Made by a program: the position numbers and the translations under genes. Below, one piece after another: positions 1-45,568 of a stretch of 45,568 nt of DNA. Source of the DNA: Candidatus Rifleibacteriota bacterium (GTDB lineage: Bacteria; Muiribacteriota; Ozemobacteria; Ozemobacterales; Ozemobacteraceae); NCBI GenBank assembly GCA_012517355.1, contig JAAYVD010000051.1, positions 1 through 45,568 of the forward strand, given 5' to 3'. A model generated the notes under the pieces. The model made no database searches. It saw nothing but the letters and a program-made list of their open reading frames with translations, and was not told the DNA's origin. Within the stretch, counting starts at the first letter, position 1. Each line of letters starts with the position of its first letter.

Positions 1-690
1 CCGGGCACCCCGACTGGTGCCGGTGCGTCCGCCCCGGCCCGGCCGGCCGGGGGGCGGCGGGCCACCGGGACGGCGGCCGCTCCGTCCACCCCGTTGACCG
101 CCGGAGTTGTTGCGGCTGGCCCCGCCCAGGTCGGCGATGGAGCGGGGCTTGGCCCGGCCATGCCGGAGGTGCCGTCGCTGCCGCCCCCGCCGACCCTCGA
201 GGAGGACCTGGCCCGGCTCGAGGCGATGAACTGGTTCCAGGCCAGCGTGATCCGCATCCGGCGCGGGGTGCACCCCGACCCGGAGATCGAGGCCCTGCTG
301 GCACGGCGGCTCGACCTGCCGCGGGACCGGTTCCAGGGTCCGATCGCGATCCGCTACCTGTCGACCCTGGCCTGGGTGGTCACCTTCTGCTCGGGGTCCT
401 GGGTGGCGTTGTGGGCCGTCGGAACCGCCCTCGGGTTCACCGAGTTCGTCTGGGCCCTGTCGGGGGCGATGACCACCCTCACCGCCGCCTTGCTGGGCCT
501 GGCGGTCTCGCAGCCGATCGTCTTCGTCGACGAGAAGGGTCTCGAGACCGCCGGCCTGGCCGAACTGGCGCGCCTGAAGGCGATGGCCGGCCTGGCGCAG
601 GACGTCAAGAACCCGTCGCCGGCCGCCCCGGCCGCGTCAGCCGCCGCCGCCGCGTCAGGCCGCCCGCCCGAACCGCCCCCCACCGTCTGA
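1..690 (+). CDS. Membrane protein of unknown function, 5' end missing
   Basis: The frame is open from base 1 to the TGA at 688-690, so the gene begins outside the window. The visible part starts with a Pro/Ala/Gly-rich stretch. A charged segment around bases 195-345 follows (EEDLARLEAMNW...), then two hydrophobic segments at about bases 355-440 and 455-520 that look like a transmembrane hairpin. The tail is Ala/Pro-rich and probably disordered. A TTG at 94 could serve as a start, but the composition upstream is equally coding-like, so I treat the gene as partial. I do not recognise a family. It converges on the gene at 821-1312. Confidence 0.6.
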   Translation, partial: PGTPTGAGASAPARPAGGRRATGTAAAPSTPLTAGVVAAGPAQVGDGAGLGPAMPEVPSLPPPPTLEEDLARLEAMNWFQASVIRIRRGVHPDPEIEALLARRLDLPRDRFQGPIAIRYLSTLAWVVTFCSGSWVALWAVGTALGFTEFVWALSGAMTTLTAALLGLAVSQPIVFVDEKGLETAGLAELARLKAMAGLAQDVKNPSPAAPAASAAAAASGRPPEPPPTV

Positions 691-820
691 CTCCGCCGCA
701 GACCTGATTCCCGGCCACCCGCCCCCAGACAGCCGGATGGCCCTCGTTGCCGCCACGGATGGCGGCGCGAACCGCCCGGTCCTGTCTCACCGGGAGGCAG
801 GTGGCCGGGCGGTCAATCCC

Positions 821-1312
821 CTACTGCCACACCGACGAGAGTTCGCCGGTCTTGGGGATCCAGGTGACCTGGTAGTCGCGGCCGAGGGTGTGGAAGTGGA
901 AGCGGACCTTCGCGGTGTCGAGGTCGTAGGGCGCGATGTCGAGCTTGTTGTGCTTCCAGAAGGAGACGGGGTGGTGCCGGTCCATGTGGAAGTTCTTATA
1001 CGAGAGGTCGCGGCCCAGGCTGGAGGGGGACTGCTTCCAGCGGACCACATCCTGGTCGGAACCGAAGGCGCGGTCGAGATACTCGACGTTGTTCAGAACG
1101 ATTTTTCCCTTCAGGCAGGTGATCTGGTACCGAAGATGGTCGATGGCGGAATCGGTGGTCGTCCAGCCCAGGAGCAACTGGTCGAACCGGATCAGGACCT
1201 GTCCGTCGAGGAAGAGGGTGGCGTCCTGCCGGCTGTAGCTTCCGGCGTGGGCGGTCCCCACCAGGGACAACGCGAGAACGGCGACCAGGAGAGCCTTGGA
1301 CCAAACCTTCAT
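821..1312 (-). CDS. Small exported protein of unknown function
   Basis: 163 residues. The ATG at 1312 was chosen because AAGGAG lies 7 bases upstream and because it exposes a classic signal peptide: MKVWSKA, a hydrophobic core, then THAHA-like small residues (TAHA) before GSYSR. In-frame codons further upstream would bury this signal. The mature part is about 140 residues, rich in aromatic and basic residues (YKNFHMDRHHPVSFWKH), with no cysteines forming an obvious pair beyond one Cys. It probably acts in the periplasm or on the surface. No family was recognised. Its promoter is read at 1358-1387, divergent from polX. Confidence 0.72.
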   Translation of the reverse strand: MKVWSKALLVAVLALSLVGTAHAGSYSRQDATLFLDGQVLIRFDQLLLGWTTTDSAIDHLRYQITCLKGKIVLNNVEYLDRAFGSDQDVVRWKQSPSSLGRDLSYKNFHMDRHHPVSFWKHNKLDIAPYDLDTAKVRFHFHTLGRDYQVTWIPKTGELSSVWQ

Positions 1313-1357
1313 GGAACGACTCCTTTCAACCGGGTGTGACCTCGGGGAGGCCGCCCC

Positions 1358-1387
1358 ATTTTCCCCCAACCCCGCCGCCGAATGCAA
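1358..1387 (-). promoter_or_regulatory. Promoter of the exported protein gene
   Basis: Read on the minus strand: TTGCAT (1387-1382), an 18-base spacer, then GAAAAT (1363-1358). The predicted start of transcription is near 1351, which leaves a leader of about 39 bases containing the AAGGAG ribosome site. The -10 is imperfect. Confidence 0.45.
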
Positions 1388-1637
1388 CCGCCCGAATTCC
1401 TGGGTATTTCGGGGACACATGACCTCATGCTCTCCCGCACCTTCCCCCGTATCTGGAGTCCTGCCTGGCAAAGGCCCTGGAGGAGCGAGCCGCGGATGAA
1501 CGCCGATGGACGCGGAGCGAGCGGTTCGAAATCCGGAACTGGGCTCTTGGTGAGGGCCGTTGACCAAGCAGGATTTCCCGTCGTGTCCCAGAAGGTTCTT
1601 CGGAGGGCAAGGGCGGGGCGGGGGTGGGGGATTCTGG

Positions 1638-1653
1638 TATAATCGGCTCATCT
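1638..1653 (+). promoter_or_regulatory. Perfect -10 box directly in front of polX
   Basis: TATAAT at 1638-1643 is preceded by TGG (an extended -10), and the polX ATG follows only 10 bases later at 1654. Transcription would begin about 4 bases before the ATG, so no Shine-Dalgarno sequence can be present in the mRNA. No convincing -35 is visible. The 341 bases from 1313 to 1653 otherwise hold only this promoter, the divergent one, and a degenerate CGGATGnACGC-type short repeat at 1491-1517. Confidence 0.55.
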
Positions 1654-3375
1654 ATGGAAGAGCGCGAACGGCTGGTAGACCTGTTGCGGGAGTTGGCGAC
1701 CCTGCTCGAGCTGGGCGGGGAGAACCCCTTCAAGATCCGGGCCTACGAGGGGGCGGTGCGGTTCCTCGAAACGAGCCCGCTGCCGCTTTCGGCGATCCAG
1801 GCCGACCCGCCCAAGGGGTTCGGGAAGGGCTTGCTGGAGAAGATCGAGGAGTTCCGGCGGACGGGGGGGCTGGCCGAGGTCGACCGGCTGCGCGGGGCCT
1901 TCCCGCCCGGGGTGTTCGACCTGCTGCGGGTGCAGGGGCTCGGCCCGAAGAAGGTCAAGCACCTGTTCGAGGAACTGAAGATCGCCTCGCTGGAGCAGCT
2001 GGAGCTGGCCTGCCGGCAGGACCGGCTGCTCGGGGTGAAGGGGTTCGGGGAGAAGAGCCAGGCCAACATCCTTCAGGGCATCTCGTTCCTGAAGACGTTC
2101 AAGGGGCAGTTCCTGTACGCCGAGGCCGAGGCCGAAGCGGCGCGGCTGGTCGGCTTCCTGCGGGAGCGGCTGGGTCCCGACCTCCCTCTCGAGGTGGCGG
2201 GCAGCCTGCGGCGGCGCAAGGAAGTGGTGAAGGACATCGACCTGCTGGCGGCGAGCGACGGCCCGGCGGCGGTGATGGCGGCCTTCCTGGCCTGGCCTGG
2301 GAAGGCGCGGGTGTTGGCCGAAGGCGAGACCAAGTCGGCGATCGTGCTCGCCAGCGGGCTGCAGGTCGATTTGCGGGTGGTGTCCCCCGACTCGTTCGGA
2401 CCGGCGCTGTGCTATTTCACCGGCTCGAAGGAGCACAACACACAGGTGCGCGGCCTGGCCCAGGATTCGGGTTGCAAGCTGAACGAATACGGTTTGTACA
2501 AAGACGGAAAAACGTCACCGATGGCCAGCGAGGAAGAGGTCTACCGGGCCCTGGGCCTGCCGTTCATTCCGCCCGAGCTGCGCGAGGGGCTGGACGAGAT
2601 CGACCTGGCCCGGTCGGGGAGGCTGCCCGACCTGGTCGGGGAGGCCGACCTGCGCGGCGCCCTGCATGCCCACTCCACCTTCTCGGACGGGCGGGCGACG
2701 GTGGTGGAGATGGCGGCGGCGGCGAAGAAGATGGGCTGGTCGTGGTTTGGCCTGTCCGACCATTCGCGCTCGGCGCATTACGCGCACGGGCTCGAGATCG
2801 ACCGCGTGCGCGAGCAGTGGGCGGTCATCGACGACCTGAACGCCCGGTCGCGGAAGTTCCAGGTGTTGAAGGGCATCGAGTCGGACATCCTGGCCGACGG
2901 GGGGCTCGACTATCCGCGCGAGGTGCTCGAGGGGTTCGATTTCGTCGTGGCCTCGGTGCACGGGCAGATGTCGATGCCCGCGGGGGAGATGACGAAACGG
3001 GTGCTGACCGCGCTCGAGAACCCGTTCACGGCGGTGCTGGGGCATCCCACCGGCCGGCTGCTGCTGGAGCGGGAAGGGTTCGGCATCGACCTCGAGGCGG
3101 TGCTCGGGGCCTGCGTCCGGCTCGGGGTGGCGGTCGAGATCAACGCCAACCCGCACCGGCTCGACCTCGACTGGCGGAGGATCCGGGCCTGGCGCGAGTC
3201 GGGCCTGCGGTTCGTCATCGGGCCGGACGCCCACGAGCCGGCCGGTCTGGCCCACGTGCGGTACGGGGTCGGTCTGGCCCGCAAGGGCGGCCTCACCCGG
3301 GAGTCCCTGTTGAACTGCCTGGACGCCGACGAGGCCCGGGCCGCCCTGCGGGCCCGAAGGAGGAACCACCGATGA
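1654..3375 (+). CDS. polX: DNA polymerase/3'-5' exonuclease PolX
   Basis: 573 residues, the usual length for bacterial PolX, which acts in base-excision repair and gap filling. The N-terminal 8-kDa-like and helix-hairpin-helix part (about 1-140, with LLRVQGLGPKKVKHLF and LLGVKGFGEKSQANIL) binds DNA. The polymerase core carries AGSLRRRKEVVKDIDLL with the metal-binding Asp pair, VDLRVV with the third Asp, and YFTGSKEHN. The C-terminal PHP phosphoesterase domain (about 335-560) shows LHAHSTFSDG, LSDHS, KGIESDIL, SVHG, LGHPTGR, EINANPHRLDL and GPDAH, so the exonuclease site looks complete. The ATG at 1654 is chosen over a GTG at 1624, because the latter lies upstream of the -10 box. The stop overlaps the nth start (ATGA). 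Confidence 0.96.
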   Translation: MEERERLVDLLRELATLLELGGENPFKIRAYEGAVRFLETSPLPLSAIQADPPKGFGKGLLEKIEEFRRTGGLAEVDRLRGAFPPGVFDLLRVQGLGPKKVKHLFEELKIASLEQLELACRQDRLLGVKGFGEKSQANILQGISFLKTFKGQFLYAEAEAEAARLVGFLRERLGPDLPLEVAGSLRRRKEVVKDIDLLAASDGPAAVMAAFLAWPGKARVLAEGETKSAIVLASGLQVDLRVVSPDSFGPALCYFTGSKEHNTQVRGLAQDSGCKLNEYGLYKDGKTSPMASEEEVYRALGLPFIPPELREGLDEIDLARSGRLPDLVGEADLRGALHAHSTFSDGRATVVEMAAAAKKMGWSWFGLSDHSRSAHYAHGLEIDRVREQWAVIDDLNARSRKFQVLKGIESDILADGGLDYPREVLEGFDFVVASVHGQMSMPAGEMTKRVLTALENPFTAVLGHPTGRLLLEREGFGIDLEAVLGACVRLGVAVEINANPHRLDLDWRRIRAWRESGLRFVIGPDAHEPAGLAHVRYGVGLARKGGLTRESLLNCLDADEARAALRARRRNHR

Positions 3376-4142
3376 CCCCCCGGAAAGGTGTGACCAGCGA
3401 CCGGAAGCAGTCACGAGCCAAGGCGAAAAGCGCTTCCCCCCGTCCTTCCGTCCCGACCGGTCGCGGTCGGACGGTGACGGAACCCCGGCCCAAGGGGGCG
3501 ACGACCCCTGGCCGGGAGGTCCTGCCGCAGATGATCGCGGTCCTGAAGAAGACCTACCCGGGGGCGACCTGCGCCCTGACGCACGCCGACCCGTTGCAGT
3601 TGCTGGTGGCGACGATCCTGTCGGCCCAATGTACCGACGCGCGGGTCAACATGGTGACCCCGGGCCTGTTCCGGAAATTCCCGACGGCGGCCGATTTCGC
3701 CCGGGCCGACCTGGAGACGCTGGCCGGCGAGATCCGGTCGACCGGGTTCTTCATGAACAAGGCCAGGAGCATCCTGGGCTGCTGCCGTCAGCTCGTCGAC
3801 AGGCACGGCGGCCAGGTGCCGGCCGACCTGGACGCCCTGGTGGCGTTGCCCGGGGTCGGCCGCAAGACCGCCAACGTGGTGCTGGGCACCGCCTTCGGGA
3901 TCGCGGCGGGGGTGGTGGTCGACACGCACGTCAAGCGGCTGTCCGGGCGGCTGGGCCTGAGCGTCGAGACCGACCCCGAGAAGATCGAGGCCGACCTGAT
4001 GGCCATCGTGCCGCGCGAGGACTGGATCGCCTTTTCCCACCTGCTGATCCTGCACGGCCGGGCCCGGTGCGATGCCCGCAAGCCCGACTGCGCCGGGTGC
4101 GAGATCGGGGCGCTCTGCCCGAAGATCCTCGACCGGGCCTGA
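3372..4142 (+). CDS. nth: Endonuclease III (DNA glycosylase/AP lyase)
   Basis: 256 residues. It removes oxidised pyrimidines and nicks abasic sites in base-excision repair. The catalytic core carries the helix-hairpin-helix LPGVGRKTANVVLG with the reactive Lys, the catalytic Asp in VVDTHVKR, and a complete C-x6-C-x2-C-x5-C [4Fe-4S] cluster near the C-terminus (CDARKPDCAGCEIGALC). The first 45 or so residues are a basic, disordered extension that is absent from the shortest family members. The start is fixed by AAGGAGG at 3357-3363, inside the end of polX. The ATGA overlap with polX indicates translational coupling of the two repair enzymes. Confidence 0.96.
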   Translation: MTPRKGVTSDRKQSRAKAKSASPRPSVPTGRGRTVTEPRPKGATTPGREVLPQMIAVLKKTYPGATCALTHADPLQLLVATILSAQCTDARVNMVTPGLFRKFPTAADFARADLETLAGEIRSTGFFMNKARSILGCCRQLVDRHGGQVPADLDALVALPGVGRKTANVVLGTAFGIAAGVVVDTHVKRLSGRLGLSVETDPEKIEADLMAIVPREDWIAFSHLLILHGRARCDARKPDCAGCEIGALCPKILDRA

Positions 4143-4188
4143 GGGCCCCCCTGAAAGGCCCGGGCAGCCCCCTTCCCGCCGGGTCTCC

Positions 4189-4220
4189 GTCCGGAACGGC
4201 ATCTCCTGAGTGTTCCGGAC
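4189..4220. terminator. Hairpin between convergent genes, possible bidirectional terminator
   Basis: GTCCGGAAC (4189-4197) and GTTCCGGAC (4212-4220) form a perfect 9-bp stem with a 14-base loop, between the convergent nth and ankyrin genes. There is no T-tract on either side, so intrinsic termination is not certain. Confidence 0.4.
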
Positions 4221-4303
4221 CTGATCCGGAATGCCGCGGCGAAGAAGGGAAGACCGCGGCCGGCATCGCTGAGGGTTCTTTCCGGCGAACCGCCGCGGGT
4301 GGG

Positions 4304-5332
4304 TTACTTTCCGGGGGATCCCGGGCGGCGTCCGAGGGCGGTGAGGATCCTTTCGAGGGTGTCTTCCCGCCACACCTGGCTGCGGGCCAGGGAGGCGGGA
4401 GTCTGGCCGTCGCGGGTGGAGGTGGCAGGATCGGCCCCGGCGGCGAGGAGGAATTCCACCATGCCTGGCCGCTGTTGGAAGATCGCCTCGTGGAGGAGGG
4501 TTCCGGCGCCTCCCGGAGGGCGGTGGTCGACGTGGGCTCCCAGGCTGACGAGGAAACTGGCGACGGTCACCGCCTCGAGGTCGAGGGTTTCGGTGAGGAG
4601 GCGGTTGGCGACGTCGGTCCGCCGTTCGGGGGGGAGGCGGTCGAGCAGGAGCCGGAGGGTGTCGAGGTGGTCGTTGTGGGCCGCCCAGGCCAGGGGATCG
4701 CGTTGATCCCAAGGTGTGGTGGGGAGCGGGACCCCGGCGGCGAGCAGGCGGGCCACCTCGGCGGTGCGTCCCTGGCGGAGAGCGGACCAGAGGTCGGCCT
4801 GTCCACTGGCCAGACCGGGCGGGTAGGTGGTGCTGAACGGTTCTCCAGGGCCGTGGACCGAGCAGACCACCCAGACCTTGCCGGGGGCGGTGGCCAGGGT
4901 GAAGCTGCCGGACTCGTGGAAGGTGGAGGCGCCGATGGTGGAGAGCAGGGGGATCGGCAGCATGAGATTCTGGACCAGCCGGAACTCGATGTCCTCCCAG
5001 AATTTCTGCCAGGCTCCAGGGGGATCGGGAAGGTAGCCGCCAGGGCAGGTCACCATCTCCGGGTCACTGAAATCGTAGCCTGGGCGGCGGAAGTATCCCT
5101 CGCGGACGAGGCGGTCGATGGTGGGGGTGGCGATGCCGGTGACGGAGGAGGGGCGGTCGAGGTTGGCATCATGGACGGCCCGGGCCACCACCCGCATGAT
5201 GAGCCGGCAATTCCCGCGGCGCCAGGGCCCCGGCCCGTCGAAGCATCCGATGGGGTCGTGCAGGGCATACCACAGGACGAAGACGACGAAGGGAAGCCAG
5301 AAGAGGCGCTTCCCCCAGGAATCGGCGGCCAT
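4304..5332 (-). CDS. Membrane-anchored protein with pilin-like region and C-terminal ankyrin repeats
   Basis: 342 residues. A single N-terminal hydrophobic segment (LFWLPFVVFVLWYALH, about 10-25) is followed by NCRLIMRVVARAVHDANLD. The same region has LVREGYFRRP, TCPGGY and VVCSVHG. This order (Cys-x-x-x-Met-Arg helix, a GY turn, CPxGGY, then Cys-x-x-His-Gly) resembles the C-terminal part of type II/IV pseudopilins such as ComGC- or GspG-like proteins. That match is from memory. From about residue 180 there are three or four ankyrin repeats (DLWSALRQGRTAEVARLLAAG, LLHEAIFQQRPGMVEFLLAAG). It starts one base after the stop of the glycosyltransferase gene, so the two are one operon. Function unknown; a protein-binding role is likely. 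Confidence 0.75.
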   Translation of the reverse strand: MAADSWGKRLFWLPFVVFVLWYALHDPIGCFDGPGPWRRGNCRLIMRVVARAVHDANLDRPSSVTGIATPTIDRLVREGYFRRPGYDFSDPEMVTCPGGYLPDPPGAWQKFWEDIEFRLVQNLMLPIPLLSTIGASTFHESGSFTLATAPGKVWVVCSVHGPGEPFSTTYPPGLASGQADLWSALRQGRTAEVARLLAAGVPLPTTPWDQRDPLAWAAHNDHLDTLRLLLDRLPPERRTDVANRLLTETLDLEAVTVASFLVSLGAHVDHRPPGGAGTLLHEAIFQQRPGMVEFLLAAGADPATSTRDGQTPASLARSQVWREDTLERILTALGRRPGSPGK

Positions 5333-5333
5333 G

Positions 5334-6788
5334 CTATCCGGCGGCGGCCGTGGGGGCCGTGGGGGTCCCCGGGCGGCTGGCGACGGCGATGAGGGAAAGG
5401 CCGGGCCAGGGCAGCAGGGGGTCGATCCGGCGGAACAGCCAGACCAGGTGGTCGTAGATCTTCATCGGGAGGCGGCCGAGGGTGGAGCCGCCCAGCACCT
5501 TGCCGCGGAACCACCAACCGATGACGCCCGGCTTGTTGAAATCGACCAGGCGTTCGAGGGCGAACCCGGCGGCGGTCAATTTCCGCTCGAGATCGGGGCG
5601 GGCATATCGCCGGACGTGGCGGCCGGCCCGGTCGAGGTTGCAGAACAGGTGGGGGCCTTGCGGCACCATGAGGATCAGGCGGCCGCCGGGCTGGAGGGTG
5701 TCGTGCAGGCGGCGTAGGGCGGCCTCGTCGTCTTCGAGATGCTGGAGGATGTTCAGGCAGATGATGGTGTCCTGGGAGGAGGCGAGGTCGCGGAAATCGT
5801 CGGGGTTGGCCAGGTCGAGGCGGCGCACGTCGGCCCGGCCTTCGTGGCCGAACCGTGACTGCAGGGTGGCGAGGTAGGTGTCGTGGATGTCGCTGGCGAT
5901 ATACCCGTCGCGGGGGAGGAACCGGCCGGTCAGGTTGCCGATGCGGGCCCCGAGTTCGAGGATGCGGGCGCCGAGGAAGGGGCGGATGACGTCGCCCAGC
6001 CAGCCGGTGAAGCGGGGGGCCAGGCTGGCCTGGTGATGGGGGTCGTCATCGACGCCGGTGTAGCAGTCGTCGATGAGCCAGAACTTGACGATGTAGTACA
6101 GGGCCCAGAGGCCGTCCCGCCAGGAGATTTTCTTCCCTTCCTCATAGGTCCGACCTTTGTACGAGATTGGCACTTCGTACACACGCAGGCGCCGTTTGGC
6201 AATCTTGGCCGTCAGTTCGGGTTCGAGGCCGAACCCGGAAGACCGGATGGGGATGCTCTTGAGCAGCGGGGCCCGGAACATCTTGTAGCCGGTCTCCATG
6301 TCGGTCACGGTCAGGTTGGTGAACAGGTTGGACAGGGTGGTGAGGCCCCAGTTCATGAGGGTGTGCCGGAAATGGAGGACGCGGCGGAAGTCGGCGACGA
6401 GGTAGCGTGAGCCGAACACGACGTCGGCATCGCCTTCCAGCATGGGTCTGAGCAGGCGGGAATACTCGCCGGGGTCGTACTCGAGATCGGCGTCCTGGAA
6501 GACGATGACCTCGCCGTCGGCGTGTGTGATGCCGGTGCGGATGGCCCCGGTCTTGCCCTGGTTGCGTTCGTGGAAGACGGCCAGGATCTGGGGATGCCGG
6601 GCGGCCAGGTCGCGGAGGAGGTCGCGGGAGCCGTCGGTGGATCCGTCGTCGACGACGACCAGTTGGATGGAGGCGATGCCCGGCTGGCCTTCTTGCGCCA
6701 GGACCTTCCGGACGACGGTGGCGAGCGTGAACCGCTCGTTGTAGACCGGCATGACGACCGACAGCCGGAAGGGGGGGCACTGTTTCAT
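5334..6788 (-). CDS. Glycosyltransferase family 2 fused to a SAM-dependent methyltransferase
   Basis: 484 residues in two domains. Residues 1-245 are a GT-A fold of the dolichyl-phosphate/DPM1-like type: LSVVMPVYNE, VVDDGSTDGS, the nucleotide-metal motif FQDADLEYDP, FGSRY, TDMETGYKMFR, and EPELTAKIAK with VPISYKGRTYEEGKKI. Residues 265-460 are a class I methyltransferase with ILELGARIGN (the SAM loop, with GARIGN in place of the usual GxGxG), ICLNILQHLEDDEAAL and LQPGGRLILMVP. The first domain probably transfers a sugar to a lipid or polyprenyl phosphate; the substrate of the second is unknown. No multi-spanning membrane segment is seen. A near-perfect promoter precedes it at 6821-6849, and it is followed by the ankyrin gene. 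Confidence 0.88.
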   Translation of the reverse strand: MKQCPPFRLSVVMPVYNERFTLATVVRKVLAQEGQPGIASIQLVVVDDGSTDGSRDLLRDLAARHPQILAVFHERNQGKTGAIRTGITHADGEVIVFQDADLEYDPGEYSRLLRPMLEGDADVVFGSRYLVADFRRVLHFRHTLMNWGLTTLSNLFTNLTVTDMETGYKMFRAPLLKSIPIRSSGFGLEPELTAKIAKRRLRVYEVPISYKGRTYEEGKKISWRDGLWALYYIVKFWLIDDCYTGVDDDPHHQASLAPRFTGWLGDVIRPFLGARILELGARIGNLTGRFLPRDGYIASDIHDTYLATLQSRFGHEGRADVRRLDLANPDDFRDLASSQDTIICLNILQHLEDDEAALRRLHDTLQPGGRLILMVPQGPHLFCNLDRAGRHVRRYARPDLERKLTAAGFALERLVDFNKPGVIGWWFRGKVLGGSTLGRLPMKIYDHLVWLFRRIDPLLPWPGLSLIAVASRPGTPTAPTAAAG

Positions 6789-6820
6789 CTCTACCCTTCG
6801 GGGGGGGGAAGGCTGGCAAC

Positions 6821-6849
6821 ATGCTAGTGGAATGGAGAGGAACTGTCAA
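6821..6849 (-). promoter_or_regulatory. Near-consensus sigma-70-type promoter of the glycosyltransferase operon
   Basis: On the minus strand: TTGACA (6849-6844), a spacer of exactly 17 bases, then TAGCAT (6826-6821). The -35 is a perfect match. It leaves a leader of about 25 bases before the ATG at 6788. Confidence 0.7.
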
Positions 6850-6971
6850 ACCTTGGCCGGGGCATCCTCACCTGGGTTCGCCGGTTCCCATCGGGCCATG
6901 GGGGTGCCCGGAACCGTCGACCGGGGGGCGGATCCGCCCTGCCGAAGCGGCGCGGTCGGGTGGAGCGACGG

Positions 6972-7001
6972 TTGCCGGGGCCGCGGGGTGTCTGTTACCA
7001 T
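6972..7001 (+). promoter_or_regulatory. Promoter of the YkgJ-type gene
   Basis: TTGCCG (6972-6977), an 18-base spacer, then TACCAT (6996-7001). It implies a leader of about 80 bases before the ATG at 7088. The divergent region 6789-7087 holds only this promoter and the one at 6821-6849. Confidence 0.5.
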
Positions 7002-7087
7002 GTGGAAGACGGCTCGTGGAAGCCTGCGGACGGGCGGATGCTCCGGGGTGAAAGGGCCAGGACCACAGGTTGTACAAAACGAGAAAA

Positions 7088-7603
7088 ATGGTTGAACATT
7101 CCCTGCCCGCCCGGTTCGCCGGGCCTGAGGAGGCATTCGCCTGCCACCCGGGCTGTACCGCCTGCTGCCGCGGGGTGTTGTCGCTGTCGGTTCCCGAATT
7201 GGGGCGGGTGGGGGCGGTGGTCGGGACGTTGCCTCCCTCCCAGGAAGGCTGCCCGTTCCGGACCGCCCAGGGCTGCGCGGTCTACGCGGTCCGGCCGTTC
7301 ATGTGCCGGCTGTTCGGATTCCAGTATCTGCACCCCGGGCTGCGGGGGCAGCCCTTCTGTCCGCGGTTCACCCGTACCCGCCCGGGAGACCGCGAGGCGG
7401 GGTCGTTCCGCGAGTATCTCGCCTTCTGCGAGGAGGAGGGGTTCGTGCTGCTCGGCCAAACCCCAGATGTGGAGGAAGAAGACCGGGCGGTGGCCGACAA
7501 CCGGCGGGCCCTGGCGCGGCATCCCGAGGTGCTCCGATTCCTGTCGCTGCTGACCGGCGGGGAACGCTGTCGTCCGGACCGGTCCGGCCAGGAGCGGCCC
7601 TGA
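7088..7603 (+). CDS. YkgJ-family Cys-cluster protein (putative Zn/Fe-binding)
   Basis: 171 residues. The N-terminal half has the family signature: CHPGCTACCRG, CPF, GCAVYAVRPFMCRLFG, and a further Cys in PFCPRF. These give the eight or so cysteines thought to chelate zinc or an iron-sulfur cluster. The remainder is a helical tail rich in acidic residues. Biochemical function in this family is poorly established. The ATG at 7088 is preferred to an in-frame TTG at 7070; neither has a strong ribosome site. It is monocistronic and converges on the lipoprotein gene. The 261 bases between them hold no gene I can support. Confidence 0.85.
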   Translation: MVEHSLPARFAGPEEAFACHPGCTACCRGVLSLSVPELGRVGAVVGTLPPSQEGCPFRTAQGCAVYAVRPFMCRLFGFQYLHPGLRGQPFCPRFTRTRPGDREAGSFREYLAFCEEEGFVLLGQTPDVEEEDRAVADNRRALARHPEVLRFLSLLTGGERCRPDRSGQERP

Positions 7604-7864
7604 TCGTCGGGAACCTGGATCCCGATCACCCTTCGCCGGCTTCCTTGGCCGGGAGAGGGCCAGCGGATCCCGGGAACCCGTTCGCCGGTACCCATGGCCG
7701 CAGGGATGGGTGGTCGGGCCCGGCGTTCGGCCCACGGCCAGCTTGCGATGCGGGAAACCGGCGGTCCGCGCCGTCTTCCGTGGCGGCCGGGGGAAGCCCT
7801 TCCGACATCGTGTTGGTCAGGCCTGGCGTCGCCGCTCCGAACAGAATCCCCTGGCGCCGGAAGG

Positions 7865-8593
7865 TCAATCCTCGGCCGGGGTTCGCAGCAGCAGGTCCTG
7901 AAGGGGGCGGGTGCCGTCGGGGTGCCAGGTGACCGATGCCACCCGCCCCTGGCGGAATTGGCGGGTGCCGCGGGTGGTCACCCCGAAGGAGGCGGCCTCG
8001 GCGTAGCCTCCTTTCACGGTCTCGAGGAAGGCGCGGTATTTCCGCAGGTCGGGGGTACCCGGGTTCCATGTGAAACGGACCCCGACTTCGGAGGTCGGTT
8101 CCCCGTCGGGGGTCCGGACGAACTCGAGTTCGCAGGAAAAGAGGGTGCGGGCGCGGGGGTCGAACAGGGTGAGGGTGCGGCGCCAGGCGGCGGCTCCGTC
8201 GTCCCAGGCGAACAGGGCCCAGCTTTCCCCGTTCGGCCAGCGGATCTCGGCGGCGTCGACCAGGATTCCCCGCCAGCAGGAGGGTAGCCGGAACCGGTCG
8301 CCGAGGCGGGGTTGGAAGAGCAGGGTGCCGGGTCGCGGGTCGTCGCCCCGTTCGAGGAACAGGCGGAGGGTGCCGCGGATGTCCTCCCGGCTTTTGATGG
8401 CCATCTCGGCGGAATCGCCGGCCGCCGACAGGGGAAACACCCGGTCGCGCCAGGCCAGGCGCGGCCCCTTCCGGCCGCCGACGCCGATCTTCGGCATGGG
8501 GATGCCGCCGATGCACCCCGCCAGCAGAACCGCCAAGGCGGAGCAGGCAAGGAGAAAGGGTGTAGATCTCGTTCGTGTCAGGCCGCCAGCCAT
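7865..8593 (-). CDS. Putative lipoprotein of unknown function
   Basis: 242 residues from the ATG at 8593. The N-terminus is a lipoprotein signal: MAGGLTRTR, a hydrophobic core, then the lipobox LLAGC. The mature part, about 210 residues, looks beta-rich (ELEFVRTPDGEPTSEVGVRFTW, GRVASVTWHPDGTRPLQDLLL). I know of no match. A second ATG at 8602 overlaps the -10 box of the promoter at 8601-8629, so 8593 is chosen. Transcription would then begin at the A of the start codon, making the message leaderless. It is probably anchored in the inner or outer membrane. Confidence 0.75.
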   Translation of the reverse strand: MAGGLTRTRSTPFLLACSALAVLLAGCIGGIPMPKIGVGGRKGPRLAWRDRVFPLSAAGDSAEMAIKSREDIRGTLRLFLERGDDPRPGTLLFQPRLGDRFRLPSCWRGILVDAAEIRWPNGESWALFAWDDGAAAWRRTLTLFDPRARTLFSCELEFVRTPDGEPTSEVGVRFTWNPGTPDLRKYRAFLETVKGGYAEAASFGVTTRGTRQFRQGRVASVTWHPDGTRPLQDLLLRTPAED

Positions 8594-8600
8594 GCGGGCC

Positions 8601-8629
8601 ATGGTAGCGAGAGTGGGCCCGGAATGCAA
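8601..8629 (-). promoter_or_regulatory. Promoter of the lipoprotein gene (leaderless)
   Basis: On the minus strand: TTGCAT (8629-8624), 17 bases, then TACCAT (8606-8601). Seven bases (GGCCCGC) separate the -10 from the ATG at 8593, the normal -10 to +1 distance, so the start codon is the expected first triplet of the mRNA. Confidence 0.55.
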
Positions 8630-8712
8630 CCCATCCATCGTGCCGACCCCGGTTCCGATCACGTCGGAGATCGCGAACTCCGGAGTTTGGCGACCGAACC
8701 AGGACCCATGGG

Positions 8713-8742
8713 TTGCTGGGGGCAGGGAGTTCGGGGTAAGCT
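8713..8742 (+). promoter_or_regulatory. Promoter of the HEAT-STAS operon
   Basis: TTGCTG (8713-8718), an 18-base spacer, then TAAGCT (8737-8742). Transcription is expected near 8749, about 50 bases before the GTG start at 8800, with GGAAGG at 8783-8788 as the ribosome site. Confidence 0.45.
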
Positions 8743-8799
8743 TTCCTGGAGAGAAGCCCATTCCCTTTTCCCAGAAACCCAAGGAAGGTCGGAACCGAA

Positions 8800-11022
8800 G
8801 TGACGTCCAGTCCGTTCGACCAGGCGGGAACCACCGTGGAGATTCGAAAGCAATGGCTTTCGGGTCTGACCCCAGACCAGGTCCGGGAATTGGCTCCCCG
8901 GGTACCCGGCTGGCTGGAAGCCGAGACGGTTTCCGAAGTGGCGGCAGACCTCATTTCCCGGTTTGGCCGGGTCTGGCCACGCGACCACCTGCAGGCGGTG
9001 TCCGCCCGCCTGTTGTCCCCTTCCCTGGCGGTGCGTGTCGCCGCCCTCGAGATTCTGTGCCAATTGGCTCCCCAAGCTCTTCTTGAACACCTTCCCCGTT
9101 TCCTTGTCGCGACGGAGCCCCGCCTGCGCACCCTCGCCATTCGTGGTCTGGCCGCCATCGACGAGGCCGAGGCCCGGGCCCATATCGACTACCTGCTGAA
9201 CAGCGAGGACCCGGCCGAGCGCAAGGCAGGGATCCAGGCCGCGTTCTTTTTGCCTTTCGAGCAGGTGAAGCCGCTTGCTCTCCGGTTTGCCAGCGTCGTC
9301 ACGGATCCGACCGAGCTCGAGGCCATCGCCACTCTGCTCACTGGCAACCCCGATCCGGAGGTCCCCCTGCGCCTGTACGAGATGGTGGCCCAAAGCCGGG
9401 GTGCCAAGGCGGCCTGGCTGAAGGGGCTGATCCAGGAAGTGTGCCAGGCCATCCAGGGCTCCGACATCCTGGGGAGCCGGTTTCCCGAGTATCGACGACG
9501 TCTGCAACACTGGCTCAAGGAAAAAGAGACCGCCCGGTTCGTCCAGGCCGCCCTCCAAGGATTGTCGGGGGACATCCCGGAAGTGGTCCGGGACGCGGAA
9601 GCGGCCATCGCCAGACAGCTGCCTCGACCACCATTCCGGCAGGCCTTTCAGGAAGCTCTCCAATGGCCTCTCGGGCCCGAAGTCCGCGCCCGCCTGGAAC
9701 GCCTTCTGGAGGAGGCCACAACCGAGGCCAGCCAACCCCTTTCCCCTGGGTCGCCGGTCCGGGAGGCAACCCGGGAGAGCGCTCCTGTCGTTGGCCCGAT
9801 CCGGGAATCCCTGACGCCGGAAGCCTTTGCGGCCCTGGCCCCTGACCAACGCGTCGAAGTCATGGCCGGCTGGGAGCCAACGGAGGCCGCCCGGGTCATT
9901 CCCCTCCTCGAAGGGTGGCTGGGAGCGGTTCGCCCCACTTCCGGCGAGTTGGCCACGGCCCTTCTCACCGCCCGGCGGTTGGGCTTCGCGGGCCTTCGCG
10001 ATCGCGCGATCATCGTTCTTCAAGGGAAGGATCCCGGGGTGGCCACTGCGGCATTGGAATACCTCGGTGACCTCGATCCGGAAGCCGCCTTTCCCCATCT
10101 CGGAAGTTTCCTGCAATCCCCCAACCTCCGGATGAAAAGTGCGGCCATCCGGATCATGAACCGGTTCGATCCGGCCCAGGCCCTTTCCAACCTCCGGGTC
10201 ATGCTGGCCAGCAAGGATCTGCAGGACCAACGGATGGCCCTGGCCTGCATGGCCCATCTCGATTTTTCGGTCGTCCGTCCCCTCCTGGTCGATTTTCTCG
10301 GACGGGTCCCTGAGGCAACCCTCGTCATGACCGGCCTTTGCTTCTTCGTCGCCAACCCCGAACCCGACAATCTGTATGACCTCTATTTCCTCGAACACCT
10401 TCTTCCCGGACCTCTCAAGTCCGAAGCGTTCTCGGTCCGTCGGAAGGTGGAAGCGGTCCTGCGCGAGACCGACCGTCTGCCTTTCGACCGGGCCACCCTG
10501 GACCAGCACCTGGAGAGCCGTTGGCAGGAAGCGCATCGGCGCCGGTCCGTCCCCCCTCCCGCCTATTCGGTCCGCAGCCTCAAAGCGGCCGGACTGCTCG
10601 CGCCATCCCCCGGGGAAGCGTCGCTTTCCCCTGCCGTGGCCGGGACCCTGGCCGCGGTGGGATGGCTGATCCGCCATTCCCTCCAGCTGGTGTTCGTCTT
10701 CCTCCTCGTCCTGGCCGCCATCTCCTATTCGTGGCTCCAGACCGTCCTTCGCCCCGGCCGGCAGGAGGTGGTCATCGGCTCCCCGCTCGACCTCGAAGGT
10801 CGGGTCACCCGAAGCCCGGCACCGGACCAGGTGGAAATCCGGTCGGACCGGTTCGGGGTGTTCGAGGTGCGCATCCCTCCCGGCAGTTCCTGGAGACCCA
10901 AGCCGGGCGAAACATTCCGGGGGACGGTCCTTCCCCTGCGGGTCGTGTACGACCGCACGGCGGCCGAACTCCAACGGCGCACCCCCGCCACGTTTCCCGG
11001 TCCGATCGACCACAGTCCATGA
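8800..11022 (+). CDS. HEAT-repeat protein with one C-terminal membrane segment
   Basis: 740 residues. Most of the protein (about 30-560) is helical HEAT-like repeats, e.g. RVAALEILCQLAPQALLEHL, RTLAIRGLAAIDEAEARAHI, VATAALEYLGDLDPEAAFPHL and KSAAIRIMNRFDPAQALSNL, interrupted by a Pro-rich linker near residue 315. One transmembrane segment lies at about 627-647 (LVFVFLLVLAAISYSW). The last 90 residues are beta-rich (VEIRSDRFGVFEVRIP). With no signal peptide, the repeats should face the cytoplasm and the small domain the periplasm. It probably scaffolds other proteins. The STAS gene follows 13 bases later, which suggests that the two act together. No enzymatic motif was seen. Confidence 0.8.
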   Translation: MTSSPFDQAGTTVEIRKQWLSGLTPDQVRELAPRVPGWLEAETVSEVAADLISRFGRVWPRDHLQAVSARLLSPSLAVRVAALEILCQLAPQALLEHLPRFLVATEPRLRTLAIRGLAAIDEAEARAHIDYLLNSEDPAERKAGIQAAFFLPFEQVKPLALRFASVVTDPTELEAIATLLTGNPDPEVPLRLYEMVAQSRGAKAAWLKGLIQEVCQAIQGSDILGSRFPEYRRRLQHWLKEKETARFVQAALQGLSGDIPEVVRDAEAAIARQLPRPPFRQAFQEALQWPLGPEVRARLERLLEEATTEASQPLSPGSPVREATRESAPVVGPIRESLTPEAFAALAPDQRVEVMAGWEPTEAARVIPLLEGWLGAVRPTSGELATALLTARRLGFAGLRDRAIIVLQGKDPGVATAALEYLGDLDPEAAFPHLGSFLQSPNLRMKSAAIRIMNRFDPAQALSNLRVMLASKDLQDQRMALACMAHLDFSVVRPLLVDFLGRVPEATLVMTGLCFFVANPEPDNLYDLYFLEHLLPGPLKSEAFSVRRKVEAVLRETDRLPFDRATLDQHLESRWQEAHRRRSVPPPAYSVRSLKAAGLLAPSPGEASLSPAVAGTLAAVGWLIRHSLQLVFVFLLVLAAISYSWLQTVLRPGRQEVVIGSPLDLEGRVTRSPAPDQVEIRSDRFGVFEVRIPPGSSWRPKPGETFRGTVLPLRVVYDRTAAELQRRTPATFPGPIDHSP

Positions 11023-11035
11023 GCAGGAGTCGCCC

Positions 11036-11395
11036 ATGACCGAAAACAAACAACCCACCGTCCAGAAACAGGGGGAGGTGGCGGTCCTGACCCCCCCGGC
11101 CTATTTCGAGAAGGAGGCGGCCGAGGAGACCCACCGCCTCGTGGCGGACCTGTTCCGGAAGGGTTGCCGACGATTCGTCATCGATTTTTCCCGGTGCCGG
11201 GTCACCAACAGTCCCGGGGTTTCCCTGCTGATGGATCTTGCGTTCATGGTGCTCGACGATTATCACGGTCATCTGGCGTTCTGCGGGGTGGACGGGAGCA
11301 AGGAGACGATGTTCACGCTCCTCGGGATCATTCCCATGGTTCCGGTGAAACCGAGCCTCGAAGAAGCCATCCAGGAGGTGTCTGCGCTCAAGTAG
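11036..11395 (+). CDS. STAS-domain protein (anti-sigma-factor-antagonist type)
   Basis: 119 residues, a single STAS domain. VAVLTPPAYF is the first strand pair. FVIDFSRCRVTNSPGVSLLMDL corresponds to the phospho-regulated loop of SpoIIAA/RsbV proteins. The usual DSSG is NSPG here, keeping a serine in the expected position. In family members, phosphorylation of that serine by an RsbW-type kinase and removal of the phosphate by a PP2C phosphatase switch binding partners. A PP2C phosphatase of that kind lies at 17884-20361, but no kinase gene is in the window. GCAGGAG lies 7 bases before the ATG. Co-transcribed with the HEAT gene. Confidence 0.85.
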   Translation: MTENKQPTVQKQGEVAVLTPPAYFEKEAAEETHRLVADLFRKGCRRFVIDFSRCRVTNSPGVSLLMDLAFMVLDDYHGHLAFCGVDGSKETMFTLLGIIPMVPVKPSLEEAIQEVSALK

Positions 11396-11415
11396 AGCCC
11401 TGGGACGGGATGATT

Positions 11416-11482
11416 TCCGGGCGGCGGTGGCTCGCCGACAGTCGGCAAGGGCTTCCGCTCCTGGATCAGATCACCGCCCGGA
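11416..11482. terminator. Nested hairpin between convergent operons
   Basis: TCCGGGCGG (11416-11424) pairs with CCGCCCGGA (11474-11482). Inside the loop, GCCGA and TCGGC around CAG form a second small stem. It lies between the STAS gene and the end of pseudopilin operon I, and is followed on the plus strand by a pyrimidine run (GGCTTTCCTCCCTT). A bidirectional terminator is likely but unproven. Confidence 0.45.
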
Positions 11483-11507
11483 GGCTTTCCTCCCTTGGCC
11501 GAATCGG

Positions 11508-12947
11508 TCAGCGGGCCATGGCGTCCAACCGCTGTTGCAGGAACTCATCAAAGGTCAGCGGCGCGGGGTTTTCCCCCGGGGACCCGGCCAGGGTGTCGGC
11601 CAGCGCCGCCGGCAGGGCGGCAGGAGCCCCCCTGTCCGGTTCCGTCAGGGCGCTCGTAGGCGGAACGGATGGCGACGAGGCAACCCCCGGAGGTGGGGGG
11701 AGCGGGCCGATCACCTCCAGCATCTGTCTGGCGAACTCCTGGTACGGGTTGGGAAAACCCGCCAGCCACTGGAAATTGGCGGCCGCCTTGGCCTTTTCCC
11801 CAAGGCGGAACAGGAAGGTGGCGGCTTCCCCGCGGATGATCACATCTTCCGGGTCGGCCGCCAGCAATGCCCGATACCGTTCCAGCAGTTCCTCCGTTTG
11901 CCCGGTGGCTTCCAGGCAAGAGGCGAAGCGCAGGAAGAAGCCGACGTTGGCGGGGTCGGTTTCGTGCAGCTGCTGGAACCAGGGCAGCGCCCGGGGGAAA
12001 TCCTCGAGCTGCCAGGCGGCCTCGGCCCGGAAGGCGAGGAGATACCGGTCCTGGGGGTCGTCCTTGGCGGCGGCCTCCAGTTCCTGGAGCGCGTCCTTGA
12101 ATCTCTTCAGGGAGAAGAAGAGGCGCCCCCGGGCCAGGTGACCGAGGAGGGCCTGCCCGCTCCGGGCTTCCCAGGCTTCAAGCGTCTGCAGGGCCTCCTC
12201 GTTCCGGCCACGATCGATCAGGAGTTCGGCCAGGCCTTCCGGGCCCCGCGGGTCGTCCGGGAAGCGCCGGAGGAACCAGCGGTAGAGGCGCTCGGCCTGG
12301 TCGCTTTCGAAGGCGGTCCAGTGGCGGTGCGCGAGATGGAGGAGGAACGCCTTGCCCTTTTCCGGGTCTTGGTCCTCCCCCAGCTGAAAGCGCTGCAGGA
12401 TGGCCTGGGCCAGCGGCAGGAGTGGCGTGGCCTTCTGGTCGGCCAGCTGCCGGAACGCCCGACGGGCCTCCTCCTCCTGCTGCCGGTCGAGCGCGAACTC
12501 TCCCCGCAGGAACCACAACAGGGGCATGCGGGCATTCCGGGCCAACAGCTTGTCGAGCCGCTCCCACGCGGCCTCCCGTTCTCCCCCCAGGCGGTCGATC
12601 AGGGAAAGGAACAGCTCGGGTTTCTGATCCGCCAGGTTTCGCCGGCGGGCCTCGGTGAAAAAGGTCCGGGCTGGCTGGAGATCGGCCCGTCGATACTCCT
12701 CGGAAAGGAGGCCGGTGGAACGCAGGAAGAACCGGTAGTAGGCCTTCACCCCCCGGTCGAAATCGTGGCGCTCGAAGCAGGCCAGGGCCTGGAAATACGC
12801 CTGCTGGGCAGGATCGGGTCCCGCCGCGCGGGTGGTCGGCAGGCCGGCCATCGCGAAGAGCGAGGCGAGAAGCAGGACCCCAGGCCAGCGCGCGATCCGG
12901 TGCTTCCAGGAGGCCGACCGCGGAGGAGGCTGGAAGTCAGAAATCAT
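11508..12947 (-). CDS. Exported TPR-repeat protein, last gene of pseudopilin operon I
   Basis: 479 residues. The N-terminus is a signal peptide (basic start, core WPGVLLLASLFAMAGL, then TTRAAGP). The body is a series of tetratricopeptide-like helix pairs (AYFQALACFERHDFDRGVKAY, YRWFLRRFPDDPRGPEGLAEL, ALPWFQQLHETDPANVGFFL, LLERYRALLAADPEDVIIRG). The C-terminus is Pro/Ala-rich, ending in a short helix. Exported TPR proteins often serve as pilotins or assembly scaffolds for secretion or pilus systems, and the operon position fits that. The start overlaps the preceding FecR-like gene by 11 bases. Confidence 0.82.
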   Translation of the reverse strand: MISDFQPPPRSASWKHRIARWPGVLLLASLFAMAGLPTTRAAGPDPAQQAYFQALACFERHDFDRGVKAYYRFFLRSTGLLSEEYRRADLQPARTFFTEARRRNLADQKPELFLSLIDRLGGEREAAWERLDKLLARNARMPLLWFLRGEFALDRQQEEEARRAFRQLADQKATPLLPLAQAILQRFQLGEDQDPEKGKAFLLHLAHRHWTAFESDQAERLYRWFLRRFPDDPRGPEGLAELLIDRGRNEEALQTLEAWEARSGQALLGHLARGRLFFSLKRFKDALQELEAAAKDDPQDRYLLAFRAEAAWQLEDFPRALPWFQQLHETDPANVGFFLRFASCLEATGQTEELLERYRALLAADPEDVIIRGEAATFLFRLGEKAKAAANFQWLAGFPNPYQEFARQMLEVIGPLPPPPGVASSPSVPPTSALTEPDRGAPAALPAALADTLAGSPGENPAPLTFDEFLQQRLDAMAR

Positions 12948-13782
12948 CGTCGCCTCCCCGGAAGACGCCGCCCGCGGACGGGGGCGAACCGGCCGGCGGC
13001 GCGGTGTCCTCCGTCGGGATGGTGGCGGTCGGGGTGTCGGTCGCCGGGGTCACTGCGGCCGGGTCGCTGGTCGGGGCTGGCGCCGGGGTGGTCGGCCGAG
13101 GCTCGGCGGCCCCTGCGGGAATCTTGCCGAAGACCTCGTCCAGGGCACCTTCCGGAAGCTCCATCTCCACCGCCGGGGGTTCCCAGGTGACGAGGGGAAA
13201 CTCCGACCCCGCCGGAGCAGGATGGTTGTCCCTGACCTGCACGACCGCGCCGGGTCGCAGGGGGGCCTGATGGTCGGGGATCCGGGCTTCCCCGACCTGG
13301 ACCCTCACCAGGAGTCCGGTGGGGGAAGTCTGGAGTTCCACCAGGGAATCCGGCTGGACCAGCAGCGTCTGGCTCCCCGTCACCTTGAGGGGAATGGCCG
13401 AACCATGGTGCCGGAGGAGCAGGGTGCCGGTCCCCAGTTCAACCGAGAACCGGCGGATCACCAAGCGGGATCCGGGCCCGACCAGGATGCGGGAGCCCCC
13501 GCCAAAGGCGAGGGCGGCGGTTTCGCGTGGGCCGGTTTCCAGGCGCGACCCCGTCGGCACCAGGACAGGCTTCCTGGCGGGTAACAGGGGGCGTGGGGAT
13601 TTCGGGAGGAACAACCTTCCTCCCCCCGGTTCGAGGGCGATCTGTCCGTACAGGAAGAGCTCCCCGAACGGCTGTCGGATCGTCACGGCCGGCGTCCCGG
13701 CCGCGGCGCATCCGGGGCAGAAGGCCTGGGACAAGGCCAGGAACAGGCCGATCCCCGGCAGAACCTTCGACCGCCTTCGCAT
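12937..13782 (-). CDS. Exported FecR-like protein of pseudopilin operon I
   Basis: 281 residues. The ATG at 13782 has AGGAGGAGG 4-5 bases upstream and reveals a signal peptide (MRRRSKVLPGIGLFLALSQAF). The central region matches the FecR fold as I remember it: LVPTGSRLETGPRETAALAF, GSRILVGPGSRLVI and LGTGTLLL, then paired strands ending GAVVQVRDN. The last 70 residues are Pro/Thr/Ala-rich and acidic (GGDDDF). FecR domains usually sit outside the membrane and sense or bind an extracytoplasmic partner. This copy has no membrane anchor beyond the signal. It starts 17 bases after the GspJ-like gene. Confidence 0.72.
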   Translation of the reverse strand: MRRRSKVLPGIGLFLALSQAFCPGCAAAGTPAVTIRQPFGELFLYGQIALEPGGGRLFLPKSPRPLLPARKPVLVPTGSRLETGPRETAALAFGGGSRILVGPGSRLVIRRFSVELGTGTLLLRHHGSAIPLKVTGSQTLLVQPDSLVELQTSPTGLLVRVQVGEARIPDHQAPLRPGAVVQVRDNHPAPAGSEFPLVTWEPPAVEMELPEGALDEVFGKIPAGAAEPRPTTPAPAPTSDPAAVTPATDTPTATIPTEDTAPPAGSPPSAGGVFRGGDDDF

Positions 13783-13799
13783 GGACCCTCCTCCTGAAG

Positions 13800-14579
13800 T
13801 CATAATTCCCCGAAAATGGCCAGGCCCCTGGCCCCTGGCAGGGTTTCGTATTCCTCGGGCTCGAGGGTGACGAGGTCGAAGGTGACCACCCGCCGTCCCG
13901 GCTGGAAGGGCACGATCATGTAGTTGTTCAACCACGCCGCCTGCGGAACGTCCGAAGCCACCCCGACCAGGTAGGGCGAATACAGGCTGACCATGACCTG
14001 GAGGATCTCCCCGGCCTGGGTCTTGAGGGTGACCCTGACCTTGTGCACCCGGGTGGGGTCGTTCGGCGGAAGGATGTTCTGGGCGGCATCGAGCCAGTCG
14101 AGCTGGAAGGCCACGACCAGTCCACGCATGAAGAGGCGCACCTTCTGGTCCGCTCCCGAGCCGGCTCGCCGTTCGAGCGTGAAAACGTCGACCGGCGCTT
14201 TGCCGGCAAAGGCGCGCTTGCCCGCCGGCAGACACCGGTACTGGACCGGGGTCACCACCGGCCGCCCGGTGGTGTCGATCGCCTGGACCATGAAAAACCC
14301 CGCCGTGCTGTTTCCCGCGGAATCCGTATCCAGGGTGGGTGGGGGGATCCCTGCATTGGTGCCCATGATCAGGGTGCGGAGATCGTGCTTCAGAACGGCC
14401 AGGAATTGGGATTCCTCCTGCAGGACGGAGAGGGAATCGAACCCGCGGCGGGTGCCCCACAGGGCGTTGAAGAAGATGCGGTAGACGGCGGCCAGCAGCA
14501 GGGAGAAGACGAAGATGACGACGAGCATCTCGACCAGGGTCACCCCGCGGCCCGGCGAGGGGGACAGCCACCGTCGCAT
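13800..14579 (-). CDS. GspJ/PilW-like minor pseudopilin (operon I)
   Basis: 259 residues. It has a type III signal sequence cleaved by prepilin peptidase: SPGRG then VTLVEMLVV, with Gly at -1 and Glu at +5, followed by a hydrophobic helix (FVFSLLLAAVYRIFF). The soluble part is large, as in GspJ/PilW proteins (DLRTLIMGTNAG, YRCLPAGKRAFAG, RVTLKTQAGEILQVMVS). It should insert in the inner membrane and enter the tip of a pseudopilus. Start and stop codons overlap with the GspI-like gene upstream (TGATG). Confidence 0.85.
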   Translation of the reverse strand: MRRWLSPSPGRGVTLVEMLVVIFVFSLLLAAVYRIFFNALWGTRRGFDSLSVLQEESQFLAVLKHDLRTLIMGTNAGIPPPTLDTDSAGNSTAGFFMVQAIDTTGRPVVTPVQYRCLPAGKRAFAGKAPVDVFTLERRAGSGADQKVRLFMRGLVVAFQLDWLDAAQNILPPNDPTRVHKVRVTLKTQAGEILQVMVSLYSPYLVGVASDVPQAAWLNNYMIVPFQPGRRVVTFDLVTLEPEEYETLPGARGLAIFGEL

Positions 14580-15076
14580 CAGTATCGCCCCCTCAGGGTC
14601 TTGACCACGACCTTGGCGGGTCGCCCCTTGTCCGTCCAGCTCACCTCAACGGTGCAGGACAGGGCCATGGCGGCGGAAGCCACCCGTTCAACGACGGCCG
14701 GGGTCAGGCCGGCCGGGACCGAGGATTCGACGGGATGCTCCTGGACCGACAGGTGGACCTGGAAGCCGGGCGGCACCGCGGGTGAGCCAACCCGATACCC
14801 GGCCTGCTGCGCCAGGGGAAAGGCCACGGCCAGGCCGTCGGCCTGGTTGGGAAGGACATCGTCATACGGGCCGAGGACCTCGAAAGGCAAGGCCTGGATG
14901 GTCTCCACCAGCTCCGAGGCGAGGTTGGCCGCGTTCACCTCGTCGATGGTCCCGCGCAGCGCTCCGTGGGAGCCGCCGAAGATCGAGTACAGGCCCAGGA
15001 AGCAGGTGGCGAACAGCAGGAGGGCGACCAGGACCTCGACGAAGGTCAGGGCCCGAGGGAAGGGATGCCGTCTCAT
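14579..15076 (-). CDS. GspI/PilV-like minor pseudopilin (operon I)
   Basis: 165 residues from the ATG at 15076. The prepilin-type N-terminus reads FPRA then LTFVEVLVALLLFATCFLGL. Glu is at +5, but the residue before the cleavage site is Ala instead of the usual Gly, which some pseudopilins tolerate. The soluble domain is short (ELVETIQALPFEVLG, VQVHLSVQEH-like strands, VEVSWTDKGRPAKVVV), typical of GspI/PilV. The first four bases overlap the end of the PilX-like gene (ATGA), and the end overlaps the GspJ-like start by one base. This implies one polycistronic mRNA. Confidence 0.85.
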   Translation of the reverse strand: MRRHPFPRALTFVEVLVALLLFATCFLGLYSIFGGSHGALRGTIDEVNAANLASELVETIQALPFEVLGPYDDVLPNQADGLAVAFPLAQQAGYRVGSPAVPPGFQVHLSVQEHPVESSVPAGLTPAVVERVASAAMALSCTVEVSWTDKGRPAKVVVKTLRGRY

Positions 15077-17724
15077 AACGGTTCGGTCCGCCAGTAGGAC
15101 TTGGCCGGGCCCAGGTGGAGACGCACGGCCTGGGCCCGGACGGTCGGTTGGAAGATGTTGAAAACGGGGTCCCAGACCACGCAGCTCCGTTCCGCGTTGG
15201 CGGAAGGATGGCCCCGGAACAGCGAGTCCGGGTCGGACTCCGAGAAGTCGAGGGTCTGGACGGACACCCCTCCCCGCAGGGTGCCGCTCAGGGAGCCCCT
15301 CCGCCTCTTCAGCCGGCCGGAGGCGATCAGGAAGGCCTCGACCAGGCACCCGGGTTCCAGGGCCGGGCGGCTGTCGATGTCCAAGACGATGTCGCGGTGG
15401 GTTCCCGCCTTGGGCGCGGTGGCCAGGGTCAACGCCGCGCCTTGGGCCGAAGGCAGGCGTCGGACGGGGGAGCGGATGGTGAGCTGGCCCTCGGAAACCA
15501 GGATCATTCCCCCGTCCCGATAGAACAGGGTTCCCTTTCCATGGCCGCCCAGGACCAGGTCGCCCTTGGCGATCGTGACGATTCCCCCCCCCAGGTCGAG
15601 TATCTGGTGGCTGCCGCTCGTGCGGATGAAGCGCCGCCTGAACTCTTCGGCATCCTCCACCAGGAACGAGGTTTTCTGGCGCAGGTCATAGGTCTTGAAC
15701 GAAAAGGCGGGATCGGCAGGCAGGTAGATTTCCTCGGAAAGCGGCCAGACGGCGGCCAGGTTGCCGCGAACCAGGGGATCACCCGCTTCGTCGGTCAGGA
15801 GGAGACGGTTCCCGTTCATCCCCCGGCCACGGGAGGAATAGAAGAACCTGGCCGGGTCGTCGGGGACGATTGCCCCGGAATCGTCCAGGGCCCGGACGAC
15901 CCCGGGCATGGCGGTGATGGAGTGGTCCTTGGGGACCCATCCGGAGGGGGCGGTGACGTTGTTCATGTTGTTCTGGGTCATGACATCGAAAATGGCCATT
16001 CCCGGGAGGGAGACCACCTTGGTCATGAAGGAGGCGTAGACCTTCGGATTGGGAATGACCTGCAGGACGTTCCAGGTGACCCCGGCGAAATCCCGGCTGC
16101 TGGCCGTGCTCTCGCTGACGGTGCCCCAGGTTCCCGGCTGGTCATACCGCACCGAGGTGTGGGGAAGTTCCCGCACGTTCCCGTTCTTGACCTCGAAGTA
16201 GGGCAGTTCGGTATCGGCGGGACGGATGGACCCGTAATCCCGGTGCAGCTGGTAGACGGCCGCGCCCAGGTCGCCGGTCAACTGCTGTTCGATCCGTTCC
16301 GGCATCTGGGTGATCTTGCCGGCTTCCTGGCGAAGGCGGAAGACCATCGGCCCCAGGAAGACGGTGGGGGAACGGCGGTCGATGATCCGGGAGGTGTCGA
16401 GCGGGAACTGGCTGCCGGCGGGCAACAACAGGGAGGCATCGAGCGGCATGTCGTACAGGTTGGCCCCGGCCGTCTTGCTGAACTGGTTCCGGTTGTAATC
16501 GGTGATCACCGTGCGTTCCCCGGGGGCGCGGCGATATCCGGAGTACCAGCCGAACTGCTGGGCCGACAGCAGGACTCCCCGGAACGGTTGGGCGGGATCG
16601 CCGTTGAACGGGGGGCCGGTGAAAGCGAACCCGGCGGCAGGGAATTGTCCCGCCAGGTCGGGTTGCCGGGAATGGAAGACCAGCATGTAGAAACTGGAGA
16701 GCAGGAAACTTCCCCCGTAGAAACGCGGAAAGATTTCGGGATGCGCCTTGGCTTTGGCCAGACTTCCATACAGGGGGTGGATACCCCAGACATGGAGGGG
16801 GCAGTCGGGATGGGCGTGACCGGAGGCGGCGGGATCGGGACCTCCGAGGAAGACCCAGCCGCGCCGGGAAAGGTCCATCCAAGCCGATTTCGCCGGATGG
16901 GCATTGGTCTGGCTGGGCGGGAAGGAGATACCCGTCGTGGAATAATCATCGGGATGATGGATCAACTCCAGGGGTGAGCCCAGGGGGGAACTGCCGTCGG
17001 CATACCCAGGCCAGTCTTCCAGGTCGGCCACCCTGGCCTGGAGGTGGTTGGGGTCCCCGGCGCGGCCGGGGGCCTTCTCGCGCACGAAGAGGGTGAACTG
17101 GGCGAACGGGCCCGGGAGCAGGCTGACCACCTTGACTTCCCGCACCACTTCGTATCGGCGGCGGAATCCCCGTTTTCCCAGGTCGACTCGCACCAGGAGC
17201 AGGGCGATCTTCTCCCGGGGATCGGGAAAGATCTCGCCCTCGCGGGCCGCATCCAGCGGGGTGTCAGGAGAGACAGGCCGGAAGAACGGCCGGGCGGACA
17301 CCGCCTGCAGGGTGCAGGTGTAATCGGTGATCTCGAGGTCGGCCAACTGGGGCCCGAAGCGGAGGCGCGTGGTGAGATCGAGTTCGTCGGACCGCAAGTC
17401 GGTGGTCCCGGGGTAGTCGGCGGGAAACGGGGCGCACAGGAAACCGTGGACGGGGTTCACGGCCGGGTCTGGGTTGGCCTGGAACCAGGCGAATGCCTCT
17501 TCGGCCAACCCTTCGGCCGCCTTGGTCACCTGGTCGTTCCAATAAACCCGGTGGGCCTTCCACATCTCCTGGTGGATCCAGTGGCGGTAGGACATCGTCA
17601 GGACGAACACGACGGCCAGGAAAACGACCACCAGGGCAAGGATGAAACCCTGCCGGCGACCGGGTCCTCGCCCTGGTCCGGGGAAGGCCGCCCCGATGTT
17701 CCGGAATCCCCATTGTCCCGCCAG
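15073..17724 (-). CDS. Very large PilX/GspK-like pseudopilin (operon I), probable CTG start
   Basis: 883 residues if translation begins at the CTG at 17724. The frame has no ATG, GTG or TTG between a stop at 17730 and a GTG at 17631. That GTG would remove the pilin signal RRQG-FILALVVVFLAVVFVL. The CTG has GGGAGG 8 bases upstream and lies about 29 bases after the predicted transcription start. The N-terminus resembles PilX/GspK: Gly before a hydrophobic helix with no Glu at +5. The rest is a long soluble region; near the C-terminus it turns into a beta-solenoid-like stretch (DLGGGIVTIAKGDLVLGG, GGMILVSEGQLTI). GspK normally has about 320 residues, so this is far larger. A paralogue lies at 25014-27263. 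Confidence 0.75.
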   Translation of the reverse strand: MAGQWGFRNIGAAFPGPGRGPGRRQGFILALVVVFLAVVFVLTMSYRHWIHQEMWKAHRVYWNDQVTKAAEGLAEEAFAWFQANPDPAVNPVHGFLCAPFPADYPGTTDLRSDELDLTTRLRFGPQLADLEITDYTCTLQAVSARPFFRPVSPDTPLDAAREGEIFPDPREKIALLLVRVDLGKRGFRRRYEVVREVKVVSLLPGPFAQFTLFVREKAPGRAGDPNHLQARVADLEDWPGYADGSSPLGSPLELIHHPDDYSTTGISFPPSQTNAHPAKSAWMDLSRRGWVFLGGPDPAASGHAHPDCPLHVWGIHPLYGSLAKAKAHPEIFPRFYGGSFLLSSFYMLVFHSRQPDLAGQFPAAGFAFTGPPFNGDPAQPFRGVLLSAQQFGWYSGYRRAPGERTVITDYNRNQFSKTAGANLYDMPLDASLLLPAGSQFPLDTSRIIDRRSPTVFLGPMVFRLRQEAGKITQMPERIEQQLTGDLGAAVYQLHRDYGSIRPADTELPYFEVKNGNVRELPHTSVRYDQPGTWGTVSESTASSRDFAGVTWNVLQVIPNPKVYASFMTKVVSLPGMAIFDVMTQNNMNNVTAPSGWVPKDHSITAMPGVVRALDDSGAIVPDDPARFFYSSRGRGMNGNRLLLTDEAGDPLVRGNLAAVWPLSEEIYLPADPAFSFKTYDLRQKTSFLVEDAEEFRRRFIRTSGSHQILDLGGGIVTIAKGDLVLGGHGKGTLFYRDGGMILVSEGQLTIRSPVRRLPSAQGAALTLATAPKAGTHRDIVLDIDSRPALEPGCLVEAFLIASGRLKRRRGSLSGTLRGGVSVQTLDFSESDPDSLFRGHPSANAERSCVVWDPVFNIFQPTVRAQAVRLHLGPAKSYWRTEPL

Positions 17725-17738
17725 TTGTCAATCCTCCC
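17722..17738 (-). promoter_or_regulatory. Ribosome site and CTG start of the PilX-like gene
   Basis: GGGAGG (17738-17733 on the minus strand) is followed by 8 bases and then CTG (17724-17722). It is the only well-spaced ribosome site upstream of the pilin signal helix in the correct frame. An ATG further downstream, at about 17713, is out of frame. Confidence 0.55.
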
Positions 17739-17759
17739 TGTCCGGCTCTCCTGCCAACC

Positions 17760-17789
17760 ATTCTATCTTGGAACGCGCCGGGAGGGCAA
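17760..17789 (-). promoter_or_regulatory. Promoter of pseudopilin operon I
   Basis: On the minus strand: TTGCCC (17789-17784), 18 bases, TAGAAT (17765-17760). Transcription is expected near 17753 and would carry the five genes down to 11508. Confidence 0.6.
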
Positions 17790-17883
17790 TCGCCGCCACC
17801 CCGGGGCATTTCTGCCGAGGGCATTTCCCGGGAATCCACTATGGAGACAGGATCTGGAACTCCCGGAGAGAGGGGCCGGCCGC

Positions 17884-20361
17884 TCAGGAGGGGGAGGGGC
17901 AACCTTTCTCGGGACCGTTCCTGGCCACTATCACCACGGTGAAATCGTCGGGCTGGGCCCCGCCCGCCTGGATGAACGGATGCTGGGCGAGGATGTCGTC
18001 GCAGGCTTCGGCCACCGGAAGAACCGGTCGCCCGGCGAGAAACCCGACGAACCGGGAAAACGAGGTGGTCCCTGGGGGCCGGTCCAGGGTTTCCAGCGAC
18101 TCGACCAGGCCGTCGGTGTAGAGGATGAGCCGGTCACCGGAACGCAAGGGGATCGGCAGGCGGGAAAACCGCATCCTGGCGCTCGTTCCCAAGGGCTTGC
18201 CGCAGGATCCCGACGGGACCGGATGGATCCCGGTCTGGCCGTCCGCGGTTCGGAGGATGGGGTGGACATGGCCGCAGTGGTAGAGGCCGACGGTCCCGTC
18301 CGGCAGGTCGAGATGGAGGAGGAGGGCGGTGGCCATGATCCTCTGCGAGGGACTCTGCCGCAACGCCCGGTTGATGTCCTCGATCAGGGTGTCCATGGCG
18401 AATGAATCGCGGGGATGATGGGCGACGGTGGTCTTGATGATCGCCATCCCCAGCGCTGCGGGCACTCCATGACCCATGACATCGGCGATCATCACGAACC
18501 CCGACTTGCCGTCGATCGGGAAATAGTCGAAGGAATCGCCGCCCAGCTGCGTGGCGGGGCGCGAACGCCCGCACACCTCGAAATCGCCCATCACCAGGGG
18601 CCCCGAGGGCAGGAGGGCGGCCTGGACGGCCTGGGCGGAGCTGATCTCGCGGGCCATCTCGAACAGGCGGGCATTTTCCAGGGCTGTGCCCAGAAGGCCG
18701 GCCAGGGTGGACCAGAAGCCTGGTGAGAACGGCCGTTCCCCGACGTTCGGGGCCCTCCGGAAACAGATGCCGCCCCATTCACGGTTCCCGGTGGACAACG
18801 GCAGAAACGCGGCAAATCCCAGGCTGTCCGGATCGGTGACCCGCTTGATCTCGCCGGGAAGGTCATTCAGGTAGGCCAACTGGCTCCGTTCCAGCGCGGC
18901 GGACAGGTGGGCCGGCCCTTCGAACCCCTGTCGGGCAAGAACGGCGACCTGGTCGCCTTCCGGACGGAAAAACACCAGCAGGAGGTCCGCCGTTCCGCTC
19001 AACCGCCCGAGGTCGGCCAGGGCCGTCCGGGACAACTGCCCCAGATCGAGCATGGCCGGATAGGTTTCCCCCGCTTGGTTGAGGATGGACAACTCCCGCA
19101 CCCGATCGCTCAATTGCTCGTTCCGGTCCTGCAGGTCGATGTTCGCTCGCTTCAGATTCTTGTACAATTGCATCAACCGTGTCACGACATATTGGACAAT
19201 GCTGGTCACGACTGGCGCCGCCAGGGGAAGGACCAGCCGGCCGAAGGTGAACAGGAGGAACGCGGCCGCCAGATAGACCCCCACCACCCCGAGGAAGAGG
19301 ACGGTTGTCCAGCCCAGTGTTCCCGGCAGGCACAGCAAAACCCCGGTCACCAGGGACAAGCCGAGGACGATCCCGGCCTTGGCCGGCCAGCCGGGCTCGG
19401 CCAGGATTTCCCCATCGAGCAGGTTGCGCAGGAGCGCGGCATGGACCATGACCCCGGGCGATACCCCGTAGGGCGTGAGCCGCATGTCGCCGAGTCCGAC
19501 CGCGCCCAGCCCGATCAGGACGATCCGGTTCCGGAAGGCGGCCGGGGGAACTTCGCCGGCCAGGAGGTCGGCGAAGGGATACACGGCGAAACTGGTCGAC
19601 CCCAGGCCGGCGGGCCGGGGAAAGTCGATGAGAACCGCCTGGCTGTTCGAGGGTTGCCAGGCCCCCGGGGCATGGGCCAGCGGGGGGACCGAGCAGAACG
19701 GAACCCGGTTCCCGTCGATCGACAGCTGGTCCCCTGTCCAGATGAGACCCTCCCCGGCCCGCCAAGCCTGCCTGATGGCCAGCGGGAACCCGGGGTGGAG
19801 TCGGTCGCTCCAGCGATGGAACAGGAAGTTCCGGCGGATGATCCCGTCGGGATTGATCTGGGCGAAGTCCACGTTGATGAACCCGATCCCCGCGGCGACG
19901 GAGGCCAGCGAGGGCAGGGGCATCTGGCGTTCCTCCCGGGCGAATGATTCGTGGGTCACCGGGTCGTACAGGCGGAGTTCCCGAAAGACACTGGGCCACA
20001 CCACCCGGCCAAAGTGTTGGCACGCCTCCACCAGCAAAACGTCGCCCTGGGGGTCGGTGGCGGAGGGGGAATCGATGAGCAGATCGAAGGCGATGAGCCG
20101 CGCGCCCGCCGATGCCAGCGAAGCAACCGCCTCGGCATACCGGCGTCGTGAGATGGGCCACTCGCCGAGGCGTTCGAGGCAGTCGTCCGTGATAGTGACG
20201 ACCACGATCCGGTCATCGACGGGGGCGGCGGAACGGGTGGCGAAGCGCCAATCGATCGTCCGGGCCTCGAGGTGTTCCCAGACGCCCGTCAGTTGTCCCG
20301 CGATGGCCAGCAGGGCGATTCCCAGGGCCGTCAGTCCTTCGAGCCAGGGGAACGACCTCAT
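17884..20361 (-). CDS. CHASE2-domain receptor with GAF-like region and PP2C/SpoIIE phosphatase
   Basis: 825 residues. One transmembrane segment (about 8-24) precedes an extracytoplasmic CHASE2 sensor (about 30-315: DDRIVVVTITDDCLERLG, GARLIAFDLLID, GFINVDFAQINPDGIIRR, FRNRIVLIG, DMRLTPYG, PGVMVHAALLRNLLDG). Three more segments at about 330-400 lead to a helical linker (YKNLKRANIDLQDRNEQL) and a GAF-like region. The C-terminal 225 residues are a PPM/SpoIIE phosphatase with its metal and core motifs: QLGGDSFDYFPI, MIADVMGHGVPAALGMAI, YHCGHVHPIL, LILYTDGLVES and QPDDFTVVIV. It should dephosphorylate a Ser/Thr-phosphorylated STAS protein in response to an envelope signal. It begins 27 bases after the FecR lipoprotein gene, in the same operon. 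Confidence 0.92.
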   Translation of the reverse strand: MRSFPWLEGLTALGIALLAIAGQLTGVWEHLEARTIDWRFATRSAAPVDDRIVVVTITDDCLERLGEWPISRRRYAEAVASLASAGARLIAFDLLIDSPSATDPQGDVLLVEACQHFGRVVWPSVFRELRLYDPVTHESFAREERQMPLPSLASVAAGIGFINVDFAQINPDGIIRRNFLFHRWSDRLHPGFPLAIRQAWRAGEGLIWTGDQLSIDGNRVPFCSVPPLAHAPGAWQPSNSQAVLIDFPRPAGLGSTSFAVYPFADLLAGEVPPAAFRNRIVLIGLGAVGLGDMRLTPYGVSPGVMVHAALLRNLLDGEILAEPGWPAKAGIVLGLSLVTGVLLCLPGTLGWTTVLFLGVVGVYLAAAFLLFTFGRLVLPLAAPVVTSIVQYVVTRLMQLYKNLKRANIDLQDRNEQLSDRVRELSILNQAGETYPAMLDLGQLSRTALADLGRLSGTADLLLVFFRPEGDQVAVLARQGFEGPAHLSAALERSQLAYLNDLPGEIKRVTDPDSLGFAAFLPLSTGNREWGGICFRRAPNVGERPFSPGFWSTLAGLLGTALENARLFEMAREISSAQAVQAALLPSGPLVMGDFEVCGRSRPATQLGGDSFDYFPIDGKSGFVMIADVMGHGVPAALGMAIIKTTVAHHPRDSFAMDTLIEDINRALRQSPSQRIMATALLLHLDLPDGTVGLYHCGHVHPILRTADGQTGIHPVPSGSCGKPLGTSARMRFSRLPIPLRSGDRLILYTDGLVESLETLDRPPGTTSFSRFVGFLAGRPVLPVAEACDDILAQHPFIQAGGAQPDDFTVVIVARNGPEKGCPSPS

Positions 20362-20388
20362 TTCATCCGTGGTGCTGGGAAATCGGGG

Positions 20389-21102
20389 TCACCGCTTCTG
20401 CGGATCGTCAAAATGGATCTGTCCGTCATCCAGGGAGCCCGGACCGGTCTGGTCCTTGCCGGGCCCCTTCCCGGTGCCACCGGAACCGGGGGTAGCCGGG
20501 CCGGAGTCGCGGATCCTCACGCCGGTCGGCTCGACGACGAGGACGTCTCCTGCCTTCATGGCGAAGGCGGACCCGGTGAGGGGTTTCACCTCCACTTTTC
20601 CTTCCATGAGCTCGATCAGGCCGGTGCCGGCATTCAGCTGGAAGGCGATGGTCGTTCCCTTGATCCCGAGGATGGCGGTGGGGATCTGGACCTGGAGAAG
20701 CTTGCGTTGCTCACCCTGGAAGACGCTCACGAAGGAACCGTCATCGGTGAAGAACCCGTTCGTGTGGAGCGTCAACCGGGCCTTGCCCCGGACCTCCGCC
20801 GTGCCGCCGGTGGGGAACCGGCTCTTCAGGCGGGATTTCCGGTCACCCAGCACCACCTGTGTCTCCGCGGGGACGGCTACCACGGCATCGGACAGGTCGG
20901 TTTCGACCTTTCCCGGAACCTGGAATCGACCGAGACTGCCCTGCAGATCGATGGAGCCCTCTGCCGGAAGGGAAGGGGTGACCCCCGGCGGGACCTTTGC
21001 CTGGGGAGCAGCATTCCCCTTCCCCCCCTGGTCGCATCCTGACAGGGTGCAGACGAGGATTGCCGTCAGAAGAACGCCGATCAGGATGCCAAACACTCTC
21101 AT
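20389..21102 (-). CDS. FecR-domain lipoprotein, partner gene of the CHASE2 phosphatase
   Basis: 237 residues. The ATG at 21102 follows AAAGGA at 8 bases and gives a lipoprotein signal (MRVFGILIGVLLTAIL, lipobox LSGC). The mature protein contains a FecR domain: GKVETDLSDAVVAVPAETQV, LTLHTNGFFTDDGSFVSVF, LQVQIPTAILGIKGTTIAFQ (the characteristic GIKGT turn) and GTGLIELMEGKVEVKPL, ending MKAGDVLVVEPTG. The C-terminal 40 residues are Gly/Pro-rich. FecR-CHASE2 gene pairs occur in other bacteria as I recall, with cyclase or phosphatase outputs. The likely role is in the signal input to the CHASE2 protein. Confidence 0.85.
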   Translation of the reverse strand: MRVFGILIGVLLTAILVCTLSGCDQGGKGNAAPQAKVPPGVTPSLPAEGSIDLQGSLGRFQVPGKVETDLSDAVVAVPAETQVVLGDRKSRLKSRFPTGGTAEVRGKARLTLHTNGFFTDDGSFVSVFQGEQRKLLQVQIPTAILGIKGTTIAFQLNAGTGLIELMEGKVEVKPLTGSAFAMKAGDVLVVEPTGVRIRDSGPATPGSGGTGKGPGKDQTGPGSLDDGQIHFDDPQKR

Positions 21103-21172
21103 GTCTTCAATCCTTTCCCTGCTCCTGGGACCGGCCCCGGGAGATCGCCGGGACTCATGTGCCATCCCGGTC

Positions 21173-21178
21173 ATCCTA
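21173..21178 (-). promoter_or_regulatory. -10 box of the FecR-CHASE2 operon
   Basis: TAGGAT on the minus strand (21178-21173), with only a weak -35 (near TGGGAA) about 17 bases upstream. It implies a leader of about 64 bases before the ATG at 21102. Confidence 0.35.
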
Positions 21179-21315
21179 ACAGATCTGCCTCCCGTTTCCC
21201 AGGGTGCCAAGCGGGCAGGGTGGTGCCGGGAGCTCCGGGGTGGCTGCTCCCGGATTCCCTCTGGAGACTCCGGAAGAATTCTGTAGCCGGCGAAGGGTTT
21301 TCGCGAACAATCAGG

Positions 21316-21321
21316 TATGAT
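21316..21321 (+). promoter_or_regulatory. -10 box of the C39 protease/anti-sigma operon
   Basis: TATGAT at 21316-21321, preceded by AGG and followed by GG. No TTGACA-like -35 is visible at 17-18 bases. The message would have a leader of about 33 bases with the ribosome site AGGAGG at about 21351-21356. Confidence 0.4.
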
Positions 21322-21360
21322 GGTTTTCACATCACGGGAAAATCCTTCCAGGAGGTCATC

Positions 21361-22305
21361 ATGAAAGAAACACGGACCTTGTCACGACGGATCCTCATTT
21401 CCTTGTCATTGGGGCACCCGGGGACCAGCTCCCGGTTGGCCCTGCTCTCCCTCGGATTGGCCGTTTGTTTTCTGTATTCGACCGTCCCCGTCCTGATGGC
21501 GGCCAATCCCAAGGAGCTTCTCAAGCCCAGGGCCCCGGTCGAGGCAAAGGAAACGGTCGACCAGACCTGTGCCGCCGCCGCCATCGAGGAAGCGGCCGAC
21601 CCCGACCTGGACGACGAGTCCAACAAGCCCGGGGAGCCGGATCCACGCAAGCGCACCTTCCGGGTCCTCGATGTCCCGCACTTCTGCCAGTTCCAGGTCA
21701 AGTTCTACGACAACGAGCCCGACCTTTCGGGCGTGTGTTGTGGCCCCACCTCGCTGGCCATGGTCATGAACTACTATGGCAAGAAGTTCACCCTCAAGAC
21801 CATCCGGGAGATCTGCCACAAGGCGGGAACCGGGCAGAACGGCCGCAGTGGCACCAGTCCCTACGACCTGGCCGAGGTGGCCAAGAATCACTACAAGTTC
21901 GAAAACGCCCGGATCTCCCACCACGAGGGCCGGGATCCGCTCGATTGGCTGAAGGAGCAGATCCTGAAGGGGCGCCCCGTTCTGATCTCCTGCATGTCCG
22001 GCTATGGCTGGACCAGCAAGGGAACCCGCGAATACGGGTTCGCGAAGGTGAACGGGAAATGGGTTCCCCGGCACGTGTTGCCGAAATCGGACGGGACACA
22101 TGATCCGACACCCCACTCGTTGGTGGTGGTGGGCTTCAACCGCTTCGGGGAGGTCGTGCTCGCTGACCCGGAATCCTACCGGAAACGGGAACGCCTCCCG
22201 GTCGACAAGTTCATGGCCATGTGGAGAGGCTATCACTCGGGTGGCGAATCCAATGCCCACGATCAGTTCGAAGCGGTGGTCATCCGGCCGTACGCCAAGC
22301 GGTAA
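21361..22305 (+). CDS. Exported C39-type cysteine protease-like protein
   Basis: 314 residues. The ATG at 21361 has CCAGGAGG 5 bases upstream. A long N-terminal signal (core LALLSLGLAVCFLYSTVPVLMAA) is followed by an acidic linker, then a papain-fold domain of the peptidase C39_2 type: GVCCGPTSLAMVMNYYGKKF with the catalytic Cys, TPHSLVVVGFN with the catalytic His, and VVLADPES with the Asp. No transporter or leader-peptide substrate gene is nearby, so it is a stand-alone exported protease, not a bacteriocin-processing transporter. The anti-sigma-like gene follows 29 bases later. A role in processing an envelope protein of this region is possible but is inference. Confidence 0.85.
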   Translation: MKETRTLSRRILISLSLGHPGTSSRLALLSLGLAVCFLYSTVPVLMAANPKELLKPRAPVEAKETVDQTCAAAAIEEAADPDLDDESNKPGEPDPRKRTFRVLDVPHFCQFQVKFYDNEPDLSGVCCGPTSLAMVMNYYGKKFTLKTIREICHKAGTGQNGRSGTSPYDLAEVAKNHYKFENARISHHEGRDPLDWLKEQILKGRPVLISCMSGYGWTSKGTREYGFAKVNGKWVPRHVLPKSDGTHDPTPHSLVVVGFNRFGEVVLADPESYRKRERLPVDKFMAMWRGYHSGGESNAHDQFEAVVIRPYAKR

Positions 22306-22334
22306 CCGGAACCGGAAGCCGGAGCGGGGGGGCC

Positions 22335-23426
22335 ATGAGCCTGGCCGAACGCGAGGAACAGTTGACCGACCTGCTGGAGGGAACCCTCCAGGGGACGGAC
22401 AAGGCCGACCTCCTGGAGCATCTCGGTACCTGCGCGGAATGTCGCCAGGCCTGGGAAGAGCTGCAGCAGGGAGACCGGCACCTCGCCACGCTGCGAGGGG
22501 AACCGGGCCCTGACCTCGTTCCCGAGGTCATGCGCCGTCTTCCCAAGGCCGCTCCTGGGCAACCGGGCCCCTTGCCCCGGTTTCCGGTTCTGCCGTTCCT
22601 GGCCACGGTGACTGCGGTTGCCGCCCTGGTGGCCGTCTTCCTGGCCCGGTCGCCCCGCATCCCCACACGGGATGCGGGGCATGTCCGGCCCAGCCCCTCG
22701 ACCGCCTCGGCCTCGCTTCCGGTCATTCCTGGGTCTCCGGCCCATCCCCTGGTCGTGGCGGGAACCCCCGCTCTCGCTTCTGGCGGGGCGATGTCGGAAT
22801 CTCCGCGTCTCATCCACCTGCCGGCGGCCCGGGGAACGGTGGTTCTGGGTCAGGGAACCGTCTGGCATCCACGGGCCACGGGGGCGGGGGGAGGCACCCT
22901 GGAGATGGGTGCCGTGCTGTGCGACCTGGTGCCGCGACCCGACGAGCCGTTCGAGATCAGGTGCGGTTCCTGCCGGGTCACCGTCCTCGGTACGATGTTC
23001 GGGGTGCGGGCCCGCCCGGGCCGGACCCAGGTCGCCTTGTTCCAGGGGAAGTTGGCGGTGCAGAGCGGGTCCGCGCCGGCCCGAATCCTCTCCCCCGGCG
23101 ACGGCGTGACCATTGAAGAAAACCAGGAGACGTTCGCGCCGATCGCATCCGGGGACCTTGCCACATGGCGCCTCCTGGCCACCAGTGCCGGTCTTCGGCT
23201 GCCATCGCTCCCCGCCGTGCCGTCCACCTCCGGACCGCCGCCGGCCTCCGCGCCTGAAGCTCCTGCGAGATCCGCGGCCACGCCCGCGGTCAGCCTTCCC
23301 GGGGCCGCCGGATCATCCGCGGTGGTGGCCGACTCCCCCGAACCTCCCACCGATCCCGGCGTGGCCACCTCCAGCCACCGGACTCCCAAAGAATTGCTGA
23401 GAACGATTCCCCCCGGTCCACGGTGA
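22335..23426 (+). CDS. Anti-sigma-factor-like membrane protein: zf-HC2, one TM, FecR domain
   Basis: 363 residues. The N-terminus is an anti-sigma zinc-finger of the zf-HC2 type (LLEHLGTCAECRQAWEEL: His-x3-Cys-x2-Cys), which in the cytoplasm binds ECF sigma factors. One transmembrane segment follows (LPFLATVTAVAALVAVFLA, about 80-100). The periplasmic part has a FecR domain (GTVVLGQGTVWHP, GTLEMGAVLCDLVPRP, CRVTVLGTMFGVRARPGRTQ, VALFQGKLAVQSG, ILSPGDGVTIEEN) and a long Pro/Ala/Ser-rich tail. This matches the known FecR plan of a cytoplasmic sigma-binding end and a periplasmic sensor. The ECF sigma gene it probably controls is convergent, 27 bases beyond its stop. Confidence 0.88.
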   Translation: MSLAEREEQLTDLLEGTLQGTDKADLLEHLGTCAECRQAWEELQQGDRHLATLRGEPGPDLVPEVMRRLPKAAPGQPGPLPRFPVLPFLATVTAVAALVAVFLARSPRIPTRDAGHVRPSPSTASASLPVIPGSPAHPLVVAGTPALASGGAMSESPRLIHLPAARGTVVLGQGTVWHPRATGAGGGTLEMGAVLCDLVPRPDEPFEIRCGSCRVTVLGTMFGVRARPGRTQVALFQGKLAVQSGSAPARILSPGDGVTIEENQETFAPIASGDLATWRLLATSAGLRLPSLPAVPSTSGPPPASAPEAPARSAATPAVSLPGAAGSSAVVADSPEPPTDPGVATSSHRTPKELLRTIPPGPR

Positions 23427-23453
23427 CCAGGAGGGGGGGCCGCCGCACCGGCT

Positions 23454-24029
23454 TCACCGCCGGGGGCTGCCGATCGCCTCCAGTTCCTTCAGGATGACCA
23501 CCATGGCGCGCCGGGCGCGAAGCAGGCGGACCTTGACCAGCGAGAGCGTGATGCCGAGGGTCTCGGCGATGTCGGGACAGGATTGGTCGAGAAGGTAGTA
23601 GTGGATCACCACGTCCCGGAGATCCTCGTCCAACCGGTCCATGGCCTGCCGCACCCGCTCCCGTTCCTCGTTTTGGACCTGCACCTCGAGCGGATCGGGC
23701 AGGGGCGCCGGCGGGTCGGGTGGCAACGGGGGTCGGGTCTTCCGCCGCAGGTGTTGGATGCAATGGTTGGTGGCGATGCGCAGCAGCCAATGGCGGAAGG
23801 GGCGGGAACGGTCGAAACGGGGCAGGCTGGCGAAGACCGCGAGAAACACCTCCTGGGCCACGTCGCTCGCCTCTTCCGGGTTCCGGAAGTAGCCCCTGGC
23901 CATGGCGTAGATCCGTCCCTGGTAAAGCCGCACCAACCCGGCGAAGGCCTGCTGGTGCCCGGCCAGAACGGCGGCCACCAGGTCGGCCTCCCCCTGGTCC
24001 GGGGGTGGATGCGGGTGTCGGTCGGTCAC
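23454..24029 (-). CDS. ECF-type RNA polymerase sigma factor, last gene of pseudopilin operon II
   Basis: 191 residues. Sigma region 2 is FAGLVRLYQGRIYAMARGYF, PEEASDVAQEVFLAVFASL and PFRHWLLRIATNHCIQHLRR. Region 4 is MDRLDEDLRDVVIHYYLLD, CPDIAETLGITLSLVKVRLLRARRAM. Regions 1 and 3 are absent, as in ECF sigmas. The GTG start at 24029 overlaps the stop of the GspJ-like gene by four bases (GTGA), so the sigma factor is translated from the pseudopilin mRNA. The anti-sigma-like gene at 22335-23426 faces it. No target promoter motif can be deduced from one window. Confidence 0.93.
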   Translation of the reverse strand: MTDRHPHPPPDQGEADLVAAVLAGHQQAFAGLVRLYQGRIYAMARGYFRNPEEASDVAQEVFLAVFASLPRFDRSRPFRHWLLRIATNHCIQHLRRKTRPPLPPDPPAPLPDPLEVQVQNEERERVRQAMDRLDEDLRDVVIHYYLLDQSCPDIAETLGITLSLVKVRLLRARRAMVVILKELEAIGSPRR

Positions 24030-24595
24030 GGGATGCGGCCGGGGATGCGGACGCCGTCGGTCGCGTTGCCGCAGGGGAAGAACCGCTCCAGCGTCAGTTC
24101 TTCCCGGGGGTCCTGGTTCTCACCGCCCGGGGCCCGCACGCGGAAACACACCCGCAGGCCGGTCTTCGCCGTCTGCGGAACGGGACAGCTGGAAAACAGC
24201 GGTTTTCCGGGGGTGACCGGGTCGAACTGCAGATCCTCGCAAAAACGCACCGGATCACCGGCGCCGACCTTCCTGGAGAACCCCTTCCGGGAAGGTTCCA
24301 CCGCGTAGCGGATGGTTTCGGTGCCGAGGGATCCCCCCGCCAGGGTGGCCACGGCCTCGATCACCAGGTCCCCGGAGGGTTCGGGGGAGCAGGCGACGGC
24401 CCGCTCGAGGTCGCTTTCCAGGCCGCGCAGGAAGACCGATGCCGCATGAGCATTGGACAGGTGGGCCTGGCCCTTGGTCGAGGTGGCCACGGCCTGGCGG
24501 GCCACCTTCCCGAGAAACAGCAGGATCAAGGCGGCCAGGAGGGAGCCGACCATCAGTTCGACCAGGGTCAGACCACGCCGGGAAAGGCGTTTCAT
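24026..24595 (-). CDS. GspJ/PilW-like minor pseudopilin (operon II)
   Basis: 189 residues. A textbook prepilin N-terminus: LSRRG then LTLVELMVGSLLAALILLFL with Gly at -1 and Glu at +5. The soluble region contains three or more cysteines (VACSPEPSGD, RFCEDLQFDP, FSSCPVP, RVCFRV, FFPCGNATDG), which may form disulfides outside the cell. GGGAGG precedes the ATG by 5 bases and lies within the GspI-like gene, which it overlaps by four bases (ATGA). It matches the gene at 13800-14579 by position and type, but the soluble parts do not look closely similar. Confidence 0.85.
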   Translation of the reverse strand: MKRLSRRGLTLVELMVGSLLAALILLFLGKVARQAVATSTKGQAHLSNAHAASVFLRGLESDLERAVACSPEPSGDLVIEAVATLAGGSLGTETIRYAVEPSRKGFSRKVGAGDPVRFCEDLQFDPVTPGKPLFSSCPVPQTAKTGLRVCFRVRAPGGENQDPREELTLERFFPCGNATDGVRIPGRIP

Positions 24596-25017
24596 GGGCG
24601 CCTCCCAGCGAAGACCAGGCCGGGCAGTTCGACCGCCCGCTCCGTGGTGCCGGACATCCAGCCCACCCTGACGGTGACGATCTTGTAGCGGTAGGTGATG
24701 CCAGCCGGATGGGCGGTCTGGACGGTCAGGGAGCGTTTGAAACGGGAATCGACGGTTTGGGCGGAAACCCCGACCGGCAGCGCGGTGCAATCCCTCGGGG
24801 CGCTGGTGGGAGCCAGCAGCCCGTCGTCGAATTCCAGCAACTGGACGTAGGCCAGGACGTCGGCGGCCGCCTGGTAGGCGAGCACCTCGTCGCGGGTCAG
24901 GACTGTCCCCTCGCCTCCGCGGTGGTAGAGGGCGAGCAAGGGGACCAGGACGATCCCGGCGATGATCAGGCCGATGGCCACCTCGGCGAAGGAAACCCCA
25001 CGGGTCGTCCGGTTCAT
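24592..25017 (-). CDS. GspI/PilV-like minor pseudopilin (operon II)
   Basis: 141 residues. The prepilin signal is MNRTTRG then VSFAEVAIGLIIAGIVLVPL, with Gly at -1 and Glu at +5. The short soluble domain (AADVLAYVQLLEFDDGLLAP, YRYKIVTVRVGWMSGTTERAV) fits GspI/PilV. It overlaps the PilX-like gene before it and the GspJ-like gene after it by four bases each, so all three are probably made in fixed proportion as a complex. Confidence 0.84.
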   Translation of the reverse strand: MNRTTRGVSFAEVAIGLIIAGIVLVPLLALYHRGGEGTVLTRDEVLAYQAAADVLAYVQLLEFDDGLLAPTSAPRDCTALPVGVSAQTVDSRFKRSLTVQTAHPAGITYRYKIVTVRVGWMSGTTERAVELPGLVFAGRRP

Positions 25018-27263
25018 GGCAGATTGACGGGGTTGGGATCGGTGCTGATGCCCAGGACCTCGGCCCGGGCGGGTTGGCCGGGCAGGATCGCCAGGCGCGG
25101 TTGGTATTCGACGACGACCGGGTGTTTGAGCGAGTCCTTGTCCAGTCGTTTCATGGCGAGGGAACCCCGGATGGTCGTCACCCGGTCGTCCATTCCCCGG
25201 ATCCGGATCTGGCCGTTGGCCACCAGGACCACGTCCAGGGGCTGCTGACCGGCCTGGATCTCGATGTCCCCATCCAGGGCCACGAGGGTCAGGAAGCGGT
25301 TCCGGTCGCGGCCTTCCTCGTGCCTGGTCCTGATCTCCCCGTTGACCACGATGTCGCCGTGGTCGAGGACGATCCCGCCGTCGCTGAGCAGGAACAGAGG
25401 ACGATCGAACCGGACGACGCTCCGGCCCGTGGGGGCCGCGGACGGACCCGTTCCTGCCGAGCCGGTCAGCATGACCCACCCCCGCAGGTCGAGCTTGTCC
25501 TCGTGGCGGAGGAGGCCTTTGCGTTTCAGAACCTTCAGCAGGTCCTCCTCCTCCCCCGCGAGATCGATCTTCCAGGCTTCCCGACCGCCCGGGATGCCCA
25601 TGTCCCTGAGATAGGCCGCGACCTCGGGGAGAGACCCCTCACCGGAGGATTCCCCCCGGGGGAGGAGGACGCGCAGCTGGGAGGGCGGGTCACGCCCGGG
25701 AAGCCAGTTCTCCCGCTGGACGAGATTCTGGAGAGCCTGGTCATACCGGGGGTCGGGCTTGCCGGGGTCGGCCAGGAAGCCGAGTGCCCGGTTGTATCCG
25801 AAGAAACTGCCGGTGCTGGCATACGTCCGGTTGAACACCTTGCAGGAGGAAGGGGCCCGGTGACCGAAGAGGGTCTGGGCCAAGGTGGCGATGCAGGGAA
25901 GCCCCCAGTTGGCGGCATCCTCGGGAAAGTCGGAGATGCAGTCCTGCCAGACGGCGGACGGGGTTTCCCTGACCTGGAACAGGACCTCGTTGGGGACGTC
26001 GGGGTTCTCGACGGCGACGCAGGCCTTGAGAGCGTAGGCCACGCCGGAAACCCGGCCAAAGACGAGGGTCGGGGAAGGGCCTCCCTTGTCGGTTCCGAAC
26101 AGCCGGAAGCAGGAGCTCCGGTTGAAGAGGCGTTCCTGGCGTCCCAGGGTGATGGCCGTCCGCCACCAGTCCTCCTCGTTTCCCGGGGGTGAGTCCCAAT
26201 CCTGGATTCCCTTCTCCCATGACTGGAACTGGAGGCCGAAATCCTCGCCATGGGTCACCCAACCGTTCCAGTCGTTCCCATCCCGTTCCTCGAACAGGTG
26301 GAAGGCTTCCCCATATCTTCCCTGCCGGCTCTCGCCACGGGAAAGGTTCAGGAGGGAGTCCTTCCCTCCCAGGTAAACGAACCCGATGGGGTCAGCCACC
26401 AGGTGGTCCAGGGTGATCCGCGAGCCCGACAGCCGAACCCCGTTGTCGAGTACCAGGGGAACGAATTCGGAAGACGGCAGGATCTCCCCGTCGGCGTTGT
26501 TGCGGACGAGGTTGAACCGGAACTCGTCGACATCGGTGTCCTGGGCGAAAGCCCCCTCCCCGAGGAACAGGTCGAACTTGGAAAGCCTGGGCACGACCGC
26601 GGCAGCCACCTTGACGGCGAAGGCAAAATGGAAATCCTCGGTGATGTCCCGGAAGGTGCTGGTGACCGTGACCCGGAGGAAACCCGCCTTCTCGCCCGGG
26701 AGCAACCCGTTGTGCAGCGGGCGAAAATCGGCCTTCCCAACCGAATACTGCACCTGGTAGTCCAGGCGCCCCTGGGCCCGGAGGCAATTCTCGAGGGGTT
26801 CCAGGACCGGCCGGAGGTGCAGGTCGGCGGGGGATGGTGGCTCGTCCGGACCGTCGTCATCCGGTTCGGGTGGGGTCTGTCGGAAGGGTGGCGGTGGAGT
26901 GCCGAGGTCCAGGGACCAGGTCTGGGACTCGGGGAAACGGTCGAGGTCCCGGGTCAGGATCTCCTTCAGGGTTCCCCGATCCGCTGGCGATCGCCAGTGC
27001 AGTTCGAAAAAGTGCAGACGGTGGGCGGCCACCGTGGCCACTCCCCGGGCGAAAGAGCGGAGCAGACCGCGTTCCCACTCGTTGTGCAGGCGGCCCCGGA
27101 CGGCCAGCACCGATCGATGGAACCAGAGACCGCCGAGGATCAGCGCGAGGAGGATCATCGCCACCAGGGGAACGAACACTCCCCGCCGCGTGGCCGGCCC
27201 GGCAGGCAATCTCCCGAGGCGGGAAAGCCATGACTGGACGCCATCCCGAGGCCGGGCGGTCAT
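25014..27263 (-). CDS. Large PilX/GspK-like pseudopilin (operon II)
   Basis: 749 residues from the ATG at 27263. After a 25-residue basic leader (MTARPRDGVQSW...PATRRG) comes the helix VFVPLVAMILLALILGGLWF, with Gly before the helix and no Glu at +5, as in PilX/GspK. The next part, up to about 160, is helical. The bulk is mixed with an acidic, Pro-rich insert (TPPEPDDDGPDEPPSP). The last 150 residues show repeated beta-turn units (LFLLSDGGIVLDHGDIVVNG, TLVALDGDIEIQAG, VVLVANGQIRIRG), like a solenoid. Its size and plan mirror the gene at 15073-17724, which suggests an old duplication. It starts 4 bases after the OmpA-like gene. Confidence 0.82.
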   Translation of the reverse strand: MTARPRDGVQSWLSRLGRLPAGPATRRGVFVPLVAMILLALILGGLWFHRSVLAVRGRLHNEWERGLLRSFARGVATVAAHRLHFFELHWRSPADRGTLKEILTRDLDRFPESQTWSLDLGTPPPPFRQTPPEPDDDGPDEPPSPADLHLRPVLEPLENCLRAQGRLDYQVQYSVGKADFRPLHNGLLPGEKAGFLRVTVTSTFRDITEDFHFAFAVKVAAAVVPRLSKFDLFLGEGAFAQDTDVDEFRFNLVRNNADGEILPSSEFVPLVLDNGVRLSGSRITLDHLVADPIGFVYLGGKDSLLNLSRGESRQGRYGEAFHLFEERDGNDWNGWVTHGEDFGLQFQSWEKGIQDWDSPPGNEEDWWRTAITLGRQERLFNRSSCFRLFGTDKGGPSPTLVFGRVSGVAYALKACVAVENPDVPNEVLFQVRETPSAVWQDCISDFPEDAANWGLPCIATLAQTLFGHRAPSSCKVFNRTYASTGSFFGYNRALGFLADPGKPDPRYDQALQNLVQRENWLPGRDPPSQLRVLLPRGESSGEGSLPEVAAYLRDMGIPGGREAWKIDLAGEEEDLLKVLKRKGLLRHEDKLDLRGWVMLTGSAGTGPSAAPTGRSVVRFDRPLFLLSDGGIVLDHGDIVVNGEIRTRHEEGRDRNRFLTLVALDGDIEIQAGQQPLDVVLVANGQIRIRGMDDRVTTIRGSLAMKRLDKDSLKHPVVVEYQPRLAILPGQPARAEVLGISTDPNPVNLP

Positions 27264-27267
27264 CGTC

Positions 27268-28200
27268 TCATTGGTCCTTGACGATCTCGATCCGGGAAAT
27301 CCTGCCCATTCCAGGGTCGGCCTCGGCCAACGCCAAGGGCTGGGTCGCCCCGTGCCCGACCGCCTGCAGGCGGGGCGCGGGGATCCCGAACTTGACCAGC
27401 CAGTCCTTGATTGCCTGGGCACGTTCCAGGGACAGCCGTTGGGCCGCCTCGGCGCCGGCGGCGGCTTCGGCGTGGCCATGGATGGCCAGCCGCAAGCCGG
27501 GGCGATCGAACAGCAGTTCCAGGAGGCGGTAGAGGAAGGGCTTCGCTCTCGGTCCCAGGGTGGCCTGATCGGCAGGGAAAGGCACGAAGAGGACCACCCG
27601 GCGCTCGGCCTCCAGCCGTGCGCCCAGGGCGGAGGGGCCCGGCCGTGGGGGGGCCAGGGGATCGTCCCTTCCCCCCGGGGCCACGGTTGCCGGTGCCGCC
27701 GGGGCGACGGGCTTGCCGGCCAGGCCCCGGGGAGCTTTCCGCAGGCTGGCCACCAGGCGCGGATGATGGATAGCGGCTACCTCGCGGGAAATCTGCCGGA
27801 AGGGGTCCTGGTTTTGTCGCTGGCGTTCCGCGGCCCGTCGCAGGACGGTGGCCAGGGGGACTCCCGGGGCGCTTCCCAGGCGAAACGCCCGGCAACCCCG
27901 CCCCACCAGGTTGAGATAGGAGATCTCGTCGATCCCGCCGGGCCGTTCCGGCGGTCCGAGCACGTAGACGTCGGCGCCGTCGGGAACCTGTTCGGGGCGG
28001 ATGACGAATCTTCCGGCCAACCCAGCCTGGCGAGCGACTTCCGCATCCTGGCCGACTCCGAGGATGAATGGCCCGGCCCCCTGGGCAGAGCTGCTCCTCT
28101 CCACGGCCATCAGCCCAAGGAGCATAGCCACCAGGATACCCACCCGGATGCCCGAAGCTCGGGACTTTTTGAACGACCAGGCGACAGGGGCATGGCACAT
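27268..28200 (-). CDS. Exported protein with C-terminal OmpA-like domain, first gene of operon II
   Basis: 310 residues. The ATG at 28200 is fixed by AAGGAGG 10 bases upstream. A hydrophobic N-terminal segment (IRVGILVAMLLGLMAV) precedes a middle region of unknown fold (FVIRPEQVPDGADVYVLG, FRQISREVAAIHHPRLVAS). The last 120 residues resemble an OmpA C-terminal domain: VVLFVPFPADQATLGPRAK, LRLAIHGHAEAAAGAE, QRLSLERAQAIKDWLVKFGI, RLQAVGHGATQPLA. The usual peptidoglycan-binding Asp and Arg positions are only partly recognisable (LSLERAQ, RISRIEIV), so wall binding is not assured. In this operon it may tie the pseudopilus machinery to the wall. Confidence 0.8.
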   Translation of the reverse strand: MCHAPVAWSFKKSRASGIRVGILVAMLLGLMAVERSSSAQGAGPFILGVGQDAEVARQAGLAGRFVIRPEQVPDGADVYVLGPPERPGGIDEISYLNLVGRGCRAFRLGSAPGVPLATVLRRAAERQRQNQDPFRQISREVAAIHHPRLVASLRKAPRGLAGKPVAPAAPATVAPGGRDDPLAPPRPGPSALGARLEAERRVVLFVPFPADQATLGPRAKPFLYRLLELLFDRPGLRLAIHGHAEAAAGAEAAQRLSLERAQAIKDWLVKFGIPAPRLQAVGHGATQPLALAEADPGMGRISRIEIVKDQ

Positions 28201-28269
28201 TTCCCGGTTTCCTCCTTCCGAGGCTTCTTCCCTTCCAAAACACAGGGGGCCAGGATTCAGGACGGTGGC

Positions 28270-28299
28270 AGTATACCCGAGGGCGAGGGAGGAATCCAA
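28270..28299 (-). promoter_or_regulatory. Promoter of pseudopilin operon II
   Basis: On the minus strand: TTGGAT (28299-28294), an 18-base spacer, then TATACT (28275-28270). Transcription near 28263 gives a leader of about 63 bases. Five genes down to the ECF sigma gene at 23454 should be on this message. Confidence 0.55.
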
Positions 28300-28474
28300 C
28301 GCGGGCTGGAGCGGAACCATCCGCGCGGTGGACGGTCGTCGCGGGATGGCCGCGGGCCCGGAGCCTGATCCAAAACAAGGTTCGCCCATCTCCCCTGGAT
28401 GGTTACAGATCTCTTCTCTCACCGGGAGGCATCATCCCTTCTATGGGTCCAGGATTCGCCGACCAGGGAGGAAG

Positions 28475-28503
28475 TTGCCTCCCTGGGACCTTCGGGGTAC
28501 CCT
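28475..28503 (+). promoter_or_regulatory. Promoter of the CULT-domain gene
   Basis: TTGCCT (28475-28480), 17 bases, TACCCT (28498-28503). Transcription is expected near 28510. The 363 bases from 28201 to 28563 hold this promoter, the divergent one at 28270-28299, and no other feature I can support. Confidence 0.45.
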
Positions 28504-28563
28504 TGGGGAGAGGTGGTGATCGGATTGAGAGAGAAGAGGAACGTCCACCGGCCGGGCTGGACA

Positions 28564-28989
28564 ATGCCAGGGTCCCACCGCGGGCGGCGGCCCGGCCAGG
28601 ATAGGAAGACCCAGACCCGGGGGGCCCCCGACCCCCGGCTGATCGACGGCGAGGATTTCCCGGCGCGGCTCTTCTGTGCGCGTTGCCATGCCTTCATCAC
28701 CGCCACCGCGCACCAGATGGAGATGAACGGCCGCCATCGCCACGTCTTCGACAATCCCGTGGGGCTCATCTTCGAGATCGGGTGTTTCCGCGAAGCCCCC
28801 GGGTGCCAGGTGGACGGCGACCCGCCCACGCTGGAGTTCACCTGGTTTCCCGGGTTCGGCTGGCAGATCTGCTGGTGCCGGGGGTGCCTGGAGCACGTCG
28901 GCTGGAAGTTCACGGGCGGGGAGCCGGCCTCTTTCTTCGGGCTGATCCTCGACAAGCTGGTGCGCGAAAAGTCCCCTGACCCGTCCTGA
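28564..28989 (+). CDS. Bacterial cereblon-like CULT-domain protein
   Basis: 141 residues from the ATG at 28564. GTG at 28516 is an alternative that would add 16 residues. The protein is essentially one CULT domain, the ligand-binding domain of eukaryotic cereblon. Zinc ligands are C38-x2-C41 (CARC) and C105-x2-C108 (CRGC). The aromatic cage is W94 and W100 in TWFPGFGW, and W114 with F116 in HVGWKF. These correspond to human W380, W386, W400 and F402 (WFPGYAW, HIGWKF). N64 (FDNPVG) fits the conserved Asn. The end, ASFFGLILDKL, is also typical. Small bacterial CULT proteins such as that of Magnetospirillum bind uridine and thalidomide-type imides in vitro; the natural ligand is unknown. No Lon-like domain is attached. 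Confidence 0.92.
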   Translation: MPGSHRGRRPGQDRKTQTRGAPDPRLIDGEDFPARLFCARCHAFITATAHQMEMNGRHRHVFDNPVGLIFEIGCFREAPGCQVDGDPPTLEFTWFPGFGWQICWCRGCLEHVGWKFTGGEPASFFGLILDKLVREKSPDPS

Positions 28990-29075
28990 CCGGCTCCCGA
29001 AGCACTTCCCTCCCGCGGGAACCTTGCGGCGGAGCCGGCACCACCGACCAGGGGGACAAAACAGGGAGGTTGCCA

Positions 29076-29618
29076 ATGCCCTTGTGGGATGAGGACCGGA
29101 TCCCTTTCACCCAGGAGAAGTTCGCTGCTGCGCTCGAACGGTGCCGGACCGGCGGTGTCTCCACCGGTCTGCGGTCGCTGCTGGAGACCCTCCATCAGGA
29201 CCGGATGCCCTGGCGGGAACTGCGGCCGGTGCTGGACCGGTTCCTGGAAGACCTCGCCAGGGGAGATCCCCGCCGGCGGAACGAGCTGTTCGACCTGGGG
29301 TTGCAGGAGATGCGGACCCTGGCCCGGCAGGCTCTGGGCGAGGCCGGGGATGCCCTCGACCGGCTGGTCGGCCCCGAACCTCGGCCCCATGCGGCCCAGA
29401 AGGTGGCCATCGCCCGGCTCACCTGGTTCCTGGCCATCTCCTCCCCGGACTTCCGGTTGGCGCACGAAGGCGACGACCGGTGGGCCATCCTCGAGAGATA
29501 TGGGGATGGATACGAGTTCCACGGGCTGGTGATCGTGAAGATGCCCGCCCCGACCGCCGGCGCCTGGACCTGGGGAGTGGTGCGGCAGCGGGAAACCCGT
29601 CTCTGGGAGGACTTTTGA
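29076..29618 (+). CDS. Unknown soluble protein downstream of the CULT gene
   Basis: 180 residues. The ATG at 29076 has AGGGAGG 7 bases upstream, better than an in-frame TTG at 29070. The sequence is charged, with no signal or membrane segment. The first 100 residues look helical (EKFAAALERCRTGGVSTGLR, LRPVLDRFLEDLARGDPRR). The rest looks mixed and is Trp-rich (TWFLAISSPDFRLAHEGDD, AWTWGVVRQRETRLWEDF). I do not recognise a family. It follows the CULT gene by 86 bases in the same direction. That gap contains CCGGCTCC and GGAGCCGG as a long-loop inverted repeat, which might end or attenuate the first transcript. Confidence 0.7.
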   Translation: MPLWDEDRIPFTQEKFAAALERCRTGGVSTGLRSLLETLHQDRMPWRELRPVLDRFLEDLARGDPRRRNELFDLGLQEMRTLARQALGEAGDALDRLVGPEPRPHAAQKVAIARLTWFLAISSPDFRLAHEGDDRWAILERYGDGYEFHGLVIVKMPAPTAGAWTWGVVRQRETRLWEDF

Positions 29619-29774
29619 GGGATTCCAGCCAGCCGACTGACGGGATGCTGGGAGAACCACGGATGAAACCAGGTCGACACGGACCGAGAGGAAACCACCG
29701 GATCGTCCGGCCTCGGATATCCATCGTCGACAGGCCGGAATGTCCCTTTTGACGGGGGCTTCGGAGACGGAGGA

Positions 29775-29803
29775 TTGCCCGGGAGGGTGGGAAGCCCTAC
29801 AAT
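29775..29803 (+). promoter_or_regulatory. Promoter of the HEAT-PilT gene
   Basis: TTGCCC (29775-29780), a 17-base spacer, then TACAAT (29798-29803). Transcription near 29810 leaves a leader of about 80 bases before the ATG at 29891. Confidence 0.5.
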
Positions 29804-29890
29804 GGGGCGGGAGGCCGGGTGCAGGGAAGGGCGGTTTCGGGGGTGGCTCGGAGCCGGTTCCCTGGGAATCTCCGGCCGGGAGGGTGTGCC

Positions 29891-32689
29891 ATGCCGCCGG
29901 TGTCTTCGGCCGACCTGTTCGCCAATCTGCAGCGGGCGTTCCAGCTCGACGACGCGCGCCTGATCACCGCCCTGCTCGACCGGGCGGGGGGCGTCGACGA
30001 CGAGCAGTTCCTGCTGTTTCTGCTCTACAAGGGCCTCGCCCATGCCGACGCCGAGGTTCAGCAGAAGAGCGCCACGCTCCTGCAGGACCACCTCGACCGG
30101 CTGGAGGAGCCGCTGAGGGCGCTGCTCAACCACCCGGCGGAAAACGTCCGGTTCTGGGCGCTGTCTCTGCTCGGCCATGCCGGCAAGGTTCCCGCCCCGG
30201 AGCTGGCCGAGGTGTTCAACCGCAACGAGAAGGACGAGACCAAGGTCCTGGCGGCCGACCTGCTGTTCGCGGGGGCGGAACGGCCGGAGACCCTCGAGCT
30301 GCTGATCCGGCACCTGGGCAACCCCAGCTGGGCGCTGCGCCGCCACCTGAACAAGAAGCTGCTGCCCCTCGGCGAGAAGCTGGTGCCGGCCATCCGCACC
30401 GTATTCGCCCGCGGGAACCTGCACGAGAAATACTGGGCGCTCAAGCTGTTGATAGATCTGTCGGGGCCGAAAGCGATGCGGCACATCCGGAAATTCCTGG
30501 CCACCAAGGACCCCACGGTCAAGCTGTACGCGATCGCCGCGCTCGAGTTCGTCCCCGGTTCCGAGGCGCTGGGCTTTTTGTTCTCGGCGCTGCAGGAGGA
30601 TTCGCCCGTCATGCGCTACCAGGCCGCGCGCGTCTTCGCCGGCAAGGGGGAAGACGCGCTGCGCGAGGCGGTGCGGCTCATCGGCGAGAAGGGGCCGGAA
30701 CTGAAGGACGAGCTGAACATCCTGACCGGGCGGATCCTCGGGGCGCGCAGCCGGCAGTATTTCCAGCCGCAGCTGGCCAGCGCCGATCCCGACGACCGCT
30801 TCTACGCCCTGCGGGCCATCGGGCAGGACCCCGACCTCGAGGGGGTGCGGCTGCTGGTGCGGGCCTTCCGCGACCCGGTCTGGATCATCCGGCGGCTCGC
30901 CTCGGACCTGCTGTCGAACCACATCCCTCTGGCCCGTGAGGAGCTGATCGCCGCCCTCAACGACCCATCCTACGACACCATCTTCTGGGCGACCAAGACG
31001 CTGGGGGCGGGGAAGGACCCGGCCGCCTCGCGGCCGCTGCTGACGCTGGTCGACCACCATCCGAACCCGAACGTGCGGGTGTGCGCGGTAAAGGCGCTGT
31101 GCGAGCTCGACATCGAGTATGTGGCCGAGCTGCTGATCCTCAATTTCCGCGACGCCCCGCTGTCGGTGCGGACGGCGATCGCCGAGGGGCTGGCCCGGAT
31201 GAGCCGGCTGAAGGTGCTGAAATACCTGGTGATCTACCTGTTCGACCGCGACAAGTCGGTCTCGTTCTGGTGCGAGAAGACCCTCAAGACCCTGCAATAT
31301 CCCGCCCTGTCGAGCCTGCTGGGCCTGCTGGTGACGCTCGACGCGGTGCAGCAGGAGAAGTTCATCTCCTACCTGCACCACCTCAAACCGGAACAGCTGC
31401 ACCAGATCCTGCAGCGCGAGAAGGTGACGCTGGCCGACTTCGACCCCGACCAGCTGCCGCCGGAGGAATACGTGCTGGTGCCGCTGGCGCAGTATCGCAC
31501 CCTCGACGACCTGCTGGCGCAGCTGAAGGAACAGAAGGGCTCCGACCTGCACCTCAACGTCGGCCTGCCGCCCATGTTCCGCGTGCACGGCGACCTGACG
31601 CGCACCAACCTTCCCCCCCTCACCGAGGAGCGGGTCTCGCAGCTCATCCTGTCGATCTTCAACGAGGAGCAGCTGGCGCGGTTCAAGGAACGGTGGGAGA
31701 TCGACTTCTCCTACGAGGTGAAGCACGTCGGCCGGTTCCGGGCCAACATCTTCCGGCAGCGGCAGGGCATCAGCGGGGTGTTCCGGCTGATCCCGACGCA
31801 GATCCCGACCTTCGAGGAACTGGGGCTGCAGCGGCCGGTCTTCGAGGCGTTGTGCGAGAACCGCAACGGGCTGATCCTGGTCACCGGGCCGACCGGCTCG
31901 GGAAAGTCGACCACCATGGCGGTGATGGTCGACTACATCAACAAGTCCCGGCACGAGCACATCCTGACCATCGAGGATCCCATCGAGTTCGTGCACCAAC
32001 ACAAGCGGTGCAGCATCAACCAGCGCGAGCTGGGCACCCACACGCATTCGTTCGCCGACGCCCTGCGCTCTTCGCTGCGTGAGGACCCGGACGTCATCCT
32101 GGTCGGCGAGATGCGCGACCCCGAAACGATCAAGCTGGCGCTGACCGCCTCGGAGACCGGCCACCTGGTCTTCTCGACGCTGCACACCATCAATGCCAGC
32201 GAGAGCATCAACCGCATCATCGGGGCCTTCCCCGCCGACCACCAGGACCAGGTGCGCCTCGAGCTGGCGGGGGTGTTGCGGGCCATCGTCTCGCAGAAGC
32301 TGCTGCCGCGGTGTGACCGGCGCGGCCGGGTGCTGGCCTACGAGATGCTGGTGGTCAACATCGCGGTGCGGAACCTGATGAAGGAGGCCAAGACCGAGCA
32401 GATCCTGTCGATCATGCAGACGGCGGCCGGCGAGCACATGCAGACCATGGACCAGGCGCTGGCCCGGCTGGCGGTCAACGAGATCTGCAGCGTGGAAGCG
32501 GTCATGCCGCACGTGGTCGACAAGAAGTCGTTCGCCCAGTTGATGCAGGGAATGGCCCCCAAGCCGGTGCCCGGGGGCAAGGCCGCCGCCGCGCCCGTCG
32601 GCAAGCCTGCCCCGGGGCCGGGGCGGGAGGTGGGGGCCGGCCCGGCGGGTCCGGGGCCGGCTGCGCCGAAACGGCCGGTGAAGGGATGA
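29891..32689 (+). CDS. pilT: HEAT-repeat/PilT fusion: type IV pilus retraction ATPase
   Basis: 932 residues. Residues 1 to about 530 are HEAT-like repeats (LRALLNHPAENVRFWALSLL, ETLELLIRHLGNPSWALRR, ALREAVRLIGEKG, VRVCAVKALCELDIEYVAEL). Residues from about 550 to 890 are a complete PilT. DLLAQLKEQKGSDLHLNVG is the N-terminal PAS-like part. GPTGSGKSTT (about 666-675) is the Walker A. HILTIEDPIEFVH, VILVGEMRDPETI (Walker B) and GHLVFSTLHT (His box) follow. VNIAVRNLMKEAKTEQI is the C-terminal PilT-specific motif. The tail is Pro/Ala-rich. PilT usually has about 350 residues, so the 530-residue repeat domain is the oddity. GGGAGGG lies 6 bases before the ATG at 29891. PilT drives pilus retraction from the cytoplasmic face of the inner membrane. 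Confidence 0.92.
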   Translation: MPPVSSADLFANLQRAFQLDDARLITALLDRAGGVDDEQFLLFLLYKGLAHADAEVQQKSATLLQDHLDRLEEPLRALLNHPAENVRFWALSLLGHAGKVPAPELAEVFNRNEKDETKVLAADLLFAGAERPETLELLIRHLGNPSWALRRHLNKKLLPLGEKLVPAIRTVFARGNLHEKYWALKLLIDLSGPKAMRHIRKFLATKDPTVKLYAIAALEFVPGSEALGFLFSALQEDSPVMRYQAARVFAGKGEDALREAVRLIGEKGPELKDELNILTGRILGARSRQYFQPQLASADPDDRFYALRAIGQDPDLEGVRLLVRAFRDPVWIIRRLASDLLSNHIPLAREELIAALNDPSYDTIFWATKTLGAGKDPAASRPLLTLVDHHPNPNVRVCAVKALCELDIEYVAELLILNFRDAPLSVRTAIAEGLARMSRLKVLKYLVIYLFDRDKSVSFWCEKTLKTLQYPALSSLLGLLVTLDAVQQEKFISYLHHLKPEQLHQILQREKVTLADFDPDQLPPEEYVLVPLAQYRTLDDLLAQLKEQKGSDLHLNVGLPPMFRVHGDLTRTNLPPLTEERVSQLILSIFNEEQLARFKERWEIDFSYEVKHVGRFRANIFRQRQGISGVFRLIPTQIPTFEELGLQRPVFEALCENRNGLILVTGPTGSGKSTTMAVMVDYINKSRHEHILTIEDPIEFVHQHKRCSINQRELGTHTHSFADALRSSLREDPDVILVGEMRDPETIKLALTASETGHLVFSTLHTINASESINRIIGAFPADHQDQVRLELAGVLRAIVSQKLLPRCDRRGRVLAYEMLVVNIAVRNLMKEAKTEQILSIMQTAAGEHMQTMDQALARLAVNEICSVEAVMPHVVDKKSFAQLMQGMAPKPVPGGKAAAAPVGKPAPGPGREVGAGPAGPGPAAPKRPVKG

Positions 32690-33014
32690 CCCCACGTCTC
32701 CAGGCCGCCCCGACGTTCGCGACCCTGTCCTGGATGGCTGGGAAGGCGGAACCCGCCGGCGGGCGTCCCGGTTGCCGGTTTGCCCAAGCCAGTGGGCGGT
32801 GGATGGGAACCGGGGCCCATGGGCACCCGCCCCCTGGCGGTCCAGGCCGGTGTGGCCGGATGATTGCCCCCGTACCGCCCCGGCAGGGGTTGGAAACCTC
32901 TCCCGATCTGACCCGCTCGGGGGCATCGCGGAGAGGTTCGGCGACTGGGATTGCCGGGGTCCGGGCGGGCAAGGGGGCCGGCCGCGTTGCCGGAAACACC
33001 GGCCGCGTCTGGAC

Positions 33015-33073
33015 GGGAGGACCGACGGGAGGACCGCAAGGAGGACCGATGGGAGGACTGATGGGAGGCGTGG
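33015..33073 (+). repeat. Tandem repeat, 12-base unit, about 4.5 to 5 copies
   Basis: Units of GGGAGGACCGAt start at 33015, 33027, 33039, 33051 and 33063, with one or two changes each and a partial last copy. Each unit carries GGAGG, so the message in front of the DUF1460 gene holds a row of ribosome-site-like motifs. The unit length is a multiple of three. The rest of the 421-base gap (32690-33110) shows no gene or promoter that I trust. Confidence 0.75.
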
Positions 33074-33110
33074 AACCAAATCCGGGCAAGGAACACGGAG
33101 GACGCAGGAC

Positions 33111-34034
33111 ATGAAACGGTGGGGATGGGCGTTGCTGGGGATGCTGTGGGCGGTGGCGGGGTGGGCGGCCTCGGAGGTCCATCCGCCGCCGGTGGTCTGG
33201 GTGCCTTCCTTCCGCGAGGCGTCGGAGGCGGAGCGCATCATCGCGGCGACGCGGGCGGTGCCCGTGGCCCGGCGGGTGGCGCTGGTGTCGCAGTTCTTCC
33301 TGGGCCGGAAATACCACCCCGAGACCAAGGCCCGGATGAAGAAGGAGGCGGCGCGGCCCCGCACGAAGGCGGAGGCGGCCAACCTGCGCCCATTGCCGGT
33401 CGAGACCCTTCCCACCAGCCTGCAGTATCTCGACTGCATGACCTACGTCGAGCACGTGCTGGCGCTGGCTTCGGCCGACCGTCCGGACTACGCGGGGGCG
33501 TTCCTGCCCCGGTTGGTCGACATCATGTACGACGCGGCCGGGGCGCCGCTGATGAACCATTTGCGCAGCCATTTCACCTCGGCATGGGGCGACGTGCTGG
33601 AGCGGAAGGGCTACCTGCGGAACCTGGCGCGGGGCCACCCCGCGGCCGTCAAGCGCGAGGTGGTGCTGAACCGGGTCGGCGCCAACCGCACGTTCTACGT
33701 CGAGGACCGGTTCACCATCGCGGCGGGGCCGCAGGTGATGTGGTATTTCCCGTCGGCGGCCGTGTTCGCGCGGAAGGTGCCGCTGGCGAACGGCGACGTG
33801 CTGGCGCTGGCGTGCGAGAAGGAAGGCCTCGATGTCGTGCACATGGGCTTTTTCATCGAGCAGAAAGGGAAACGGCTGCTGCGGCACGCCAGCTCGAAGC
33901 TGAACCGCGTCATCGAGGAGGACCTCGACGGCTACCTGCGCAACCGGAAGGGCGTGGTCGGGCTGATGGTCTGGCGGCCTCGCTTGGCCGCCCCGACCCC
34001 GCCCCGGTACCGGTTCGCCCCCCGGGGGCGGTGA
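33111..34034 (+). CDS. Exported DUF1460 protein (NlpC/P60-like amidase family)
   Basis: 307 residues. GGAGG lies 9 bases before the ATG at 33111. The N-terminus is a signal peptide (MKRWGWALLGMLWAVAGWAA). The mature protein matches DUF1460 as I remember it: the predicted catalytic Cys in QYLDCMTYVEHVLALA, and the His motifs LDVVHMGFFIEQKGKRLLRHAS near the end. GVVGLMVWRP is the last strand. Proteins of this group are thought to be cysteine peptidases or amidases that act on cell-wall peptides in the periplasm. The frame is open upstream into the 12-base repeat, but a start there would bury the signal sequence. It may share the pilT transcript. Confidence 0.85.
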   Translation: MKRWGWALLGMLWAVAGWAASEVHPPPVVWVPSFREASEAERIIAATRAVPVARRVALVSQFFLGRKYHPETKARMKKEAARPRTKAEAANLRPLPVETLPTSLQYLDCMTYVEHVLALASADRPDYAGAFLPRLVDIMYDAAGAPLMNHLRSHFTSAWGDVLERKGYLRNLARGHPAAVKREVVLNRVGANRTFYVEDRFTIAAGPQVMWYFPSAAVFARKVPLANGDVLALACEKEGLDVVHMGFFIEQKGKRLLRHASSKLNRVIEEDLDGYLRNRKGVVGLMVWRPRLAAPTPPRYRFAPRGR

Positions 34035-34220
34035 CGGCCCCGCCCCGGGGACGGCGTCACACCTGTTCGGAACCGGCCGCCCGGGGGGGGCCCGGTCCTT
34101 GGTCCGCCGTGCCGGGGGAGGCGCCCCCATCGCCCTTTCCGACACTCCAGCCTCTCGACGGACGCCTCCATTCCTCTTTCTGCATCAACCCATCGATTCT
34201 GACAAGGCCGATCGTGCTTG

Positions 34221-34350
34221 CGACTCCCTTCGCCATTTCCCTCCCGTCCTCCCTTTCCCCTGCCGTCCTCGAGGGTTCTGTCGAAATGCTGAAGTCTCCC
34301 CTTTCCCCCTCTTTCTCTTTTTCGCTTGCCCTCTCCAGGGATCTGCCAAC
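34221..34350 (+). repeat. Pyrimidine-rich tract in a 463-base intergenic region
   Basis: Most bases between 34221 and 34350 are C or T on the plus strand, with runs such as TCTCCCCTTTCCCCCTCTTT. The gap 34035-34497 holds no gene. Near its end is a -10-like TATCAT at about 34460 for the ankyrin gene, without a good -35. Confidence 0.5.
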
Positions 34351-34497
34351 CTGCTGGAGTCTCTGTTTCGCCTTCCGCTGAGTCCTGGCCTGTGACCGGG
34401 GAGTCGGGCGATCGACGCGGACCGGAGGGAAATTTCGGTGCGGGGGGCCCGATTGGGTTTATCATGGCGGTATCTTCGACCGTGAGGTGATCCTGGC

Positions 34498-35469
34498 ATG
34501 ATGGGGCGTCATCGGGCATGGCTGGTGGGCGCGGTGGTTCTGTTCCTGGCCTGGGCGGGTTCCGGGTCGGCCGAGCCGCCGCTGAAGGTCACGGGGGTGA
34601 AGCCGGGGGAGCCGTTCCCCCTCACCGACGACAAGGTTCGTGGCCTGGTCGAGAGCCTGGCCTCGTTCCGCGGCGGGCCCGAGCGGGCGGGCGAGAAGAT
34701 GCTGTCGGAGGTGTTCGGCCTGAAGGGGGCCGAGGCCACCCGCACCTATCCGTTCGGGGAGTTCGCCCACATGGGGGAGTCGCTCAACGGCGGGTTCCCC
34801 GACCTGACGGTGCATCTCGCCGCCGGCTTCGGTCCCACCAACCTGCTGGCGGGGCTTCTCGACAAGGGCTTCTCGGCCCTCGCCCCCGGGCGATGGTGGG
34901 AATCGCCCCTGCACTGGGCGGCGCTGCGTGGCCGCACCGACAACGTCCGGTTGTTGTTGCAGCGGGGGGCCCGCCTCAACGCCCGCGACAGCTGGGACCG
35001 CACCGCCCTGCACTGCGCCGCCCGCGGCGGGCATGCCGAAACGGTCGAGGCGCTCCTCGACGCGGGGGCCGACCCCCGGTCGGTCAACCGTGAGGGGCAG
35101 ACCCCCCTGCACATGGCCGCGGTGCGCGGCTGGTGCGAAGTCATCCGGCGGTTGCTGGCCACGCGCATGGATGTCGACATCCGCAACGGCGCCTGGCTGA
35201 CCCCGCTGCACGAGGCGGCGGCGGGTGGCCACGCCGATGCGGTCCGGTTGCTGCTCAACGCCCGGGCCAACCCCAACGCGGCCGATCAGGTCGGGCGCAC
35301 CCCGCTCCACCTGGCCGTCCTGCTCGACCGGCTCGACGCGGTCGAAGTGCTGCTGTCGTTCGGGGCCGACACCTTCCGCAAGGACCACCAGGGGGTCGAT
35401 CCCTACCAGGTGGCCGAGAAGACCGGCAGCGTGCCGATGCAGCGGCTGCTGGTCGACCGCCACCGGTGA
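34498..35469 (+). CDS. Exported ankyrin-repeat protein
   Basis: 323 residues. The first of two adjacent ATG codons (34498) is preceded by GAGGTGATCC, a strong match to the 16S rRNA end. A signal peptide ([18 protein letters not shown]) precedes about 100 residues of unknown fold. At least five ankyrin repeats then run to the end ([100 protein letters not shown]). The repeats match the consensus more closely than those at 4304-5332. The target is unknown; location is probably periplasmic. recQ follows after 13 bases. Confidence 0.88.
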
Positions 35470-35482
35470 ACGCGGCCTGGCC

Positions 35483-37366
<1,884 letters not shown>

Positions 37367-37489
37367 CGGAGCCCGGGCGGGCCCCCCCGCCGTGGCCGGC
37401 CGGGAGCGATAGATCACGGGGCCCGGCTGCAGATGGCCGCCGATGAGCGTGACTGGGCACGGATGGATGCGGCGGGGCGCCTCGGGGAA

Positions 37490-37867
37490 TCAGGATTTCA
37501 GGAAGGTGGCGAGCGCCTTCTGGACGGCGAAGATGCTCTGGTCATTCTGAAACTCGCGGGAGATCGGGTCGGGGCGGCCGAGCACGAAGATCTGCACCTC
37601 GGCGTCGAGGTCGAAATGGCCGGTGGTGGTGACGGTGAAATGCGTGACCGACCGGTAGGGGATGCTCTGCATCTCCCGGCGGCGCCCCGTGATGCCCTGC
37701 TTGTCGATCAGGATCAGGCGGCGGTCGGTGAAGACCAACAGGTCGCGGATGAGGCGGAAGGCGGCCTTGACCGTCTCCCCCTCGCCGAGCATCTGGTCGA
37801 GTTCCTTTTCGATGGCGGCGCCGTCCACCTGGGTGTCATGGCCCAACAGTTGTCCGAACCAGCCCAT
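37490..37867 (-). CDS. Bacterial PH-domain protein
   Basis: 125 residues, almost entirely one bacterial pleckstrin-homology domain of the PF08000 type: RLIRDLLVFTDRRLILIDKQ, QSIPYRSVTHFTVTTTGHFD, DAEVQIFVLG, and a final helix IFAVQKALATFL. AAAGGAGG precedes the ATG at 37867 by 4 bases. There is no signal sequence. Such proteins are small and cytoplasmic or membrane-associated, with no established activity. It converges on recQ and is transcribed away from the ArsR-like gene. In its leader CCCCGCCGCGGCGGGG (about 37883-37898) can form a stem. The gap 37367-37489 carries a degenerate GGATGnnGCG-type short repeat. Confidence 0.85.
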   Translation of the reverse strand: MGWFGQLLGHDTQVDGAAIEKELDQMLGEGETVKAAFRLIRDLLVFTDRRLILIDKQGITGRRREMQSIPYRSVTHFTVTTTGHFDLDAEVQIFVLGRPDPISREFQNDQSIFAVQKALATFLKS

Positions 37868-38096
37868 GGGTCCTCCTTTCCGGCCCCGCCGCGGCGGGGC
37901 GATGGCGACAGGCTACCACACTTCGGTGCGGGGCCGTCGGTTGCCACAGCCGCAGACCGGGGCGGTCCCCGAGGTCTCGACCGCCCGTTCCGGATCGGAA
38001 ACCGCCGTGGCGGTTGCGGGGAATTTCCGATCCGTGTCGTGGGGATCCGGCTGGAGCAGGCGTCGGAGACAAAAAGCGAAACGAAACAAGTAAAAT

Positions 38097-38131
38097 TTGA
38101 CATTTGTTGAAAAGATTCATAATCTGTTTCT
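38097..38131 (+). promoter_or_regulatory. AT-rich consensus promoter with overlapping palindrome, leaderless
   Basis: TTGACA (38097-38102), exactly 17 bases, then TAATCT (38120-38125); the ATG follows 6 bases later at 38132, so the mRNA should begin at or next to the start codon. The 13-base palindrome AGATT-CAT-AATCT (38113-38125) covers the -10 and is a good candidate operator for autoregulation. The region 38071-38135 is far richer in A and T than anything around it. Confidence 0.7.
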
Positions 38132-39331
38132 ATGAATCTCGAAATAAAAGAACCCCGCTTTGGCCTGGACCGGGTTGCTGCGATGATGGACGCCTTGGCG
38201 GACCCTTCGCGCCTGGTCATCCTGCAGTCCCTGCTCGAGGGTCCGCGGTGCGTCGAGGAGCTGGCGGGGCGGTTGGCCCTGGCCGCCTCGACGGTCTCCT
38301 TCCATCTGAAAAAGCTGGAAAAGGCGGGCCTGGTGTCCAGGACGCGCGCGCAGTACTACGCCGTCTACGCGGTTCGGACCGACGATCTCGACTGGACCCT
38401 GCGCGACCTGCTGTCCTTCGAGGATCCCGAGCGGAAGGCGCGGGCGGCGCGCGCGGCCCGGATGCGGGAGCAGGTGCGGCGGGCTTTCCTGCGCGGCGGG
38501 CGGCTGGTGCAGATGCCCGTGCAGCAGCAGAAGCGCCGGATCCTCCTGGAGGAGATGGCGGCCGTCTTCCCGGCCGGGGTGCCGATTCCCGAGAAGGAGG
38601 TGGACGCCCTCCTGCACCGATTCCACGAGGACCACTGCCTGCTGCGGCGGCTCCTGGTCGACGAGGGGTTCCTCGGGCGGGCCGCCGGAACCTACTGGCT
38701 GATCCCCCGGACGGGCTCTCCGGGCCACGGGGTTCCGGCCGGTCCGATGATGCCGGGAGCCCCTCCGGCAACGAAGATCCCCAGGCCCTCTCCAGGGTGT
38801 GAGTCCGGGGATTCAGACACCGACACTGGCGGGCGCGAAGGAATGGCCGAGGTGGAGGCGACCGGCCTTGTCAGCGGTGGGCGACCAGGCCGACAGGAGG
38901 TCGGAAGGGCCTCTTCGCCCCGTTCATCACGGGTGCCTGATGCTTCCGCCCGCTCCGGGCGGCGAAAGGAGGCGACAGACATGGATCGCAAACGTGCCCT
39001 GAAACAGGCCTACAGGGAGATGGTCATTCCCGCCGGGGTGTTCCAGATCAGGAACCTGCGCAATGGCCGGATCCTGCTCGGCGGCTCGATGAACCTGAAC
39101 GCCGCGTTCAACAAGCACCGGCTGCAGTTGAACTGGGGCAAGCACCGCAACGCTGCCCTGCAGAAGGATTGGAACGAGTGCGGGGAAAGCGCCTTCGAGT
39201 TCACCATCCTGGAGACGATCACCCCGCCCGAAGACGGTCGGCAGATCACCCAGGACGACGTGCGCGACCGGGAGAAGCATTGGCTGAAGGAGCTGCAGCC
39301 CTACGGCGACAAGGGATACCACGAGCGCTGA
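38132..39331 (+). CDS. ArsR-type regulator with DUF2087, in frame with a GIY-YIG-family domain
   Basis: 399 codons without a stop. Residues 1-95 form an ArsR winged helix (ALADPSRLVILQSLLEG, STVSFHLKKLEKAGLVSRTR) without the usual metal-binding Cys pair. Residues 125-200 match DUF2087 (KRRILLEEMAAVF, EKEVDALLHRFHEDHCLLRR, GTYWLI). A low-complexity linker of about 85 residues leads to a GIY-YIG-family region (284-399: MDRKRALKQAYREM, GVFQIRNLRNGRILLGGSMN, HRNAALQKDWNECGE, LQPYGDKGYHER). The signature tyrosines are Phe and Leu here (GVF, LLG), so nuclease activity is doubtful. AAAGGAGG before codon 284 suggests that the last part is also, or only, made as a separate 116-residue protein. DUF2087 and GIY-YIG genes lie side by side in Firmicutes as I recall. 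Confidence 0.8.
   Translation: MNLEIKEPRFGLDRVAAMMDALADPSRLVILQSLLEGPRCVEELAGRLALAASTVSFHLKKLEKAGLVSRTRAQYYAVYAVRTDDLDWTLRDLLSFEDPERKARAARAARMREQVRRAFLRGGRLVQMPVQQQKRRILLEEMAAVFPAGVPIPEKEVDALLHRFHEDHCLLRRLLVDEGFLGRAAGTYWLIPRTGSPGHGVPAGPMMPGAPPATKIPRPSPGCESGDSDTDTGGREGMAEVEATGLVSGGRPGRQEVGRASSPRSSRVPDASARSGRRKEATDMDRKRALKQAYREMVIPAGVFQIRNLRNGRILLGGSMNLNAAFNKHRLQLNWGKHRNAALQKDWNECGESAFEFTILETITPPEDGRQITQDDVRDREKHWLKELQPYGDKGYHER
38965..38983 (+). promoter_or_regulatory. Internal ribosome site and ATG for the GIY-YIG part
   Basis: AAAGGAGG (38965-38972), 8 bases, ATG (38981-38983). It is as good as any ribosome site in the window, inside an open frame that continues from the ArsR-DUF2087 part. 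A separate GIY-YIG-family protein of 116 residues (38981-39331) is therefore likely. Confidence 0.7.
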
Positions 39332-39470
39332 CCGGTCGGCGGCCCCCAGAGCCGTGGCGTCCTACGCGGGGCCTGCGGTGGCAAGGTGAGGCGGGGGGCC
39401 AGGTTTCACTCGGGCCGTCCGGCCTTCCCAATCGCCGTCAAGGGCAGGTTCCGCCTGGTGTGCGTCCTCC

Positions 39471-41138
39471 TCACTCCTCGCCCAGGGCGACGCGGGCATA
39501 CTCGCGGAGGGCGAGGTCGAGGCCGGCCTTGGCCCAGTTCAGCGGGGTGATGGGGGACGGCACCAGCAGCCGGCGGCCCGCTACCAGGACGGTGTTGATG
39601 CTCTCGGGGGTCTGCCATTCCCGGACCGGCTTCCCGTCGGCCGCGAGGAGGGGGCCGGTGATCTGGCCCAGGGCGCGCTTCAGGTGGATGGCCGCGCGGT
39701 GAAGGTCCTGGGCGCGCAGGGCGGGGTCGGCGGTGCGCTGGGCCAGGTGCAGGCGGGCCAGGGCGCACAGGCTGTCGAAGAACCACTGCGCCTCGGTGTG
39801 GGGCAGGAGCTGGGACAGACGCCAGCGGAAGGCGGCATCCGACGAGGTGTCGCCGGTCAGGGTGGGCTGGACGTCGGCGGCTCCGGGCGCCGTTGGGGGT
39901 TTGATCCAGTAGTTTCCGGCCTGGTAGCTGTCGAGGTCGTACCGCAGGATGCCGGCTGGCCGCTCGAGGGTCTGCACGATGCGCAGCACGGTGCGGCACT
40001 CCTCCTCGGTCAGGCCGGCCAGCGGAGAGGGCTGGAGCAGGACCAGCAGCGCGGCGTCGGCCTGGCGGAAATGCAGGTCGGCCGGAGGGTAGTCGGGGGA
40101 TTCGCCGCCGAGTCGGAGCTGGTGCCTGACCCGGTGCAGGCCGCGGTCGATCAGTCCGGCCAGCCGGGATGGGGTCCAGGCGGCGCAGGCGGGGGCGCTG
40201 GTCCGGGCCAGCCGGAGCCGGAAGGCGTCACCGAAGGCGCGGGCCGGACCGGTTTTCGCGTTCAGGAGGTCGCGCCAGGTCTGCAGGGAGCGGGTGGCCA
40301 GCGCGATGCTGGAGGTGTTGCGGCGGGGCAGTTCCTCCCAGGCGCCCGCGTCCTCGTAGGTGTCAAAGGAGATGCGGTCGAGGAAGCGGGGATACAGCGC
40401 CAGCACGGCGAACCGGGGGGCGGTCAGGTCGGCCGGGGTGATCAGGCCGTCCGCCGCGGCCTGGGCGAGGGCAGCGAAGAACAGGCCGTGGGCGTCGATC
40501 TGGCGGTGGTTCCAGACTTCGGGGCGGCCGTCAACCATCACGTCGTCGAGGGCTGGGGACCGGCCGTTGAAGCGGATGTGGGGCATGGCCATCTGGTCGA
40601 GGGCCAGGGCGGGGTCGTCGATGACCCGCCGGAACCTTTCGACCTGGGCGGGGGTCGCGTAGTAGTCCCACAGGGCCAGCAGCAGGCGGCGGGCGTCGGC
40701 CTGGCGGGCGGGGTCGCGGACCAGGGCATGGAAGACCCAGACGTTGTCGCGCACCCAGATGGCGTCGTAGTTGGTGGCGTCGGCCTCTCCTTCGGCGGTG
40801 CGGGTGGCGGCGGGAGCGAAGCCGCGGGGGTTCAGGTCGATCCGGAGGTGGGGGGCCAGGGTGGTGCGGATCTCGGCCAGCAGGTCGCGGTCGAGGGGGC
40901 GGGCCACCCAGCCGGCGACGGTGTCGTGGAAAACGGTGATGAACGCGCCCTCGGGGGCCAGGACCTCGCGGGCGGTGGGTCCGGCGAGGGCTGCCTGGTG
41001 CAGGGCCAGGGCCCCCCGTCCGGCGGCGGTTCCTTCCGCCCTCACCGGCATGGGAACCAGGCCGGCCAGCAGCAGGCCGGCCAGAATGGTCAGGGTCAGG
41101 GTCCGATACGGGTGCGGGGCAATTCGGCGGGAATGCAT
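39471..41138 (-). CDS. Exported glycoside hydrolase family 15-like protein (glucoamylase type)
   Basis: 555 residues. GGAGG lies 7 bases before the ATG at 41138. A signal peptide (LTLTILAGLLLAGLVPMPVRA) precedes a helical domain resembling the (alpha/alpha)6 barrel of GH15 and phosphorylase-kinase-type proteins: NYDAIWVRDNVWVFHALVRD, RPEVWNHRQIDAHGLFFAAL, YEDAGAWEELPRRNTSSIAL, YQAGNYWIKPP and FRWRLSQLLPHTEAQWFFDS. Glu of WEEL is a candidate catalytic acid, but I cannot assign the base. The substrate would be an alpha-glucan or related sugar in the periplasm or outside. The upstream region is the hairpin element at 41185-41503. The 139 bases after its stop are convergent and empty. Confidence 0.75.
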   Translation of the reverse strand: MHSRRIAPHPYRTLTLTILAGLLLAGLVPMPVRAEGTAAGRGALALHQAALAGPTAREVLAPEGAFITVFHDTVAGWVARPLDRDLLAEIRTTLAPHLRIDLNPRGFAPAATRTAEGEADATNYDAIWVRDNVWVFHALVRDPARQADARRLLLALWDYYATPAQVERFRRVIDDPALALDQMAMPHIRFNGRSPALDDVMVDGRPEVWNHRQIDAHGLFFAALAQAAADGLITPADLTAPRFAVLALYPRFLDRISFDTYEDAGAWEELPRRNTSSIALATRSLQTWRDLLNAKTGPARAFGDAFRLRLARTSAPACAAWTPSRLAGLIDRGLHRVRHQLRLGGESPDYPPADLHFRQADAALLVLLQPSPLAGLTEEECRTVLRIVQTLERPAGILRYDLDSYQAGNYWIKPPTAPGAADVQPTLTGDTSSDAAFRWRLSQLLPHTEAQWFFDSLCALARLHLAQRTADPALRAQDLHRAAIHLKRALGQITGPLLAADGKPVREWQTPESINTVLVAGRRLLVPSPITPLNWAKAGLDLALREYARVALGEE

Positions 41139-41184
41139 GCGGGTTCCTCCGGCAAGGGAATCTGTCTGTCGGCCACCCTATCAT

Positions 41185-41503
41185 AAAATGGTGCCCCCAT
41201 ACTATTTCTGGAAGCCTCGTCAGAAGCCTGTCGGCAAAGGGCAAGGGGTCCCCGTTCCAGGGGAAGGAAAACCGGGACCCTTGCCCCTTGGAAAGCCGCA
41301 TCAATAGAGGAAGACAACAATCCCCCATCCGTTTCGGGACCAACGGACGGCGAAGCGGAGCTTTCGCGGGGTGACTGCGTCAGCATTCACCCCGCCAGCA
41401 GAAAGGGTCCAGGGCCATCGGCCCTGGTGGGATGAAGGGGCAGCCCCCCTCGGCAAGCCTTCGAGCGGATCATTGAAAAAAATAGTATGGTGTCACGGAT
41501 TTT
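41185..41503. repeat. Inverted-repeat-bounded, hairpin-rich intergenic element
   Basis: The left arm 41185-41207 and right arm 41480-41503 are inverted copies. The core is a perfect 11-bp match (CCATACTATTT at 41197-41207, AAATAGTATGG at 41480-41490). Similarity continues outward through GGTG/CAC to AAAAT/ATTTT. Between them are three strong stems. 41237-41256 pairs with 41270-41289 (about 20 bp, imperfect, 13-base loop). GCGGGGTGA (41366-41374) pairs with TCACCCCGC (41387-41395), extended by TGC/GCA. CCAGGGCC (41409-41416) pairs with GGCCCTGG (41420-41427) around ATC. It lies between divergent genes. It could be a MITE, a structured RNA gene, or two copies of an operator. Confidence 0.6.
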
Positions 41504-41512
41504 CGGTAGAAT
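41480..41512 (+). promoter_or_regulatory. Promoter region of the 41523 gene, sharing a motif with the divergent gene
   Basis: AAATAGTATGG (41480-41490) is followed after 16 bases by the -10 box TAGAAT (41507-41512), which is 10 bases before the ATG. Reading toward the GH15-like gene on the minus strand, the same AAATAGTATGG (41207-41197) is followed by GGGGCACCATTTT-like sequence and TATGAT or TAGGGT. The motif has the same orientation with respect to each gene, as a shared operator would. Confidence 0.4.
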
Positions 41513-41522
41513 GGCTGCACCC

Positions 41523-42272
41523 ATGACAGACACGGGGGAGAAACAGGAGCGGATGGACGCAGACCGGAACGCCCTGCAGGGGTTCGAAGTGCTCGGGTTG
41601 TCGATTTCCCAGTGCATCCTGGCCATCGTCGAGGGGAAGGTGCCCGAGGAACTGGTGGTCCGCATCGAGGGGGGGACCTGCTTCGAGGACCTCCAGGAGT
41701 TGGGGCGGCAGTACGCCGAGAAATACTGGAAGGACCTGGCCGGCCCCGCGCTGGTCGTGTTCAACCGCCTGCTCGCGGCGAGGCGGATCAGCCAGCCCCG
41801 CCTGGAGGGGAAGGAACCTCCCGACACCAGCAAGGGCATCTGGCGGTTCCGTCCCCTGCAACTCGGAACCGATGAACTGCAGGACCTGCTGGCCATTTCC
41901 GACGCCTTCCTGAACATGCCGGCCCAGGGCCGCGACGATTTCATCGACATCCTGCCGCAGGCCGGGTTGCAGGAACTGGTGTTGCACCTCCGACAGGGGC
42001 GGCTGGCCGCCTTCTTCCCCGGGTATCTCGAAAAGACCACGACCCTCACCGCCGTCCAGATCTTCGGGCTCATCCGCGAGCGGCTCAAGGAGTTCTTCCG
42101 GGAAGCGAACCCCCAGCATCGCGCGACCATCTACCCGGCGCTCATGCAGATCCTGGGCCCCTCCTTCCGCACCTATCACGTCCAGTCCCAACAGCCGACC
42201 TCGGGGGTCGACAGCCGGGCCCCCCAGCATTCCCGCGTGGGACCGCCGCGCCCTGGCCCCTCCCGCTCCTGA
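41523..42272 (+). CDS. Unknown cytoplasmic protein
   Basis: 249 residues from the ATG at 41523; an internal ATG at 41553 preceded by AGGAG is an alternative. No signal or membrane segment is present. The body looks alpha-helical (GFEVLGLSISQCILAIVEGK, FEDLQELGRQYAEKYWKDL, DELQDLLAISDAFLNMPAQG, VQIFGLIRERLKEFFREAN). The last 40 residues are Pro/Ser/Arg-rich and disordered. I recognise no domain. The -10 box lies only 10 bases before 41523, so the message has almost no leader if 41523 is used. Confidence 0.68.
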   Translation: MTDTGEKQERMDADRNALQGFEVLGLSISQCILAIVEGKVPEELVVRIEGGTCFEDLQELGRQYAEKYWKDLAGPALVVFNRLLAARRISQPRLEGKEPPDTSKGIWRFRPLQLGTDELQDLLAISDAFLNMPAQGRDDFIDILPQAGLQELVLHLRQGRLAAFFPGYLEKTTTLTAVQIFGLIRERLKEFFREANPQHRATIYPALMQILGPSFRTYHVQSQQPTSGVDSRAPQHSRVGPPRPGPSRS

Positions 42273-42411
42273 CCCGACCGCCAGGAGGTGGTCGCCGCGC
42301 CCACGCGGAGACGCGATCGCGCGAAGGCGCACACCACCCGCTTCGCACCCGGCCTCCGGGCCGTCACCGGTTCCGATCGACCCCGCCCTACGAACGAAGG
42401 AGAGAGTGAAC

Positions 42412-43380
42412 GTGCGCCATCATCCGCTTCCGGTCTTCCCTGTCCTGCTGTCGTCCGTCCTCCTGTTCATCCTGGCCACGGCCACCGGCGTTCTGGCCGG
42501 TCCCCCCGAGGTGACCTTCCAGGTCAACGATTCGATGATCAAGGGGAAGGTCCTGTCAGGCGTCCTGGTCGAGGTGACCCCGGCCGGTGGCGGATCCGTC
42601 CTGGCTTCCGGGGTGACCGACGCCGCCGGCCAGTTCAAGGTTCCCCTCTCTGCCGGCAAGTACCAGGTCGCCTTCGCCAAGGCCGGCTACGTCTACCTTG
42701 CCGGCACCGAGGTGGAGATCGGCGAGGTGGCCCAGACGGTCACCACCACCATGACGATGATGATGGAGTCGGTCGGGCTCGTCGAGAAGCGGCGGATCCA
42801 GATCGTGCTGAACTGGGGGGAGGCCAACGACCAGCCCAAGGACCTCGATTCCCACCTGACCTGTCCGTGCGTTCCGGACGGGGCGCACGTCTACTATTCG
42901 GCCAAGACCCACGAGGCCGAGGGCCATTCCGCCGCTCTGGACGTCGATGACATCGACGGCGGCGGGCCCGAGACGATCACCCTGATCGACCCGCCTCCCG
43001 GCAGTTACACCTACTGGGTCCACAACTACTCGTCGAGCGCCCCCTACCTCGGGAAGGCGGGGGCGGTGGTGCGGGTGATCTTCGGCGACACCGTGGCCGG
43101 CGAGTTCCGGATGCCTGCCTCGGTCACCGAGCGGGTCTGGCTGCCGTTCAAGGCCCTCCTCGTCGATGAAGGGCTGACGCCGAAGATCGAACGGTTCACC
43201 GACGAGGAGATCGCGGCCCAGCTGGCGGTGCAGACTCCGCCCCGGCAGACCTACGGCACCGAGCCTTCCGGCGGGGGAGGCGAGGCGGAACTGCTGACCC
43301 TGGTGTTCGTGGGGATCGGGGCCTTCCTGTTCCTGGCCGCGATGCGGCGCGTGCGGGGCCGGAACACCGGGTCGGCCTGA
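42412..43380 (+). CDS. Surface protein: carboxypeptidase-regulatory-like and DUF2135-like domains, C-terminal anchor
   Basis: 322 residues. AAGGAG lies 9 bases before the GTG at 42412; an alternative GTG at 42406 is too close to it. A signal peptide (LPVFPVLLSSVLLFILATATGVLAG) is followed by a carboxypeptidase-regulatory-like beta domain (GVLVEVTPAGGGSVLASGVT, DAAGQFKVPLSAGKYQVAF). Next comes a DUF2135/YfaP-like domain (RIQIVLNWGEANDQPKDLDS, HVYYSAKTHEAEGHSAALDV, GGPETITLIDPPPGSYTYWV). Its acidic residues (DLDSH, DVDDIDGGG) look suited to calcium binding. A C-terminal hydrophobic helix (LLTLVFVGIGAFLFLAAM) and basic tail form an anchor. It begins 139 bases after the previous gene. Confidence 0.78.
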   Translation: MRHHPLPVFPVLLSSVLLFILATATGVLAGPPEVTFQVNDSMIKGKVLSGVLVEVTPAGGGSVLASGVTDAAGQFKVPLSAGKYQVAFAKAGYVYLAGTEVEIGEVAQTVTTTMTMMMESVGLVEKRRIQIVLNWGEANDQPKDLDSHLTCPCVPDGAHVYYSAKTHEAEGHSAALDVDDIDGGGPETITLIDPPPGSYTYWVHNYSSSAPYLGKAGAVVRVIFGDTVAGEFRMPASVTERVWLPFKALLVDEGLTPKIERFTDEEIAAQLAVQTPPRQTYGTEPSGGGGEAELLTLVFVGIGAFLFLAAMRRVRGRNTGSA

Positions 43381-43394
43381 GCCGCCGGTACGAG

Positions 43395-43409
43395 AGGGGA
43401 AGGTCCCCT
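43395..43409. terminator. Short hairpin after the DUF2135-like gene
   Basis: AGGGGA (43395-43400), AGG, TCCCCT (43404-43409) forms a 6-bp stem with a 3-base loop, followed by TCGC. It lies 14 bases after the stop codon in a 208-base convergent gap that holds nothing else I can support. Confidence 0.35.
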
Positions 43410-43588
43410 TCGCAGCCAGGGATGGCAGCGTGGAGCGCTCGTCTCGCGGAATGCCCAGGGGCGGACCGACACGAGAACGGGAGAACCCCCGGTCGGCCCA
43501 CGGATGGTGGCGTGGCGGACCCTCGTTCCGGCGCCGCCGGGGCCGTTCTGGGCCTGACCGGCAGCAGGTTTGGAGCGGATGGGCGAGT

Positions 43589-44137
43589 TCAGCCGAACCG
43601 GCGGCCGACGACCAGGAACAGGAATGCCGCGCCGAGGAAGACGGCGCTCATGACCACCCCGATCGCGAAGTGGGTGGTCTGGAAGCTGGTGTCCAGGGCA
43701 CTCTGGCCTGGGTCTTCGGAGTTCACCCAGCAGGTGGCCGAGGCGCCCGCGGGGTAGCGCGCGACCACCGGTTCATAGCTCGAGCGGTTGGTGGATGAAC
43801 TCGCGCGGAAGCCGGTGATGGCGATGGTGTCGGATTCGCGGGTCGTTCCGGCCCAGTCGAAGGCATACCGGACGTTGACGCCATACTTCTCGACGGACCG
43901 GCCGTTGTCGGTGAGTTCGGTGTGCGAGGTGATCTCGCTGACGAGGATCCGGCAGGGGATGGGCTTCCAGGCCTGGGCGGCCCGCCAGCGGGTATACGGC
44001 TCCCAGAGCAGGAACCACGCCGTCACCAGGCTTCCTATCCCGAAGACGAGGAAGAACCCGTAGCACATGGGCTTGATGAAGGCGGTATCTCTGGCCGGGG
44101 CGGGTGGCGGGGTGGCGGTGCGAGTGGGGTCGGTCAT
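43589..44137 (-). CDS. DUF3592-like membrane protein
   Basis: 182 residues. Two transmembrane segments lie at about 25-45 (MCYGFFLVFGIGSLVTAWFLL) and 157-177 (FAIGVVMSAVFLGAAFLFLVV). Between them is a beta-rich domain (KPIPCRILVSEITSHTELTD, KYGVNVRYAFDWAGTTRES, YPAGASATCWVNSEDPGQSA) that matches DUF3592. Its function is unknown. GAGGAAG is about 6 bases before the ATG at 44137. It starts 29 bases after the zinc-ribbon gene and is likely on the same transcript. Confidence 0.82.
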   Translation of the reverse strand: MTDPTRTATPPPAPARDTAFIKPMCYGFFLVFGIGSLVTAWFLLWEPYTRWRAAQAWKPIPCRILVSEITSHTELTDNGRSVEKYGVNVRYAFDWAGTTRESDTIAITGFRASSSTNRSSYEPVVARYPAGASATCWVNSEDPGQSALDTSFQTTHFAIGVVMSAVFLGAAFLFLVVGRRFG

Positions 44138-44166
44138 CTGATCTTCCTCATCTGGCGCGGGGGGGC

Positions 44167-45243
44167 TCAGTATTTTCCGATGCTGCGCAGGAAGCGCATC
44201 CGCGAGACCTCGGGGGCGGTGCCGTGGAAGGCTTCGAACTCGAACGCGGCCGGGTCGGCCGTCGGCAGGCAGAGCAGCAAAAACAGGCGCAGCCGTTCCT
44301 TGTTCCAGGAGGTGGAGAGGGTCGACTTCGTGACGTATTCCACCCAGACCTGGCGCGAGGCCATGGCGGCCAGGCGGGCCCGTGACATCGTTCCGGTGTA
44401 GCGGCGGATCCCGTCCTTCTGGGCGGTGAACTGCAGGCTTCCGAGCCGGGTGCCTTCGTGGTCGAAGACTTGCATGCGGTCGCCGACCCGTTTGCCCGTG
44501 GAGCCCATCAACAGGGAGAAACGGAAGGAATCGCCGGTCGGGGGCTGGCCGGGCAGGCAGACCTGGTAGGCCACGCCGGGGTTCTCGAACCCTGCCTTCT
44601 CGTTCAGGTCGTCGATGCGGGCCACGAGGTTCGCCCGCTCACGCGCGAAGACGCCGCCGATGGCCTCGACCGCCTCGACGGTGGCGTCGTCGGGAAAGGC
44701 CTGCAGGTAGACCTGCTGGGCCAGCAGTTGCCCGATCTTGGGGAAGATGAAGTCGCGCTCGCTGCCCAGCGAGGTGCCCCAGGCGACGATGGTGGCATAG
44801 CGTTCCTTGTACAAGGCCAGCAGTTTCGCCTGGGCCGGGGTCAGGGTGAGGCCGTGACGGGCGAGGTTGCGGTCGATGGTCTGGCAGCCCGGCAACAGGA
44901 TCTGCTGGATGAGGGGGAGCACCCGGGGGTTGCCCAGCTGGGAAAGGCGGAGCTCGGGTTCGTGGGCCTCGAGGGGCTTGACGATGGCGGCGAAGCGTTG
45001 GGGGGAGAGGACGCCGCCCTGGCTGGCTTGCCCGGCGGGGGCAGCCGTTCCGGGCCGACGGGCGGCCGGAACCGCTGCGGGCGGCGGGGGGGTGGCGGGA
45101 GTGCCCGGTTGGGCGGCGCCGCAGGAGAGGCAGAACCGGCTGTGCTCCGGCAGCGGCACCCCGCAGGCGGTGCAGACCAGGGCGAGAGCGGGGCTCAGGG
45201 TCGCCAGGCAGAAGGCGATCGCCAGGCAGCAGATCCGTCGCAT
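44167..45243 (-). CDS. N-terminal hydrophobic segment plus zinc ribbon, unknown C-terminal domain
   Basis: 358 residues. The ATG at 45243 has GGGAGG about 5 bases upstream. A hydrophobic N-terminus that looks like a cleavable signal (MRRICCLAIAFCLATLSPAL) is followed at once by a two-CxxC zinc ribbon (CTACGVPLPEHSRFCLSCG). A Pro/Ala-rich linker leads to a 260-residue domain of unknown fold (FAAIVKPLEAHEPELRLSQL, LYKERYATIVAWGTSLGSER, YVTKSTLSTSWNKERLRLFL). Zinc ribbons are normally cytoplasmic, so either the segment is an N-out/C-in anchor or the ribbon acts outside the membrane. No family is assigned to the C-terminal part. Confidence 0.72.
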   Translation of the reverse strand: MRRICCLAIAFCLATLSPALALVCTACGVPLPEHSRFCLSCGAAQPGTPATPPPPAAVPAARRPGTAAPAGQASQGGVLSPQRFAAIVKPLEAHEPELRLSQLGNPRVLPLIQQILLPGCQTIDRNLARHGLTLTPAQAKLLALYKERYATIVAWGTSLGSERDFIFPKIGQLLAQQVYLQAFPDDATVEAVEAIGGVFARERANLVARIDDLNEKAGFENPGVAYQVCLPGQPPTGDSFRFSLLMGSTGKRVGDRMQVFDHEGTRLGSLQFTAQKDGIRRYTGTMSRARLAAMASRQVWVEYVTKSTLSTSWNKERLRLFLLLCLPTADPAAFEFEAFHGTAPEVSRMRFLRSIGKY

Positions 45244-45291
45244 GGTTTCCTCCCGGCCGGGGCAGGGGTTTGGGCATCCGGCCTTGCCCTG

Positions 45292-45320
45292 ATCATACAC
45301 CGGGGGGTGGATCACGACAA
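45292..45320 (-). promoter_or_regulatory. Promoter of the zinc-ribbon/DUF3592 operon
   Basis: On the minus strand: TTGTCG (45320-45315), 17 bases, TATGAT (45297-45292). Transcription near 45285 gives a leader of about 42 bases before the ATG at 45243. Confidence 0.55.
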
Positions 45321-45400
45321 TATCCCGACCCTGAGCCGCGCGAGGAGAGAGAGAGGTATGCCAGGGGATTTGGGCACTTCGGGAAATCGGGTGACGCAGG

Positions 45401-45550
45401 AGAATGCGGAGAGACAAGGAAGAGAAGGGAGGAACAGAAGGAAGGAAAAGGAAGGAAAGAAATGGTAAGGAACGAATAAGGAAGGAAAGAAAGGAAAGAA
45501 AGGGAAAGAACGCCAAGGGGAAAGGGAGAAATGGGGGAAAGGGAGAGCGC
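45401..45550 (+). repeat. Purine-rich low-complexity tract at the window edge
   Basis: Nearly all bases on the plus strand are A or G, built from GGAAA, GAAGG and AAAGG units. It lies upstream of the zinc-ribbon gene promoter and shows no credible coding on either strand. The region from 45321 to 45568 holds nothing else I can support; another gene may begin outside the window. Confidence 0.6.
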
Positions 45551-45568
45551 TGGAGTCAGAGCGAACGG

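What the first reader, a model, noticed from the sequence alone, without database searches (positions are those of the whole stretch)
28516..28989. Stand-alone bacterial cereblon (CULT) protein with an intact ligand cage
All the diagnostic positions of the thalidomide/uridine-binding domain are visible: two CxxC zinc pairs, TWFPGFGW, HVGWKF, and the Asn of FDNPVG. The protein has no Lon-like or other partner domain. It has its own promoter (TTGCCT-17-TACCCT) and sits beside an unknown gene at 29076. The physiological ligand of bacterial CULT proteins is unknown, so the neighbour gene is a candidate partner.
Basis: partly seen in the sequence, partly recalled or inferred. Interest (0 to 1): 0.72.

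Follow-up and report, generated by a model that had tools for sequence, protein, structure and literature searches.

The report
Bacterial thalidomide-binding (cereblon-like) protein
A small bacterial protein that is the free-standing version of the part of human cereblon that binds thalidomide, with every pocket residue kept; it is a clear new member of a known family whose job in bacteria is still unknown, and comparing its relatives revealed a conserved short tail motif in the family that may be a clue.

Summary
The gene is real and correctly recognised. The protein at 28516-28989 matches the solved Magnetospirillum CULT protein MsCI4 (E 5e-22) and human cereblon (E about 1e-11). Its AlphaFold model (pLDDT mostly above 90 over the domain) lies on ligand-bound MsCI4 at 0.9-1.5 A. 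All zinc and cage residues are present, and they are invariant in 81 bacterial relatives. It is a single-copy, single-domain bacterial CULT protein, a class described in 2015. It is rare in its own phylum (2 of 40 genomes).

The 'promoter' matches 7 of 12 consensus positions, and about 1.7 such sites per 300 bp occur by chance. The gene at 29076 is not a supported partner: it was found in no other relative, and CULT genes in 80 other species have no recurring neighbour.

One unexpected finding concerns the family. The N-terminal tails of bacterial CULT proteins carry a short hydrophobic-basic motif 31-36 residues before the first zinc Cys. It is well above shuffled controls and cross-validated across phyla. 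The window protein keeps only a degenerate version. The best mechanism is an imide reader for C-terminal cyclic imides or uracil-like rings, possibly working as an adaptor. The partner is unproven.

The parts
28516..28989 (+). CULT protein, 157 aa (GTG start; alternative ATG start at 28564, 141 aa)
   Evidence: ORF; phmmer to MsCI4 E 5.4e-22; single copy in a 7.1 Mb genome
28675..28686 (+). First zinc pair, C54-x-x-C57
   Evidence: Invariant in 81 of 81 sequences
28753..28758 (+). N80-P81, equivalent of human cereblon Asn351-Pro352 (hairpin tip by the pocket)
   Evidence: Invariant in 81 of 81
28834..28863 (+). E107-F108-T109-W110 ... W116: first two cage tryptophans and imide-contacting strand (human E377, H378, W380, W386)
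   Evidence: E107, W110, W116 invariant in 81 of 81; MsCI4 equivalents Glu76, Phe77, Trp79, Trp85 line the imide pocket (PMC8900816)
28876..28887 (+). Second zinc pair, C121-x-x-C124
   Evidence: Invariant in 81 of 81
28903..28911 (+). W130-K-F132: third cage tryptophan and base-of-cage Phe, as in human (MsCI4 has Tyr101 here)
   Evidence: W130 invariant; position 132 is F in 44 and Y in 37 of 81
28516..28665 (+). Disordered Arg-rich N-terminal tail; holds only a degenerate copy of the family tail motif (SHRGRRPGQ, 34 residues before C54)
   Evidence: Block pLDDT 46-62; motif score no better than shuffles, p 0.14
29076..29618 (+). Downstream neighbour, 180 aa, unknown; not a supported partner
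   Evidence: No family; absent from 36 relatives
27268..28422 (-). Upstream divergent gene with C-terminal OmpA domain; context only
   Evidence: PF00691 E 1.4e-15; no match in the two congeners

Best explanation
[quoted passage not shown] The zinc-pinned beta-tent places W110, W116, W130 and F132 around a pocket that accepts a five- or six-membered cyclic imide or uracil-like ring, hydrogen-bonded by the backbone of F108 and W110, with N80, P81 and E107 lining the rim (inferred from homology to structures of MsCI4 and human cereblon). The most likely biological ligand is a C-terminal cyclic imide (aspartimide or glutarimide) on an aged or cleaved protein, as for eukaryotic cereblon. The protein would work as a stand-alone reader that holds such ends and, in most bacterial members, hands them on through a short motif in the N-terminal tail. 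Shown here: family, fold, intact pocket residues, lack of a genomic partner, and the tail motif in the family. Inferred: the ligand, the adaptor role, and any protease or repair partner.
For: Sequence match to MsCI4 and cereblon; model with block pLDDT 92-98 over residues 51-150, matching MsCI4-thalidomide, -deoxyuridine and other complexes at 0.9-1.5 A and TM up to 0.94; zinc and cage residues invariant in 81 of 81. Imide contacts known for the MsCI4 equivalents. C-terminal cyclic imides are the natural eukaryotic cereblon degron, made by protein ageing or by the isoaspartyl methyltransferase PCMT1 (PMC11974815). This genome has a PCMT-family gene and ClpX, although almost all bacteria do. 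Tail motif: log-likelihood 173.9 against a shuffled maximum of 130.6; learned on Desulfobacterota and Myxococcota it recurs at the same spacing in other phyla, score 10.6 against null -95 +/- 19.5, 0 of 1000.
Against: No ligand was tested. Uridine and deoxyuridine also bind MsCI4, so a nucleobase ligand is not excluded. PCMT and ClpX also occur in the congener without CULT. No conserved neighbour links CULT to a protease, chaperone or repair enzyme. The tail motif is degenerate in this protein (p 0.14). Pocket geometry was not measured directly; it was inferred from superposition and alignment.
Confidence: 0.5

Rival explanations
1. A small-molecule sensor or buffer for uracil, uridine or related pyrimidines or imide metabolites, with no role in protein turnover.
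For: MsCI4 binds uracil and uridine, and a deoxyuridine complex is among the closest fold matches. It could act as a ligand-folded switch: a third of MsCI4 folds only on ligand binding.
Against: No recurring pyrimidine-metabolism or regulator neighbours. The pocket holds the imide ring and leaves the rest of the ligand protruding, which suits a ring attached to something larger.
Confidence: 0.25
2. A partner-dependent protein whose partner is the adjacent 29076 gene.
For: Same strand, 86 bp downstream, could be co-transcribed.
Against: The 29076 protein is found in none of 36 relatives, including the congener that carries CULT. CULT loci in 80 species share no neighbour outside single genera, and in 21 of 73 both neighbours are on the opposite strand.
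Confidence: 0.04
3. An enzyme rather than a reader: a hydrolase or reductase of cyclic imides, related to MsrB and GFA of the same beta-tent fold.
For: Beta-tent relatives include enzymes (PMC4287342).
Against: No catalytic residue set beyond the binding cage is known, and glutarimides sit intact in most MsCI4 crystals; a few MsCI4 entries contain hydrolysed ligand, which does not show catalysis.
Confidence: 0.08

Closest known systems
MsCI4 (MGR_0879, 'cereblon isoform 4', Magnetospirillum gryphiswaldense; PDB 4V2Y, 5AMH, 6R18)
   Same: Single-domain bacterial CULT, two CxxC pairs, three-Trp cage; about 40% identity; model at 0.9-1.5 A
   Different: Base of the cage is Phe132 (human-like) instead of Tyr101; longer Arg-rich N-terminal tail
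Human cereblon C-terminal thalidomide-binding domain (CULT)
   Same: Same fold and pocket residues (N351, P352, E377, W380, W386, W400, F402 equivalents)
   Different: No LON domain, no DDB1-binding region; position 378 is Phe instead of His
CULT protein of Candidatus Ozemobacter sibiricus BY5 (L003)
   Same: Closest relative, 54-58% identity over the domain; same genus-level group
   Different: Different neighbours (a CxxCxxCC zinc/iron-chelating-type gene downstream); Tyr at the cage base
Yippee/Mis18 (PF03226)
   Same: Same beta-tent superfamily; weak profile hit (14.4 bits)
   Different: Below Pfam's cut-off of 26.6

Membership tests
CULT domain family (bacterial single-domain group of Lupas et al. 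2015) | Significant sequence similarity to a solved CULT domain | tested here: met
   E 5.4e-22 to MsCI4; E about 1e-11 to cereblon TBD chains
CULT domain family (bacterial single-domain group of Lupas et al. 2015) | Two CxxC zinc pairs | tested here: met
   C54/C57 and C121/C124, invariant in 81 sequences; zinc itself not shown
CULT domain family (bacterial single-domain group of Lupas et al. 2015) | Three cage tryptophans in one pocket | tested here: met
   W110, W116, W130 align to Trp79/85/99 of MsCI4; model superposes at 0.9-1.5 A. Distances were not measured directly
CULT domain family (bacterial single-domain group of Lupas et al. 2015) | Beta-tent fold | tested here: met
   AlphaFold model and Foldseek, TM up to 0.94 of target length
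CULT domain family (bacterial single-domain group of Lupas et al. 2015) | No additional domain | tested here: met
   Only a disordered tail outside the domain
CULT domain family (bacterial single-domain group of Lupas et al. 2015) | Binds glutarimide or uridine | not testable with these tools
   Needs a binding assay
Cereblon proper (LON + CULT, E3 substrate receptor) | LON domain and DDB1-binding region | tested here: not met
   157 aa, no Pfam LON hit
Yippee/Mis18 (PF03226) | Score above Pfam gathering cut-off | tested here: not met
   14.4 bits against 26.6
Protease adaptor of the SspB kind (works-like only) | Folded reader plus flexible tail carrying a protease-docking motif | tested here: inconclusive
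   The family has a tail motif but it is degenerate in this protein, and no docking partner was tested

The most novel reading that the evidence does not exclude
Bacterial CULT proteins are ubiquitin-free counterparts of cereblon. A reader of C-terminal cyclic imides uses a conserved short motif ([LIYH]-[LFV]-[LF]-[RK]-x-P-x-[ED]-K, 31-36 residues before the first zinc Cys) on a flexible tail to deliver damaged proteins to a bacterial protease or repair enzyme, much as SspB delivers ssrA-tagged proteins to ClpX. The Ozemobacter-lineage proteins, including this one, have a diverged, Arg-rich version of the tail.
Probability: 0.12. Interest if true: 0.85.

Novelty: new member of a known kind. 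Interest (0 to 1): 0.38.

Why it matters
The thalidomide-binding pocket is conserved essentially residue for residue in bacteria that have no ubiquitin system, so it has a job outside ubiquitin-dependent degradation. This protein extends the family to another phylum, with a cage whose base matches the human one (Phe, not Tyr). The tail motif found here across the bacterial family gives a testable handle, other than ligand screening, on what bacterial CULT proteins dock to.

Tried and rejected
Neighbour as partner: rejected. Promoter claim: rejected as chance-level. Phage or plasmid cargo: no match in phages, plasmids or viral contigs. Defence system: no PADLOC or PHROG hit for the CULT protein. 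NCBIfam: no model matches. Origin by transfer: a tree of 81 domains (103 columns) does not resolve the placement of the window protein or join it with L003, so its origin stays open. An empty-site comparison failed: the OmpA-type flanking gene has no match in the two congeners and the HEAT-PilT gene only has 39%-identical paralogues or orthologues on other contigs.

Full report
Observation. It matches MsCI4, the solved single-domain CULT protein of Magnetospirillum, at E 5.4e-22, and cereblon chains at E 1e-10 to 1e-11. Pfam's nearest family, Yippee-Mis18, scores only 14.4 bits against a cut-off of 26.6, and no NCBIfam model matches, so standard annotation would miss it. It is single-copy in a 7.1 Mb, 184-contig genome.

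Residue numbering and start. Counted from GTG 28516, the cage tryptophans are W110, W116 and W130. GTG 28516 has a Shine-Dalgarno-like GGGGAGAGG just upstream and ATG 28564 does not, but relatives start anywhere from about 30 to 60 residues before the first zinc Cys, so the start stays open.

Structure. AlphaFold2 on an 81-sequence alignment gives block means of 92-98 for residues 51-150, and a disordered tail (46-62). Foldseek places it on MsCI4 complexes with thalidomide, deoxyuridine and other imides, at 0.9-1.5 A for the best of them and up to 0.94 TM of target length. C54, C57, C121, C124, N80, P81, E107, W110, F111, G113, W116, G129 and W130 are invariant in all 81. In MsCI4 the equivalents of F108, W110, W116, W130 and E107 line the imide pocket (PMC8900816). 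The base of the cage is F132, as in human cereblon; MsCI4 has Tyr, and the family is split 44 F to 37 Y. I could not measure pocket distances directly.

Distribution. Within the same phylum only 2 of 40 genomes have a convincing copy: this one and its congener Ca. Ozemobacter sibiricus BY5. The identity of that genome is inferred from the equal contig length of G001:C47 and QOQW01000008.1. A third hit at E 9e-4 is a fragment with stops. Elsewhere, 148 loci were confirmed; the 80 held are mostly Desulfobacterota, with Spirochaetes, alpha- and gamma-proteobacteria, Acidobacteria and Nitrospirae. There are none in phages, plasmids or viral contigs. A tree of the domain is too short to place the window protein.

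Genomic context. No gene recurs beside CULT outside single genera. In 73 loci with both neighbours known, 21 have both on the opposite strand, and the downstream neighbour is on the opposite strand in 43 and the same strand in 30. Pfam scanning of 123 immediate neighbours shows no shared theme beyond small lineage clusters. The 29076 gene was found in none of 36 relatives. CULT is therefore a free-standing gene, and the proposed partner has no support. Gene calls in these loci were made by a simple ORF-selection script, so single assignments may be wrong. The proposed promoter matches 7 of 12 positions; about 1.7 such sites occur per 300 bp by chance.

A tail motif in the family. [quoted passage not shown] In 53 non-redundant tails the expectation-maximisation fit has log-likelihood 173.9 against 119-131 in 12 shuffles. 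The best site falls mostly 31-36 residues before the first zinc Cys although position was not used in the fit. A model trained only on Desulfobacterota and Myxococcota-type tails scores 10.6 in 24 tails from other phyla, against -95 +/- 19.5 in shuffles (0 of 1000 as high), with a peak at 30-37 residues from the Cys. Individual sequences are often weak, so this is a family-level signal. The window protein scores no better than chance (SHRGRRPGQ, p 0.14) and its Ozemobacter sibling only weakly (GRWRRPLPG, p 0.02), so in this lineage the motif is diverged or lost. I found no mention of such a motif in the papers searched; most subscription papers are not held.

Mechanism. The pocket is almost certainly an imide/uracil-ring binder. 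In eukaryotes the natural ligand is a C-terminal cyclic imide formed by protein ageing or by PCMT1 (PMC11974815). This genome has a PCMT-family gene and ClpX, which is permissive but not discriminating. I favour a stand-alone reader of imide-ended proteins (0.5), with a pyrimidine or metabolite sensor as the main rival (0.25). The idea of an SspB-like adaptor (SspB's XB peptide docks on the ClpX zinc-binding domain, PMC12373786) rests on architecture only.

Verdict. The novelty lies in the family-wide tail motif, which needs a hold-out test and an experiment.

Noticed in passing
N-terminal tails of L004-L082: Conserved short hydrophobic-basic motif at near-constant distance before the first zinc Cys of bacterial CULT proteins.
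   Followed up: partly
29819-32689 (+): HEAT-repeat domain fused to a PilT-type ATPase (T2SSE); the two congeners have 39-48 matches to it each, counting HEAT-only and ATPase-only hits, so these families look strongly expanded in this genus.
   Followed up: no
38132-39331 (+): ArsR-type HTH followed by DUF2087 in one protein.
   Followed up: no
34498-35469 (+): Protein made almost wholly of ankyrin repeats.
   Followed up: no
17884-20361 (-): CHASE2 sensor fused to a SpoIIE-type phosphatase.
   Followed up: no
27268-28422 (-): OmpA-domain protein with no match in either congener despite a common C-terminal domain.
   Followed up: no
28909-28911 (position 132 of the CULT protein): Base of the cage is Phe or Tyr about equally across bacteria (44 to 37), and differs between the two Ozemobacter-lineage proteins.
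   Followed up: partly
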